A program made the position numbers and the translations under genes. From Alloascoidea africana (Eukaryota > Ascomycota > Alloascoideomycetes > Alloascoideales > Alloascoideaceae): a DNA stretch of 64,000 bases. The stretch is from contig JAKTTT010000025.1 of NCBI GenBank assembly GCA_030581615.1, positions 62,001 to 126,000 on the forward strand, written 5' to 3'. The notes beneath the pieces are model-generated. The model did no database searches, was not told the DNA's origin, and saw nothing but the letters and a program-made list of their open reading frames with translations. This document shows positions 1 to 64,000 of this stretch, piece after piece; position 1 is the stretch's first letter, and every line of letters begins with the position of its first letter.

Positions 1-2481
1 ACAGCCAGTAGTAATGGCAAAACCAAACAAAAGGGGAAAGGAAAGGCAAAAGCCGAAGTTTTTTTCTCTGATGAAGAGTTTATGGAGCCTCCCACAAAGA
101 AACGCACTAGAGGTAAATCGTCTGTAGGACGAAAGCGTGCACCTCCAACACAAGTGACTGAAATTCATGGAAGCGATTCAGAGCCTTCTACCTCAACGCA
201 GAACGGAAAGCTGAAAGACACTTCAACAAGCAAATTTTTTAGAAATAATAGCAATGACAACGACAAAGACCTTGACCTTTATGTTCCGACTGCTGAGGAC
301 AGTGAAAATGATGACATGGATTCAGACAGCAAAACGGCTAACGGCAACGACCCTAACAATGTTGAAGAATCAGCCGGAAACGACACTGACGAGCAAGTCG
401 AAGAACTGCTTAGAGAAACTAGAAGACGCACTGAACGTCCGAAACGACGGAAGCAAGCCCGAAAACGATCCACAAAACAGAAGCCCAAAATACCAATACA
501 TGAGAGAATAACAATGAGATTATTTGAACATCATCCCTATCTGAAAGAAGTTTTCCCAACCCTAAGAGATACCCCGGAGAGAATTTCAGAGAAGGCACCA
601 CAACCTGAGGGAATGACAATCCAGTTGCTTCCATTCCAGTTGGAAGGGCTAAACTGGATGCTCAAACAGGAAGAAAGCAAGTTTGGAGGAGGAGTGTTGG
701 CAGATGAGATGGGCATGGGTAAAACAATTCAAACAATTGCTCTACTTATGACAGACCGTACAAAAGGGCCAACTCTTGTTGTCGCACCTACTGTTGCTTT
801 GATTCAGTGGCAGAGTGAAATAACACAGCACACTGGTGGAAAGCTCAGTGTTTATCAATTTCACGGACAAAACAGAACAAAAGATATTGAGGTGCTCAAA
901 GGATATGACGTTATTCTCACCACTTATTCTGTGTTGGAGTCTGCGTACAGGAAAGAGAGGTACGGTTTCCGTAGAAAAGCTGGACTAGTGCGAGAGCCCA
1001 GTCCACTCCATCAAATGCATTTCTACAGAGTTGTCCTTGATGAAGCACACAACATCAAAGACCGTCAGTGCACTACTTCAAAAGCTGCGTGTGCTTTGGA
1101 TTCAGATAAACGTCTCTGTCTTTCAGGAACACCTCTACAGAACCGAATTGGAGAGATGTATTCTCTTCTTCGATTTTTACACTTTGATCCTTTTTGTCAG
1201 TATTTTTGTACCGCTTGTGATTGCAGTTCTCACACCTGGGACTTTACCAATCGACATTCATGTGATCATTGTGGTCATGCTCCAATGAAGCACACCAATT
1301 TCTTTAATCATTTCATGTTGAAGAACATACAAAAATATGGCGTTGAAGATGCTGGAATGGAATCATTTCAAAATATTCGTCTGGTTTTGAAGCATATAAT
1401 GCTTAGGAGAACGAAGCTTGAACGCGCAGATGATCTGGGACTTCCACCAAGAATTGTAGAGACAAGACGCGATTATTTTAACGAAGAAGAGCGCGATCTT
1501 TACAGGAGTATTTACTCGGATTCGGAGCGAAAGTTTAATACCTATGTTTCTGCTGGTGTGGTACTCAACAACTATGCCAACATTTTCACCCTTATTACTA
1601 GAATGCGCCAAGTTGCGGATCACCCAGATCTAATTCTGAAAAGAAACCAAACAGGTGGTTACTTGACCGGACTAGAAGATGACCACAATGAAAATTTGAA
1701 CTCTCTAGTTTGTGCTTTATGTGATGATCAGGCAGAAGACCCAATAAAATCAAAATGCCACCATGTATTTTGTCGACTTTGTGTTAAAGAATACATGGAA
1801 TCATTTGTTGGGAAATTGGAAAATTTGGAGTGTCCTGTTTGCCATATAGGTCTGAGCATAGACCTTTCCCAACCTGCAATGGACCTTATGGACGATCAAC
1901 TTTTCAAAAAGCAAAGCATTGTTAACCGAATTCAAATGAGTGGAGGGGAATGGCGAAGTTCGACCAAAATAGAAGCCCTTGTGGAAGAGCTTTACAAATT
2001 GCGAAGTGATAGGCAAACGATAAAATCGATTGTTTTCTCCCAGTTTACTTCTATGCTTGATCTTGTTGAGTGGAGGTTGAAAAGAGCTGGATTTCAAACT
2101 GTGAAATTGCAAGGGAATATGTCTCCTGTTCAACGTGCAAACTCTATTCGCTATTTTATGGAAAACACCCAGGTCGAAGTTTTCCTTGTATCTTTAAAAG
2201 CCGGTGGTGTTGCTCTCAATCTATGCGAGGCCTCGCAAGTTTTCATTCTTGACGTGTGGTGGAACCCATCTGTAGAATACCAAGCATTTGATCGTGTGCA
2301 CCGTATTGGCCAATATAGGCCAGTCAAGATTGTCAGGTTTTGTATTGAGGATAGCATTGAGAGTCGGATCATCGAGCTGCAAAATAAAAAGGCTAACATG
2401 ATCAATGCGACTATTGGTCACGATGATTCGGCCTTAAATAGGCTAAGTGCCTCTGATCTTCAGTTTCTGTTTATGAATTAG
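1..2481 (+). CDS. RAD16: RAD16-type SNF2 helicase with internal RING finger (5' end outside window)
   Basis: Swi2/Snf2-family ATPase with a RING finger, the Rad16 subunit of the nucleotide-excision repair complex with Rad7 that acts on non-transcribed DNA. The frame is open from base 1, with no stop before the ATG at 82, so the true start probably lies upstream; 826 codons are visible. The N-terminus is acidic and Lys/Arg-rich. The first helicase lobe has a Walker A (DEMGMGKT, about 703-726) and a DEAH box followed by NIK (about 1036-1056). A C3HC4 RING (CALC...CHHVFC...CPVC, about 1708-1845) is inserted between the lobes, as in Rad16 and Rad5. The second lobe shows [18 protein letters not shown] and HRIGQ motifs. 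Rad5 is the main alternative, but no HIRAN domain is visible and the DEAHNIK context and length fit Rad16. It is convergent with the next gene. Confidence 0.93.
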
Positions 2482-3189
2482 TATCTTGGCCAGGGCTTTT
2501 CATTCTGTGACTGTCCATTTTCATATCTTCCTTTTTTTATCAGGGAGTGATGTTGATATGAGGCAAAAGTTGTGTAGACTATAATGAAAATTGTTTTTAG
2601 TAAAAAAACTCATTTGAATGAAGAAAGACTAAGTAGTTTTCTGTATCGTACGCCATCAATAATGTGTCACCCGAGGAAAGATTTATCTTTTTACGAATAG
2701 GTATGATGACATGAAACAAAAAAAGCGGCTCTTAAAAATAGAACATGATTACATTACATGTGCAGCGCTTGGCCATGTCACTGTCCACTATCAGTTCATT
2801 TGGAACGTTCACGGGTATGGGAAATGTAATGCATATAGAACACAACAGAGGAAGCCGTCCTTTGTGTGATTCACGAATCGTTCACTGTTCATTCCATTTA
2901 CTTTCAGATGTCAATTCACTATGAAAATCAATGATGGACATAACAAAAAAAATTCTTATATTTCATGATTAATCAACAAGATAATGCTCTTACCACAAAG
3001 ACAATGAAATCCAAAATTTATATCTTTTTTAACTTATTTTTAAGGCTTGTAATCCAAACAAGATTAACAAATTTGCCTTCCATATGCTTTTTTCTCATAG
3101 ATCAAAATAAAAAAAATGTGTGTGCGTAAAATGATGTCCCTACTCTTTTGTTTTCGTATTTTTTTTCTTTCCTTTGTATGCCAATAAAC
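2482..3189. other. intergenic, convergent 3' ends
   Basis: AT-rich spacer between the RAD16 stop and the end of the minus-strand BUL-type gene. It should hold both 3' UTRs. I see no open frame, RNA gene or repeat worth naming. Confidence 0.6.
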
Positions 3190-5421
3190 TTAACGACTAT
3201 TCACATCAGGATTCACAGTGACTTTCTCAATGTCAATGAAACTTCTTTCATTGCTCTCTTCGTCTCCAGCTCGATTACCTCCAATCATGCTCAGCACAGC
3301 AGTAGTGGCGTCCCCTTCCAAAAGAGCCGAGTTTGCACGATAGTTTCGAATGTTCTCTTCATGTGGTTGACGACCATTGGCCAATCTTCTTGCTCTTCCT
3401 GTACCTAACACAGAGTCGGTGAGTTCGTCTCCTTGGTCCATCGTTTCCTCATACTCGGGGGATTCGGGAAGAGCTCCGCTGATCAGCATCTCTTCCTCTG
3501 TGGCAGCAAATGTGGAAACATTAGCCTGTGATTGTAAAATGATATTTATTGGAAATTCGAGATAATACGAGTATGTATTATTCGATGATAAAATGCTGGG
3601 GAAAAATGATTTCTTAAGTTTTAGGCTATTGGCTTTGGATGCCACAGGAGAAGGAGTTGTAACTCGCTTTAGTCTCTTTCTCAAGCCTGTCGCGCTGTTT
3701 TTATTCCTTGGATTGAGTTTAGGTTTCTTTATGTGATGCTGCGGTTGATCCATGAAAGTAATTGATAGTTCAATTTCGTAGAATCGGGATATCAAACAAG
3801 TCTGAAAGTCGGGGATTAAATTCAGTGTACTAACAGGAATTTCCACATTAATTGTTCGGATATAAGTCATTGTTTTATTTCCATTTTCTTTTGATGCTGG
3901 TAATGAGTATTCAGGTACCCATTTCTTCCATGGATCTTCTACGTAACCAACATTTGATATGCTATTGTTACCGCCTAATACAAGATCAGGATTAATCCTT
4001 GATAACAGGCGTTTGTACCCGTTAAATTTTGCTTCTTCAGCAGACATGGAGCCAATCATTTCGTCCTTTGATAAGCGGCATGTATCGATTGGAGTCACTG
4101 TATTTATAGTATGCACCTTCAGTTTTGTTAACAGAGATGTAATCAATGGTGGAGGAATTGGTGAACCATCCACAGAAGGTTGAGCAGTGTAAGTGAATAT
4201 AATCGGTAGCTTTCTCGTTGCTGGACCAATATCTCCTAATGAATCTTGAGAAGCAGAAGCTATTTTAGATTTTGGGATGTATTCCAGAGGGTCGGGAAAT
4301 GGGACAGAGATTTTTACCATTGGCTTTTCAGATTGATCATTTGGAGCATACTTCTCACCCCATAATGCCCTCTTATAATAGAAAAGCTTGTCCGTCGCAC
4401 TGTCTATTTCAGTTCCCAGTATATCCAGAGGAACCTTCGCATTGTCAGAAGCGATAAAGTACTTTGAGGACTCGATGTTGGATCGTAAAGGGTATGGAGA
4501 TGGGACAGGGTAAGCAGGCAGAATATTTACTTCAAACAAACTTTGTCCCAGTATCGCAGGAGGAGTTCTGTCCACTAGTCTCATTTCAGTTGCGGGCATC
4601 CGGTCATCTATTCGGGCCTTGATGAAGTAAGTAATACAAGATCTTGGCGGGCATGTATCTACATCATCTTCCATAACCCCACCTTTATTATAGTTTTCAT
4701 TCTCACTGGAGAGCGAATCATTGGAGATGCTAGCCGCGGCGGCATCACCACCATTGTCGAACGCAAATCCACACTTCCGAGCGTTCCCAAAGCTGGGAGG
4801 AAGTCGTCTGTGGGTAGAGTGGTTTTCTTTGCAAACCGGCTCCAGCAGCTTTTCAGGCACAATGAAACTGAAAGGAATCTCATACTTTTGACCCTTTACG
4901 GCTACATTATGCTTCGGAAGGGAAGATCTGGGGATAGTATCGTCTACCATTTTCAACAACAAATGGTGAGCAGTCTTTTGTGAAACCAGACTAGGGGTTA
5001 TAGTTGAGAGTACTCTTCCTTCTAGGCTTATTCTGATTTCTCCAAAGACAAATGTTGAGTCTGGAACAACCAGAACTTGTCCCCTCACTATATCTCCAGG
5101 AACATAGAAAGGTTTTTCATTGTTAATTGTAATGTCCAGCTTGGACTTAATTGTCATAGGTCTCCCCAAAGACACCTTATTGTTAGGGTTATTTGCCCTT
5201 GCTCTACTCGTAGCTCTTGGTCGGCTGTTTTGTGCATCATCCGGCCTGGTAAAGGAGGTGTCAAATGCCCCGCCAATGTTGGAGTTGAATGAGTGTGTTC
5301 TTATTGCTGGAAGACGAGAGTCAAAGCTTCTCAGGTTGTCTGTGATGACACTTTCACGGTCATCTTCGCTCTGCGCTTCGGTTATCACTGGGACTGTATT
5401 GGATCGAGGTGCAACCAGCAT
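3190..5421 (-). CDS. BUL1: Bul1/Bul2-type arrestin-like ubiquitin-ligase adaptor
   Basis: 743-residue arrestin-fold protein of the BUL family. These adaptors bring plasma-membrane permeases to the Rsp5 (Nedd4-type) ubiquitin ligase for endocytosis. The N-terminal about 60 residues are polar. A Bul1_N-type arrestin sheet follows (KLDITINNEKPFYVPGD..RGQVLV, then EIRISLEGRVLS and GQKYEIPFSFIVPE, about residues 90-220). A second half has LPIIFTYTAQPS and the C-terminal block FYEIELSITF. Family Bul1 carries a PPxY motif for the Rsp5 WW domains; I see no PPxY, only weaker candidates such as VPEY and LPPSF. The ATG at 5421 is the first in frame. It shares a 0.9 kb upstream region with CWC2. BUL1 versus BUL2 cannot be separated here. 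Confidence 0.78.
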   Translation of the reverse strand: MLVAPRSNTVPVITEAQSEDDRESVITDNLRSFDSRLPAIRTHSFNSNIGGAFDTSFTRPDDAQNSRPRATSRARANNPNNKVSLGRPMTIKSKLDITINNEKPFYVPGDIVRGQVLVVPDSTFVFGEIRISLEGRVLSTITPSLVSQKTAHHLLLKMVDDTIPRSSLPKHNVAVKGQKYEIPFSFIVPEKLLEPVCKENHSTHRRLPPSFGNARKCGFAFDNGGDAAAASISNDSLSSENENYNKGGVMEDDVDTCPPRSCITYFIKARIDDRMPATEMRLVDRTPPAILGQSLFEVNILPAYPVPSPYPLRSNIESSKYFIASDNAKVPLDILGTEIDSATDKLFYYKRALWGEKYAPNDQSEKPMVKISVPFPDPLEYIPKSKIASASQDSLGDIGPATRKLPIIFTYTAQPSVDGSPIPPPLITSLLTKLKVHTINTVTPIDTCRLSKDEMIGSMSAEEAKFNGYKRLLSRINPDLVLGGNNSISNVGYVEDPWKKWVPEYSLPASKENGNKTMTYIRTINVEIPVSTLNLIPDFQTCLISRFYEIELSITFMDQPQHHIKKPKLNPRNKNSATGLRKRLKRVTTPSPVASKANSLKLKKSFFPSILSSNNTYSYYLEFPINIILQSQANVSTFAATEEEMLISGALPESPEYEETMDQGDELTDSVLGTGRARRLANGRQPHEENIRNYRANSALLEGDATTAVLSMIGGNRAGDEESNERSFIDIEKVTVNPDVNSR

Positions 5422-6345
5422 ATTTATTCAACCATGGGACTAGCAGTAAGGAAGAAGAAAAGGTGGGAGAAGCAGAGACAATTGTGGAGAAGTGGAACGT
5501 ATGTGTAGGAAATTGGCGACAAAATAAACTGAAAAGCAAGCGCACAAATGCTCCTATGCGTTATCACCACACCCGATAGCGCACGCGAAAGCCGGAGTGG
5601 CGCAAATTTGCGATTACGAGAGTCGCCAAAGTTCCCAAAGACTAATAACCGAGTCTTCAGGAGAAGACGCCCAGTCGGAAAGTGATTCTGCAGCGGTCGG
5701 AAGGGGAAAGAGTGCGCCAAGATCTGGTTCTAATCCTCCTGGCTTCGCGTGACTGGGGCCGGTGGACCAAGTATAATAGTCATCCCCCAGGATCGCGATA
5801 ATGCAGGATCAGGCGGCCCTCAAGTGCGAAGATTCGGGGGCCGTCTTGTGGGACAAAAGGCGACTAGCGAGAGGATGCTTCTGATATGGGGCAAGACAGC
5901 GTGTCGTCATAAAGTTTAGACGGACCCCGGAGTCACTGGCAAAAGAGACAGAAAAGCATATAGAGATCGCGCACTATTCACGAGATGTGCCGAGCTCCAG
6001 CCCTTACTAAGTATTTGCGAAAAGGTTCTTATCCTCCATTTTTGGGCGCCCGTTTGTGGTGCTCTCCGGGGTTGAAACGCGACAAACAGACAATGGTGGC
6101 AGTCACTGTATCCGTGACTCCATGAAAGCTTGTCTAATCTACATAGTCAGTCGCCGTCTTATCACCAGAGTTATTACTATCTCGCTACAGTGCACAAAAC
6201 TAAGTCACTGTGCCTAAGTTATTTCTGATTTTCAACCTTGTCGATAGATAGACTATCACCTAAAACCAAATGGCAATATGTTACCCGGCTCTTGAAACAT
6301 TTTAACACCTCCAAAGGCATCTCATCATTTCGAACATTGGGCATC
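5422..6345. promoter_or_regulatory. divergent upstream region of the BUL-type gene and CWC2
   Basis: About 0.9 kb between two divergent start codons. The stretch 5560-6130 looks more GC-rich than other spacers in this half of the window, with runs such as GCGCACGCGAAAGCC and CCGGGGTTGAAACGCG. I find no convincing ORF, tRNA or snRNA in it. A non-coding RNA or a CpG-rich regulatory block is possible but unproven. Confidence 0.4.
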
Positions 6346-7554
6346 ATGACGGAGCGGGAACGAGCTGAAATACAAAACGAGAATGAGCCACAGAGGCATA
6401 CTTTAGTGGAAGCATTAGCAGATAACAATCAACAGAATGCAATAGACAATTCTTTGGAGAAGCAGGACACCTCTGCGACAAACTCTATCACCGAAAGACC
6501 TAAAGCGAAAAAGCGAAGGCCAGCCAGAGTACAGGTGGACCCAGATTCAATAGATGAAGAAGAGAGACCTCCTCAAACAGGAACTGTTTTTAATATCTGG
6601 TATCAGAAATGGAGTGGTGGTGATAGAGAGGACAAATATCTTAGTCAACGTCACGCGAACCATCGATGCAACATTAGAAAAGACTCAGGCTACACCAAGG
6701 CAGATACCGCAAATGGCAGTTTCTATTGTCTATATTTCGCTATGGGGATGTGTATAAACGGTTCGAAATGTGAATATTTACACAGACTGCCTGATGCAGC
6801 TAAGGACTACTTCCCGCCAACCGTCGATTGTTTTGGACGAGAAAAGCATTCAGATTATAGAGATGATATGGGTGGTGTCGGTAGCTTTGCTAGAGAAAAT
6901 CGAACTCTTTACGTAGGACGACTAACGGATGAAAGCAACTTGGAGGAGAAGATATCACGACATTTTTCAGAATGGGGTAATATTGAAAGAATAAGGGTAC
7001 TAAACGGTCGCGGATGTGCTTTTGTTACCTATGTTGATGAAATTAATGCTCAGTTTGCAAAAGTGGCAATGGCACATCAATCGCTGGACGCAGACGAAAT
7101 TCTAAATGTGCGATGGGCAAACCAGGATCCTAACCCTGTGGCCAAGATCAGAGAGGATCAAAGAAGACTTCAACGAACTGCAGAGAGACTGAGAAGTATG
7201 GTTCCAAAGGAATTCTTGGAGGAGCTTGAAGGAAAAGTTGAACAATCTGGTAATGGCAGTAAAAACCGTAATACAAAACGACGCAAGTTGGAGTCCACCA
7301 ATGGTGATTATGAGTTGACAGGTCACAATGCACAAGATAGTGTTAGTTACTCCACGCCTCATGACGAACAGCAGTTTAGGACAGAGCAGCCGAGCACTAT
7401 TGAGCACCAGACGGAACCAGATACGACAAATATACCTCCCAAACCTTCAAGCAGTTTTTTCTCTGATGCTTCACTGAAAAAATTGAGAGCACTAGGTGAA
7501 GCTAAACGCAAACCAATCGGACTTTTAGGGGATGATTATGATAGTGATGATTAA
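6346..7554 (+). CDS. CWC2: Cwc2 pre-mRNA splicing factor (CCCH zinc finger + RRM)
   Basis: Component of the Prp19 (NineTeen) complex that contacts U6 snRNA and links that complex to the spliceosome active site. The 402-residue protein has the Torus-like region (GTVFNIWYQKWSGGD), a CCCH zinc finger (CLYFAMGMCINGSKCEYLH) and an RRM (RTLYVGRL as RNP2, RGCAFVTYV as RNP1), followed by a basic, low-complexity tail. The open frame extends upstream to 6238 but only through a TTG; 6346 is the first ATG (MTERERAE). The basic patch KAKKRRPAR could be a nuclear signal. It is convergent with PRP28, whose stop lies 50 bases away, so the two spliceosome genes share a 3' region. Confidence 0.95.
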   Translation: MTERERAEIQNENEPQRHTLVEALADNNQQNAIDNSLEKQDTSATNSITERPKAKKRRPARVQVDPDSIDEEERPPQTGTVFNIWYQKWSGGDREDKYLSQRHANHRCNIRKDSGYTKADTANGSFYCLYFAMGMCINGSKCEYLHRLPDAAKDYFPPTVDCFGREKHSDYRDDMGGVGSFARENRTLYVGRLTDESNLEEKISRHFSEWGNIERIRVLNGRGCAFVTYVDEINAQFAKVAMAHQSLDADEILNVRWANQDPNPVAKIREDQRRLQRTAERLRSMVPKEFLEELEGKVEQSGNGSKNRNTKRRKLESTNGDYELTGHNAQDSVSYSTPHDEQQFRTEQPSTIEHQTEPDTTNIPPKPSSSFFSDASLKKLRALGEAKRKPIGLLGDDYDSDD

Positions 7555-7604
7555 CAATCGTTACCATGTATTTCTATAGAAAGATAACGTGCATACTACT
7601 TGCT

Positions 7605-9422
7605 TTACAATTGTAATGGTCTCCTTTGTTGAGCAGCCTCATGTCTTCTCAGTTCATCAGGGACTTGACTAACAGGTGATCGCTGGATAACCTTTTTCAA
7701 ATCGAAAAGAAGAGGTTCATCATCTTTCCCCAAGAATGTGATGGCTGTTCCCTTTTTCCCTGCTCTTCCAGTTCGCCCAATTCTATGGGTGTAAGCGTCA
7801 ATTGACAAAGCCATCTGAAAATTCAACACCAACGAAACGTTATCGATATCAATACCTCTACCAGCCACATCAGTTCCGATCAAAATGTCTGCTTTCCTAT
7901 TCCGCAATTGAGCAAGCGCAAACTCTCTCTGATCCTGCGACTTGTCTCCGTGTATTGTAACTACCCTATAACCATCTTCATGTGTAAGCGTTTTCGCCAA
8001 CGATTCAATTTGCTTCTTGTAATTGCAAAATATTATTATAGGAGGTTGGTAAGTGTGTTTCCGTAATATGTCCCGTAGTCTTCGTTCTCGCTGCTGTTCC
8101 GGAACAAATTGTACAATCTGTTCAACCGTATCAACTGCAGTAGAAACATCACCAATCATGACCGTTCCGGGAGATCGTAAATATTTTGCTGTTAGTTTCT
8201 CAATCGCCGGTGGCATTGTAGCGGTGTACATCATCGTCTGGCGGTATTTCGCTACAATTCCCATACCGTCGTATAAAGGTAAGGAGGGCAAAGGCCTATC
8301 ACCATCTTCTGTTTCTGGCTTTGTATTTGTGACAGGCAACTGATCCAGAACTTTTTGCACTTGCTCTTCAAATCCATGCTCAATCATTCTATCAGCCTCA
8401 TCCAAAATGACATAACAACATTGATTAAGGAGTAAAATCCGGCGATCCAAACAGTCCACCAACCGACCTGGAGTGGCAACAACGATTTCTGCCCCTTCTT
8501 GAGCTTCAAACGCCTGGTGCTCAACTGAATGTCCGCCCACGATAGAGATGCATCTAAAGCCAAGTGGCGTACAAAACTTTTGGGCTTCTTCCTGAATTTG
8601 TTGTGCTAGTTCACGAACAGGAGCCAATATAACTGCATAGGGTCCATCGACTTTGGTCCGTTCGTTTAAAACTGGTAAGTCGATGATGTATGATAACAAG
8701 GGAATGATGAAACTTGCAGTTTTGCCCGAACCAGTTTGAGCAATTCCCAAAACATCTCTATTTGATAAAGCTATTGGAATTGCCGCTCGCTGAATTGGCG
8801 TTGGCTCTTTATAGCCTACTTTTTTGATAGTTTCTAATATCGGGAGCGGGATACTCGATTCCTGCCATGATCTTAGAGGTGGCGGTATTGAACCACCTTT
8901 AGTCGTAATGTTGAACTCATCTTTGAAAATCCTCCAGTCGCGTTCTTTCATTTGTTCAAGAGACTTTTGGCGCCATGGCAAATAATCTGAATTGCCGCTT
9001 TTCCTGGCTCGACTTTCCAACCCTACAAGATCATTAGATTTCACATTATTGATGTGAAATATTGGGGTATATGGTCCTGTGTCGTCTGAGTCCTTCCAAT
9101 CAAAATTGAACTTTGTCTTTCCTTCTGTTTTGTGTTTCTTCGCAGGTCTAGAGTGTTTCTCTACCCCCCTTCTATTCACATTCCGTTCGTGAAGTCTTTC
9201 GGTAGGAGCAGGTAATTGCTGTCTTCCTCCATCTAATGAGCTGCTCTTGGGAGCCAATAGCTTTTTCTGAGGTTTGTGTTTTTGATTTAATCTTTCCAAA
9301 GCCAGCTCTGCCCTTTCCTTTTTGGACAAAAACCGCAACTTTGTACTCTGCTCCTCCGACTGTTTAGCTTTCACTATCAAATCCTGTATTGACGTGGGCT
9401 CTTTTCTTGAACGGTCGCTCAT
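7605..9422 (-). CDS. PRP28: Prp28 DEAD-box RNA helicase of the U5 snRNP
   Basis: DEAD-box ATPase that swaps U1 for U6 at the 5' splice site during spliceosome activation. 605 residues. The N-terminal extension (about 1-170) is Lys/Arg/Gln-rich with the conserved block KFNFDWKDSDDTGPYTPIF. Helicase motifs follow: Q motif (PTPIQRAAIPIAL), Walker A AQTGSGKT (about 228-235), ATPGRLVDCLD, DEAD (341-344), TAT in place of the usual SAT, and HRIGRTGRAG in lobe 2. The segment after DEAD with MIEHGFEEQVQKVLDQLP is typical of Prp28/DDX23. The start ATG at 9422 faces PEX5 over 196 bases. It is tail to tail with CWC2. Confidence 0.95.
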   Translation of the reverse strand: MSDRSRKEPTSIQDLIVKAKQSEEQSTKLRFLSKKERAELALERLNQKHKPQKKLLAPKSSSLDGGRQQLPAPTERLHERNVNRRGVEKHSRPAKKHKTEGKTKFNFDWKDSDDTGPYTPIFHINNVKSNDLVGLESRARKSGNSDYLPWRQKSLEQMKERDWRIFKDEFNITTKGGSIPPPLRSWQESSIPLPILETIKKVGYKEPTPIQRAAIPIALSNRDVLGIAQTGSGKTASFIIPLLSYIIDLPVLNERTKVDGPYAVILAPVRELAQQIQEEAQKFCTPLGFRCISIVGGHSVEHQAFEAQEGAEIVVATPGRLVDCLDRRILLLNQCCYVILDEADRMIEHGFEEQVQKVLDQLPVTNTKPETEDGDRPLPSLPLYDGMGIVAKYRQTMMYTATMPPAIEKLTAKYLRSPGTVMIGDVSTAVDTVEQIVQFVPEQQRERRLRDILRKHTYQPPIIIFCNYKKQIESLAKTLTHEDGYRVVTIHGDKSQDQREFALAQLRNRKADILIGTDVAGRGIDIDNVSLVLNFQMALSIDAYTHRIGRTGRAGKKGTAITFLGKDDEPLLFDLKKVIQRSPVSQVPDELRRHEAAQQRRPLQL

Positions 9423-9618
9423 CTTGCTTGTTGATGCTTCTCCAAGCGAATTTCAGGAAGTGCTGGGTTTATGGCGTATATTACATCACGCATATGGTAA
9501 TTTACAGCACCGGCTCGGAAAGCAACCGGATTTCTTGATCTGGGGAAACAGAGAACCATCACTTTCACCTCATCATCGTTATTGTTTGATCCGGACCTTT
9601 GACCCTTTATCCGCCAAG
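9423..9618. promoter_or_regulatory. short bidirectional promoter PRP28/PEX5
   Basis: 196 bases separate the two divergent ATGs. The PEX5 frame is open through this interval and into PRP28 but has no upstream ATG, so it is read as promoter and leader. Confidence 0.6.
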
Positions 9619-11421
9619 ATGTCGTTCATGAGTTCGGGCGGAGCAGACTGCTCCACTTCCAGCAATCCGCTTGCACAGTTCACCAAACAGACTAACAGCG
9701 ATAAATCGCTTCAAAGACCTCAGTTTGACCCCGCATCGCAGCATCACCAGCGAATGATGAAAAGTGGCCAAGCCATGTCCCAGAATGACCAGCAGGCAAT
9801 GGACCAGTTTCTACAGCAGAGGCCTCAGAATACTTTCAATTTTGACAGAATGAGAGATGAGCTACACAGCATGCCGATGAACGTTCACCAGAGTGGCGGC
9901 CCTATGCAGTCCCTCCCAGATCACGGCGGAGGATGGGCTCAGGAGTTCAACCCCAACGCACTTAGTTCAGGTCCCACAATCTCTGCTCCCATTACAGCCG
10001 GACCTGCTCAAGTTTCTAGCTCTGAGTGGAGATCAGAGTTTTCACAGCCAAATGTTGCGAACCGACAGATGCCAGGGGTAGGGGCAACAGGGTATAATGC
10101 CATGCAAAACGGCGGTTTGGGGATGGGGTTTACGCCGAGGTTCGTTGGAAGAAGCTCTTACCAGCCAATGCTGGGTCAACAACAAACGCGAGCTTCTCCT
10201 CAGATAGTGGAATTGGATGCCAAAAACTGGGAAGAGCAATTTAAAAAAATCGAAGAGAGTGCGGTAGAAAAAGACCAAACTAGTGAGGCACCAGAACTAA
10301 AGGGGAAGGCAAAGGCTGAAGATGAGATCAACAATGAAGCCCAAAAAGAACCAGAGGCTGCTAACAAGGACTTTGAAACCATTTGGAAGGAAATCAATAG
10401 CACAGTCATGAACCAGGACTATTGGGAGGAAGATGGGCAGCCTTGGGAACGAGATTTCCAGCAGTATTCTACTAACCGGGCCAATTATGGGGATTACCAT
10501 TTTGAGGAGAACAATAGCTTCCTCGACCATCCAGATCCGTTCACAATAGGGGTGCAGTTGATGGAAGGGGGTGCCAAGTTGAGCGAAGCAGCGTTGGCGT
10601 TTGAAGCAGCAGTTCAAAAGAACCCTGAGCACGCAGAAGCTTGGGGAAGACTTGGTGCTGTGCAGACGCAAAACGAAAAGGAAGATGCCGGGATGAGAGC
10701 TCTGGAACGGTCGTTACAAATAGAGCCAAATAATCTACAGGTATTGATGAATCTCGCGGTCTCGTACATAAACGAAGGCTTTGAGAATTCTTGTTACGCA
10801 ACCTTGGAGAAATGGATTTCTTCAAAGTATCCTGGGCTGACTGACGAAGCAAGATCTCAGGAGCCCAACTTGGGGAACGAGAATATATTTCACCTACACA
10901 AAAGAGTTACTGAATTGTTTATCAGAGCTGCAAGACTTTCACCTAATGGAGCCAACATTGATGCAGACGTTCAGATCGGACTGGGAGTATTGTTTTACGG
11001 AAACGAGGAATATGAAAAGACAATAGACTGTTTTAAGGCTGCTCTTGACGTCAGACCAGATGATGCGCTTTTATGGAACAGACTTGGCGCTTCACTGGCA
11101 AACTCAAACCGAAGTGAAGAGGCTATAGATGCTTATTTCCAGGCATTAGCTCTTCGTCCGACATTTGTCCGTGCAAGATACAATCTTGGAGTTTCTTGTA
11201 TTAATATAGGTTGCTATAAAGAAGCTGTTGAGCATTTGCTAGGGGCGCTTTCCATGCATCAGGTTGAAGGGGCCTCGGACGAGTCAATTTCAGCAAATCA
11301 AAGCACCAATCTCTATGAAACTTTACGAAGGGCATTCTTTGCAATGAACAGACAGGATCTAGCACAAAAAGTTGGTGTTGGGATGAAAATTGATGATTTT
11401 AGAGATGAGTTTAATTTCTAA
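9619..11421 (+). CDS. PEX5: Pex5 peroxisomal targeting signal (PTS1) receptor
   Basis: Cycling receptor that binds C-terminal SKL-type signals in the cytosol and delivers cargo to the Pex13/Pex14 docking complex. 600 residues from the ATG at 9619 (MSFMSSGGADC). Cys11 is the conserved N-terminal cysteine that Pex4/Pex12 mono-ubiquitinate for receptor recycling. Four WxxxF-type Pex14-binding motifs are visible: WAQEF (106-110), WRSEF (137-141), WEEQF (204-208) and WERDF (276-280). The C-terminal half (about 310-590) consists of tetratricopeptide repeats, including DAGMRALERSLQIEPNN and DDALLWNRLGASLANSNR. The sequence resembles Pex5 of methylotrophic yeasts as I remember it. The longer open frame starting at 9322 depends on a TTG and overlaps PRP28, so it was not used. 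Confidence 0.96.
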   Translation: MSFMSSGGADCSTSSNPLAQFTKQTNSDKSLQRPQFDPASQHHQRMMKSGQAMSQNDQQAMDQFLQQRPQNTFNFDRMRDELHSMPMNVHQSGGPMQSLPDHGGGWAQEFNPNALSSGPTISAPITAGPAQVSSSEWRSEFSQPNVANRQMPGVGATGYNAMQNGGLGMGFTPRFVGRSSYQPMLGQQQTRASPQIVELDAKNWEEQFKKIEESAVEKDQTSEAPELKGKAKAEDEINNEAQKEPEAANKDFETIWKEINSTVMNQDYWEEDGQPWERDFQQYSTNRANYGDYHFEENNSFLDHPDPFTIGVQLMEGGAKLSEAALAFEAAVQKNPEHAEAWGRLGAVQTQNEKEDAGMRALERSLQIEPNNLQVLMNLAVSYINEGFENSCYATLEKWISSKYPGLTDEARSQEPNLGNENIFHLHKRVTELFIRAARLSPNGANIDADVQIGLGVLFYGNEEYEKTIDCFKAALDVRPDDALLWNRLGASLANSNRSEEAIDAYFQALALRPTFVRARYNLGVSCINIGCYKEAVEHLLGALSMHQVEGASDESISANQSTNLYETLRRAFFAMNRQDLAQKVGVGMKIDDFRDEFNF

Positions 11422-13844
11422 TCTCCATATACTACATGTTTTTTTTTCTTGTGGGCCTTCATCTATGTACTGATTTTACAATGACTTAAGCGTATAGAAT
11501 GAAAATTCAAAAACTTAGACCAACATCCCAAAGAACTTGAAATAACTAAACGGTAGAAACATAGAGCAAAGGTGCTTCACTGTGTATTCTGTCTACGACA
11601 GATACGCTCCAAGGCGTGTTAAAGAAAGCGTCAAGCGTTCATTTTCACCCTTAATAGAATGCTTTCCGTTAACGGCATCAAACCTTTACGAAGAGAAGCG
11701 GTGTATTGCTTGCTGACATTTTTTTTGACAATCGCCTTTGTGCATCCCTGGGAAATGATACCAGCTTTACTAACTTTGGAGGTCATTAATTTAGCCATAA
11801 CCAGTTATGCTATGCATTTGTGTTGCGTCAAAGCCTCAACCATCCTGTCAATACGCTCTCTGTGGATATTGGTTCACTATTGATGGAAGGCTTCATATGA
11901 GGCCCCACCCTGTGTTTTTTTGATCAGTGCTGATCAACTTTGAGATTTTTTTACGGGATTTCATTACTGCTGCTATTATTGTGGTTGTCGTTCCTGGCTT
12001 CCCATGAGATTAATATCTCAAGTGGGAAGAAGTAAGCTTTTAATGACATTATTTCATCGATGAGCCTTTTCATGTTATGAAGAGCTTCACTTCAAGGATA
12101 TCAACATTTCTCGGTTTAATTGCATCACTATATAATTTGAATAGAAGAATTATGAAATCTCTTATTCTGATTTCCTTCTTTCTATTGTTGGCGTTGTGGT
12201 TCCACTTTAGCAATAGACTCTTCTTCCATAACTGCATTCGGAGTTGCTATAATTACAGAATTGGTTAAGCGCTCCTGCCTTAGAAAGTGAATAAGCCGCA
12301 GCGACATAACGGAACTGATAGGCATTTTTTTCATGTCTAGCCTGTGACCTTTTTTGAGTGCACAGGCTACGGCGGCAAGTAGGAATGAGAAAGATGGAGA
12401 AAGGTGGGTTTGAAACAGACACTACCCGAATACAATCTGATGTCATAGAAACGACACAATAAATTGTGTATTCCCCCACAGGTCTCATCTACCAATGAAC
12501 AAGGAAGGATCATTAACGCCAGCCTTATTTGGTTCTGGACACCATCGATAATCTTTTGAACCAAAAGTTAATATAGATGTAGATCTGCATAATTTGAATT
12601 TCTATATGTATTAACGTCTTGGTATCCCCGAGTTCCCAAAGTCGAAGTAACCAAGTAACAAAGTGGAGGAGGAATAACAAGAGGAGTTCGAACTTGAAAA
12701 GAGCCAATAGCTACCCTTTGATCTCAAAGGTATCTGTATTTGGAGAGCGAGATTTCAACACTTTGCAAATTATTTGTAGGGAAGTAGTGGAAAGTGATAC
12801 GATCATTGGTTTCTGGATACATGGAAAAGCTCAGGGTGCTGATTTCTCCCTTCTAAAGGATAGAATCGGAAACCTGCGAAAAGTGGCAGAAGAGCGTGAC
12901 TTTGAACAGATCCTTCATTTAATTTTCTTCCAGAAGGAAAAACAACCCAGGAATAAGAGAACTAAATGGGATGTCAATCTAAGACATGCGCTAACAAGCC
13001 ATCCTTTCCATCAAATGCTGAGCAATTTTGTGTGTGTACTACAAAATAACCTTTTTTTTGTGATTCGGAGAAGAACGTGGAATTTTGGGCAAGGGGGAGG
13101 GAACCTCACCAGGTCGTTTCAAGAGGAGGCGAAAATGCCGTCATTGGCTTTCAACACGGGAGGAGCCAGTAGAGCCGAGGACAACAGATTTACATCCTAC
13201 GTTATCGTACGATGCTGAAGAAAGTGAACCCCTTAAAATATCCTGCAATGGAGTTGGAACTATTGTGGGAGTATCGATTCCACTACTTCAAATTGCTCGC
13301 TGAACGGGAGCTTGCAGTGTTGATTAATTATGAACCACTCGCAATATCCCTTAAGTACTGGGTCAGATCTCATGTCATGTGGTGCAACCTTAACAATGCA
13401 AGCGGTGAAGAGAGCTCTGAGATCCCGCCAGCGTGAAACGTGGAAGACTCCGAGCAGAGCGTGTTGAGCCGACTGGCATGTCCGGCAGAGGCCTCTGCGA
13501 CGAAATACCTAGGCTGGAACGAAAGCACAAGCAACCGCCAGCACAGGTATTTGAGAAGAGAGCGTGTAACTGAGACCTCATGAAACGCAGAGACCAGAGA
13601 TTGGAGATCTGGCTGAAAAGCAACCGGACATGAAAATAATAAATCCCAAATCAGTCCACTATTGCAACCCACCTTCGAAAATTATGAGAAAAGAAAGGGA
13701 ATAGATGATAATGGTGAATACAAATTATCACCAGTTGAATTCTCTCCTTTAAAAGCCAGATCTTTCCCTGTACATTATGGATCGTCTTTTCTCCCGACTC
13801 CTCGTCGTCGTCATATTCCCTTTTACTATTCCCATCTTCAAGAG
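11422..13844. other. 2.4 kb gene-free stretch upstream of the kinase
   Basis: No convincing gene. The longest open frame (12619-13218) begins at TTG, has no ATG until 13015, and its translation shows no family I recognise. The interval is best read as PEX5 3' UTR plus a long upstream regulatory region and leader of the Sks1-type kinase. Long promoters are typical of nutrient- and morphology-regulated yeast genes. Confidence 0.45.
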
Positions 13845-15368
13845 ATGCTCGTCGGTTACACGTTAAGCAATACATTTCTCATCACGAAAAAGATAGGTTC
13901 AGGTGCCTATGGTACTGTCTATGAGGCAGTGAATACCCAAACTGGTGAAAGGTATGCTATCAAGGTCTTATCCAGACATGGCACACAGCAACAGCCTAAA
14001 GCAGCCTGCGAAGACCACTTCCCACAAATTAATGATTACTCGACCTATAAAAATATAAACGCTCAGTCGGTTCTGCTTTCATCTCTGTTGAACTGCTCTT
14101 GTCCATGTCCTCTGATTAGAGAAATGTCTTTACACCTACGTGTACATACCCATCCCAACATTGTATCGATACATGCTGTGCTGGTAAGCAACGACTGGAT
14201 ATTTATAATAATGGACTGTTACCCAGATGGCGATTTATTCTATCAAATAACAGAAACATCTGCCTTCAAAACGAATCCACAGTTAATAAAATCTGTGTTT
14301 GCACAGCTGGTAGATGCAATAGGTTACTGTCATGCAAACGGTGTCTTCCATTGTGATTTAAAGCCCGAAAATGTACTCGTTTCAGAAAACGGTTCTAAAG
14401 TCATAATAATAGACTTTGGGCTTGCGATTAGTGATCCACTGATATCTTCAAACGTTTGTTGTGGATCTTCATACTACATGGCGCCAGAGAGAATGTGCAA
14501 AACGCAAAGCAAAAGACAGCAGGCCGAAAATACGAATGTGAAGAATAACATGTATACCATGAGTTATGGATTAGGGGATTCACTACTATTTCCTACTTCT
14601 GCCGGTGATGTGTGGTCCTTGGCAGTCATTCTCATAAATTTGGTATGCTCCAGAAACCCGTGGATGAAGGCTAGCGTAGTGGCTGATGAAACCTACAGAG
14701 CATATCTAAAAGATAATGCGGTTCTACAAAAAATATTACCAATCTCACGAAAACTCAGAAGTATATTGGATTTGGCGTTCATAAGAGACCCAAACAAGCG
14801 TATAACCCTATTTGAGTTTCGCAGGCTGGTGATGGAATGTGATTCATTCACTACAGATGGGCCACTCTCCGTATGTGAGCCATTTGAACATGTGGATCTT
14901 TACGACAGGTGTTTCTTGCCTTTGCAAGAAAGCGATGATGAGGCCGAGTTTTATAATACATCTTATGATGAGGATAGTGAATGTGCGATCATTTCCGATA
15001 CAAGCACCGGAAACACTTCTCAATGCATTTCAGATGAATTTGAAAAGTCAATGGAGGAGAACATTATATCTCCTCTTCATTCACACACCGAAGACGGGAA
15101 ATCCCAGCAGTTGCACCAGGATAACCTATATACTGATATCCAACTTCCACCTTTCTCATACTTTTCTCCACAGCAAGTAGCGCCCCCCACATATGTCAAC
15201 AAGCACCTTGTCCCTGGTTTCGAAAAGGAAGCATACTATCAGGCAACGTCTGACTATCAAGCGTTGTATTCCTCAAAGAGCAAAAATGAGCCACAAGATT
15301 ATTATCCACGCTGTGGAATGAGCTTTGGATATAGTAGTAACTATCGGATTTCCGCATTTCAAGTCTAA
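13845..15368 (+). CDS. Sks1/Vhs1/Ran1-type serine/threonine protein kinase
   Basis: 507-residue kinase. The Gly-rich loop is IGSGAYGTVYEA (about 17-28), the catalytic Lys is K40 (YAIKV), the catalytic loop is HCDLKPEN with D171, DFG is at 190-192 and the APE motif is in YYMAPERM. A cysteine-containing insert of about 50 residues follows the VAIK lysine, before the C-helix, and an acidic Ser-rich tail of about 190 residues follows the catalytic domain. The HCD(L/I)KPEN loop and overall design fit the fungal Ran1/Pat1-Sks1-Vhs1 group, linked to glucose adaptation, pseudohyphal growth and the meiotic switch. I infer the group but not the orthologue. The frame is open upstream of 13845, but only through a TTG at 13662. 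Confidence 0.8.
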   Translation: MLVGYTLSNTFLITKKIGSGAYGTVYEAVNTQTGERYAIKVLSRHGTQQQPKAACEDHFPQINDYSTYKNINAQSVLLSSLLNCSCPCPLIREMSLHLRVHTHPNIVSIHAVLVSNDWIFIIMDCYPDGDLFYQITETSAFKTNPQLIKSVFAQLVDAIGYCHANGVFHCDLKPENVLVSENGSKVIIIDFGLAISDPLISSNVCCGSSYYMAPERMCKTQSKRQQAENTNVKNNMYTMSYGLGDSLLFPTSAGDVWSLAVILINLVCSRNPWMKASVVADETYRAYLKDNAVLQKILPISRKLRSILDLAFIRDPNKRITLFEFRRLVMECDSFTTDGPLSVCEPFEHVDLYDRCFLPLQESDDEAEFYNTSYDEDSECAIISDTSTGNTSQCISDEFEKSMEENIISPLHSHTEDGKSQQLHQDNLYTDIQLPPFSYFSPQQVAPPTYVNKHLVPGFEKEAYYQATSDYQALYSSKSKNEPQDYYPRCGMSFGYSSNYRISAFQV

Positions 15369-16044
15369 CATCTCATACGTTTGGTCTTTTTTTAATGAAA
15401 TTTGAAAGTTGTTTGCAATCAAGCAACCAATCAACCATTTCTGAATTGTTGTCATGCAGCCTAGGATATCCTCTGTACAAAGATTTATGACAAGCACAAT
15501 TTCTGCTCATTCTGCATTTTAATGACATAGTTTTCCTATTTATTGGCTTTTCTTTGATAGTTTGATTTCCTTCCCTGGTGCAATTGGAATGATTCTACCT
15601 GCTGTTACTCATGCCCTTTTGATTTTTTGGTTGGGGCGTTTAATATAGAGCAGACGGTTTTTTGTGTTCATTCTCGTCATTATTTATTGCTAGTATTTTC
15701 TTTTTGTTTTACATTGGTTCTTTTCGGTCTTGTTAATACAATTGCTTAGCTTAGCATATTTATTTGGAACTGATAGCGCAGAGATAACCTGGTTTGAAGC
15801 CATCAATATACTAGTTCCTCATCAATCGAGATGACAGTTGGCCTCCTAGTTTTGGGCAGCGTTCTTATGCAGGGATCACTTTGTACATAGAGACATTGTT
15901 GCGGTAACTAAGCTCTGAATGACGTCCATCTTCACTCGGAAAAGGACATGCAATTATTCCTAGCCAATTAGCACTCCTTTATTAAAGCATTTATCTATAG
16001 ACAATATTCTATTCAATCTAAAAGATGTGGAGTGAAGGTATTGC
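15369..16044. other. intergenic, convergent 3' ends
   Basis: T-rich spacer between the kinase stop and the end of the minus-strand thioredoxin-fold gene. No ORF or RNA gene was recognised. Confidence 0.5.
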
Positions 16045-16662
16045 TTATAGCTTTGACAAAGCATCCAGCCAGACTTCTTTTCCTGAGCTGCTCTCAATTG
16101 CAGGATTGTGAATGCCGTTAAAAGCAACCGAAGGAGTAACATGAACTCCATTCTGTCTTGCGTATCGAATAAATAGTTTTAAATCAGCAGTGACTTTGTT
16201 TCCGGCGTTTGTTGGCTTTTCGCCTTCTCCAGTGGTTGTAATCTTAACTCTTTCCAAAAGATCATCTTTTGAAATCTCCGAAATCTCAGTAGAGATCAAT
16301 GTTGCCAGTTTTTCATAAAGTTGAGCAATTGTTAAATGATAAGTAACAGAATCAAAGTACTCCTCCTGGTGCTTGAAAAGAACTCTTGCTACGTCCCAGA
16401 ACTTTGAGGGCGCAATTTGTTCGGCCGCAAGAGAGATTTCGTGCTGCAATGTGGAAACAGCATGCCATGGCTGTGGGACATTGCGGAACACAAAAGTGAC
16501 ATTTGGGTACTTTTCAAGAACGCTGGGGATAATCTCTTCATCCAATTTAAAGAATATCTTGGCGCTATAAGGACAATTGAAGTCGAGATAGAGGTCGACA
16601 AAGTTGGGATTGAGTTCCTTTGAGCCGAGCTTATGGCCTGAAAATCTGGGTGCGAGACTCAT
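16045..16662 (-). CDS. DsbA-like thioredoxin-fold protein
   Basis: 205-residue cytosolic-looking protein of the fungal DSBA-like thioredoxin family. The N-terminal strand-turn FVDLYLDFNCPYSAKIFFKL places a CPYS motif where oxidoreductases have CxxC. The cis-Pro-type loop appears as GVHVTPSVAFNGI near the C-terminus. The second active-site Cys is replaced by Ser, so a monothiol or glutathione-dependent activity is more likely than dithiol exchange. No signal peptide is visible. The ORF can be read from a TTG at 16677, but the ATG at 16662 (MSLAPRF) is preferred. The substrate is unknown. It is convergent with the kinase, and 2.2 kb of gene-free DNA lies upstream. Confidence 0.75.
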   Translation of the reverse strand: MSLAPRFSGHKLGSKELNPNFVDLYLDFNCPYSAKIFFKLDEEIIPSVLEKYPNVTFVFRNVPQPWHAVSTLQHEISLAAEQIAPSKFWDVARVLFKHQEEYFDSVTYHLTIAQLYEKLATLISTEISEISKDDLLERVKITTTGEGEKPTNAGNKVTADLKLFIRYARQNGVHVTPSVAFNGIHNPAIESSSGKEVWLDALSKL

Positions 16663-18907
16663 GGTTGAAGATGACAATAGACGATTCTCAAGGAAAGAAG
16701 GGAATGATGGAGCCTTTTATACTCCGTCCAAGAAGTGGACCTTAGGTGATTGGAAACCACGATGGTGTAACGATAACATCCCTTCACCCGATCTAGAATT
16801 CCAATTGCGGACTTAGCGGATACGAGCAGAGCTTCGATCTGGCTGGACCTGGCTGACTTGCAAAGCAGGCACTCAACCGAAGAGATTCGAGGCGTGCGCC
16901 CCTGAATTTAGATTGCCAGACAAGTCTCAGTAAAGACTGAAGGTCATCGCGTAGTTTAGTAATGCTAGGACACTTGAGCTTTCGGAATATCCCATTGTTA
17001 ACTTTCAGGAACTAAATCCTTGTCCATCTATACTCGTAATCTGAGCTGCTCTGTTTGCCCGTGGTGCTTAAGTTTTGTAGTTATTATCTTTCATCGAAGG
17101 ATAATTGATGACTCCATGGAGGAGATGCAAGATTACTGTCTTAACACCAATGACTAAGTGCATTAATTCGACAATAGTGATTCTTTCAACGAAGAAGAGT
17201 AGCAGGCCATAGCTATCTTGATCAATGAGAACATGACAGAATGGAGAAGACAAGCATGAACTTCACGAGTCAATGTAACTGAAGTCCAAAGGCTAGGCAT
17301 TATTAAGAACTTTTCTGCTCTGTGGATATGCCGCTCTTAAGAATGAATATGCTGAGGAAAAATCCGTACTTAGGATGTTAAGATGTTTTTTTTCTATGGA
17401 CTGAAAGAATGCAAATCCCATTCGAAGTGCTGTGCGTCATCTAACTCCATACAGTTTGCATCAAGTGCAACTTGAAGCTTTCGCAAACAAAAAAGACATT
17501 TTTTCTCTTTGCTAAGGATCTACTAAATGCTTCATAACGAGAAAGATCTTTTCTAAGACAATGGAACTTGAAAAGTCATAGAATTGGTCGTATCTTGTTT
17601 ACTAGAAAATGCAGAATTCACCGAGTAGCTTTGCTTGAATAGCTAGAGCTACAGGGATAGGTCTGCCCATATCCTTGAACTAGAGTCTCAGTAGTTAGTC
17701 TTCTCCAAATACAAAGGTGTACCATTTGTTTTTACTCACTATTTGCTCAAAGAGTCCTTTGATTGAGAAGCATGCGCTTTTGCATACAAACTGTGGGATA
17801 TTCCGCAGTTGAACGAAAGACCTACTCGCTATACCTTCTAACAAAAAAGGTGGTGTAACGCAAGGTACTAGGTTGTTCATGTCAAGTTTTTCTACAGTAA
17901 GCATTCCTTTTACCAAAATGCAGATTTCCTTTTATTGATCGCCTTTTGCAGTACGAGATTTACGATCGTTATACGATGTCTGTCTTTCAAAGCAAGTGTT
18001 TGCGGGAATAGAACAATATAGAGCACATTCTTCACATTCATTGTGCTCTCCATTAAGAGGTCGCGTGAACTAATTGCTGAAACTTTCTGAATGCAATACA
18101 GCGCTAAATAAACGTTTTTCATACACTAGAGATGCCGTTTCATCACGTAATAGTATTAGGCGTTCACAGTTGATCATCGCTTTCAGAGTCAAAACTCATT
18201 AATAGATTAATGTGCTTTCAACATTCGTAAAAGAAGGCCTTCCTTATCAAATATCATATAGTTGTTCAGTTTTAGTTTACGAGATCTAACCAAGCCATTT
18301 TTCAAAATCGTTATACTCGAAATAGGTTGAAAAGACGTCGATTATATAGGCAGATTAATACAGTATGGACTAGACTTTTCATGCTTCCGCTATAACAGCC
18401 AGACGCAACAACCTTTTTACTCAAAGCACAACTTTAGATTCTGGTTTCCCTTTGTTAGCCATTATCCTCCCAGCTCAACGATTATAGGAAGGTTTTATGA
18501 CGATAATCCCATTTTGCTGGCGTTAGATGCATTTGCCTTTCTCAGTGTATATCGCGCATGGGTTCTCCTCTGGACAGAAATTGAAACATAATGGATTTTC
18601 CAATCTCCTCCAGAATATTTACCCGAAAACCGAAAGCGGAACATATTTTTAGCAATTTTCTCAACCTACAGATAGTATACAGTGCAGCAACTACGAAGCA
18701 TCTTTGGCAATGTTAAGTGTATGTTTCTTTATCACTTGGATCGTCTCGTCATTGGAGTCCCTTCACCACTTTCCATTGTTGTTAGACAAATGTTGCTGGT
18801 GCCATCTTCAAGTGTCCAAGAGGATTATTTAAATAGATCTCAATTCTCGATATGGTGTAAATATCATCAACTATTTTTATACCAAAACTCGCAGAGTCTT
18901 AGACAGA
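16663..18907. promoter_or_regulatory. 2.2 kb gene-free region upstream of the adhesin
   Basis: Only short, non-homologous ORFs (74 residues or fewer within the gap) occur. It must hold the promoter of the thioredoxin-fold gene at its left end and the adhesin promoter at its right. A TATA-like TATTTAAATA lies at about 18826-18835, roughly 75 bases before the adhesin ATG. Unusually long upstream regions are a known feature of flocculin genes, where regulatory ncRNAs can occur. Confidence 0.5.
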
Positions 18908-21900
18908 ATGAGATTAAAGCCACTTTCTGTTCTTTGGCTCTTCGCAGCCACTCTTTTTTCCTTCGCTTCGGCATATGAGACGGTCGATATTTGCGATACT
19001 CATGATTTTGGTAATAAAGTTGGAACAGACTGCCCAGTTGGCACTATCACCCTGGTGGACTTGAAAAAGTTGGACGACGGCACCTATAATGTCACCGTTC
19101 GTGTTTACATGCCCGACCATGCTCCTCTTACAAACGAAGATGCTTGGGAAATAAAATTTACGTCCCCGAAAAATTACATTATATATTCTCACAACATTCA
19201 TGGAGACTACGACTTGACGCTCGACTATTTCGACTTTGTTTATACTCTCAATCTCGACTCTGGAACATTCAATTATCCCCCAAACTTTCCTGGTGTAATC
19301 TGCATATCGCAGGTAGCTATTCAGTATGATTTCATAGGTGGACCAAGCTGCGATTGGAGAACTGGATGTGATAGCGGTGGAGCCGATGCACCTACCATTT
19401 GCTGGAAAGACGGTGGTAAGAGTTCTTCTAAATCATCATCTTCAAGGACTTCATCTGCATCAAAGAGCTCATCCAAAAGCTCATCCAAGATGTCATCTTC
19501 CGCATCTTCCAAGATATCTTCTTCCGCGTCTTCGAAGATTTCATCTTCCGCGTCTTCGAAGATTTCATCTTCCGCGTCTTCGAAGATTTCATCTTCCGCG
19601 TCTTCAAAGATATCATCTTCTGCATCTTCGAAGGCTTCATCTTCTGCATCTTCGAAGGCTTCCTCTTCCGCGTCTTCGAAGGCTTCCTCTTCTGCATCTT
19701 CAAAGATATCTTCTTCTGCATCTTCGAAGGCTTCATCTTCTGCATCTTCGAAGGCTTCATCTTCTGCATCTTCGAAGGCTTCCTCTTCCGCGTCTTCAAA
19801 GATATCTTCAAAGAGTTCTTCTAAAGCTTCATCTTCAAAGGCATCTTCTTCATTGGGGAGTTCATCCAAAATCTCTTCGTCTGCATCTTCGCAGATATCA
19901 TCAAAGAGTTCCTCTAAGGCTTCATCTGCGTCTTCAAAGGTGTCTTCTAAGAGTTCATCCAAGGGTTCATCGTCTGCATCTTCGCAGATTTCTTCAAAGA
20001 GTTCTTCAAAATCCTCATCTCAGGGCTCGTCATCTTCGAAGGCTTCTTCCGCCATAAGCTCTTCAGCCCCTCCATCTTCGAAATCTTCCTCTAAGGCAAC
20101 TTCATCCTCATCCAATGTTTCTTCAAAAAGCTCTTCTGTATCTTCCAAATCATCATCTCAAGCTTCTTCTTCCAAGGATTCCTCTAGCAGTTCTTCAAAG
20201 TCGTCGTCTCAAGGCTCATCATCGGTGAAATCTTCAGAATCTTCCAAGCCCTCTTCGAAAAGCTCATCAGCCTCTCCATCTTCGAAATCTTCATCTTCCA
20301 AAGAATCCCCCTCTATAAGCTCTTCGGCCTCTTCATCTAAGGCAACCTCGTCCTTATCGACAACTTCATCGGCAAAAGTCTCTTCTAAGAGTTCTTCGAA
20401 ATCGTCATCTCAAGATTCGTCATCGACGATATCTTCGAAATCTTCAAAGCTCTCATCTAAGAGCTCGCCCGTTCCTTCTTCTCAGTCATCATCTATAATC
20501 TCCTCTAGTCCAGTGTCTTCTGAATCAAAGACTTCTTCAGAAAGCTTATCCAATTTGTCTTCTTCCGGATCCTCGTCCAAGATCACATCATCTCAAGCTT
20601 CTTCAGGATTTTCGAAATCTTCACAGGTGACATCTTCCAAATCTTCATCTCAAGGATCTTCTATTGATTCTTCTTCTTCGCCTCTCTCTTCTAAAAGTTC
20701 AATCCAACCATCTCCACTCTCTTCTAAAGATACATCAACTTCCTCTGGGTTAATATCGTCATCCTCTCAAGCGTCTTCAAAGAGATTCTCAGAACCTACT
20801 TCATCAAATTCCAAGACCTCGTCTGATGAATCAAAGACTTCCTCGGGCACCATTTCCTCTACGAGTATTTCTTCTGATTCTTCATCTGGCAGGGCATCCT
20901 CCAATTCCCCAACTACCTCACCAAGTTCCGAGCAATCTTCAAATTCTCAAACGTCTTCCGAAGACTCCTCTTCAGTGTCTTCACGCTCTAGCGGCTCCTC
21001 AGAAGAATCTTCTACTTCTACCGACAGCTCTAGCTCTTTACCGGAAAGCTCCACCAATCCTTCACCCTCATCCAGTCAGACATCTTCCTATTTTGAGCTA
21101 ACAACGTCTTCATCAGAAAAGAGCCACCATGATTCTACCTCTTCCAACCCATCAAGCGAGGAATCCTCAACTAGTGTCTCTTCTACTTCTTCTGATAGAA
21201 ATGAGGATTCAACAAGCAATTCTGAGCCAACCTCTTCTTCAGAAGTGCCAACCGAATCAGAATCCACCGAAAGTGAAACTTCGGGCTCTTCGACCATTCC
21301 CACCTCTTCTGATGATGAAGGAAGTACCAAAACAAGCCCGGAACCTACCGAAACCGATATTGACACCGAAAGTGAAACTTCGGGCTCTTCGACCATTCCC
21401 ACCTCTTCTGATGATGAAGGAAGTACCAAAACAAGCCCGGAACCTACCGAAACCGATATTGACACCGAAAGTGAAACTTCGGGCTCTTCGACCATTCCCA
21501 CCTCTTCTGATGATGAAGGAAGTACCAAAACAAGCCCGGAACCTACCGAAACCGATATTGACACCGAAAGTGAAACTTCGGGCTCTTCGACCATTCCCAC
21601 CTCTTCTGATGATGAAGGAAGTACCAAAACAAGCCCGGAACCTACCGAAACCGATATTGACACCGAAAGCAATACTTCAGAAACTGATTCCACCACTCCT
21701 ACTTCTACCGAACCTGAGGAAACTACGGATCGAGGTATCAAGCCGACACCCAGTCCAACTTCTACCGAAGGGGACGAAAACACTACTGAAAAACCCGAGG
21801 ACTCAACTGAGTCACCAACAGGCACAGAAGAACCTACTAATACATCAAACCAGGAATCTGAGACAAAAACAGAGAGTACTGCTACAGACTCTGAAGAACC

Positions 21901-23089
21901 TACATCGGAAGACGAATCAGCAAAGACCACGTCTGCGACATCTGAAGGCGAAGATGAAACAGGAACAGATCGTGGAATAGTGACACCAACTTCCAACCCC
22001 GAGACGACCTCTGAGCTCACCGGAACCGACACCCAATCGGATGGTAGCGACGATGAAGCCACGGAAACGGAAAAAGAGGCCACACAAACGGACACTTCCT
22101 CTGATGATAATGATGCCACCATTACTAGTGATAGCATAGAGCCAAACCCAACCACAAATGGCGATGGTGATGAGCCTACCACTAGGAAAGATTCAGATGG
22201 AGACCAGACCGCCACTGCATCAGAAACTTCACAAGATAGAGCTCTTCCAACATCCAACGATGATGACTCGGACTCGGACTCTGATTCAGATTCTGGAGAA
22301 GATAGCGACAATTCTGGAGATAAAGATGGTTCGAGTGATGACGGTGACTCAAGCGAGGACGGTGACTCAAGCGATGGCGACGATTCTGGAGATAGAGATG
22401 GATCCGATTCCAATTCTGATTCTGGAGATAGCTCTGGAGAAGGCAGCGATGATTCAAATGACAGAGATGGATCTAGTTCCGATTCCGACTCTGGAGATGA
22501 TAGCGATGGTTCTGGAGGCAAGAATGAGTCCAATTCTGATTCTGACTCTGCTTCTGGGGATGATGATCAATCTGACAATGGAGGCGGATCAAACTCTGAT
22601 TCTGGCTCCGGAGAAGATGGCGATGGATCGAATTCTGATTCAGACTCTGGGGAAGATAATGATGAATCTGGAAATGATGATGGATCCAATTCTGGCTCAG
22701 ACTCGGGCTCTGGCGAAAATGGCGATGGATCAGATTCAGGTTTTGGGGACGATAGCGATGGTTCTGGAGATAGAGATGGATCCAATTCAGACTCTGATTC
22801 AGCTTCCGGGGACGATAATGGCGAATCTGGAGGATCAGATAAAGGAGATGGAAACGGCACTGATTCAGGTTCTGAAGATGGTGAAGAAGATGATTCCGGT
22901 TCGAACAATAACAACAATTCAAATTCTGATAAAGGGAACGGATCTGACAATTGCTCCGATGACGGAACCAACTCTGAATCTTGCTCTGGACAGGACAACT
23001 CTGATACAAACTCTGGATCAGACTCTGAAGGCAGCGATGGTTCTAATTCAGGTTCTGACTGTGGATCAGGATCAGGATCAGGATCAGGA

Positions 23090-23124
<35 letters not shown>

Positions 23125-23524
23125 ATCAGGATCAGGTTCTAATTCAGAGTGTTCTGGCTCCAATTCAGGTTCCGACTGTGGATCAGGTTCAGGTTCTAAT
23201 TCAGAGTGTTCTGGCTCCAATTCAGGATCTGGAGATGACACAGACTCAGATTCTCAGTCAAGTGGAACATCAACTGGAGACGAATCAGGAGAAGGACAAA
23301 GCTCCACCTCACCAACTGCTAAGGAGTCAACACTGGCAACATCAATTAATCCCGAATCCGATTCCGACTCTGGTGCTGGCACAAGTACAGAATCAGGTTC
23401 AAGTACTGGAACTGGTACTTCTCCAGATATCCCCATCAAAACAGGAGCAGGCTCTAAACCTCAAATTATTCCATCTGTTCTTTCTATCATTGGCACAGTT
23501 GGCATAATGTGGGTTATGATGTAA
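18908..23524 (+). CDS. GPI-anchored Ser-rich cell-wall adhesin/flocculin-like protein
   Basis: 1538-residue secreted wall protein. It has a signal peptide ([22 protein letters not shown]) followed by a folded, Cys-containing N-terminal domain (about 23-165, with Tyr/Asp-rich strands and a few Cys). I cannot match this domain to PA14, Als or Flo11 domains. A long Ser-rich stalk follows. It has 13 tandem 8-residue units SSSASSK(I/A) (about 19494-19805), SSK/SSS low complexity, four identical 33-residue units, then a Ser-Asp and Gly-Ser-rich segment. The C-terminus is a hydrophobic GPI-attachment tail ([19 protein letters not shown]). Heavy O-mannosylation is expected. Known yeast adhesins share this head-stalk-GPI design. 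Large open frames on the opposite strand and in other frames are side effects of the repeats. Ligand unknown. Confidence 0.88.
19494..19805 (+). repeat. 24-bp tandem repeat (13 units) in the adhesin stalk
   Basis: Thirteen consecutive near-identical 24-base units encode SSSASSK followed by Ile or Ala. Variation is mostly synonymous (TCATCTTCC/TCTTCTGCA) plus the Ile/Ala change, so units have diverged slightly and probably expand and contract by slippage or recombination. Confidence 0.85.
21269..21664 (+). repeat. four perfect 99-bp tandem repeats in the adhesin
   Basis: Four copies of a 99-base unit, starting GAAAGTGAAACTTCGGG and ending GATATTGACACC, follow each other with no base change that I can see. 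Each encodes 33 residues beginning [14 protein letters not shown] and ending ETDIDT. A fifth, diverged unit starts after 21664. Perfect identity, including silent sites, points to very recent duplication or gene conversion. Confidence 0.92.
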
Positions 23525-24114
23525 CCAAAGTGATGAGCTCTGAACACTAAAAGCCATTCAATTGTTTGATCAAAAACGATTGCCATTTCTCTGCTATCTC
23601 TAGAGTTGTTTTTTTCTTTAGAGATGCGATCTTTCAACTTTCTTCGATTACTATTTTATTCTTCAAAACTTTCATATTTTTCCAATAACTTGTAAGTTAT
23701 AGGGCATAATCCTATGTAATGAAATCAAAATTTACGTTTAATGACATTGTCGAGTAGATTATCCCAAAGCTCGTTCTCTCGTGTAATACCATTGGACATT
23801 ATCCAGTGGAGCATTTCGCAGTGTCGTCATATGAAAGAGTGTAATACTCCGCACGAAAGCGTAATATCTGGCACACCCTATGATGCAACTAGCATCGGCA
23901 AAAGAACTACACACGTGACCTGCAGGTAAATCGCACCTCGAAAATAAGCTTTTCAGCTTCCCCATTTTGCTAAGGCCTGCATGTGTGCCCCATTTTGATT
24001 TTGATCGCGGGCCATCCCTCGGCTCCTCTACTTATTTCCTCTCTCCCTTCTCCACTCTCTCTTTTCTCTCCAACCTCTTCTGGTTTTACACGACAACAAG
24101 CTGAACACAGAAAC
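23525..24114. promoter_or_regulatory. spacer: adhesin 3' UTR and upstream region of the carrier gene
   Basis: About 0.6 kb. It ends in a pyrimidine-rich stretch (CTCTCCCTTCTCCACTCTCTC and similar, about 24040-24075) just before the carrier ATG, as is common in strongly expressed yeast promoters and leaders. No gene was seen. Confidence 0.45.
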
Positions 24115-25224
24115 ATGGCTGTCGCTTCTAAACAACATATATCTCTATCGCCTTGGGAAAAAGCCGTCGCCGGCGCTCTTGCAGGGACCTTGGCTAATGC
24201 GATCGTGTATCCTCTTGATATCATAAAAACCAGAATCCAGGTTCAACCCAAGCACAAGCCAGAAGGTCACGATGACGACTTGCACTATAATGGTACCATT
24301 GATGCAATTCGCAAAATCGTCAAAGTCGAGGGCATTTTTGGGCTATATCACGGCCTCGGTGCCTGTTTGATTGGATGTGCCACTTCCAACTTTGCTTATT
24401 TCTACTGGTATTCAGTTGTCAGAAATCTTTACGATAAGAAATTAAGAGTAAATGCAAAGGAGAACAACTCCACTGCGATCGAGTTGCTACTTGGGGCTAT
24501 TGCTGGAGCTCTGTGCTCTCTGTTTGTCCTTCCAATTTCCGTTATCACAACAAGACAACAAACGTCTGACCACAAGTCCAAAAAATCTTTGTGGAATACT
24601 GCTATGGACATTCTCAAAGAAGACGGCATTCCGGGATTGTGGAGAGGTTTGAATGCCAGCTTGGTGCTCACTGTGAACCCATCTATAACCTATGGATCGT
24701 ATGAGCGGTTAAAGGTCGTTTTGTTCCCTAACCACGAGTTTTTGACTGCCAGTCAAAACTTTTTGCTGGGTGCCCTGTCCAAGAGTTTGGCCACCACTGC
24801 AACACAGCCCTTGATTATTTCCAAAGTTATGATGCAGACGAAGAAAAAGTCTCCAGATCAGGAACAAGAATCTTCTAGTTCTTCTGAATCTTCAGGATTT
24901 TCTTCTAGTGATACCGAGGAGGAAGATCCAAAGGGCGAAAAGGTTGGGGAGGATAAAGTGACTTCTCGAAAGATTAAAACTAGCCATCGTCATCATCAAC
25001 CACACTTCACTTCATTCACCCAGGTTTTGATTTATCTCTACAAAGTGGAAGGCATTCAGGGATTGTTCAAGGGTATTACCCCACAGATTACCAAGGGAAT
25101 ACTGGTACAAGGATTGTTATTCATGATAAAGGACAAAGCTGAGGCATTTATGATTTACCTAATGTACAGGCTTATTGGTTTGAAGAAGAGGTTCGCCGGT
25201 ACTCGTCCCGCAGTTGCGGTTTAG
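24115..25224 (+). CDS. ANT1: ANT1-type peroxisomal adenine nucleotide carrier
   Basis: Mitochondrial-carrier-family protein of 369 residues that, by similarity to yeast Ant1, should exchange ATP for AMP across the peroxisomal membrane to fuel fatty-acid activation. Three carrier repeats are visible. Repeat 1 has PLDIIKTRIQ, repeat 2 has LPISVITTRQQT (the RQQT signature seen in Ant1), and repeat 3 has TQPLIISKVMMQ. Between the P-x-(D/E)-type motif and the end of repeat 3 lies an acidic Ser-rich insert (about residues 245-305) that S. cerevisiae Ant1 lacks. The C-terminal block GITPQITKGILVQGLLF matches the Ant1 family. The start is the ATG at 24115 (MAVASKQH); the frame is open to 23983 but without an earlier ATG. 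The family may also relate to methylotroph PMP47. Confidence 0.85.
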   Translation: MAVASKQHISLSPWEKAVAGALAGTLANAIVYPLDIIKTRIQVQPKHKPEGHDDDLHYNGTIDAIRKIVKVEGIFGLYHGLGACLIGCATSNFAYFYWYSVVRNLYDKKLRVNAKENNSTAIELLLGAIAGALCSLFVLPISVITTRQQTSDHKSKKSLWNTAMDILKEDGIPGLWRGLNASLVLTVNPSITYGSYERLKVVLFPNHEFLTASQNFLLGALSKSLATTATQPLIISKVMMQTKKKSPDQEQESSSSSESSGFSSSDTEEEDPKGEKVGEDKVTSRKIKTSHRHHQPHFTSFTQVLIYLYKVEGIQGLFKGITPQITKGILVQGLLFMIKDKAEAFMIYLMYRLIGLKKRFAGTRPAVAV

Positions 25225-25366
25225 ACAGGAGTCAACGAAGAATTACTATAGACATTACTGGATACATTTTTGTTCGCTTTTTAACCCATGGACATTTTCC
25301 CAATATAATGCTTTGTGCGTAGCCATTTGTAAAAGTTTTAGTTTCACATGTAATAGGGAAGTTCCA

Positions 25367-27077
25367 TCAAGTCCAGAAAATAATGGACTTGTCAACACTA
25401 CCGGAAACCAGGATTTCTTCACCGTTTTGTGGATTGGTTGTGGTACACAAGGCTCTGACCTAAAATGGAGGGAGGGCCCATGTGTTAGAAAATGTTCGCC
25501 TATCAGAGGAAACCAAAACTCACCCTATCTGTATGGCTTTTTAACTCAATTATCCGTCCAGTTGAAATATCGATTCCCCGGATTATGCCGTCATCACCAG
25601 CAACCCAGACACCCTATGACGAATATTAGCATAAAAACATATTAATACGAAACTGAAACGTTCACTCACACTTCCATCTGATCTCCAAGTAATAGTAGCA
25701 ATCGAAAACTTGTCCTGGGGAGACATGGTTTTCAAATTACAAACCACCCTGTCTTCATTTGTGAGAGGGAGTGCATTACCCTTTGAATCGATAAACGGTA
25801 GCTTAGTGATTATTACCCTCATATAAGGGACATGTGAAGTTCCCACTGCCAAAAGAACCCCCTCGTTGTCATAATTCTTCAAAATGGGCTCCAATGCGAG
25901 ACTGGTAGGCGTGAATGGTTGAGCAAGGTACTCTGCCTCGTTCAAGTTGGCTTTTGTCAATTCTAAAATCTCATACTTTTCATCTCGGCTCGTTTCAATC
26001 TTGTAGTAATAAACAAAGCTTGAGTCTTGTCTAGTGAGAATTACCAGATCATGAAATTGATGTTGCGTTAACGTTACCGCTGTTGGAGTTGACAAAAGTT
26101 TGTATGATGCCAGCTTCTTGATTTCAACCTCATGGTGATCAGCTTTCAGTTCATCGTCATTTTGTGTTTGTAAATTACAACTAAAAGCGCATACACAATT
26201 GTCATATCCGATGGTCACGATTTTGTCACAAGCATATGCCAACCCACACACAAAACGAAGATGAGCGTGGGTACTGGCAAGATTCTCGATAAAGTACTGG
26301 ACTGTGCTCAGTGTCCTTTTTTCTTTAATCTGGCTTATTGTTATGGTGCCATCCAATCCACCGCTAAGTAGGTATCTGTTTTCTACGATTTTAAGCATCC
26401 GGATGGCAGATGAGTGTAGCTCATTTGATTCTGCCATTAGCGTTTCTTTGGCGAAACTTGATGTTGCTTCCGCAATTTCAGAGTCTTCTTCTAGATGTTT
26501 GTAAATTCTCAGATACTTGTCCGATGTGGTCACCGCAATGACAGACAAAGGTGGAGGGGCATCATCATTATCGCTTTGAATATGTATGAGATCGGAGAAA
26601 ATCGAGATAACAAGTGCAGGCTTGATATAAGACGGGACGGTCAAGACATTTGGATTTGAAGGTATGTTTTTATTCCACCTATGAGCTTCTAATATTTCTG
26701 GTATTTTCTCGCTTTCTTCTGACTCCACCGAAAGCTCCTTCAAGCTCTCTTCAATTGAAGATGGGTCATCTGATGATTCAAACAGCTTCTTATGTTCAAC
26801 CACGATTCTTCCGGAAAAAAAATAAGAACAGGTTAGGACCTTGTAAAAAAGGAACTATTATTTTAGAAAGACTTACTTCTCTAAAGGTTTCTTCACATCG
26901 ATAGAGATATCTAACTCGGAATTAGCCTCGTCAAGGAAAGCGCTTAACGTCTAGGATAATTTGGTTAGCAGAAGCAACAAAATGACTACCCTTAATCTAG
27001 GGAATACTTACTTTAGAGTAATTATGTGATTGCAAGTACTTTGCCACCAAAAGTTCAATCCTACTCTCATCATTCAT
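25367..27077 (-). CDS. LisH-WD40 protein, five exons
   Basis: Reassembled from splice sites: exons 27077-27012, 26950-26877, 26807-25670, 25613-25524 and 25459-25367, giving 486 residues in one frame. Donors are GTAAGT, GTAAGT, GTGAGT and GTGAGT. Branch sites include TGCTAAC, TCCTAAC, TGCTAAT and TTCTAAC. The N-terminus is a LisH motif split by intron 1 (RIELLVAKYLQSHNYSK then TLSAFLDEANSELD). An acidic linker follows, then degenerate WD40 repeats (LLSGGLDGTITI; VWVAGDDGIIRGIDISTG; ILVSGSVDKSIIFW). The two last repeats appear only after removal of introns 3 and 4, which strongly supports the model. LisH-WD40 proteins act as dimeric scaffolds (for example Lis1/Pac1, Gid7, Smu1); no CTLH is evident and I cannot assign the orthologue. 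Confidence 0.85.
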
Positions 27078-28930
27078 TTTTGAGATGTCCTTTAAAAGTT
27101 TTGTATTCTTGTTTGATACAACAATGGCGTACATCTCAAAAAGTACATCATGGAACGGGTAATTTCAGGAACGATAAGTTTAAGACAATAAATTCATAAT
27201 CTTCTGTGCCTTTTTTGGTGCACACACCTACAGGGAACAGCATAAACTTCAACCGTCTGATCAATTTTGATTATAAAAAACGGATTATCAAAATACAGAT
27301 TCTGGATTTAAATGAATTAATTCTCTGTTTGCCTGAGCTGCCCTTACCACTTCAACCAATCCTTTTCTCCCACTGTATCTAATCTTGATTGTAAATGATC
27401 GATGCTTTGAATCGCTGCTTGGTTGGTGCATCCTTTATCTAAAACAGCTCAGCCTTGACTCTTGTGTAGTGATGATTCGCATACATTTATCGTTGGGCAT
27501 TTCGAGGTTCTACATAGCTACACAGCTATCAGGGAAGATACACTCATGGGTCATCCAGTGGCTCACGCGTAGGAATCTTCAGTTCTTGTAGGAGACGGGA
27601 GGTATATATTACGATCAGCCTACCTTTTACCAGTGTATTGCAAACATCCAATTGACCTATTTGTGGTGTCATGGTTTCTTCCCAGGCTCTATCCATGAGA
27701 AGGTCGAGATTTTTTCGATTGGGGAGAGTTGGGCGATTAAGGCGATACTCAAGCAAAATGTTTGGTTTCTTTCAAGTACTGTAAAATCTAATATTATAAC
27801 TATCAGATTGTTAAGGGAAATGCGCTTCTTCATACGTTTTATCGTTCATGCTTGATGAAGGATGTAAATGGTTATTCTTCTAATGGACGAAAGCATACTC
27901 CATCAATGGTCTTAGACTTTCTGCGAGTCCAAAGTTTGTTATTCGTTTGATAAGGAACTTTCCAATTAGATTTTATATGTAGAAAGGAGCAAACTAGTCC
28001 TTCCTACGGATATATAACTATGAATCTAGAGTAGTGAATCATTATTACAAGATTTGGAATCGACAGAAGAGCATTCCAAAAGTTCTACCTATAACTTTCA
28101 AACACAAATATTAGTATCAAAACAAAACAGAATTGAATTCAACATTCATTGAATTCATCCTTCAAACAGTGTTTAGGATCAGAAGGAAGGCAACGGAAAC
28201 TCTCTATCATCTTGCGCTCTGAAGAAACAAATTTACATCCGAGAATACTTCATCAGGAAAAAACACCGTTCAAGGATAATTCAACAAAAGTATCATATAG
28301 CCATACCTTATTGAGACAAACTCGACTCTCAAATCCGATACATAAAATCGGATATCATGGATATGGAAATGCTGAAAGAACAAAACAATGGGTAAGAAAA
28401 AAAAGATGAAAAACTGCGCTTAAATAGACGCCCGCTCGGCTTATGCAATTTTCGTTGTATCATTTATGCAGCAAACCCTAACATGCCTATACCTGGTCGC
28501 TCATCTTTCTTTTGGTATCATTTCATTGTGCAATCAGTAAGTAGAAAATGAAATTGCCTTGGAGGAGATGGATGAAAAGTGCTAGTTGTATTTGTTAATC
28601 TACATTGTTGTCCTATTGTACTCGTGCAAGAGAAACCGGGTCATCTGGAGTTGGACTTCCAGTAGTTAGAGACTCCAATGCAAAACACAACTGCCTTTGT
28701 TTTTTTCTGCTTCCAAAGCCTCTCTCTATATCGCCAATTTCATTCTATTGAGCTCGCTACGAGCAAGACTCGTGGTTTTTCAATCTCGCCGGATGGCCGA
28801 TCTGCAAAACTTCTGGGCCGGTAAGTAACTCTGAGAACGGCACACACCCCAAACTCCGAGGTTTTGTAGGCGAGCTCTCGCATCAATTGTGCAATCCAGC
28901 TTTCTCGTCAACTCTCCTGGAAACTATAAG
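27078..28930. promoter_or_regulatory. 1.85 kb divergent upstream region (LisH-WD40 gene / ATP4)
   Basis: No gene recognised. The frames are short and without family resemblance. Near ATP4 there is a short upstream ORF starting at ATG 28793. A local inverted motif (TTGAATTCAACATTCATTGAATTC) lies near 28132-28155. Confidence 0.45.
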
Positions 28931-30057
28931 ATGAGCTCTAGACTTATTGCCTCACGTCTTCCTTTGGGTATGTCTTGTTTGTCCGGGTCCTACACAACTT
29001 TCCATGTTGCTAACGCTCTGTCTTAGCTGCTTTGAAACCTGCCACTGCTCGGGCTGCAGCTCGAACCATTCCGTAAGTTTTCATTGGCTCTATAACGTTC
29101 GCCAATATACCAGTTTTTGGTTACCCAACCTCGGAAATATTGGAGTCAACAAATACTATCAAAAGTTTTGTATACTTCAGACGAAGATTATTTGTAGTTT
29201 TGATTGATCAAAGTCTGATTTTCGACGGGCCGGTGGACGAGATTGCCGCAGATCCAACCATTAGTACTAACCGATTTTTTCAACGCAATTGGTACATCTT
29301 TGGGGGAGCATTTCTCTAAAACCACCGTTTTTGCATTTAATAAAGCATGACTGAGTGGGCTTTGTGGATTTGCTCTATTCCCTGATGGTTATTCAATTGC
29401 ACTAGGACTTTTATTGATAGTGCTGCTACCCGTTCTTATTCTACCCCAGCCGAGGATCCCAAGGCCAAGGCAACCTCTATCATTGATGCTCTTCCAGGAT
29501 CCAATCTCATTTCCAAGACTGGAATTTTGGCTACTGCTACCGCTGCCACTGTCTACGGCATTAGCAATGAGCTCTACGTTGTGAACGAGGAATCTCTCCT
29601 TCTTGGTACCTTCCTGGCTTTCACCTTTGGCATTGCCAAGTATGTTGCACCAGCTTACAAGGACTACGCCGACAGCCAGGTTGAAAACATCAAGAATGTC
29701 CTCAACAGCTCCCGTGAGCGACACGTTGATGCCGTTAAGGAAAGAATTGACTCGGTTTCCCAGTTGAAGGACGTTACAAACACAACTTCCGTTCTTTTCG
29801 AAGTTTCCAAGGAGACAGTTCAGCTTGAGGCCGAGGCCTTTGAGTTGAAGCAAAAGACTGACATTGCCGCTGAGGCCAAGAGTGTTTTGGACTCTTGGGT
29901 CAGATACGAGGCTTCTGTTCGTCAAAGAGAGCAAAAACAACTTGCTGAGACAGTTATTGCCAACGTTAACCAGGAGATTTCTAACCCAGATTTCCAACAG
30001 CAGGTGCTGAAGCAATCAGTGTCTGAGATTGAAAAGATCTTTGCTGCTGCTAAATAA
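28931..30057 (+). CDS. ATP4: ATP synthase F0 subunit b (Atp4), three exons
   Basis: Peripheral-stalk subunit b of mitochondrial ATP synthase. Exons 28931-28967, 29027-29072 and 29406-30057 join to 244 residues, the length of S. cerevisiae Atp4. Intron 1 (59 nt) has GTATGT, TGCTAAC and TTAG. Intron 2 (333 nt) has GTAAGT, a perfect TACTAAC at 29265-29271 and an acceptor about 134 bases later. Exons 1-2 encode a basic, Ala/Arg-rich mitochondrial presequence (MSSRLIASRLPL...ATARAAARTIP). The mature part holds the conserved PKAKATSIIDALPG and ISNELYVVNEES blocks, two membrane segments and the long helix (KETVQLEAEAFELKQK, SWVRYEASVRQ). A frame-only call would lose the presequence. It is convergent with GDT1. 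Confidence 0.95.
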
Positions 30058-30352
30058 GGTGTTTTACTGGTGTGAAGGGAACCTATGCGGCAGACGGTCA
30101 TTAGATAAAGCCAATATTGTCAAAGATTCATAGAATGTTCGACATAGATTTTGCATAAAATAACAATAAAAAATGACATGTAGAAAACTAAAAGGTCTCA
30201 TTATCAAGGTATTATTGTATTAATATAGGACTGAGGTAAACTATTGAACATGTGGTATATGCAAAAAAAAAAAAAGAAAATGCTTTGGGCAATATCAAAG
30301 CAGTTCTATGATGAAAAGAAAATTCTCAAACATTTGAAAATAGAGAAAGAAT

Positions 30353-31507
30353 TCAAATGAAAGAGATGTAGAGCGCCTCGTAAAAATAGACAACCGCAAA
30401 GATCAAGAATGCAATTGCACCAGCGAAAGTTACCTTTCTCATACTGATTCTGTTGGCAAGCATTTTACCACCAAGAACAGCAGAAAGCGTACAAAAGCCA
30501 TGTCCCACAATTGCACCCAATATAACAAACCAAAAATCCGATCCAGCAGCCAGTGCAATCGTGGCTATTTGTGATCGATCCCCCCATTCTCCAAGAAACG
30601 TCATGACAAACACTTGCACCCAAGTAGGAGAAAGCACAAACGTGGCCAAGTTCTTCACACCATCGAAAATCGAGTGTAAAACCTGCTTGCCAGTGTTGTT
30701 TGAGTAATACGGTCGTCTAGCTGGCTTCTCTTTGCCGTTGCTACTACCTTCTTCAAGGTCACCTAGCGAGCGCTCCATCTCCTTTGACTCGATCTCGTCT
30801 TCCACCTCTTGCATCTCTTCATGAACACCCAAATCAGGACTCATCTCCATGGCCTCCCTTATCAGTTTGATCCCAAAGACCAAGAAAAGAACTGACGCGA
30901 GGTAGTGTGTAAGCGTTGGGGACAAAACCGACGGCAGCACATGCCCCAACAATCCAGACAGAATAGTCATTAGCACCAATGCTGAATAGGCCGCTGTGAA
31001 AACCACCAGTCTTGGAGATCTCATTGCCATAAGTGCAGCCACGAGAAAGGTTTTGTCTCCAATTTCTGAAAATAGAATCATGGACGTCGACATCACGAAT
31101 GAGTGTAATGGGCTCTCATCGTCATCAGATTCGAAAAAATCTTCAACTTCGTCCATAAACTCATGCTGAGCATGCTTTGCCTTGGAAAACAAACGAGCAA
31201 AGAATCCCTTCTGTTTCTTCTTTTTGTTTTGCTTGTTTTTTTTCGATTCTTTTTTCTTGTCTTTGTGGGACTCTAGGTCAGAGCTGTCAAACGTTTGGTA
31301 TAGCCACGCATCATCAGATGTGTCCAGAGCGTTGCCTTTCCTATTTCCAGACTTTAAGACGGGGTCCGTTGTGCTGTGAATAACAGCTGCTTCATCGACT
31401 GTAGACAGCTTTTTGCGAGTTTGCAAGTCATCACTTCCAGCGTCCGCTACACTTTGGGATGCCTGTAGCAGTCCCAGAACTAACGTGGCAATAACAGCAG
31501 ATTTCAT
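30353..31507 (-). CDS. GDT1: Gdt1/TMEM165-type Golgi Mn2+/Ca2+ transporter
   Basis: UPF0016-family cation/proton exchanger that supplies Mn2+ to Golgi glycosyltransferases and removes Ca2+ from the cytosol. 384 residues from ATG 31507. The signal peptide is MKSAVIATLVLGLLQASQSVA. A luminal charged stretch (KKKESKKNKQNKKKKQKG) comes before the first hydrophobic cluster. The two family signatures E-x-G-D-(K/R)-(T/S) are present as SEIGDKT and GEWGDRS, in two clusters of three membrane segments separated by an acidic cytosolic loop (about 30 residues rich in Glu). An upstream extension to 31627 would need a TTG start. It is the last of a run of five minus-strand genes. Confidence 0.95.
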   Translation of the reverse strand: MKSAVIATLVLGLLQASQSVADAGSDDLQTRKKLSTVDEAAVIHSTTDPVLKSGNRKGNALDTSDDAWLYQTFDSSDLESHKDKKKESKKNKQNKKKKQKGFFARLFSKAKHAQHEFMDEVEDFFESDDDESPLHSFVMSTSMILFSEIGDKTFLVAALMAMRSPRLVVFTAAYSALVLMTILSGLLGHVLPSVLSPTLTHYLASVLFLVFGIKLIREAMEMSPDLGVHEEMQEVEDEIESKEMERSLGDLEEGSSNGKEKPARRPYYSNNTGKQVLHSIFDGVKNLATFVLSPTWVQVFVMTFLGEWGDRSQIATIALAAGSDFWFVILGAIVGHGFCTLSAVLGGKMLANRISMRKVTFAGAIAFLIFAVVYFYEALYISFI

Positions 31508-31864
31508 TTGTGAGTAATTGTTAATATCCTTCAAAAGTTGAAAGAGTAAACAACTATAAAAAGAACGTTTGGGAGTAACAGAAAAAAGAAGGGCTTGGAT
31601 CTGGGAGAAGGAGAGGAGGAGTGACAATGGTTCAGGCGCATGCGTGTGGATGGAGGAAGCCGAAACGTCAGAAGCTGTTCTTTGTAGAAGCGGGAAAAAA
31701 TTAATCGGGGGCTGTCTAGTTGGCCAGAGATGGATTTTTCACTGGGTCTAGTTTTGAAATTCACAAGAAGAATGGGAATGAACTTTTCTTCATCTGCAAT
31801 GCTATCAAAGTTTATATATAGGTGTATGTAAAATGTAAGATCGTTTCTGTATCGTGACAAGTTT
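31508..31864. promoter_or_regulatory. upstream region of GDT1 / 3' end of complex I gene
   Basis: 357 bases. A TATATATA-like run lies near 31813-31818, next to the 3' end of the complex I gene. No gene seen. Confidence 0.4.
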
Positions 31865-33349
31865 CTAATGGTGGCCAGGAACAGGAGCTCCAGAAACTCC
31901 GCCATTTAGTAACTTGGCATCTTTGGTCCATCCTCCGTAAGAGACGCTTCCCAGCTCTTCTTCAAACTTCCTTATCTTCTTGACAATTTCCGGTCTGAAG
32001 CGTCTGATCAAACCCTGGATGGGCCAGGCGGCTGCATCGCCCAGAGCACAAATTGTGTGGCCCTCAATCTCTTTGGTCAGCTCGTGTAGCATTTCAATCT
32101 CTTTCTCCTTTGCCTGGCCATTATTTAGCCTGTCCATTATTTTCAGGAGCCATGTTGTTCCTTCACGGCATGGTGTGCACTGGCCACAGGATTCGTGCTT
32201 GTAGAAATACGAAAACCGCTGGATCGCACGCACAATGTCTGTGCTCTTGTCCATTACTATAACTGCAGCAGTTCCCAGACCAGATCCCTCATCTTTCAAG
32301 GCATCGTAGTCCATAAGAACATTCTCGCAAACGTCCTTCGGCAGAATGGGAACAGAACATCCACCAGGAATAACACCAAGCAGGTTATCCCAACCACCAC
32401 GAACGCCGCCGCAGTGACGTTCTAGCAATTCCTTCAGTGGGATAGACATTTCCTCCTCCACTGTGCAAGGTTCATTAACGTGTCCAGAGATGCAAAAAAG
32501 TTTGGTGCCCTGGTTTCTTGGTCGTCCAAAGGAAGCAAACCAATCTCCACCTCTTCTTAGAATGGTTGGTGCGACAGCGACGGTCTCGACGTTGCTGACA
32601 GTGGAAGGTCTGCCAAATAGACCGACACCAGCGGGGAAAGGTGGCTTTAGTCTGGGCTTTCCGGCCTTACCTTCAATTGACTCGATAAGAGCAGTTTCCT
32701 CTCCACAGACGTAGGCACCCATTCCTCGATGAATGAAAACATCAAAATCATACCCAGATCCACAAGCATTCTTTCCTATAAGTCCAGCCTTGTAGGCTTC
32801 ATTGATTGCGTTCTGAAGAATCACGGTCTCATTATAGAATTCACCACGGATATAAATGTAGGCCGCTGTGGCATTCATGCCTCTACCTGCCAATAAACAG
32901 CCCTCTACCAGTTTGTGTGGGTCCTTTCTGATAATCTCTCGGTCTTTGCAAGTACCGGGTTCTCCTTCATCTGCGTTGACAACAAGATACCTTGGACCAA
33001 CATTTTTCTCCCAGCCGGGTGGGTTCATAAAAGACCATTTCAGACCGGAGGGAAATCCTGCACCACCACGACCTCTCAAACCAGACTTTTTCATCTCGTC
33101 AATAATCCATTTGTCACCTTTTAGAATGATCTCTTTCGTCTTGTACCAGTCTCCCATACGTTGAGCATTCTTCAAGTCATGTCCGTACTTGCCATAAACA
33201 TTCTGAAAGATACGATCAGAATCTTTGAGCCCTCCATATTGTCGTGTTGAACTGCTATCCGTGACCGTTGCAAGAGTTCTTCGACTGCTTGGCCCAATAA
33301 GCGACTGGGAAGCCTTAATGACCCTCCCACGAACCGATGATGAAAGCAT
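31865..33349 (-). CDS. NUBM: NADH:ubiquinone oxidoreductase 51 kDa flavoprotein subunit (complex I, NDUFV1/NUBM)
   Basis: Subunit of the complex I dehydrogenase arm that binds NADH and FMN and carries the N3 4Fe-4S cluster. 494 residues. An Arg/Ser-rich mitochondrial presequence ([27 protein letters not shown]) comes before the core. The NADH/FMN glycine-rich loop is [16 protein letters not shown] (about 90-104), the FMN-binding block is [14 protein letters not shown], and the cluster ligands are [12 protein letters not shown] with a distal Cys in [11 protein letters not shown]. All catalytic motifs look intact. Its presence shows that this yeast has a proton-pumping complex I, unlike Saccharomyces. 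It is flanked on the same strand by GDT1 and FDH1. Confidence 0.97.
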
Positions 33350-33906
33350 CTTCCTCGTGGATTATGTTTTTTACTATTATCGATCTCTGAACTTGAAAGG
33401 TTGAGCAGATAGCTTATTTTAAAGAGAGCTCCCATCGGTCGCATAATAAACCTCTCTTTTCCGCGCCTCTCATTGGCCCATATCAAATGGTTGGTTACCC
33501 GGCGTGGGCCGGCTTTTTTGCAAAAGAAATCTCCAAAACAGTCACGTGCACCACCTCAGAAGACTCTCCACCATGTTTGATCCCAGGAATCTTTTCCAGG
33601 AACAAATCCAAAGCGCTTAAACCAATGGGCGTAGGCACTTACTCTAGGATGGAGCACTGTAGAAACGACAGACACATTGATGAGGGAAATGGTCAGGATG
33701 TGACTTCAATGTGAAGATATATTCTACGTTGTGTTTAATGCTTTGGCATAGTATTTTGCAGATCGATCTGATATCATCGAAATTAAAAAGTAATCTCGGC
33801 CTAGAGTTACTTCCAAGATTGGTTCTACACCGCCTAAAAATTGTATCCATAATCATATTCATCATAATTAAAGCTAACCCATAAATAAATAATGCCTAGA
33901 CCCTCA
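33350..33906. promoter_or_regulatory. upstream region of the complex I gene / FDH1 3' end
   Basis: About 0.56 kb with no recognisable gene. A CACGTG-type E-box (GTCACGTGCACC) lies at about 33541-33552. Such sites bind Cbf1-like factors that often control respiratory genes in yeasts. Confidence 0.45.
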
Positions 33907-34989
33907 CTATTTTTCCGCTCCATAGGCCTTTGTGGCGTAATGTCCATCAATCACAATAATGTCCTCTGGTCTGTAGTCGCATTTCCCCGAGAAATAGGAC
34001 TCAAGAATCCTGCGAACTCCATCTGTGTATCTCTTTTGCGCATCGAGCGAGGTCCCCGAGAAATGGGGGGTCATCGCATTGCCTCCGCCATACTTGTTCC
34101 TCATATCTCTCCAGCAGTGGTTTTTGGCCGCTGGCTGGGGGAACCAAACATCTCCGCCGTAGCCTCGAAGCTGGCCGCTTGCAACCGCTTCGGCCACGTC
34201 CTCCGAGACACAGATCGCGCCGCGGGCAGTGTTCACGAGCCAGGCGCCCTTCTTCATCTTGGAGATCAGTTCCCTGTTAAAGAGACCCCGGGTCGACTCG
34301 TGTAACGGACAGTTGATGGTGACGATATCGGACTGGGCAAGCATTTCCTCAAGAGACTCTACTCTCCTAGCACCGACCTTCTTCTCGGCCTCGGCAGACA
34401 GCGCTTGGTAGTCGTAGTAAAGTAGCTCTTTGGGATTGAAGGCAACGAGTCTCTCGAGCACTCGATACCCAATTCGACCCGCTCCCACCGTCGCGATGAC
34501 CTTGTCTTCGATATCGTAACTGTCCTTCGCCACAGCAGCAACGTTCCATTCATGATCCATAATCTGCTCATGGGCAGGGACAAAGTTCCTTACCAGAATG
34601 AGCATGGTCATCACGACGTGTTCTGCCACAGACACGACATTGGAGCCGGTCACCTCCAAGACTGCGATCTTGTGCTCATTGGCGGCGGTTAGGTCAAGAT
34701 GATCCGAGCCGACTCCAGCGGTAATGCATAGCTTTAGGTTCTTGGCCTTTTCAATCCGCTCTCTTGTGATATAGCCAGGGTGGAATGGAGTTGTAATGAC
34801 AATCTCAGCATCCACAATGTGTTTGTCAAGCATAGAATCTGGTCCCTCTTTATCGTCCGTTGTTATCAATTCATGGCCCTGCGATTCTAACCATTTGCGG
34901 AGACCAAGTTCATTTTCAACGCATCCAAAGAGTCCAGGTTCGTCTTCTGCGTGAGTTCCAGCAGAGTAAAGCACAAGTAAGATCTTCAT
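33907..34989 (-). CDS. FDH1: NAD-dependent formate dehydrogenase
   Basis: Oxidises formate to CO2 with NAD+, the last step of the methanol dissimilation route and a formate-detoxification enzyme in other yeasts. 360 residues from ATG 34989 ([19 protein letters not shown]); a longer frame from 35040 needs TTG. Family hallmarks are present: [12 protein letters not shown], the Rossmann loop [52 protein letters not shown] and the catalytic-His block [13 protein letters not shown]. The C-terminus (KAYGAEK) has no peroxisomal SKL, matching the cytosolic enzyme of methylotrophic yeasts. It sits next to the complex I NADH-binding subunit. Regulation by methanol or formate is plausible from the family, not shown by the sequence. 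Confidence 0.96.
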
Positions 34990-35443
34990 TGGTTTTTTAA
35001 AGCAAGATTTGAGATGATGCCTCCATTTTAAAATTGGCAATCTTTTGCATTTTATATGTCAAAGGAAGAGAAAGCCCCTCCTCTTTGATCAAATGATGAT
35101 TAATTAAGTGGAGTGGTGACTCTAAATGGAGAAGTCAATTAAAGCATACCAAAAGAAAAAAAAAAGACATGTATACTGGCGATTGTGGAGATGACACCGA
35201 AAATAGACCAAACAACAAATTAGTTGAGGGGAAATAATAGCTGAGTATTGCCTTGTGAAGTAACAATTGGGCAAAATGAATCAATTTGCTTATATAGTTG
35301 GATCAATTTCCGGTTGTCATGAAGCTTCAGGTAAGAAAATATGAAGTAATAGTCTCCTACTAGTAGATCTATTCATCCATGTACTGTACTTGATTCTTCG
35401 GCTTATATTTCAAACGAATACAGAAATAGATTTATTATTTCTT
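34990..35443. promoter_or_regulatory. FDH1 upstream region
   Basis: 454 bases between the FDH1 ATG and the TSC10 stop. On the minus strand a TATATAAG-like box lies near 35292-35299. No ORF or RNA gene was recognised. Confidence 0.45.
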
Positions 35444-36442
35444 TCATTCTTCCTCACTTAACTCCTTTTTCTTTTCCTTTTGCCCATCTTCTTCCACTTC
35501 TTCAACTTTGCCCACACTCTGCGATTTCGAAACTTTGAAATATCCCTTTATCTCTCGCTCTATATACCAATTAATCAAAGGTCCAAAACAATTGAAGAAA
35601 AGGGCAACAAAGACCTGGAAAAACCCCCACGCACGAGGACTCCCTCCAAGTACCATACAACTGAGTAACCATCCAATTGTGTCAGTCGTGATCGTCTCAT
35701 AGCCTTTTTCAAGCTGTCTTAGAATTATATCGCTGCATTCCTCAGAACTAATCGCTTCAGATTGCCCCTCAATCAGCTTTGTAATCTTCGGCTTGGTCCG
35801 CTCCTCCTCCAAATATCCCTCCGACATGGTGTTTCCCGGGTAGACACACTCGACTTTTATGTTGTAAGGAAGACATTCTTGTCGTAGTACATCGGATAAT
35901 GATCGAACCGCGGCCTTTAACGGTGCGTACTGGGCGTATCCGATAAACGGATAGAACGCGACGAGAGATGAAAAAAAAATGATATGTCGGGGTGCCTTTG
36001 TCTCAACTTTTGTCTCGGTAGCAGTGGTCAGCTTCTTGAAGGCAGCATGTGAGAAATAGAGAGCAGTCAGATAGTTGGCGTTAATTCCTTGTTCCAAGAT
36101 CTTCGTGTCAAGTTCTGAAAACAGTCCTGGGTGAGCCGCTCCAGCACAACAGGCAACGACATCAGGTGTCCTGTCTAGAGACTCAAAGACTCGCGTGCAT
36201 TCCTCGGCCTTGGAGAGATCAGCGGACACGTAGGCCAAGGTCTGACTCTTGTTTAGCCTCACTTGCTCAATCTCTTCGATGGCCTTTTCGAGGCGAGCCT
36301 TGTTCCTCGCAACAATCACAACATCAGCACCCAAGGAAAACACTTTTCGTGCAAAGCTTGCCCCTACACCCTGTGATCCACCTGAAATGACAAAGAGCCG
36401 ACTTTCGACAGGGAATTGGTTCCCGCCGTTGAAAAAGAACAT
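35444..36442 (-). CDS. TSC10: 3-ketodihydrosphingosine reductase
   Basis: ER short-chain dehydrogenase that reduces 3-ketodihydrosphingosine with NADPH in the second step of sphingolipid synthesis. 332 residues. The cofactor loop is GGSQGVG (21-27), the catalytic Ser region is IIFFSSLVAFY, and the Tyr-Lys pair is in YAQYAPLKAAV (YxxxK). The C-terminal hydrophobic helix (AWGFFQVFVALFFNCFGPLI) is the expected ER membrane anchor. The last residues are strongly charged (Lys/Glu-rich). The YPGNTMSEGY block is typical of Tsc10/FVT1. Confidence 0.94.
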   Translation of the reverse strand: MFFFNGGNQFPVESRLFVISGGSQGVGASFARKVFSLGADVVIVARNKARLEKAIEEIEQVRLNKSQTLAYVSADLSKAEECTRVFESLDRTPDVVACCAGAAHPGLFSELDTKILEQGINANYLTALYFSHAAFKKLTTATETKVETKAPRHIIFFSSLVAFYPFIGYAQYAPLKAAVRSLSDVLRQECLPYNIKVECVYPGNTMSEGYLEEERTKPKITKLIEGQSEAISSEECSDIILRQLEKGYETITTDTIGWLLSCMVLGGSPRAWGFFQVFVALFFNCFGPLINWYIEREIKGYFKVSKSQSVGKVEEVEEDGQKEKKKELSEEE

Positions 36443-36585
36443 TGGGGGCCTGTGTTACAGAGGAAGAGTGTGTGGGTGAGAGGCGGCTTGGTGTGCAAAC
36501 ACGTCCAAAAGTTCATCATGGCTGTAGTTTAACTCTCGCCATCTAAAATGCTATATAAATAAATTGTAAATGTAACTGTCATATC

Positions 36586-38299
36586 TCATGTTCCAAAATA
36601 CTTGGAATCCACAAATCTCTTTAGGTACCACCATTCCTTCTTCCCATTCTCACAGTCCTTTGAAGTGATGAGACTCTTGTGAGCTTCACTCTCAGCACTT
36701 CTACCAACTTTCCCTGCAATCACTGTTATCAGGGGGAATGCCTCTAAAAGTCTTCGTATCGCAATCTCTGTGACCAGATAACTGACAAAGATTATGTTTT
36801 CTTGTTTCACTCCGTGGTCTACCAAGACCTGAGTCGCCATTATTGCCGCGGCTCCTGAAGACGCTTGGGCATCAATCAGAAGAACTTTGATCTCCTTGTG
36901 ATCATTGTTATGATCATCTCCATCAACATTGGTTTTTGTCCGTGATGCCAGAGATATAATGCATGGAGGCAGGTTTCTCGAGTGCAATTGCGGCTCTCCA
37001 GTTCGCAAATTAGACTGGATCAAGAGCTTGCCAATAGGGATATCGGGCAAACTTCTGCGAAGAGACCTCATGAAACAATCGCCAGAGCGAATCAAGTTGA
37101 CAGCGCATAGCTCTTCTACCTGTTCGAGCCCGTTGAACTGGTGGCCCCCCAGGGTCGTGATTTTCACTGGCTTAAAGGTTACTTCTTTGAGCGCCTCGTG
37201 GATCAGCAGCGTCGCAATCCGATCAAAATAGAAAATAAAGTCGTTTCGAGAAGTTTCTTTATTCAGCAGGATCGTATGCATGCATTCGAGCTGATTTGTC
37301 ACTTTAAGGGCCTTGACATTGTCTGGCAAGGGCTGCTGGTGTCCAGGAACGATCTTGCCTAGCTCCAAAAGATGTTTCAGATGCTGTTTGGACTTGGCGA
37401 GCAACTGTCTCTGGATATGCTTCACAATGAGGTCAATTGCAATCACATTGTCCGAACCCCTTGGCACAACGGCATTAGCCGAATTGAGCGTTGGCTTCAC
37501 AAACCGTTCTGCATTCGGCTTTACAAAAGAGTTCCATTGTTTAATTGCACCAACCAGATCACGTCCACGCTCTACAATGTCTCTGTTGAGTCGTCGGGCG
37601 AGACAAATGTCAAGATCTGTGTCGACATAGATTTTCATATCCATCATGGCCAGAATCCGGGGATCGTACAATGCGTAGATTCCTTCCAAGACCACAACGT
37701 TTGCACCATAGATGGTAAGCCACTTGTCTGTTCTCGCGTGCGAAGAAAAAGAGTATGTTGGTATCTTGGCCATTCGGCTATACATCAAAACTTTGTTTTA
37801 GTTTATCATTAGGTCCCTACTCCATGTTTTTGGGGAATCAATCACCTACCCGTTCTTTAATTCTTCAATCGTCGTTGCCACAAGATCCAGATCAATCGCT
37901 TCAGGCTTGTCAAAGTCATATTCGCTAAATCGCAGATTAGTTTTCTGATCACTTTACTTTGATCACGATTTTGCCGTCCATATTCATACCATCGAAACCC
38001 TTTCTCGCTGTCCTCTTTGCTCAAAGGCTTGTAAAAGTTGTCCATTGAGATCAACACGGTCCATGGCACCTAAACCAGGTTTGACAATCAGCTACTATTC
38101 GATATCATCCAAACATAATAATAATGCTGCTTCTCCATACATTCAACTTTTGAATGATCTTGGACGCAACGCTCGTCTTGCCCGAGCCCGAGTTTCCAGC
38201 TATTCCAATCACATACGCCCCAGTCCACGGAGGCATGTAATGGTGAGCAGACTCGCTATTGGCGAACTTCTCGCCAGGCTGTTCTGTCCTCGATGGCAT
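36586..38299 (-). CDS. URK1: uridine/cytidine kinase, four exons
   Basis: Phosphorylates uridine and cytidine in pyrimidine salvage; the C-terminal half is the uracil phosphoribosyltransferase-like domain found in yeast Urk1. Exons 38299-38141, 38069-37990, 37924-37850 and 37777-36586 join to 501 residues, as far as I recall the length of S. cerevisiae Urk1. Introns are 71, 65 and 72 nt with unusual donors GTATGG, GTATGA and GTAGGT. Exon 1 has the P-loop GNSGSGKTS (35-43). Exon 2 opens with PWTVLISMDNFY, exon 3 encodes EYDFDKPEAIDLDL, and exon 4 holds VVVLEGIYALYD and CLARRLNRDI. The single frame through all joins and match to Urk1 blocks support the model. It is divergent from the phosphofructokinase gene. 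Confidence 0.93.
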
Positions 38300-38692
38300 G
38301 ATTCTTGTGCGGTCTTAAAAGCAGAACCTTCTTTCTTTTTTTTAATTTTCGCTTACACCACTTCAGATAATGGGCGTACGGGTGTATGTTGCTGAAGGTG
38401 TGGAGAAAAACACGTGGTGTGTGTCAGGTGACTCCAACATACGTTTTGGGATCTGATTTGCCGATGTGATTTGATAACTCTCCTTCCTACTCAATCCGAG
38501 AGCATCATCACAAGTCCGCAAGAGCCCAGATTGAGAAACCGAGAGATCAGCAATCCGCCCAATAGTTGCTCGCAATGAATTAATATCCAGCAGACCGCCC
38601 CTTGCACAAGTAGCCAGCTGAATTACATCTCTATTTAGTGACACACTCTCCCATACCTTTACTTCCCACGTTCCTCACCAGCAACATCTGCC
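38300..38692. promoter_or_regulatory. bidirectional promoter URK1/PFK
   Basis: 393 bases between two divergent ATGs. It contains GTGTGTCAGGTGACTCC and an AAAACACGTGGTGTG block with a CACGTG E-box near 38411-38416. No ORF was seen. Confidence 0.5.
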
Positions 38693-41600
38693 ATGCCATG
38701 CTCCTTGGTTAATGGGTACTCTTATGTATCCCTAACCGCCCCGGACCAAGCCTCCTTCACAAATGCAATTGACTTTTATAGATCGCTGGGTTTTAGTCCA
38801 GTCGATTCGAAAGACTCTACCAAGCAATGGCTTTATGCTCGTTACTCAAAGCCTTTGGATGCTTACTCTCGCCGGAATCGTTCCCAGCAGGGTTTGAACA
38901 CAACGAGCAATTCAATTCAACCTTCTGCGCTTCCTAGTGAAGTACCTAGCAGAGTTCAGTCGCCTGCTCCAGCATTGACAACTCTCTCGGTAACCGCTCC
39001 TGTTACTTCTAAACAGCCTTCTGTAACAGATTTACATACTCCAGGAGTCTCTCTTCTCATTCAATTGCAGGAGAATAAGGCCTCAGAATCGAGCGGGGCA
39101 GAGAGAAATGCCATCCGAGAGTTTACTTCCAAAAATGCCGGTGTTGATTGGAGGACCCTAGAACGCTCGCTCACGTTGTACACCACAGATCTTGGAGCAG
39201 TCTATTCCGTACTCCGGCAACAGTCACTAGCTTCTGATTTTGGTCCCGAGGGCGGAATATCCATCCAGGTGCATCCTAATGAGGTTGCTCCTGTAGAGCT
39301 CTACTGTGTTGATCCATTGGGCAGTCTCATCGGCTTTACCTCCCGCTCAAACCCCTTCTCAACAACTATTCCAAAGGTCACTCTCGACAAAGGACCCCAA
39401 CTGAAGGGTGTCCCCCCGAGCGAATTGTCCTCTGTAGCGAACAGTGCGTACAGCAGCTCCGTGAATTTGCTCAGAGGGATTGCGACCCCAGCACCTTTAA
39501 CCCATCAACGCATTGCAGTTATGACCTCCGGCGGCGACTCTCCAGGGATGAATGCCGCAGTCCGCGCCGTTGTCCGCACAGCTGTTTCGAGAGGATGCAT
39601 CCCGTTTGCTGTGTTTGAGGGTTATGAGGGTTTGGTGGCTGGAGGCTCTAAATACATCCGCCAAATGGCGTGGGATGACGTCAGGAGTTGGCTCTCGGAC
39701 GGTGGCACCAATATTGGTATAGCACGATCTCCAAGATTTACAACAAGAGAGGGTAGGCTCCAGGCTGCGCAGAACTTGGTCGAGGCTCAAATTGACGCGC
39801 TCATTGTATGCGGAGGTGATGGTTCTCTCACCGGTGCTGACCTCTTTCGAAGCGAATGGAAGGACCTTCTTGGTGAATTATTCCGCGAAGGTCGCATCTC
39901 GACTGCCCAATTGCAGAGACACAAGAACCTGAATATTTGTGGGCTGGTGGGTTCAGTAGATAATGACATGGCCTCAACAGATGCCACAATTGGGGCATAT
40001 TCATCTCTGGATCGAATTTGTAAGGCAATTGATTACATCGATGCCACTGCAAACTCACATTCGCGTGCGTTTGTGGTAGAGGTCTTGGGAACCCATTGTG
40101 GATGGTTAACGCTGATGGCTGGAATTGCAACCAGTGCAGACTACATTCTGATCCCCGAGAAGCCATCAAAAAGTAGAGAATGGCAAGATCAAATGTGCGA
40201 AATTGTGCAAAAGCACAGATCCAGAGGCAAACGAAAGACAATTGTGTTGGTCGCGGAGGGCGCAATAACCTCCGATCTCAAGCCGATTAGCCCCGAGGAA
40301 GTGAAACAGGTTTTGGTGGAACGGCTCGGTCTCGATACCCGTGTAACAGCTCTTGGACATGTGCAACGAGGTGGGACCGCAGTGGCGTTTGACAGGATTC
40401 TCGCAACAATGCAAGGGGTTGAAGCCGTTAACGCGGTGCTTGAAACTGGTGGTGGTGCCTACAAACAGGGCGAAATGCCGTCCTCCGTAATAACTATCAA
40501 CGAGAACCGGATTTATAGAAAGAAGCTTGTTGAGGCTGTTGCAGCCACACAAGAAATTGCAAAGCAGATTGAGTCGCGGAAATTCTCAAGTGCAATGGCC
40601 CTGCGCGGCCCCGAATTTGCAGAAAATCTGCAAAACTTTGTGCAAATGAACTCGGCTGATCACAATGAGCCAAAACTGCCTCCCTCTCGGCGGATAAAGG
40701 TTGCAATTGTGAACGTGGGGGCACCTGCAGGTGGTGTCAATGCCTGTGTCTATGGCGCTGCAACTTTTTGCCTCTCTCAGGGCCATCGGGCTTATGGTAT
40801 CTACAATGGGTTCTCAGGTTTGGCAAGACATGAGTCTGTAAGGGAACTAAAGTGGATTGATATCCAGGATTGGGCCAGCATGGGCGGCTCGGAACTGGGC
40901 ACGAATCGATCGACTCCGGCAGACACTGATCTTGGTATGATTTCATACTACTTTCAAAAGTATGAGTTTGGCGGGCTTATTATTATCGGAGGCTTTGAAG
41001 CGTTTGAGGCCTTGAGCCAGTTGGAACAAGCTCGGGCAATGCATCCTTCTCTCCAGATCCCAATGGTCTGTATCCCCGCGACCATTTCAAACAATGTGCC
41101 TGGCACCGAATACTCGCTCGGCAGTGACACTTGTTTGAACTCGGTTATAGACTATTGTGACGTGATCAAGCTGAGTTCCGCTGCGTCTCGAAAGCGGCTT
41201 TTTGTCGTTGAGGTCCAAGGCGGTAATTGCGGCTACATTGCGACTATGGCTGGATTGACAACAGGTGCGCAGGCTGTTTACACGCCCGAGACCGGAATAA
41301 CGTTGAAACAACTCGAAATGGATATTGAATCCATCAAAAAGCAGTTTCTGACGAACGAGGGCCGAGCACGCGAGGGTAAAATATTTATTCGCTCAGACAG
41401 GTCTTCTAAAATGTTGACAGCGGAAATTCTCGCGGACATTGTTAGGCAAGAGGCCAATGGCCGATTCCAAGCAAGAACTGCGATCCCAGGGCATGTTCAA
41501 CAGGGAGGTATTCCTTCTCCTATGGATCGGGCAAGAGGCACTAGATATGCAATCAAGGCTGTCCAGTTCATAGAAGAGAAACGAGACCTAGCTTTAAATG

Positions 41601-41785
41601 GATCTTTGAAAGAGAAGGGTAAAACTGCAGTTGTGTTGGGACTGAAAGATGGAAAAATTCGGTTTACCCCAATTAGACAACTTTATGACTTTGAGACAGA
41701 TGTCAAGCTACGCCGTCCAAAGCATAGATTCTGGGAAAAGTACGAAAGGATTTCGTCTCTTTTGGTGAACCGACAACTGGAGTAG
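38693..41785 (+). CDS. PFK1: ATP-dependent 6-phosphofructokinase subunit (alpha-like)
   Basis: Subunit of the fungal phosphofructokinase octamer, the committed step of glycolysis. 1030 residues. An N-terminal glyoxalase-like extension (about 1-220, YSYVSLTAPDQASFTNAIDFYRSLGF) comes before the catalytic half (about 265-650) with MTSGGDSPGMNAAVRA, VCGGDGSLTGAD and GSVDNDM around the catalytic Asp. The regulatory half (about 665-1030) has changed residues at the equivalent positions (NVGAPAGGVNACV, IGGFEAFEAL, PATISNNVPGTEYSLGSDTCLN). The C-terminal IRQLYDFETDVKLR and SLGSDTCLN blocks resemble the alpha chain (PFK1) more than the beta chain as I remember them, so the symbol is tentative. No intron was seen. 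Confidence 0.93.
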   Translation: MPCSLVNGYSYVSLTAPDQASFTNAIDFYRSLGFSPVDSKDSTKQWLYARYSKPLDAYSRRNRSQQGLNTTSNSIQPSALPSEVPSRVQSPAPALTTLSVTAPVTSKQPSVTDLHTPGVSLLIQLQENKASESSGAERNAIREFTSKNAGVDWRTLERSLTLYTTDLGAVYSVLRQQSLASDFGPEGGISIQVHPNEVAPVELYCVDPLGSLIGFTSRSNPFSTTIPKVTLDKGPQLKGVPPSELSSVANSAYSSSVNLLRGIATPAPLTHQRIAVMTSGGDSPGMNAAVRAVVRTAVSRGCIPFAVFEGYEGLVAGGSKYIRQMAWDDVRSWLSDGGTNIGIARSPRFTTREGRLQAAQNLVEAQIDALIVCGGDGSLTGADLFRSEWKDLLGELFREGRISTAQLQRHKNLNICGLVGSVDNDMASTDATIGAYSSLDRICKAIDYIDATANSHSRAFVVEVLGTHCGWLTLMAGIATSADYILIPEKPSKSREWQDQMCEIVQKHRSRGKRKTIVLVAEGAITSDLKPISPEEVKQVLVERLGLDTRVTALGHVQRGGTAVAFDRILATMQGVEAVNAVLETGGGAYKQGEMPSSVITINENRIYRKKLVEAVAATQEIAKQIESRKFSSAMALRGPEFAENLQNFVQMNSADHNEPKLPPSRRIKVAIVNVGAPAGGVNACVYGAATFCLSQGHRAYGIYNGFSGLARHESVRELKWIDIQDWASMGGSELGTNRSTPADTDLGMISYYFQKYEFGGLIIIGGFEAFEALSQLEQARAMHPSLQIPMVCIPATISNNVPGTEYSLGSDTCLNSVIDYCDVIKLSSAASRKRLFVVEVQGGNCGYIATMAGLTTGAQAVYTPETGITLKQLEMDIESIKKQFLTNEGRAREGKIFIRSDRSSKMLTAEILADIVRQEANGRFQARTAIPGHVQQGGIPSPMDRARGTRYAIKAVQFIEEKRDLALNGSLKEKGKTAVVLGLKDGKIRFTPIRQLYDFETDVKLRRPKHRFWEKYERISSLLVNRQLE

Positions 41786-43015
41786 CTAAACGAATGGTTT
41801 TTTTTTTCTTTTACGTACTCGTTTTTTGATTTTGATATTGGATGCTGAAAATGAAATGAAAATGTTTTTTTGATGAACCAAAATGTTTCAATTCAGATAT
41901 GTCCTTTCCATAAACTTGCCCACCTCTCCAGGTGCCTTCAGACACAAATTACGAACCGTTCCATAGCTGTTTCTTTTTGACTGTTAATGCTTGCGTAAAG
42001 AACAAAATATCAAAACGTTCTCGTGCCCTTGGGCTTGGAGCAACAGCTTTTTGCTTGGGGAACGAGACTAAATGCGATCAAACTATATACTGTGGAAACA
42101 AAACTCCATCTACTGCTCCTTTTTCTTCTCCTGCTGATCGATTTCGCTTCTCCAGCCCCTGTAGGATATAATTGAAAAAGGCATATTATTACGATAGAAT
42201 CGCATGATACAGACGCCCCCTCCAACCCCTTCCTTGCCTTTCAGGGTTGGGGAACAGTTCGATCTATTTGATCTTGACCCACGGTAGAAAAGTAGGTATG
42301 TTGAGAACTGAAACCAAACCTGAAAAATCAGAAACAGCAGATATACGGTTTCCTATGACAACTTTAAAGACCAGATCCGTTCCGACTGTCGATGACCATC
42401 GATATTATGCAGATCTCTTCGTACACTGTCGATTTGCTCTAGGCGTCTCAGTTTTATGTCGTTTGCCCCCAAACCAAAATTCAAAAACGAAACGGTTGCA
42501 TTCTGCTTCGTGCGATGGAAGAAATGATCGTAAAAATAGCTTGTCCAGACCCCATCTCATTCTCTACTCTTCCCTCGTTCGCTGGAATTGTTGAGAATGT
42601 TTTTCTCTAATCCCTCCAATTGTTAGCCTCATCCTTGACCTGGATTGATTTGACATGAAATCTGCCCTCCTGTCCCTTTGCCAGGCCAGCAAATTGATAG
42701 AAATGCTGGTTAGAAATTTATAAGCCACCACTGGCAAGGAAACAAAACCCAACTCCTCGACCGGTCAACCAAAATTGCTAGATTCTGGACTCTAATCACG
42801 AGTTGCAAACGAATCACATTCCATTTGTATGTATACGTCAAAAATCGTTACCTAAAAGATGTGAAAATAAGGGAAAAAACAGGAAAATGCTAGGAACACG
42901 TATAAAACCATCAACGTAAAACAAAAAAATTTAAAAAAGAAAAAAAATAAATCAACAGGAAACATTAATCAAGTGTAGTGTTCGTGAATTTGTATATCTA
43001 TTTTCATGAAAAGTG
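41786..43015. other. 1.2 kb spacer, convergent 3' ends
   Basis: Between the phosphofructokinase stop and the end of the UBL-WLM gene. ORFs up to 115 codons exist but none shows family resemblance or splice signals that join into something larger. No tRNA found. Confidence 0.45.
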
Positions 43016-44161
43016 TTATTTTGACCCTCGCTTATTCGAATCTTTTGTTTTGTCAGGAGTATCACGAACCACATCTGAGGAGTTGGGACCGGGTCGTTCT
43101 TCAGAAACAATTAGCGAGTCTGAATCAATTGCTTCGTTGAAAAAACCTCTATCATCGGGTTGTTCCCATCGTTCATAGAGAAGTTCAAATTCAGAAAAGG
43201 GCTCGAGCTCATCTCCTCCTTCAATAAATGATTCCATTTCTTTTTTCACTTGTAACGCCAGATTCCAGAACATCTCACTGTGGTCGGGATATTCTATATG
43301 TGCAAGCTCATGGCATAAGATCTGTCTGATGTTTGAATAACTTTTGAATCCCAATCCATCTTCTGTTCGTAGCCTGAGACAAATGATCTCGCCTTTTCTA
43401 TAGTTCAGTCCGAGGCTGTCGTTCATTACATACATTTGATTCTCTTCTCCAGAATCAGCCCAAAGCTGCATGTCTGGATCTAGCTCTGCTAGTATGCCAA
43501 CTCTCCACTTGTGCTTCCCCATAACTGCTCTGATCCCCCTATCAGCACGTAGACGATCCAGGATCATTGAAGCTTTGTCGGAATTAGGAAATCGATGCAC
43601 AGCTTCTATCCTTTTAAACGTATAGTACGAATCTCTGGGTGGCTGTAGACAGGGAGACGATGGGCATCGGTATATCTTTCGTCTTCTCCTTTTTAGAATT
43701 TCATACGCTCTCGAGGTCAATTCTGCGGCTTTGATGCCTTCTAAATCCTGAGGCGTAGAACCTATCAGAAGTATTTTTTTCTGGCCAGGTTTCGAGAGAA
43801 GAGACAATAGCCGCTGAGTCCTGTCGTGATCTGATTTTGTCCTGATTAGACCATGCTTAGAAGCACAGAGCTTTTGGTACTCTGGTGGGATGCCTGTTTC
43901 CTGCTGTATTATCAATTGTAACTGGCCAACAGTAAGGTCGGGATCAACCTTGTCAAAGTGGTACGTGAGGCCCTTAAACGAGACATCCAGGGAGTTGGAA
44001 GGATTACCCGTGCCTCGATCCGGGAGGGCTTCCGCTGAGGCAACATCAACTCCGCTAGGTCTAAGACCGGGTATTAGTCTTTCAGATTGTTCAGGAGGAC
44101 AGTGATGATGCAGTTGGCTTAGAGTATTGGAACTCAGCATGGCTAGAGAGAGATGGGTCAT
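43016..44161 (-). CDS. UBL-WLM metalloprotease (Wss1-like, ubiquitin-like fusion)
   Basis: 381-residue protein joining a ubiquitin-like domain (about 57-135; VSFKGLTYHFDKVDPDLTVGQLQ, ending KKILLIGS) to a WLM metalloprotease domain (about 145-325). The zinc site is intact: CHELAHIEYPDHSEMFW gives HExxH at 284-288 and a third His at 294. The C-terminal tail is acidic, with FELLYERW. WLM proteases of the Wss1/SPRTN group cut DNA-protein crosslinks; the UBL-WLM architecture is known in fission yeast and plants. The substrate here is inferred only. The ATG at 44161 could be replaced by Met8 without loss of domains. Confidence 0.85.
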   Translation of the reverse strand: MTHLSLAMLSSNTLSQLHHHCPPEQSERLIPGLRPSGVDVASAEALPDRGTGNPSNSLDVSFKGLTYHFDKVDPDLTVGQLQLIIQQETGIPPEYQKLCASKHGLIRTKSDHDRTQRLLSLLSKPGQKKILLIGSTPQDLEGIKAAELTSRAYEILKRRRRKIYRCPSSPCLQPPRDSYYTFKRIEAVHRFPNSDKASMILDRLRADRGIRAVMGKHKWRVGILAELDPDMQLWADSGEENQMYVMNDSLGLNYRKGEIICLRLRTEDGLGFKSYSNIRQILCHELAHIEYPDHSEMFWNLALQVKKEMESFIEGGDELEPFSEFELLYERWEQPDDRGFFNEAIDSDSLIVSEERPGPNSSDVVRDTPDKTKDSNKRGSK

Positions 44162-47100
44162 AAACTTGTGAAGAGTGGGAATGAAAACAGTGCAAGCATG
44201 GAAAAGAGGAAGAAAGAAAAGAAGGAAAGAAAAAAAAATAGTAGGAGAGAAATGAAGAAATAGAAATAGGGAGTCATTTGGGCGGAAAAGGGAAATAATG
44301 GCCAGACAATGAGAGCTGCAGGCGAACTGAGTCTTCGTTTTTGTTTATTCGTTCTTTTTGACTACGAGCAGAGAAATCAAATCAAATCAAATATTCAAAC
44401 GTCAAGTACCAATTCAACTTTCAACTACTGCCCTCGTATCGTGTTTTCTCCAGACATCACCGCTGCTGCCCAGCAAACGGTATTCCCCTCGCCCAAATTT
44501 TGCACACCTCTCTCTTCCCTTCTCTCTCTTTCTTTCTGGCTTTTCCCCCGCAATCGCGGGATTCTCGATTCAAATAAAACCCGCATTGGAGTGCAAGGGG
44601 GCAGGATGGTGTTGTAACCGTCAGAACGCGATGTTGTAATACTGAGAACGCATATGCTAGTTCCCGTATCTGTACGCTTGCAGATAAATAAATAAGTGAA
44701 TAATTATTGTATGGCGATTGGATTTCATTTAAGGGATGGATAAAAAGGTTTGTTATTTTCTTTGATTTCTGGCTATTGTTTTCTCTTTTCTGTTTCCTGT
44801 TCTTGTTTGTCTAGAAATAGCTCTCCTTTGCCACATGTAAATTCCACAAGCACTGCAGAGAAAGAAAGCCTAGGCGATAATGAGACAAGTAAAATCCATA
44901 AATGAGAACCAAGACATGTCATGATAAAATATGGCACGTCCCCGTCCTTCGCTTCTGCAATCATCAACTGATTAGAAATAATTACTATAATAATCGTGAT
45001 CCAAGCGTTAGCGCTATTGGTAATTGCTGCCACTCCCGCAATCCAGAAACAAGAAGGAGAGACATTCATAATAATAGCTTTCTCTGGTATTTTCCATTTT
45101 TACTAGATCCCTTCTGATGTGCTCTAGTTGTCTCTCCACACTTGCCTAATCCAGCTATAGCTCTATCAATCTGGCTGAATAATGGAAGAAATATAAATAA
45201 ATAATGGAATGCAAACAAAAACATAGAATAGCGCTTTTGTTCGGCCCCAAAACTGGAGCCGTTTGCATTTTGTTTATTGTTTGAGAGATACGCCGACGTT
45301 CTCTTGATATTGGGCACGACTAAAACGGGATATTGAATCTCGATTTATGCCTCATTAGCAGAAAATGGATTATTTTCTGATAAGACCCTCTCTGTGCTGG
45401 TACTTGGTACTGCTAGTGCTATAGCAAAGCAAAATAGACTGCCTTTCTCGTGCCGAAGTTTGTACCCACAAAATTCTTTTCCGGCTTTTCATGTGCTTTT
45501 TGCTTGTTCTCGTTCTCAGCCACAAGTACTCGCCCACATACTCTCTTTCTCTTTTCAACATCTGGTTATCCCAGTAAAAGACGAGGAGGCGTGAGGCGAA
45601 CGAAAGGTTATAATAACATAGTCTAGGGGTTGTAAAACATTAAAACAGAAGGAAAAAAGTCGAATATTGCCTTGGTTTTTGTTTTAGGTTCAGAAACTTT
45701 TCTATGACTCTTATCGTCTTTGCGTTCGTTTTTTTCCTATCCCCAGCCTACTATTTGTCTTTCTCCAAACTGTTGTCAAGCGACAAGTATTCGAATTGTA
45801 GAACAAACGCCATTCCGGAGAAGAAGGAGAAAAGGAATTCTCTTATCTTATCCTTGCTAATATTCTAAGAGGGTATCCAAGTACTAAATGAAGCTGCAGG
45901 GGCAAAAGTGCCATCGTTTCAACAACCCGATCGGACAACATGTGGAGAACTAGACCTTTATGATCTCTGCCCCGTTACCTTGCTTAAAAAAAAAAAATTT
46001 AAAAGCTATGGTTAATTGCCCATCCACACATATCGTGGGAAAAATTGATCCAAATAAAGTGTTACAAAAAGGATTTGAATTCTCCAGATTATTTTTTCAT
46101 CCATTAATCGCAAAGAGGTTATACCTGTAAATGTGGAAATTTTTTAAAAAAGTGAACGGTGGAAGGGTAAGCATCAGATATCGAATTACTAGGGTTGATG
46201 GAACATTGTGTCTTGACTTGTTCGCTGACTGTCTTGACGATTCTTCTTTAAATAATGGTTAAGTACAAAGATTTGATGTTGGTGCTCGGCAAATAAAATA
46301 TAAGAAATTACACTAAACAAAGTAGTTTGTTGAGTAGCAATTCAATTTGACAAGTTTGACAAGTTTAGTAAGAATGAATGTCGTCAAATATGCTGTTCCG
46401 ATAAAATGGTAAATATAGAAATAACCTTCTTTCAAAGACATTGTTCTATCCTTATCGCAAACTAGGATTATGGATGTTTATTCAAATCCATAATGGTCAT
46501 TGACTCTTTTTAATTCAATCAAAATTGGTATTTCCTCAAAATACTATCAAATATCATATCGATCTGGTCTCTATCCAGAAACCAAAAAAGATATTTCCGT
46601 GGATTTGAGCTTGTTACAACCAAGTAGTACTATCCAAAAGCCCTTCAATTCGTCAAGATATCTTTGGTTTCTGACTCCTACACGCCTTGAAATTACAGAT
46701 TTATGATTCAGAATGAAAATTATTGCAATTTCCATCAGTTTCCATCTTTAGAGGCTACCTGTGTGATGTTTGAAAAGTTCTATCTATATCACCTTACCTG
46801 TTTCGTCATATAAAACATGGCTTTTTCAGGCGTTTCCTTATATTGAATTCATTCCTGAGGATAGAGAAAATCAAAATTTGTTCAATCAAGAATAATCCGA
46901 TTGGTAAAAACAACTCTTTGAAAGCATAATAGCAAATTTTGGATGACACATGTTCTCGTATCCCCACACTTATTTACTGTTTTAATATGTCAAATCTTCA
47001 ATAGCCAAGAGAAATAACTCCGACACATTTAGGACTTCCTGTGTTTACATACCCCAGCTTTTTTTCCTCCTCTCGGAATAATTCTAAAACATTGATCATA

Positions 47101-49808
47101 AAGAATAGTATGAAATTGGCAAAGATCGACAGTAGAACAAAAAAGTACCACGATAATGTACGCTCGACATCACAGCTTAAAAGAATGGAGTGATTGATCA
47201 ACCTTTTATTAATATGTGTGATCTTAATAGCCATTCCAGTTTTCAATCCATGACGAAGGGACTCGAGGGTCGCCTTTACAATTTGGAAATTGGCCTGCTA
47301 TCTTTCGCCTGTCGTAAGCTCATTCTGACAAGACAATGACTTTAATAAAGATAATGCACAAGAATTATGGTAATTGAGACACTCATCTTGATGCTTTACT
47401 TGTTTGACTACTACAATGTGCCACTTGTTCAAATCAAGCATCAGTGTCTAGTTTGGAAGCGGCAGAAGGTATCAAAAAACCCTCGAAACTCACAAGTTCC
47501 TTGCCATGAATCGTGCTATGTACTTTCATTATTTGTGGCTTTTTAGAGTAGATGAGTATGGCTGTGCTGTCCACCCTCCACTTATGTTGTCCTCTACTCA
47601 GTTAATATATTTCTGATCATAATTATTCCTATTTTTCCCGCACACATCGTGACTTGACAGACATTAGAGCCAAAGAAGAGGAATCACAAAGGCAAAGGCG
47701 GATTTTTATGTAAATGCTCTTCCTCAACTCCAAAGACAGCAAACCACTGCCGGAATCGCCTTGTATAGCGATGCCAAATGCTGTTTGGTGGCATGCAACA
47801 GGTTTATACTTTTTACCTAATTTCCTGGGGGTAGAGAAGAGTTTGTTAACCCAAATTGGTAATAAATCTGTATGCTAGTCTAAGTCATTCTAAATTGTCT
47901 CTAGAGTGTTGACACACCTATATAGTTTTGAGTAGAGCAAATTAATATGCTTTCATCTCATCAGATTTAGTGGAGAGATCGCAAGACAGGATGTTCATAA
48001 CTCTTTCAATTCTAATTGAATGGAAAAAGAAAAATTGGCATCATTCGGTGAGGTTCTGAAAATGGAAAGGAAAAAAGTTTCAGTGGAGGCAGAAAAACCA
48101 CGCGTCCCGTTTGATTCTTTACCGATGGCCGACAATTCATTACGGAGAAAAGCAAAAAAGAAAGGAATAACGATGATAGGCCAATGTGATGTAAAACGCT
48201 TGACCGATTTTCTCATTTTCTTGCTGAGAAAGTAGTCACACCACCTTTTTTGGATGGTGTAGACAGTGCTAACTATATAGTCTGCAAGCGTCGGAAATCT
48301 CCTTCTGAAGCCGACATACACCGCATCATCCGTGTCTTTGAACTGTATGAAAATTCACACATTTTTTCTCGGGCTTGATTTCCGTTGCGTTGCTTCAATT
48401 GACCGGATGAGCAGGCCAGTGGCCTTTGGTAGCTCTTACTGGGACAGAAGGAGCAGCAGGCAGGTACACATACGATCTTGAACAAAAAGGGTTTTACGGG
48501 TCTCCTTATCTGAAGGTACTAAACTATATTTCCGGTGAACATCTCGTTGTCAGCGTCAAAATCACACATAAACCGGACCTATCGGAAAGCTAAAGAATTT
48601 CTCGAACAGCGCGACTATACTATGTTTGAGCATTCCAAAATTGTTCCTGCTCCTGTTCCTTAGACTTGTAAATGCGAAAAACCTGGACGGTTAGCACCGA
48701 CCATCTATGCATTCATGAAGAATGTTGAATCATGAATTTTAAAATATAAGAAACGGGCCTAGTTAATGGATAAGGTCTTTTTTTTGTCATTTGCCGGCAT
48801 GACCTCTGTAGAGATTGTGTTCCCCATGTTTTCGATTTAAACAGGCACATACTTTATGAATACCTTAGCCAGTTACAGAAGATCTCGGAAACCGGTGAGC
48901 TCTCGGAGCGAAATAACCGTAAAAAAAGTAGTGCACGAGCAAACGAACATAGCGCTTAATTCTTACTCGCTCGTTTTCTTTCCTACACTCACACGATCTC
49001 TTTCTTTCCTTTTTCGGGTGGGCATAGTGGCTCGATCATCGTAGCCGTGAGTCGTCAATTGCAAATCCTCGAGTAGTTAAACGTCTATCTTGCACTTGTA
49101 CACAGCAAAATGTAGTGTGACAGTTGCATTATTTCAAGCCCTTGCTTTTTGATTTTGTGGGGACATTGATTGTTTGTGGGGTTAAAATGTCATAGGGCTT
49201 CACGATAATCACCAAGCCAAAAGAAAGAAGGAACGCCTCAGCTTAGCATCGGACTCCATTGAACAAACCACTTCCGAAAGGAACATATGTGAAAACTGGA
49301 GGCTGCACAGAGATTCGCTTAACGGCTTTTCGCAATACATTCTTGCACATCATCACATCGAGACAATTAACGATTTAGGTTAGTATTTGCATGATCAAGC
49401 TTTTGGCGCTAATGTTTAATTCAAGTAGCATGCCAAAATCTCGAGTATTGGATATTGGATATGATGATGTTACTCTATTCGGACAGGTAGAGAAAAACAA
49501 TAAGCGGAAAGAAAATAAATCACACAACATTTTTGGGAACTAGATTAGGAACTAAAGGAAAATCCGGGAAGCATTTTTCTTATGCTCGGTAATGCTATAC
49601 ACCAATTATTCTCTTGAAACATTTCTAATTGCAATTCTACCAATTCATTTATATAAACAAGTCGTTCGATCCCCTAATTTTTTTTTTTTTCATTTCTCCT
49701 ATTCCAATATAACTACAATCAGTATTTTTTAAACAAAAGCATACAATCCACTAATAAAACCACTTTTTACTCATTACACATTACCATCCTTTTGCGCGAC
49801 TATTACCA
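44162..49808. other. 5.6 kb gene-free region upstream of the opsin-like gene
   Basis: The longest stretch without a supportable gene. Open frames are at most about 108 codons and show no family resemblance; one at 46998-47246 (minus) has a hydrophobic run but no context. I found no tRNA boxes, LTRs or obvious large inverted repeats by eye. The first part (44162-44620), with pyrimidine-rich tracts, is probably the UBL-WLM promoter, and the last part the MRH1-type promoter. A regulatory ncRNA or a regional centromere are open possibilities. Confidence 0.4.
49671..49675 (+). promoter_or_regulatory. STRE-like CCCCT upstream of the opsin-like gene
   Basis: A CCCCT core, the stress response element bound by Msn2/4-type factors, lies about 135 bases before the ATG and is followed by a long T-tract. 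HSP30/YRO2/MRH1 genes are stress-induced in S. cerevisiae. Single short motifs are weak evidence. Confidence 0.3.
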
Positions 49809-50708
49809 ATGTCATATATCAACGAGTTATTCAAGAGACGCAATTCTGCGGTCTATGTCAATGATTCAACTGGAGTAGACCTCCACATTACAGAACACGG
49901 TTCAGATTGGTTATGGGCAGCCTTTGCTCTGTTTGCAATTGGAGTTATTATCTATTTGATCCTGGTCTACATTAGGTCTCCAAAGGAAAGAACTCTACAT
50001 TACAACAATTTGGCCATTTCCCTTTTTATGATGTATCTCTACTTTATCATGGCATCTAATCTTGGTTGGGCACCAGTTCAGGCTGAATTTGACAATGTTA
50101 CAATCGATGAACCCACCACGACTCCTTCTACAAGACAGATTTTCTATAGCCGTTACGTTGCCTGGTTCTTGTCATGGGCCTTAAACATCACGAATCTCGG
50201 ATTGTTGGCCGGTCTGGAATGGCATTCAATCATGCTCAACGTTGGCTCTTCTTGGGTCTTTGTCATCTCATACCTCGTTGCAACTGTTGTTCACTCCACT
50301 TACAAATGGGGATTTTTCACTTTTGGAACAGCCGGCTTTCTCTTTACCGTTGTTAATCTCTATTCACTTGGTGTTCCCGCTGCCTCCGACATCGGTTCTG
50401 ATGTCCACAAGTACTACACTCTTTTAACCACTCTTTTCTGCTTCCTGTGGTTGTTGTACCCTGTCTGCTTTGGTCTTTCCGAAGGTGGTAACGTCATTCA
50501 GCCCGATTCCGAGGCCGTTTTCTACGGTGTTCTTGATGTTTGCTTCTTCCTCATCTACCCGGCTCTTTTCCTTTACTACGCTTCCAAAGTTTCACTCCAG
50601 AGACTGGGGTTGAGCGCTCCAGCAGACAAGAATGAGAAACATAGTCTTGATCATCCTTCGGAGGAAAACCAACCTATTGATCCTGTAACTGGAGACAATG
50701 CTGTTTAA
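49809..50708 (+). CDS. opsin-related 7-TM plasma-membrane protein (MRH1/YRO2/HSP30 family)
   Basis: 299-residue seven-helix protein related to microbial rhodopsins. The yeast relatives Hsp30, Yro2 and Mrh1 sit in the plasma membrane and are induced by heat, weak acids and ethanol; Hsp30 dampens the Pma1 proton pump. Helices run from WLWAAFALFAIGVIIYLIL to AVFYGVLDVCFFLIYPALFLYY. In helix 7 bacteriorhodopsin has LDVSAK, with the retinal-binding Lys; here the aligned LDVCFF has Phe, so no retinal should bind. The hydrophilic C-terminal tail (about 35 residues) is typical. Which of the three paralogues it matches cannot be decided. Confidence 0.9.
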   Translation: MSYINELFKRRNSAVYVNDSTGVDLHITEHGSDWLWAAFALFAIGVIIYLILVYIRSPKERTLHYNNLAISLFMMYLYFIMASNLGWAPVQAEFDNVTIDEPTTTPSTRQIFYSRYVAWFLSWALNITNLGLLAGLEWHSIMLNVGSSWVFVISYLVATVVHSTYKWGFFTFGTAGFLFTVVNLYSLGVPAASDIGSDVHKYYTLLTTLFCFLWLLYPVCFGLSEGGNVIQPDSEAVFYGVLDVCFFLIYPALFLYYASKVSLQRLGLSAPADKNEKHSLDHPSEENQPIDPVTGDNAV

Positions 50709-51676
50709 TAACAGTATCAACGGTGTGTTGTTTTGCTAATGAAACAAATGCAATAAATAAATGTCCGTTTGTGACTTCTTCTTCAGTAATGTTAAAAAAA
50801 AAATAACTGATGATAATTTTTCCACACCATTAATATCTAATCATACGTATTGTCAGTTTTTTCCCTTCAATTTAGCTTCAGTTTTGGTTTGGTTGATAGT
50901 TGGAGTTAGCTTATATATGGCATTCACTACTAATTTTTACATTCCTTCGTTTTCGGTTAATATAAACCTTTTTTAAGTATTTTTTATTACATAAAGAAAC
51001 GTACTTGTTTAAATACAAAAATAGATAATTTAAAACTGCTTGTCATCAGGAAAATGAGAATCCAGAGATCAATTCGAAAAGCTTCATCTAACGCGAGCAG
51101 CAAGTCTCTTGGATTTCATTGACACCCCAAGCCCTCTATTTCAGTTTATTTACCTTTAAAGATTGAGTCTACGCCAATTTATACAGCTGTTGATCAGGTT
51201 ACTAAAGGAGCTCGACCTGGTGCAGGAGGTGCGTGCTCAGAACAAGACATTATAGCAAGATAAAGGAGACATTTTTTACAAGTGTCGAAGGGTTCAGAAG
51301 ACACAGGCGTAACAAAGAGTAACTCTTGATATAGCATATGTTTGTGATCTACTAAAGATGCAGATAATATGATCAGGTACGCTCACAAACTACAACAATC
51401 TGGTGGTTGATCTATTCGGGATGTGGTGCAATGTCTCAAGCCAAGAGTCTTAACCCGTACAGTGACAGAAAAATCTAGAAATGTTCGGGTCAAAGTTATA
51501 GTACGTGGTAGTGTCTTAAAAGATGAGTGGGAACAGTATTGAAAATGGCTCATTCATATGTAAAAAGTGCCGCCGTTATTTAGCCTGCAATTAAAACTAT
51601 ACATCAATATCAACATCAACGTGTTACAAAACGCCCACCGTCAAGACTAAACCTGTTGATCATATTCATCAAGTGA
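50709..51676. other. spacer with a possible decayed coding tract
   Basis: Mostly AT-rich 3' flank. Between about 51120 and 51545 the + strand reads as protein-like in two short open runs (for example KIESTPIYTAVDQVTKGARP near 51159-51218, and GSVLKDEWEQY near 51508-51540), interrupted by stops. I recognise no family. Confidence 0.3.
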
Positions 51677-52070
51677 TTATTTCTTGCCGGACCTAATAAT
51701 CAAACCAAAAAAAAGCAGTTAGAAAATCGGTATAAAAAAAACACCCCAGGTTAAATCACTCTTACTTTTTAATTCCTCCTCCAATAAGAGGACCACCCTT
51801 CTTGGCCTTTGTAGCCATCTCTTTCCGGGCCTGTTCTTCAGCCTTCTTCTTGGCTAGAAAAGCCTTATCATCATCATCAAGATCCTTTGGTCCTTTTTTG
51901 GATTGCTTAAGTGCTATTAAAAAATCCAAATTGTTTAGTATAACAAGCGAGTCAGAAATGATATACAGGTTCCCCCTTTCACAAACGCACATAGAGAGAG
52001 CGATGTTTTAAAATCTGTGTTAAATCCACAGAAACTTACGTTTAAGTTTACCTCCCTGGCGGCCAGACAT
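51677..52070 (-). CDS. TMA7: Tma7 translation-machinery-associated protein, three exons
   Basis: Small ribosome-associated protein. Exons 52070-52040, 51913-51766 and 51692-51677 join to exactly 64 residues, the length of S. cerevisiae Tma7. It starts MSGRQGGKLKPLKQSKKGPK, has the basic helix KAFLAKKKAEEQARKEM, and ends GGPLIGGGIKKSGKK. Intron 1 (126 nt) has GTAAGT and TACTAAA; intron 2 (73 nt) has GTAAGA, TTCTAAC and TTAG. The last exon is only 16 nt and supplies the conserved C-terminal SGKK. Without splicing the frame stops after GIKK or runs into intron 1. Confidence 0.93.
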
Positions 52071-52947
52071 TTTTTTTCTTCTTTTCTAGTTATTCTGATT
52101 TGATTCAAATGTTGGATGATGGAAAGAAAAACTAATGGATCGGGTGTTTGGCGGCATAAACGTGGAGGAGGACGACGGGTTATCAACATGTGATTTTGAT
52201 TCTTAACAAAGGTAGAATATAGCGATGAGAAGTGGTGGACACATTGAACAAGGAAAGGCTATCACGAATGTGGTCAGATTAATGAGCACGAAAGGAATAG
52301 GGAGTCGAAATCAGCTACAGACTATGTTTTAGATCTGAGCAAGAAAAACTGGAATCAAAAAGCATGAACTCTTTCTAACAATTCTCTCTTCACCAACAAT
52401 GCAAATTGGAGAGATGTGAATGAGTTGACGGGACTGGATATCTTGAAACCGGTGAGACACGTTTCCGTGGTTCCCATCAGTACCAACCTGGTTTTTTCTT
52501 TTCCCTATTGATTTTGAAAATTTCTAGAAGAATCGTGGTTGAAGTTCTCCATATCTTTTTAAAACCTTATCCTGTACAAAACTGAAGACTTTAGTATCTA
52601 CCGCTTTCCTCCAGCAAACGTGTTGAAGTGCGCCTTATCAGAGTCCCTGAAAACCCCCCATACGGAAGATTTGGTTTTACTGACATACGCATTATAATCG
52701 ATAAGAATACGTGCTATTAAAACGAATATATCATTCTTAAATATGTGAGATTCATCACGTTAGTTCATTTTAACATTATGGCCCACAGCACCATCATCAT
52801 ATCACGGTTTTTTGGGCATAGTTGGGTAGATCAACTCAAGGATTACTGGAAGGTCCTAAAATCCCCATTCATTTTGTCTTTTACTAAAAGTATCAATTTA
52901 TCCTATATGTAAGCGAGAGTGAAGCAACCCATGATCTCAGTGGAAAC
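52071..52947. other. TMA7 upstream region
   Basis: About 0.88 kb with no recognised gene, ending at the mobile-element island. Confidence 0.4.
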
Positions 52948-53341
52948 TGTTAGCCTCGGATGGGTGATCTCCTCACTCTCTAGTAGTGAGGCTTAGATAG
53001 GTCTATATAAGTAGCCCATCCGTTCCCCCTCATGGGGAAGAATGAGCGATTCTAGTGTTGTTTGTAGCCTCTCGCTTTTTCGAACTCTTACATGGAGGTC
53101 GTGCCTGGTTCCTTCTGGCTCACACACTACTATGTCTACTTCTTCTTCTACGCAACCCTCAGCTCTATCCTCAGCGGACTTGGCCTCGCTGATTGCTGCA
53201 ATTACGGCGGCATCACAGACGGCCAGCGTTCAGGGGCTCTCCGCAGCAGCCAAAGAATCTGCACAGGACGTGGAGCTTGCCAGGTCTTGCAAATTCCTAC
53301 CGGCCTGGCAAGCTCCACGTCCTGTGCAGATTCTTTGGCTG
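52948..53341 (+). mobile_element. LTR-retroelement fossil: solo-like LTR plus start of a gag-like frame
   Basis: A 145-bp LTR-like unit (52948-53092) begins TGTTAG and ends TTACA, with a TATATAAG promoter box near 53004. It is followed by a short leader beginning TGG and by a gag-like frame from ATG 53132 (Ser/Ala-rich, MSTSSSTQPSALSSADLASL). Only this 5' end is present; no pol region or second LTR was found, so it is a broken remnant. The family (copia or gypsy) cannot be told. The remnant ends in a short perfect inverted duplication. Confidence 0.4.
53247..53341. repeat. 38-bp perfect palindrome with 19-nt spacer
   Basis: Left arm 53247-53284 and right arm 53304-53341 are exact reverse complements (CAGCCAAAGAATCTGCACAG...); the spacer 53285-53303 is 19 nt. 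The right arm ends the gag-like similarity, so it is an inverted copy of the left arm rather than element sequence. Confidence 0.95.
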
Positions 53342-53382
53342 ACTTTGTACAATTCTCAAAAACATAGTTTCAAAAACATTTA

Positions 53383-55185
53383 ACGTAGTTCACATGAACG
53401 TTCCAGCAACCATGCCCCTACACTATTCAATAGACAATTGAAACACAACCGCAATAAAAATCTACTTGGTATTACCCTTATCTGAATCTCTAGACATTTC
53501 TACATCTTTTTTACAAGTCCGCGAATTATGACCAACATTCCCGCAAGTACGACATCGCCGAAACAGTCGCCGCAGCTTGCCTCGACCTGCCACCAGATTG
53601 CCTTGTTTCATGAGCTACCTGCTTATCCACCTCCTTCTGAGCTATAAGGTCTTGACCTTCTCCTACCGAAAGGGCTCCTCCTAGATGTATGCGTGTCTTT
53701 GTAGCCCTTCGGCGCTTGCTAAATCTCTCATTCGCCTCGCGAAGTGACTTGTTCTCAGCGTGCCGGAGGGCCTCCCGGTGCATAAAAGACTGAGCTCCTT
53801 TAGAAATCTTGTCAACAGCTTCATCAATTGATGTTGGAGAGCTGCTCTGGTGTCGGGCAATTCGATCTTTGATGTAGGCAGACTGCGAAGCGGCTTGTTG
53901 AAGGGTCTGCGGCGTCGAAGAGACCCAAGGGTCAGTCTCTAGTAGGAGGAGCCAGTTGGTGTCGGAGTCCGTAACTTCACATCCAGCTTGCCAAGGACAA
54001 CTTCAGGGTCATGAGGCACTAAACCTGATCCCTAAATCCGCCCTTGATGTTTTGTATTGTGAAAACCGAGCTGAAGATGGTTAAGAGGGCAGCAAAGAAA
54101 TCGACCTTGGTGATGTGGGTAGTATGGTACTTCATACGCTCCTAAATCTGTTGACTATTTGCCTTCTTAAACGGACTGAACTGACCAACATCAAGCGGCT
54201 GCAGTCCATCGTCGTGAAGGGGGCCTACCACCTCGGCAATTGGTACTCAGAGAACAACCTCCCGCATTCCTGGGTCATCAAACCTACAGAAAATGGATGG
54301 ACAAATAATTCTACTGGCCTCGATTGACAAACATACAATAGGTCGAGGCCAGTAGAATTATTTGTCCATCCATTTTCTGTAGGTTTGATGACCCAGGAAT
54401 GCGGGAGGTTGTTCTCTGAGTACCAATTGCCGAGGTGGTAGGCCCCCTTCACGACGATGGACTGCAGCCGCTTGATGTTGGTCAGTTCAGTCCGTTTAAG
54501 AAGGCGTATAGTCGACAGATTGAGGATCGTATGAAGTACCATACTACCCACATCACCAAGGTCGATTTCTTTGCTGCCCTCTTAGCCATCTTCAGCTCGG
54601 TTTTCAAAGTACAAAACATCAAGGGCGGATTTAGGGTATCAGGTTTGGTGCCTCATGACCCTGAAGTTGTCCTTACCAAGCTGGATGTGAAGTTACGGAC
54701 TCCGACACCAACTGGCTCCCCAACCTTCGGCGTTGATTCCCTGGATAACCGTGACCCATTCCCGGTTACCAGGCTGTAGTGTCTTGGCCTTTCCTCTTCT
54801 TTCAGAACCTGTAACTGCCGTAGAGGATGATATCACACCTAGCATAAAGCCCGTCTCATCAAAATTGTAAAAATCGGCATCAACAACACCATGCTTGGCT
54901 CTTAAAGCGTGCCTTGAGCTCTGGTTGTCGCTTGACGAAGTGTGTAGCCCAGTGCTTCCTGACTCGTCCGCCATCACGCTCTGCGAGCAGGAGATTAGCC
55001 ATATCTTCAACTCTAGAGAGGTGGGGAGAAAATCATTGGGCATCAAGGTTAAGGATGAGCTTGACTAGATTCTCCTCTTCTAGCTGGGTCAACCGCATCG
55101 AATTGGCAGGAATATGAATGGGGAGGTTAGGTAGAACAGGAGAAGGTGGAGTGTACGGTTGTGTGGAATGTTCGCATGTGAACGT
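53383..55185 (-). mobile_element. pogo-family (DDE/Tc1-mariner) DNA transposon, rearranged by internal inverted duplication
   Basis: About 1.8 kb, bounded by TA duplications (53381-53382 and 55186-55187) and imperfect terminal inverted repeats (left ACGTAGTTCACATGAACG; right end reads ACGTTCACATGCGAAC on the minus strand, both continuing TTCCA..CAACC). Coding pieces match the fungal pogo transposase. On the minus strand: LTQLEEENLVKLILNLDAQ (about 55100-55044), the DDE start DFYNFDETGFMLGV with REWVTVIQGINAEGW, then SWVIKPTENGWTNN, and at the left end REANERFSKRRRATKTR, GGALSVGEGQDLIAQKEVD and a zinc-knuckle-like HNSRTC. The N-terminal DNA-binding domain is largely missing, part of the catalytic core is deleted, and the middle is an inverted duplication, so it cannot be active. 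Confidence 0.88.
53949..54719. repeat. long inverted repeat (375-bp arms, 19-nt loop) inside the pogo element
   Basis: Left arm 53949-54323 and right arm 54343-54719 are reverse complements around the 19-nt spacer 54324-54342. The inner 163 bp (54343-54505 against its partner) are identical. In the outer part I count about eleven substitutions and one 1-base indel, so the arms are about 97% identical overall. Each arm joins transposase middle and C-terminal sequence in opposite directions, so both arms carry the same aberrant junction (at ACGACGATGGAC), and one arm is a copy of the other. Confidence 0.93.
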
Positions 55186-55187
55186 TA

Positions 55188-55822
55188 GCTTTACTGTTAA
55201 GTTATCTGTTATTTAAGAAACACAACATAGTTCATCAATATAAAGCATCTCTTTGAGATATCATAAAATATCCGCATGATTTGTGAAAATAACAAAGGGA
55301 AGGTCAGGTAGACATTTCGAATTGTGTTTGATAATGGAATAGAACAGTAGCCGTACTATTGATCCTGACGGATGATACTATAAATCCTCACAACAATATT
55401 GCGCGATGATTTGTCTATCCCAGAGTAGAGAAAACAACGGTACTGTATAATTTTACAAATAGTACACAGTCTTAACAGTGTTTCTTCTGGCTCTTCACCA
55501 GGAAGCAAGGCAAGGCAAGACAAGACAAGTGCGTTTAGTGTTACTAACCAACCTGAGCTTCAAGAAATATGAGCGTTAACGTAGAACCTCCCCGTAAAAC
55601 AGCTCTGTATCGAAGACTCGTCATGTATCTCGTGAGAACATGAGTGCCGTGCACATTTGTAGATACACGGTTTCGTAAAGAATAACAATCGTTACAGGTA
55701 TGGTACGATAAATAAAAACTCTGAACTCGATTGATTATCATCAATTACCCCCGAAAAAAAAGAAGATACTAGTACTAAACTAAACTGATATTTAAAGCAG
55801 ATAAATATACTATGCCAAATTT
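55188..55822. other. spacer between the transposon and HRD1
   Basis: AT-rich, no gene seen. It includes a short AAGGCAAGGCAAGACAAGACAAG repeat tract near 55506-55528. Confidence 0.4.
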
Positions 55823-57848
55823 TCACCTTATAACCTGTTTTCCCTTTCCTATATAAGATTTGGAATGGTCATCATGATCCAAAGGAATTGTATCTGGAAT
55901 TTCAGATTGATTATTTTCTTCTGTATTCAACAGTTCCAAAGCCATTGATCCTGAACTTGTTGACATTTCTTGCCATAATGGGACCCAAGTATCTTCATCT
56001 AACATAACCTCGTATCTTGTTGTTGTTTTGTCATTGCCTTGGGTGGCCCCTTGGGTGGCCCCTTGGGCCGGTCGTACAGGTAATACTGTCCAGTCTTTAG
56101 GCAAAGACATGTTCCCAGGCAATTTTAGACCATGGACAGGTTCACAAGTCGTTGGAGAAGATGTGGTAGAACTTAACGCTCCATTTTCTATCTCAGTTTT
56201 CAAACCTGAACCTGTATCGGGTCGATTTGTTTGAACTTGGGTATCAAATGAACCAATCTGTTCCATCATCTCTTTAACATTGTTTTCAATGGCTGCAAGT
56301 TCATCAAGTTGAGGATTAAATTCATTTTCCAACTTTTTTGATTCTGTTACAAAAAAATCCAAAGTTTTAACACCATCCACAAATTCTCGTTGTAGAGTTG
56401 TGTTATTCACTTGTATATGTTGAATATTCGTGTGAAGTGTGGAAAGACGTTCTTGTATCTGTCTCAATTTTGAATAATACGTGTTGAGTGAATCCGATGC
56501 ATTGACAGTATCTGAGTGTGTTTCTGTATCATGATTCGTATCGTTTGTGGTGGCAGTGGCCGTGGCCGTGGCCGTGGCAGCAGCAGTAGCAGTAGCAGCA
56601 GCATTCTGCTGCTGCTGCTGTTGATTTGGGGTATCAAAAACAGGTGCTCTACATACGGGGCATCTTTGGGATCGTTCCAACCAACTTTTCAAACATCCAT
56701 AATGGATAACATGGGAGCATGGTAATTTTTTGGGCACTAGACGTTGATTTGAATCAGGATCAAGAACCATTTCCTCCCGACAGATTATACAAATATTGTT
56801 TCTTTCCAAGTCCGATTCCGAAGCGGTTTCCAACCGTGTATTCAATTCATTCGATGCTCTTCTGAATCGGATTAGATCCGCTACACGGGTGACGAAAACG
56901 GAAAATGAAATGTAAAGATCATGGAAGACATGGATCGGGAGTCCATATTTACCAGTGAAAAGAATTAGAAAGATTGCGTATGCAATGACACGGATCAAAC
57001 TGATTGCAATTTCAAGACACATCATGATTAAACCTTTATTTTCCATCGAATCCTCGGTTTCATGTCTTGATAAATAAACCATCTCACAAAAGTTTACAAA
57101 GACTTTGCAAGCCAAAGAGATAAGGTCGATTGCTAACAAGCCGTATTCGAAACCAAACATGAGGATTATGGAGGCAGCACCACTTGAGAAAGTTTCATTG
57201 AGGCAATATTTCATCAACCAAAAATCGGATTGAAATAGGATGAGGAGGGCTAGTAAAGAGCGACAAAAGATGACTTGTCGGATATGGGTAGAGCTTTGAA
57301 ACAGGTATTCGTATCGATCAGCGACAATCCAATGGAAAACGCGAAGGAATAGAAGTAATAGTGAAAAAAAGGCGAATTTGAAGGTGAATTCGGAACGGAA
57401 GGTTGCAAAAGCGAAAAGGCTATTTGTGATTGTGTACCATGCTCTTTCGTAGACGTGATCACGTTCGATGGGTCGTAATTCACCAAACAGGAGGGATTGG
57501 AACAGTTTCCCCGATAACATGATGAGGACGAGGCCCCAATTTGCGAGAGTCTGGGAGAAATGTTAGTGATGGATATGAACATTAACATGGGTAATACATA
57601 CGAGTAAATTTAGGCCCTCTGAGAGCGCGATACAGGCGGAAAAGAAGTTGGGACGGTCGACAAAGGCTATGAACATGGCACCGAGGGCCAGGACGGTGCT
57701 GAACTGGATCTGAGGTTAGAACATGTTGCCAGGTCAGAACAGACACAGACAGCAGTAGCAGTAGCAGTAGCAGTAGCCACAGCCACGGCCACGGCAGTAG
57801 TAGTAGCACAAGACTCACCAGAGCGTAGGGGACAAATCTGACTTGCAT
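55823..57848 (-). CDS. HRD1: Hrd1 ERAD RING-H2 ubiquitin ligase, three exons
   Basis: ER-membrane E3 ligase and retrotranslocation channel of ER-associated degradation. Exons 57848-57819, 57709-57602 and 57550-55823 join to 621 residues. Intron 1 (109 nt) has GTGAGT, TTCTAAC and CAG; intron 2 (51 nt) has GTATGT, CACTAAC and CAG. The first two exons encode the first membrane region (MQVRFVPYALIQFSTVLAL, then GAMFIAFVDRPNFFSACIAL), and exon 3 starts TLANWGLVLIMLSGKLFQSLLFGELR, the conserved Hrd1 block. Several more hydrophobic helices follow, then the RING-H2 (CIICREEM...CSHVIHYGC...CPVC). The tail has polyQ and Ala-Thr runs and a coiled-coil stretch. Calling only the long exon would drop the N-terminal membrane segments. 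Confidence 0.95.
57725..57809. repeat. trinucleotide/hexanucleotide microsatellite within HRD1 intron 1
   Basis: AGCAGTAGCAGTAGCAGTAGCAG followed by GCCACAGCCACGGCCACGGC within the intron. A related CAG/CTG-rich tract occurs in HRD1 exon 3 (about 56555-56625), where it encodes the polyQ and Ala-Thr runs. Confidence 0.8.
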
Positions 57849-58051
57849 TGTGGGATTGCACTCAGACGAGAAGAGCCGGGGCCATGGAGAACCGAGAACC
57901 TAGACAGCCGTGGAGGAAAGATAAAGATAAAGATGAAGTTGAAGTTGAGACTGAGGCAGAAGAGAAACACCCATACACCATCCAGCTTCACGATCCAGCT
58001 TCACCAGCTTCACCAGCTTCAGCTTCAGGTTCACCGGCGAGAACACCCACG
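57849..58051. promoter_or_regulatory. compact bidirectional promoter HRD1/OPA3-like gene
   Basis: 203 bases if the OPA3-like gene starts at 58052. An in-frame ATG at 57884 would shrink it to 35 bases, which is unlikely for a promoter. A CAGCTTCA-type repeat lies at about 57990-58025. Confidence 0.5.
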
Positions 58052-58656
58052 ATGAGCACGATAGCGATGAAGCTGACGTCGGTGCTGATCCGGCAGCTGG
58101 CCAAGCCCATGGCGGTGAGTGTGGACGGTTGCAAAGGTCACTCTCGGACACTAACACACCGACCGGTTGCAGAACTCGATCAAGGCCCAGGCCAAGCAGC
58201 ATCCCAACTTCAAACGGGCGTGTATCCGGTTTGCCCAGGGCCTCCATCGCACGGACGTGCGACTACGGCTGGCGCTGCTGGGCGAGGACAACGTGCAACG
58301 GATCCGGCCGCTGAACGACGCGCGGGCGATCGAGAACGGGGCGAACTTTCTGTCGGAGACCTTCATCTTGTGAGTTCCGAGCTTCAGCTTCAGCTTCAAT
58401 TGTTGGTTACTACGCTGCTACACTGCTAACCACACGAGTCCCGAGTAGCACGGTTGCCGGCGGGCTGATTCTGCTGGAGAGCTTCCGGTCGCACCGCAAA
58501 GAGGTGCAACGGCGAGAGACGGTGGCCGACGACATTCGCACGCTCCAGGACGAGCTGGAGCTGCTGAAGCGGCAGCTACAGGAGCACAAGCCAGTGCCAG
58601 TGCCAGTGCCAGTGCCAGTGCAAGTACCGGTGGAGAAGAACAAAAGTGATAAATAG
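58052..58656 (+). CDS. OPA3-like mitochondrial protein, three exons
   Basis: Relative of the human optic-atrophy-3 protein, a mitochondrial membrane protein of unsettled function. Exons 58052-58114, 58173-58369 and 58449-58656 join to 155 residues. Intron 1 (58 nt) has GTGAGT, CACTAAC and GCAG; intron 2 (79 nt) has GTGAGT, TGCTAAC and TAG. The start MSTIAMKLTSVLIRQLAKPMA is the conserved OPA3 N-terminus, joined to NSIKAQAKQHPNFKR. The middle has VRLRLALLG and RPLNDARAIENGANFLSETF, the hydrophobic TVAGGLILLES spans the third join, and a coiled coil follows. The C-terminus is a Pro-Val repeat from a CCAGTG microsatellite. An upstream in-frame ATG at 57884 would add a charged 56-residue leader not seen in the family. 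Confidence 0.88.
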
Positions 58657-58680
58657 ATTTTTGTATATACAATGGCATGT

Positions 58681-59433
58681 CTACTCGTCTCCAGCCGATT
58701 GCTTGAGGTCTGGTGGCCCCACGAGATAGTGCTCGCGCAGCCAGCGCAGCTCCGCGATGCTCTCGAGAATGTCGCTGCGGGCCGTGTGGGCTTTGATCTT
58801 GGGCGGTTTCTGGTCCATCAGGGCCGGATGGTGACGGGCGCCCATCTCGGCGATGGCAGACACGTCGAGGGTGCGGTACCAGAGGTGGGCCGCGACCTGA
58901 AGGAGATGGAGTCAGTGTTAGCACCAGCACCAGCCCCAACATATATAGACCAGAGGAATACTCACGCTGGGCATCTCGCGCATCAGAAAGACTTTGTCCA
59001 TGTAGACCGAGTTGCCTGCGATCGGCGCCGTCCTGGGCTCGGGCACGAACCGCTGGATGTAGTCCAGCAGCTGTTCTTCCACGGCCGCCAGGCTGTTCGA
59101 GGACGAGAGCACCTGGTTCCAGAGCCCCGAACGCGTGTGCTGCTCGCGGCACCAGGGGCCCATCTGCTCGAGCACCGCGGCCGGCCAGTGCACGAAGGCG
59201 TGAAAGCCGTCGCGGTCCAGCAGCTCGAGGTCGCCGTCCGTGACGAAGCAGCACACCTCGAGAATGTGGTCGTGGAACACGTCCAGCCCGGTCATCTGCC
59301 GCAGTGACACGAAGCGTCACGAAGTGTCAGTGTGAGGACGAGGTCAAGTGCTCGGGCACATAGGTCTTACCTCGCAGTCGATCCACACGAGCGGTGCTGG
59401 TGGTGCTGGTGGTGGTGCTGATGGTGGCTCCAT
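58681..59433 (-). CDS. REX2: Rex2 oligoribonuclease (DEDDh exonuclease), three exons
   Basis: 3'-5' exonuclease of the oligoribonuclease family that degrades tiny RNAs and trims U5 and 5S RNAs. Exons 59433-59371, 59295-58966 and 58896-58681 join to 202 residues. Introns are 75 and 69 nt with GTAAGA and GTGAGT donors and branch sites CACTGAC and TGCTAAC. The first catalytic motif is split by intron 1: LVWIDCE then MTGLD. IAGNSVYMDKVFL holds the second Asp, and HTARSDILESIAELRWLREHYL the His-x4-Asp of DEDDh. Only 14 residues, Pro/Ala-rich, come before the catalytic domain, so a mitochondrial presequence is not evident. It is tail to tail with the OPA3-like gene, with 24 bases between stops. Confidence 0.94.
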
Positions 59434-59617
59434 TGGTGAACTGATGGTGTGTCTACTGGTGAACTTGTGAACTTGTGAACTGGCGATCGGGGCGATCTGG
59501 AGGAGCAACCTCCAAAAAGTGCTTTGTTACTAGACTCACTCTACATAGACAAGACTAAACAGCAAAAAGCTTCCCTCAGCTTTCAATTCAACTCAACTCA
59601 ATTCAATTCAATCCAAT

Positions 59618-60022
59618 TCAATTGTACTTGGCAATCAACTCGGTTGCAAACTCAATGTACCTGGTCCCAGCAGTTAGCACAACAGTCTGAGGCTTCAAAC
59701 ACCAGCTAAATACTCACTGCTTCTCCGCGTCCTCCGACGAAGTGCCCTTGAGATCCTCCCACGCCTGCCACTTGTACTTGCCCTTGAGATCAAACAGCCC
59801 GGGCTTGGCCGTCGTGTTGTCGCCCACCGTGGCCTGTTTGTACAGCCCGTACAGCTGGAGCAGCTCGTCGTCGCTGGGCCTGGTCTTGAGGTTCTGCACT
59901 GCGGTGGCCTGGACACAAGTTAGCACAATACCACACCGAGGTGATCTAATAACCTGGTGATCTGGTGATCTGGTGATCTAATGATCGTCTCTTACCTTGT
60001 CGGTGAATTCTTGGGAAACCAT
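59618..60022 (-). CDS. ACB1: acyl-CoA-binding protein, three exons
   Basis: Small cytosolic carrier of long-chain acyl-CoA esters. Exons 60022-59996, 59908-59718 and 59660-59618 join to 86 residues, about the length of S. cerevisiae Acb1. Introns are 87 and 57 nt with GTAAGA and GTGAGT donors and perfect TGCTAAC branch sites. The protein starts MVSQEFTDK and continues [38 protein letters not shown] (the acyl-CoA contact Tyr and Lys are kept) and ends [16 protein letters not shown]. Three CTG codons stand at conserved Leu positions in ELLQLYGLY, evidence for the standard CUG-Leu code. The last exon is 43 nt, and a frame-only call would miss both ends. Confidence 0.96.
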
Positions 60023-60197
60023 TTTGTTGGGGAAAAGGAGAAAAGAGAATGCCCGGCCTTTATATATCCATACACCGGACATCCACACACTTTGCTTCCT
60101 CCACTTTTACTTTATTTTACACTTTCCACTAGTTTTACTTTTACTTTCACTTTCACTTTCACTTGCCCTGGCATCTACAATCAATAATCAATAATAA

Positions 60198-61177
60198 TTA
60201 ACAACACCCCGTGGTCTTGATTCCCGAACCGTTGCCCACACTCACCGTATCGTCCGGTGTCCCTGTCTCCGTCTTGACATGCTCCTGAATCGTTTTCGCC
60301 AACTCAAAGAAAATCGAGTCCACGTTCATGTTGCTTTTTGCACTCGCCTCGATAAACGGAATCCCCAACTCATTCGCAAGTTCCCGTCCTTGTTCATACG
60401 AAACTGCCCTTGAATCCTCATCATCACATTTGTTCCCAACCAACATCAACTGTGCATCATCGTTCGCATGTTGCTTAACTGTCGAAAACCACGTTTGAAT
60501 GTCTAAAAAAATGGGTGTTAAAACCTCCATAACCGTAGAATCCAGAAATATTCTTACTTTCCCATGTTCTCTCATCAGTCACATCATACACCAGTATTAT
60601 CCCCATTGCCCCCCTGTAATACGCAGTGGTAATCGTCCTAAACCGTTCTTGACCTGTTGTTTCACGTTAGAAATCCCCTTGCTTCTTTCCAAAAGTCGCC
60701 TTAAAACGTACAATCCTGTACACACCTGCCGTATCCCAAACCTGTAATTTGATTCTTTTCCCATTCACTTCAATATTACGGATTTTGAAATCAATCCCAA
60801 TCGTCGTGATGAAACTGGGATTGAACTTGTCCTCGATAAATCGTAATAAAAGACACGATTTGCCGACTCCTATAAACATACAATCTTGTTAGTTCAAATA
60901 CGAAATATAAGTGCTAAGTGGTAGAGTATTGACCAGTCTTCGAGCAATATGCTCAGCACGGACATGAGCAAGCATTATCATTATCCAAACTCTTAACAAT
61001 TCCAAATTTGGAGTCCTGATCAAGATTGCCTGCTGGAGCGGTAGTCCGCATGCTAAAGTATGTCTCATGTGCTGGCAATACAACTCCACCAAAAAAGAAT
61101 CCGGGCATACCCGAGTCTCCGACCAGAAGCAGCTTCATGATCATGTCGTACGAACGAGTCTGCGGTCTGCTGGCCAT
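60198..61177 (-). CDS. SEC4: Sec4-type Rab GTPase (Rab8 family), four exons
   Basis: Small GTPase that drives secretory-vesicle tethering to the exocyst. Exons 61177-61111, 60869-60726, 60653-60558 and 60502-60198 join to 203 residues. Introns are 241, 72 and 55 nt with donors GTATGC, GTGTGT and GTAAGA. All G motifs appear once spliced: the P-loop GDSGVGKS is split by intron 1, the switch-II WDTAGQERF by intron 2, then LVGNKCD and EASAKSN. The C-terminus GCC is a double geranylgeranylation signal. The effector region [19 protein letters not shown] matches Sec4/Ypt1-Rab8; [14 protein letters not shown] and the RxWxNIQTW block favour Sec4 over Ypt1. Confidence 0.94.
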
Positions 61178-61449
61178 GATAATAATAACAATAACAATAA
61201 CGATAGTGTTTGGTGTTTAGGGTTTGATGATGGGTGATGGATGAGGGATGATCGTGGTTCAAAGTATGGTGTGGCAAGAGGAAAAGGAAAAGGAAAAGAT
61301 GGAAAAAAAAAGTTTGGCTGGTGGTGGCCTCAAAGCAATTTCCCATTTCCCATTTCCCATCTCAGCGAAACCAAAACATTTACTAAAGCTACAATCAACT
61401 GCAAAGCACAATCTGTATATATCGATTAAGACTACACCATATTTGCTCT

Positions 61450-62127
61450 TTAACGGTATCTCCACAAGCTGAGAGTATTGTGTTTCTTCCAAGTATGTCT
61501 TCTTCCAGCCTTGGTGTTATTATAACGATGACCCTTGTTAATTCCTCTACTCTTCTTACCAACCGAAGTGAGGCCACGTTGTTCACGATGCTTATGAACA
61601 GGGTTAACAATCCAATTGTAACGAGGATCCGAACGAATCACTGCATGTTGAGGATCAACAAGAATAACCTCAAAATACTTGTAAGTAGAGTCCTGATTAA
61701 TCCAATAGGAATTCAAAACTCTCAAGTTCGCAGCCCGACGTCCAACACGTTCTTCCGCAGTCGATTGCAACGATTTTTGATACTTGAGTTGCGTAACACC
61801 TTGGTTCGTGGGCTTACCATAGGTGGCTCCCTTGGGAACAGGTCTCTTACGACCACCACGACGAACTCGAATACGGTAAACAACAAACCCTTGCTTCGCC
61901 TTATATCCAAGACGACGGGCCTTATCCGGACGTGAAGGTCGTGAAGCACGATGAATAACGTTTAATTGACGATATTCCCAACATCTAACCCGATGCAAAA
62001 AACGATACACATCAGACTGCTTCTTTCTGCTGAGCTCCTCAATGTACTTGTAAGCTCCCACTATCAACCAAAATTGTTAGATCTTGGAATCGTAATGTAC
62101 TACATTCATTCATGACAATTACTCACT
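61450..62127 (-). CDS. RPL15: 60S ribosomal protein L15, start codon split by an intron
   Basis: Large-subunit ribosomal protein eL15 of 203 residues (GAYKYIEEL..., [53 protein letters not shown], ending LSLWRYR). eL15 proteins begin MGAYKY. The genomic frame upstream of GAYKY has no ATG; instead TAG|TGGGAGCTTAC is an intron acceptor. The donor GTGAGT is at 62126-62121, directly after an A (62127). Splicing out 62126-62061 (66 nt, branch ATCTAAC) joins A to TG and creates ATG GGA GCT. So the coding sequence is base 62127 plus 62060-61450. Upstream exon sequence contains no other ATG near the junction. Confidence 0.93.
62061..62126 (-). other. RPL15: intron splitting the RPL15 initiation codon
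   Basis: 66-nt intron read on the minus strand: donor GTGAGT, branch site ATCTAAC 14 bases before the acceptor, acceptor GATAG. It interrupts the start codon after its first base. Confidence 0.9.
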
Positions 62128-62249
62128 TGTTGCTACTGGTGTTGGTGCTGGTGTTGATGTTGATGGTGCTGGTGCTCGTGTTTGATGAGTTTCTCAAACT
62201 TGCGAAAAAAGGGCGAGAGTGTCCTAAAACGGAAATCGCAGTGACAGTG

Positions 62250-62303
62250 CACGTGATGTCATGTGTATATGGGTGTACAGAGCCCTAGAATGCAACACGT
62301 GAC
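62250..62303. promoter_or_regulatory. RPL15: RPL15 promoter: two CACGTGAY E-boxes and a GCCCTAG motif
   Basis: CACGTGAT at 62250-62257 and CACGTGAC at 62296-62303 are Cbf1-type sites; GCCCTAG at 62282-62288 resembles a Tbf1 (CCCTA) site. In Candida albicans, ribosomal-protein promoters use Tbf1 and Cbf1 instead of Rap1. The sites lie about 120-180 bases before the start base. Confidence 0.5.
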
Positions 62304-62740
62304 CCGGATTAACTTCCTCCTCCTCTTCGGGTCCCTTCCGGATAAATCTGCAAGGCTGTTTGGGCATCATTTGCAACAGAACAAGAACTTTGAAAATGGG
62401 AACTTGAGGATGAAGAAGAACAAAATCGTGGCTGGAGGAACTCTGCGTCAGGAATGAACTCCCGCTCCATCTATCACTTTTATTGTTTCCATTTCCATTT
62501 CCATCTCCATTTCACTGTCCAGAGGCAGGCACTCTACACTTTATTTTTTTTTGACCGACCCCTTACTTGTTCACTCGTTTGATTTTTGAAGCAGATCAGG
62601 CTGTTCCGCTTTCCGTTTTCCCGCCTTGCCATTTATCTCAATCATCATCGTGTTGATCTTTCACGCACTGCCTACTCTTACTCTTCTACTCTCACTTACA
62701 GGCACACATTGCCACTACCAATAATTCAAAATCCATCGAT
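62304..62740. promoter_or_regulatory. upstream region of the Ser/Thr-rich gene
   Basis: About 0.44 kb with TTTCCATTTCCATTTCC repeats (62485-62512) and a polyT tract near 62540. No gene was recognised. Confidence 0.4.
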
Positions 62741-63589
62741 ATGCTCTTTCTCAACTCAACAGCAGTGTCTTCATCATATACTTCCACAACTGCTCTAGAT
62801 CCCCAAACAACAAGCCTCTTTCCTACTCCAAGCCTTCGGCCCAGCCTTGACCTAGGTCTTGACCTAGGCCTTGACCTGGCCATTCCCACAATCACAGACA
62901 CAGACACAAACACAAACTGTACAATCACATCCACGCCCAGTTCACTCTCCTTCCCCATCACATTATCCGAAAACACCGCAAAGGCTGTGATAAACGAAAC
63001 CCTTCCTACTACTCTTTCAACAAGCTCACGCTCGAAAAAAACGATAACTATACATGTGGCCCAAACCATCGACTCTTCATCTTCACTATCCTTTCACACT
63101 CCTCCAACCTCAACTGCAGACCTTGAGCGCGCTTCCGGTGATGCCCTGAAACCCAGCTATTCTAACGATGGGGAAAACAACGCAGAAAGCAACTCGTTGT
63201 TAATGGTGGACACCGCCATAACCACAAACAATCCCAATCCTCATGCTCATCAATCACACACCGGCGTGTCTTCCAAAGTTGTCGAAACAGGGTTTTTAAC
63301 AGACCTTGAAGGACTATACGCCTATTCAACAGGCGGTATGGGCACTGCTGGTGCTGGTGCTGGTGCTACAGGTACAGCTACTGGCCTTTCCTCCAAGACC
63401 ACAAACTCGATAGATTTGGCCGTTATAGACGGTGATGCATCCGATTCAGATGGCTCAGATTCATCTATTTTACAATCATCCTCCGCATGTCGTCAAAACT
63501 CTCATGTACCTTGGTTCCATACCAAATTATCTATCGTTACAACTGTTTTGATTTCAACTGGCATTTTCACACAATTGCTTTTCGCATAG
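62741..63589 (+). CDS. unrecognised Ser/Thr-rich protein with C-terminal hydrophobic segment
   Basis: 282 residues, ATG 62741. The composition is dominated by Ser and Thr, with a short LDLGLDLGLDL repeat (from CCTTGACCTAGG tandem DNA), a Gly-Ala run (GTAGAGAGATGTA) and an acidic Asp-Ser patch (DGDASDSDGSDSS). The C-terminus KLSIVTTVLISTGIFTQLLFA is a hydrophobic tail ending at the stop, like a GPI-attachment signal or a tail anchor. The N-terminus (MLFLNSTAVSSSYTS) is not a convincing signal peptide, so surface location is uncertain; a tail-anchored protein is the alternative. I do not recognise any family. Coding status is supported by length and biased composition only. Confidence 0.6.
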   Translation: MLFLNSTAVSSSYTSTTALDPQTTSLFPTPSLRPSLDLGLDLGLDLAIPTITDTDTNTNCTITSTPSSLSFPITLSENTAKAVINETLPTTLSTSSRSKKTITIHVAQTIDSSSSLSFHTPPTSTADLERASGDALKPSYSNDGENNAESNSLLMVDTAITTNNPNPHAHQSHTGVSSKVVETGFLTDLEGLYAYSTGGMGTAGAGAGATGTATGLSSKTTNSIDLAVIDGDASDSDGSDSSILQSSSACRQNSHVPWFHTKLSIVTTVLISTGIFTQLLFA

Positions 63590-64000
63590 ATATCATCATC
63601 ATGACTGTTTAATAAAGCCTTTTTTCCTTTTTTCCTTTTTTACCTTTTTACCTTTTTTACCTTTTTACCTTTTTCCCTTATTTTTATGTTTTTATGTTTT
63701 TGGCCTTCTTTATTCCCTCGTTTCTCATTTAATACCATCATCATAGTATATTCTTTATACAACCTGTGTTTTATTTTTTATTCTTTTATTTTTTATTTTG
63801 GACGGAATCTCCTTCCCATGGATGTTACTTGTGCCCTTTCCCCATCCATACGGTTTAGCATAAGCTCTATACCAATCCATCTATACTGTTGTAAAATGGG
63901 GACTATCTATAGTAAAGTCTATTTTTCTGGGTGGTAATGCTTTCATCCCATGGTTCGAGAACAAATGATTTTTTATATATTTCAAAAGAGCTCGTTTTCT
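63590..64000. other. T-rich 3' flank with CCTTTTT(A) tandem tract
   Basis: From about 63618 to 63690 the DNA is an imperfect tandem of CCTTTTTTA/CCTTTTTCC units, followed by AT-rich sequence to the window edge. No gene recognised. Confidence 0.6.

Follow-up and report, generated by a model that had tools for sequence, protein, structure and literature searches.

Could the long inverted repeat found in the genome of the yeast Alloascoidea africana serve as a source of small RNAs and, if so, what would these RNAs silence? The repeat lies in a 64,000-nt stretch of DNA (hereafter, the window), which corresponds to positions 62001–126000 of contig C25 in a genome assembly of 23.18 Mb (138 contigs). 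The original prediction held that the repeat is made of transposase sequence, that a transcript through it would fold into near-perfect dsRNA matching pogo transposase mRNA, and that related copies could thereby be silenced. Based on the analysis described below, we consider it rather probable that the element is a dead pogo-like transposon whose core was replaced by a fold-back, that it would act as an siRNA locus, and that this locus has no evident target in the present assembly.

Structure of the Pogo-Like Element

The features of the locus are listed in Table 1. The ends of the element, which were read by eye against eight related copies, show the TA target duplication typical of pogo/Tc1-mariner elements and terminal inverted repeats (TIRs) like those of these eight relatives. 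Along with the frames of the relatives, these ends support the pogo-like transposase origin that had been suggested. Among the four window segments scanned with the DDE_1 profile, only segment D gave a match (E-value, 0.094), which is below the cut-off, and one of the three frames of the relatives passes (L061:3086–3379; E-value, 2.6 × 10−9). L061 aligns to window segments B and D at 54% and 43%, respectively.

Table 1. Features identified at the palindromic locus (window coordinates).
Feature	Position	Strand	Remarks
5' fragment, Ty3/gypsy-type in appearance	52948–53308	+	86–89% copies at C3, C51 and C12; points toward the palindrome
Hairpin 1, arm 1	53247–53284	+	Native sequence of the gypsy-like element
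Hairpin 1, spacer (19 nt)	53285–53303	.	
Hairpin 1, arm 2	53304–53341	−	First 5 bp (CCTGG) also in unrearranged L070; other 33 bp are an inverted copy
Pogo-like element	53383–55185	− (coding strand)	TA duplications at 53381–53382 and 55186–55187; 3 bp lost from right TIR
Segment E, transposase C-terminal region	53529–53948	−	Native continuation of arm 1; open frame, tblastn match, shared copies
Palindrome arm 1	53949–54323	−	Segment D (53957–54201, minus) and inverted segment B (54208–54324, plus)
Main spacer (19 nt)	54324–54342	.	Plus-strand frame starts inside and reads DKHTIGR into arm 2
Palindrome arm 2	54343–54719	+	Segment B (54342–54458, minus) and segment D (54465–54722, plus)
Segment A, transposase region with NFDETGF stretch	54726–54905	−	58% to L024 frame; stops before the expected place of segment B
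Transposase N-terminal region	54949–55137	−	One internal stop; 44% to L061 frame

The native order of the segments was set from translated frames of the decayed pogo-like relative L061 (C58) and of L024 (C122). Read along the minus strand, the window element consists of the N-terminal part (55137–54949), A, D inverted, B sense, the loop, B inverted, D sense, and E (53759–53565), which gives the transposase the order A / D' B – loop – B' D / E. Absent from the window element is segment C, which in the relative takes up about 55 residues between B and D and is expected to contain the later catalytic aspartates; the NFDETGF stretch of segment A presumably holds the first catalytic Asp. With segment C gone and the frame scrambled, the element lacks the complete catalytic core of an autonomous transposon. 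Segment D carries one frameshift and one stop in arm 1 and is open over 86 aa in arm 2. The open frame of segment E spans 53529–54002, and its tblastn match to L061 (41%) covers 53565–53759. The DKHTIGR frame that emerges from the spacer is probably the native continuation of segment B and resembles, by eye, DKYT in L061. Thus the element has kept its two flanks, its core has been scrambled and inverted and has lost a part, and the two arms differ by 3%.

Upstream of the element lies a fragment that looks like the 5' part of a Ty3/gypsy-type element, an assignment that rests on the reading of a protease-like frame in its C12 copy (L072). The fragment contains a TATA-like site, TATATAAG, at 53004–53011, as well as an ATG at 53132 that opens a frame for which gag is our guess. 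Judging from these letters, it is plausible that the fragment might act as a read-through promoter into the palindrome.

Geometry and Predicted Folding of the Palindrome

The two arms are separated by exactly 19 nt, and their gapped alignment (377 columns) contains 11 substitutions and one 1-nt indel, which corresponds to 96.8% identity. The innermost 163 bp are perfect; under an even spread of the 12 differences, such a clean inner stretch would be expected with P of about 0.001. The seed measure, obtained by adding 13 to the count of exact 14-mers that lie on a single inverted diagonal, with a spacer of up to 700 (a value of 13 denotes zero seeds), was 229 for the window and 13–15 for 20 first-order Markov versions. 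The main inverted repeat is far beyond chance. RNA folding of the palindrome gave −751 kcal/mol, compared with −231 ± 8 kcal/mol for 20 shuffles. These results confirm the arm positions, identity of about 97%, spacer and perfect inner part reported in the original prediction, and the computed folding agrees with its claim that a transcript would form near-perfect dsRNA. The claim that the arms are made of transposase was correct as to their derivation, but each arm consists of two transposase pieces placed head to head, in opposite orientation. The long inverted repeat and short spacer are those expected of a hairpin transcript from a palindromic siRNA locus of budding yeasts. When the differences were polarised by eye against L061, arm 1 received the indel and four substitutions, and arm 2 a single substitution, all others being ambiguous or silent; these are too few for a conclusion.

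Proposed Fold-Back Origin

About 600 bp upstream of the main palindrome there is a second, smaller hairpin (hairpin 1, 53247–53341), on which the original prediction was silent. It has 38-bp arms with 100% identity and a spacer of the same length, 19 nt. In the unrearranged copy of the gypsy-like element on C3 (L070), CCAGG and CCTGG likewise enclose 19 nt, and beyond them its sequence is no longer that of the window, in which the 5-bp stem is followed by 33 bases of inverted arm 1. Since L070 has the same stem and 19-nt loop and then diverges, hairpin 1 fits fold-back primed synthesis, and it probably arose by fold-back repair, as proposed for the main palindrome. This view draws on L070 as the one informative copy out of three, as L071 diverges at an earlier point, and L072 has a rearrangement of its own close to the turn. 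A short stem pre-existing at the turn in an unrearranged copy was seen for hairpin 1 only. For the main palindrome, the genome DNA search yielded no unrearranged parent, and the priming stem is putative. TCGA / TCGA stands at its turn (by eye), and both this stem and the DKHTIGR frame are suggestive of the same mechanism. L048 was considered as the unrearranged parent and rejected, as its match is partial (73 bp).

According to the proposed mechanism, a break inside the pogo-like element would have been followed by repair synthesis with a template switch, from segment D to segment B. The synthesis would then have folded back on a short stem across the 19-nt loop, the strand would have copied itself (B', then D), and the copied strand would finally have been joined to segment A. 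Inverted duplications that turn at a short stem are also known from Saccharomyces cerevisiae, where foldback inversions use hairpin stems down to 4 bp, and the loops are larger (median, 36 nt) in Mre11/Sae2-proficient strains (PMC7467729). The 19-nt loop of the window falls within their large-loop class (at least 15 nt). Unlike those events, which are gross chromosomal rearrangements, the event proposed for the window took place inside one element and was rejoined to that element.

A second case was found on C8 (L064:2470–3378), in a stretch picked blind to content. This gypsy-like palindrome has 394-column arms that are 98.7% identical, with the inner 318 perfect, and, unlike the window palindrome, it has 89–92% relatives on C68 and C63. 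In its layout, which is similar to that in the window, the arm–loop–arm unit stands between another part of the element and a native flank: at one outer end the sequence continues natively, into a presumed LTR, and at the other it is linked to a different region of the element. In C68 its two gypsy-like segments are separated by 333 bp, so that it carries an internal deletion relative to C68. Against the proposed mechanism, the jump between these two segments is a deletion and not an inversion.

Related Copies and the Search for a Target

A DNA search with positions 52900–55400 revealed at least 36 other places in the genome that match about 53429–53929 at 82–90%, a lower bound, as 40 of the 100 candidates were scored. 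At 25 of the 28 relative loci examined (L031–L058), a piece starting at 54858–54871 follows within a few bases, and no such piece was reported for L031, L054 and L057. The 36 dispersed relatives are internally deleted copies without roughly 53930–54861, that is, without both arms; their length is 1,094–1,165 bp in the eight with ends inspected. The arms themselves match one other place only at an E-value of ≤0.001 (87 bp, 76%, on C58), in a genome DNA search of a kind that may overlook a single match of 22 nt. Among the loci compared with the palindrome, other than that of the window itself, exact matches did not exceed 15 nt.

Similar results were obtained at the protein level. Besides the window, the search with segment D returned C58 (43%), C122 (39%) and two distant frames (27–30%). 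The DDE_1 search of the genome yielded 19 places, and among the frames of at least 90 aa from these loci only the decayed L061 and L024 were close, the others having no more than 36% identity over at least 39 residues. The check for intact pogo copies, which the original prediction had proposed, thus found none among the close relatives: neither the DDE_1 profile nor the segment D protein search revealed an intact close transposase relative or an autonomous copy. As no close copy of the arms was found, no siRNA target is evident, with the caution that assemblies can miss copies. The idea that the locus silences related copies is not supported, given arms without a close match and dispersed relatives without the arm region, and it is very unlikely that the locus now silences another element in this genome. 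Its role would be limited, at most, to the memory of an autonomous pogo that has since been lost and would not extend to silencing related copies today.

RNAi Genes

The original prediction would fall if the genome had no Argonaute or Dicer genes; this refutation fails, since an Argonaute and RNase III proteins with two dsRNA-binding domains (dsRBD) are present, and the assignment of the latter as Dicer is putative. The Argonaute on C28 combines PIWI, PAZ and linker-1 domains in one open frame (1,068 codons, stop to stop). Its best PDB match is KpAGO, and the D, E, D and H positions are conserved, as read from the alignment. RNase III matches were found at five places in the genome, three of which (on C2, C35 and C6) were examined. 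In all three proteins, an N-terminal RNase_3_N domain is accompanied by an RNase III domain and by two stretches of dsRBD. By reading, those encoded on C2 and C35 keep the motifs that we take to mark the active site, and the C6 copy does not. In the PDB searches with the C2 and C35 proteins, entries named Ribonuclease 3, which we take to be yeast Rnt1, came ahead of Kluyveromyces polysporus Dcr1; in sequence, neither of the two is closer to Dcr1 than to Rnt1, and what points to a Dicer role is the presence of a second dsRBD. In terms of domain make-up, the genome carries an Argonaute gene and, among the RNase III copies, candidate non-canonical Dicer genes. Neither an RNA-dependent RNA polymerase (RdRP) nor a canonical Dicer (Dicer_dimer) was found in the genome profile searches, in which the respective controls matched nothing either, so the absence of both is unproven. 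The gene pattern fits that of a budding yeast with RNAi (PMC5499181).

Candida albicans has Ago1, a non-canonical Dcr1 and Cdl1, an apparently inactive Dicer-like protein (PMC7175516). Like it, Alloascoidea africana has an Argonaute, a candidate non-canonical Dicer with two dsRBD stretches, and a catalytically degenerate paralogue; unlike it, Alloascoidea africana has, by reading, two RNase III copies that keep the motifs along with one degenerate copy. The latter (L007, C6:123890) is the third two-dsRBD RNase III, and its degenerate active site (by reading) makes it comparable to Cdl1. An introduced hairpin gave no silencing in C. albicans despite Ago1 and Dcr1 (PMC7175516), so the RNAi genes alone are no proof of silencing.

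Possible Silencing Function and Alternative Explanations

Transcription of the palindrome, perhaps by read-through from the gypsy-like fragment, would produce an RNA ideal for a two-dsRBD RNase III and Argonaute, which would yield siRNAs; on the analysis presented here, we give the locus about an even chance of doing so. That long inverted repeats are an siRNA source in Naumovozyma castellii, as stated in the original prediction, is confirmed by PMC7528652, in which palindromic loci are a main siRNA source, with 74.1% of the classified 22–23-nt wild-type reads. The window locus shares with those loci the long inverted repeat, the short spacer, and a host with Argonaute and a two-dsRBD RNase III (PMC7528652). 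Another likeness is that no RdRP was found in Alloascoidea africana, in a search without a positive control. It differs in that it is known from sequence alone and in that a present target was not found in the assembly. Another close counterpart is Mu killer of maize: both are partial inverted duplications of the transposase gene of a DNA transposon, with an internal deletion, and both have a possible read-through transcript (PMC3440606). The locus differs from Mu killer in that it derives from pogo, not MuDR, that its arms are chimeric, that an active target was not found and that silencing is putative.

As for how the palindrome came about, a fold-back chimera of assembly or amplification would be a highly improbable explanation. 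Polymerases also make short-stem fold-backs in vitro, which counts for such an artefact, as does a long inverted repeat elsewhere, on C16, that stops exactly where the contig does; the arms, however, differ at 12 positions, and it is because of this divergence that we judge an artefact unlikely. In addition, both flanks run into sequence of the same element, and similar palindromes span 80 to 100% identity. Still less credible is the idea that two related elements were inserted independently and in opposite orientation. Other mobile sequences do adjoin these elements at several loci, but the arms have in common the unnatural D/B junction, on account of which a nested insertion was likewise judged unlikely; moreover, no TIR was seen at the arm ends, by reading, and the genome DNA search yielded no other close copy of the arm sequence.

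Accepting fold-back repair as the origin, the palindrome may be without function, a repair scar in junk DNA that is never transcribed or processed. This is a serious possibility, although we lean against it: the target was not found in the assembly, arm 1 is interrupted by a frameshift and by a stop, and the arms of other palindromes are down to 80% identity, as for unselected scars, but the truncated retroelement upstream has a TATA-like site and is oriented towards the palindrome, and the genome encodes an Argonaute and RNase III proteins in open frames. At the other extreme, the locus may have been selected like Mu killer, i.e., retained as its siRNAs suppressed an autonomous pogo that was later lost, which we consider distinctly unlikely. 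The arms cover the core lost by the short relatives, so that only an autonomous copy would be targeted, and such a copy was not found in the DDE_1 and segment D searches. Loss of autonomous elements, however, is common without RNAi, which counts against selection; no target was found in the assembly, and nothing shows selection. The homologous active element that Mu killer-like silencing would act on was not found as a close DNA or protein copy, in an assembly that may be incomplete. The partial inverted duplication of a transposase gene is present here as in Mu killer and speaks for the selected locus, but even for Mu killer short antisense transcripts have been proposed as an alternative to the long hairpin (PMC3440606). 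The reading that we prefer to these alternatives is of a dead transposon with a fold-back core that may yield siRNAs.

Palindromes Elsewhere in the Genome

A scan of 319,454 bases (alignment score of at least 70, spacer of up to 420) revealed 16 inverted repeats. The sample, which is weighted towards mobile elements, consisted of the window, the examined loci (eight duplicate or superseded ones left out) and six 10-kb stretches picked blind to content. Two palindromes lie in the window, eight in the 28 pogo-relative loci, four around three DDE_1 loci (re-examined as palindrome-bearing; the other 16 of the 19 DDE_1 places gave none), one in L072, and one in the 60 kb picked blind. A rate of one palindrome per 60 kb would correspond, with a very wide error, to some hundreds genome-wide. 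The arm identity ranges from 80 to 100%, and the frames that were read by eye include pogo, gypsy-like and RecQ-like helicase sequences. The palindrome of L056 may be an inherited feature of the element, not an independent event, as it occurs once more elsewhere on C2.

We rejected the idea that inner homogenisation is the rule: the inner halves of the 16 palindromes have 232 differences and the outer halves 158. Differences are more numerous inside in eight palindromes and outside in four (window, L064, L072 and L040), equal in one, and lacking in three. Among the palindromes with differences, a long perfect innermost run was found only in the window (163) and in L064 (318).

We found no account of the origin of palindromic siRNA loci in the literature searched. 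Hairpin 1 shows the pre-event stem and loop in an unrearranged copy, and palindromes are frequent enough to count; it is thus testable whether fold-back repair keeps feeding new triggers to an RNAi system seemingly without an amplifying polymerase. A dispersed library of perhaps hundreds of transposon hairpins, made continually by fold-back repair and kept as an RNAi memory in the absence of RdRP, with a role like that of piRNA clusters or Mu killer, would be an unlikely extension. The locus gains in interest from the sign that many such hairpins are made in this genome and from the direct view of the origin of one of them.

Three palindromes outside the window may also be mentioned. On C16, an inverted repeat of 590 bp (92%) that belongs to another pogo-like element (L059:3794–5115) ends exactly at the contig end, which suggests that palindromes can break the assembly. 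On C12 (L072:121–850), a 324-column palindrome with 93% identity and a 94-nt loop contains, by reading, gypsy-like protease sequence. The arms of the palindrome on C9 (L060:3325–3850) encode, also by reading, an apparent RecQ-like helicase fragment.
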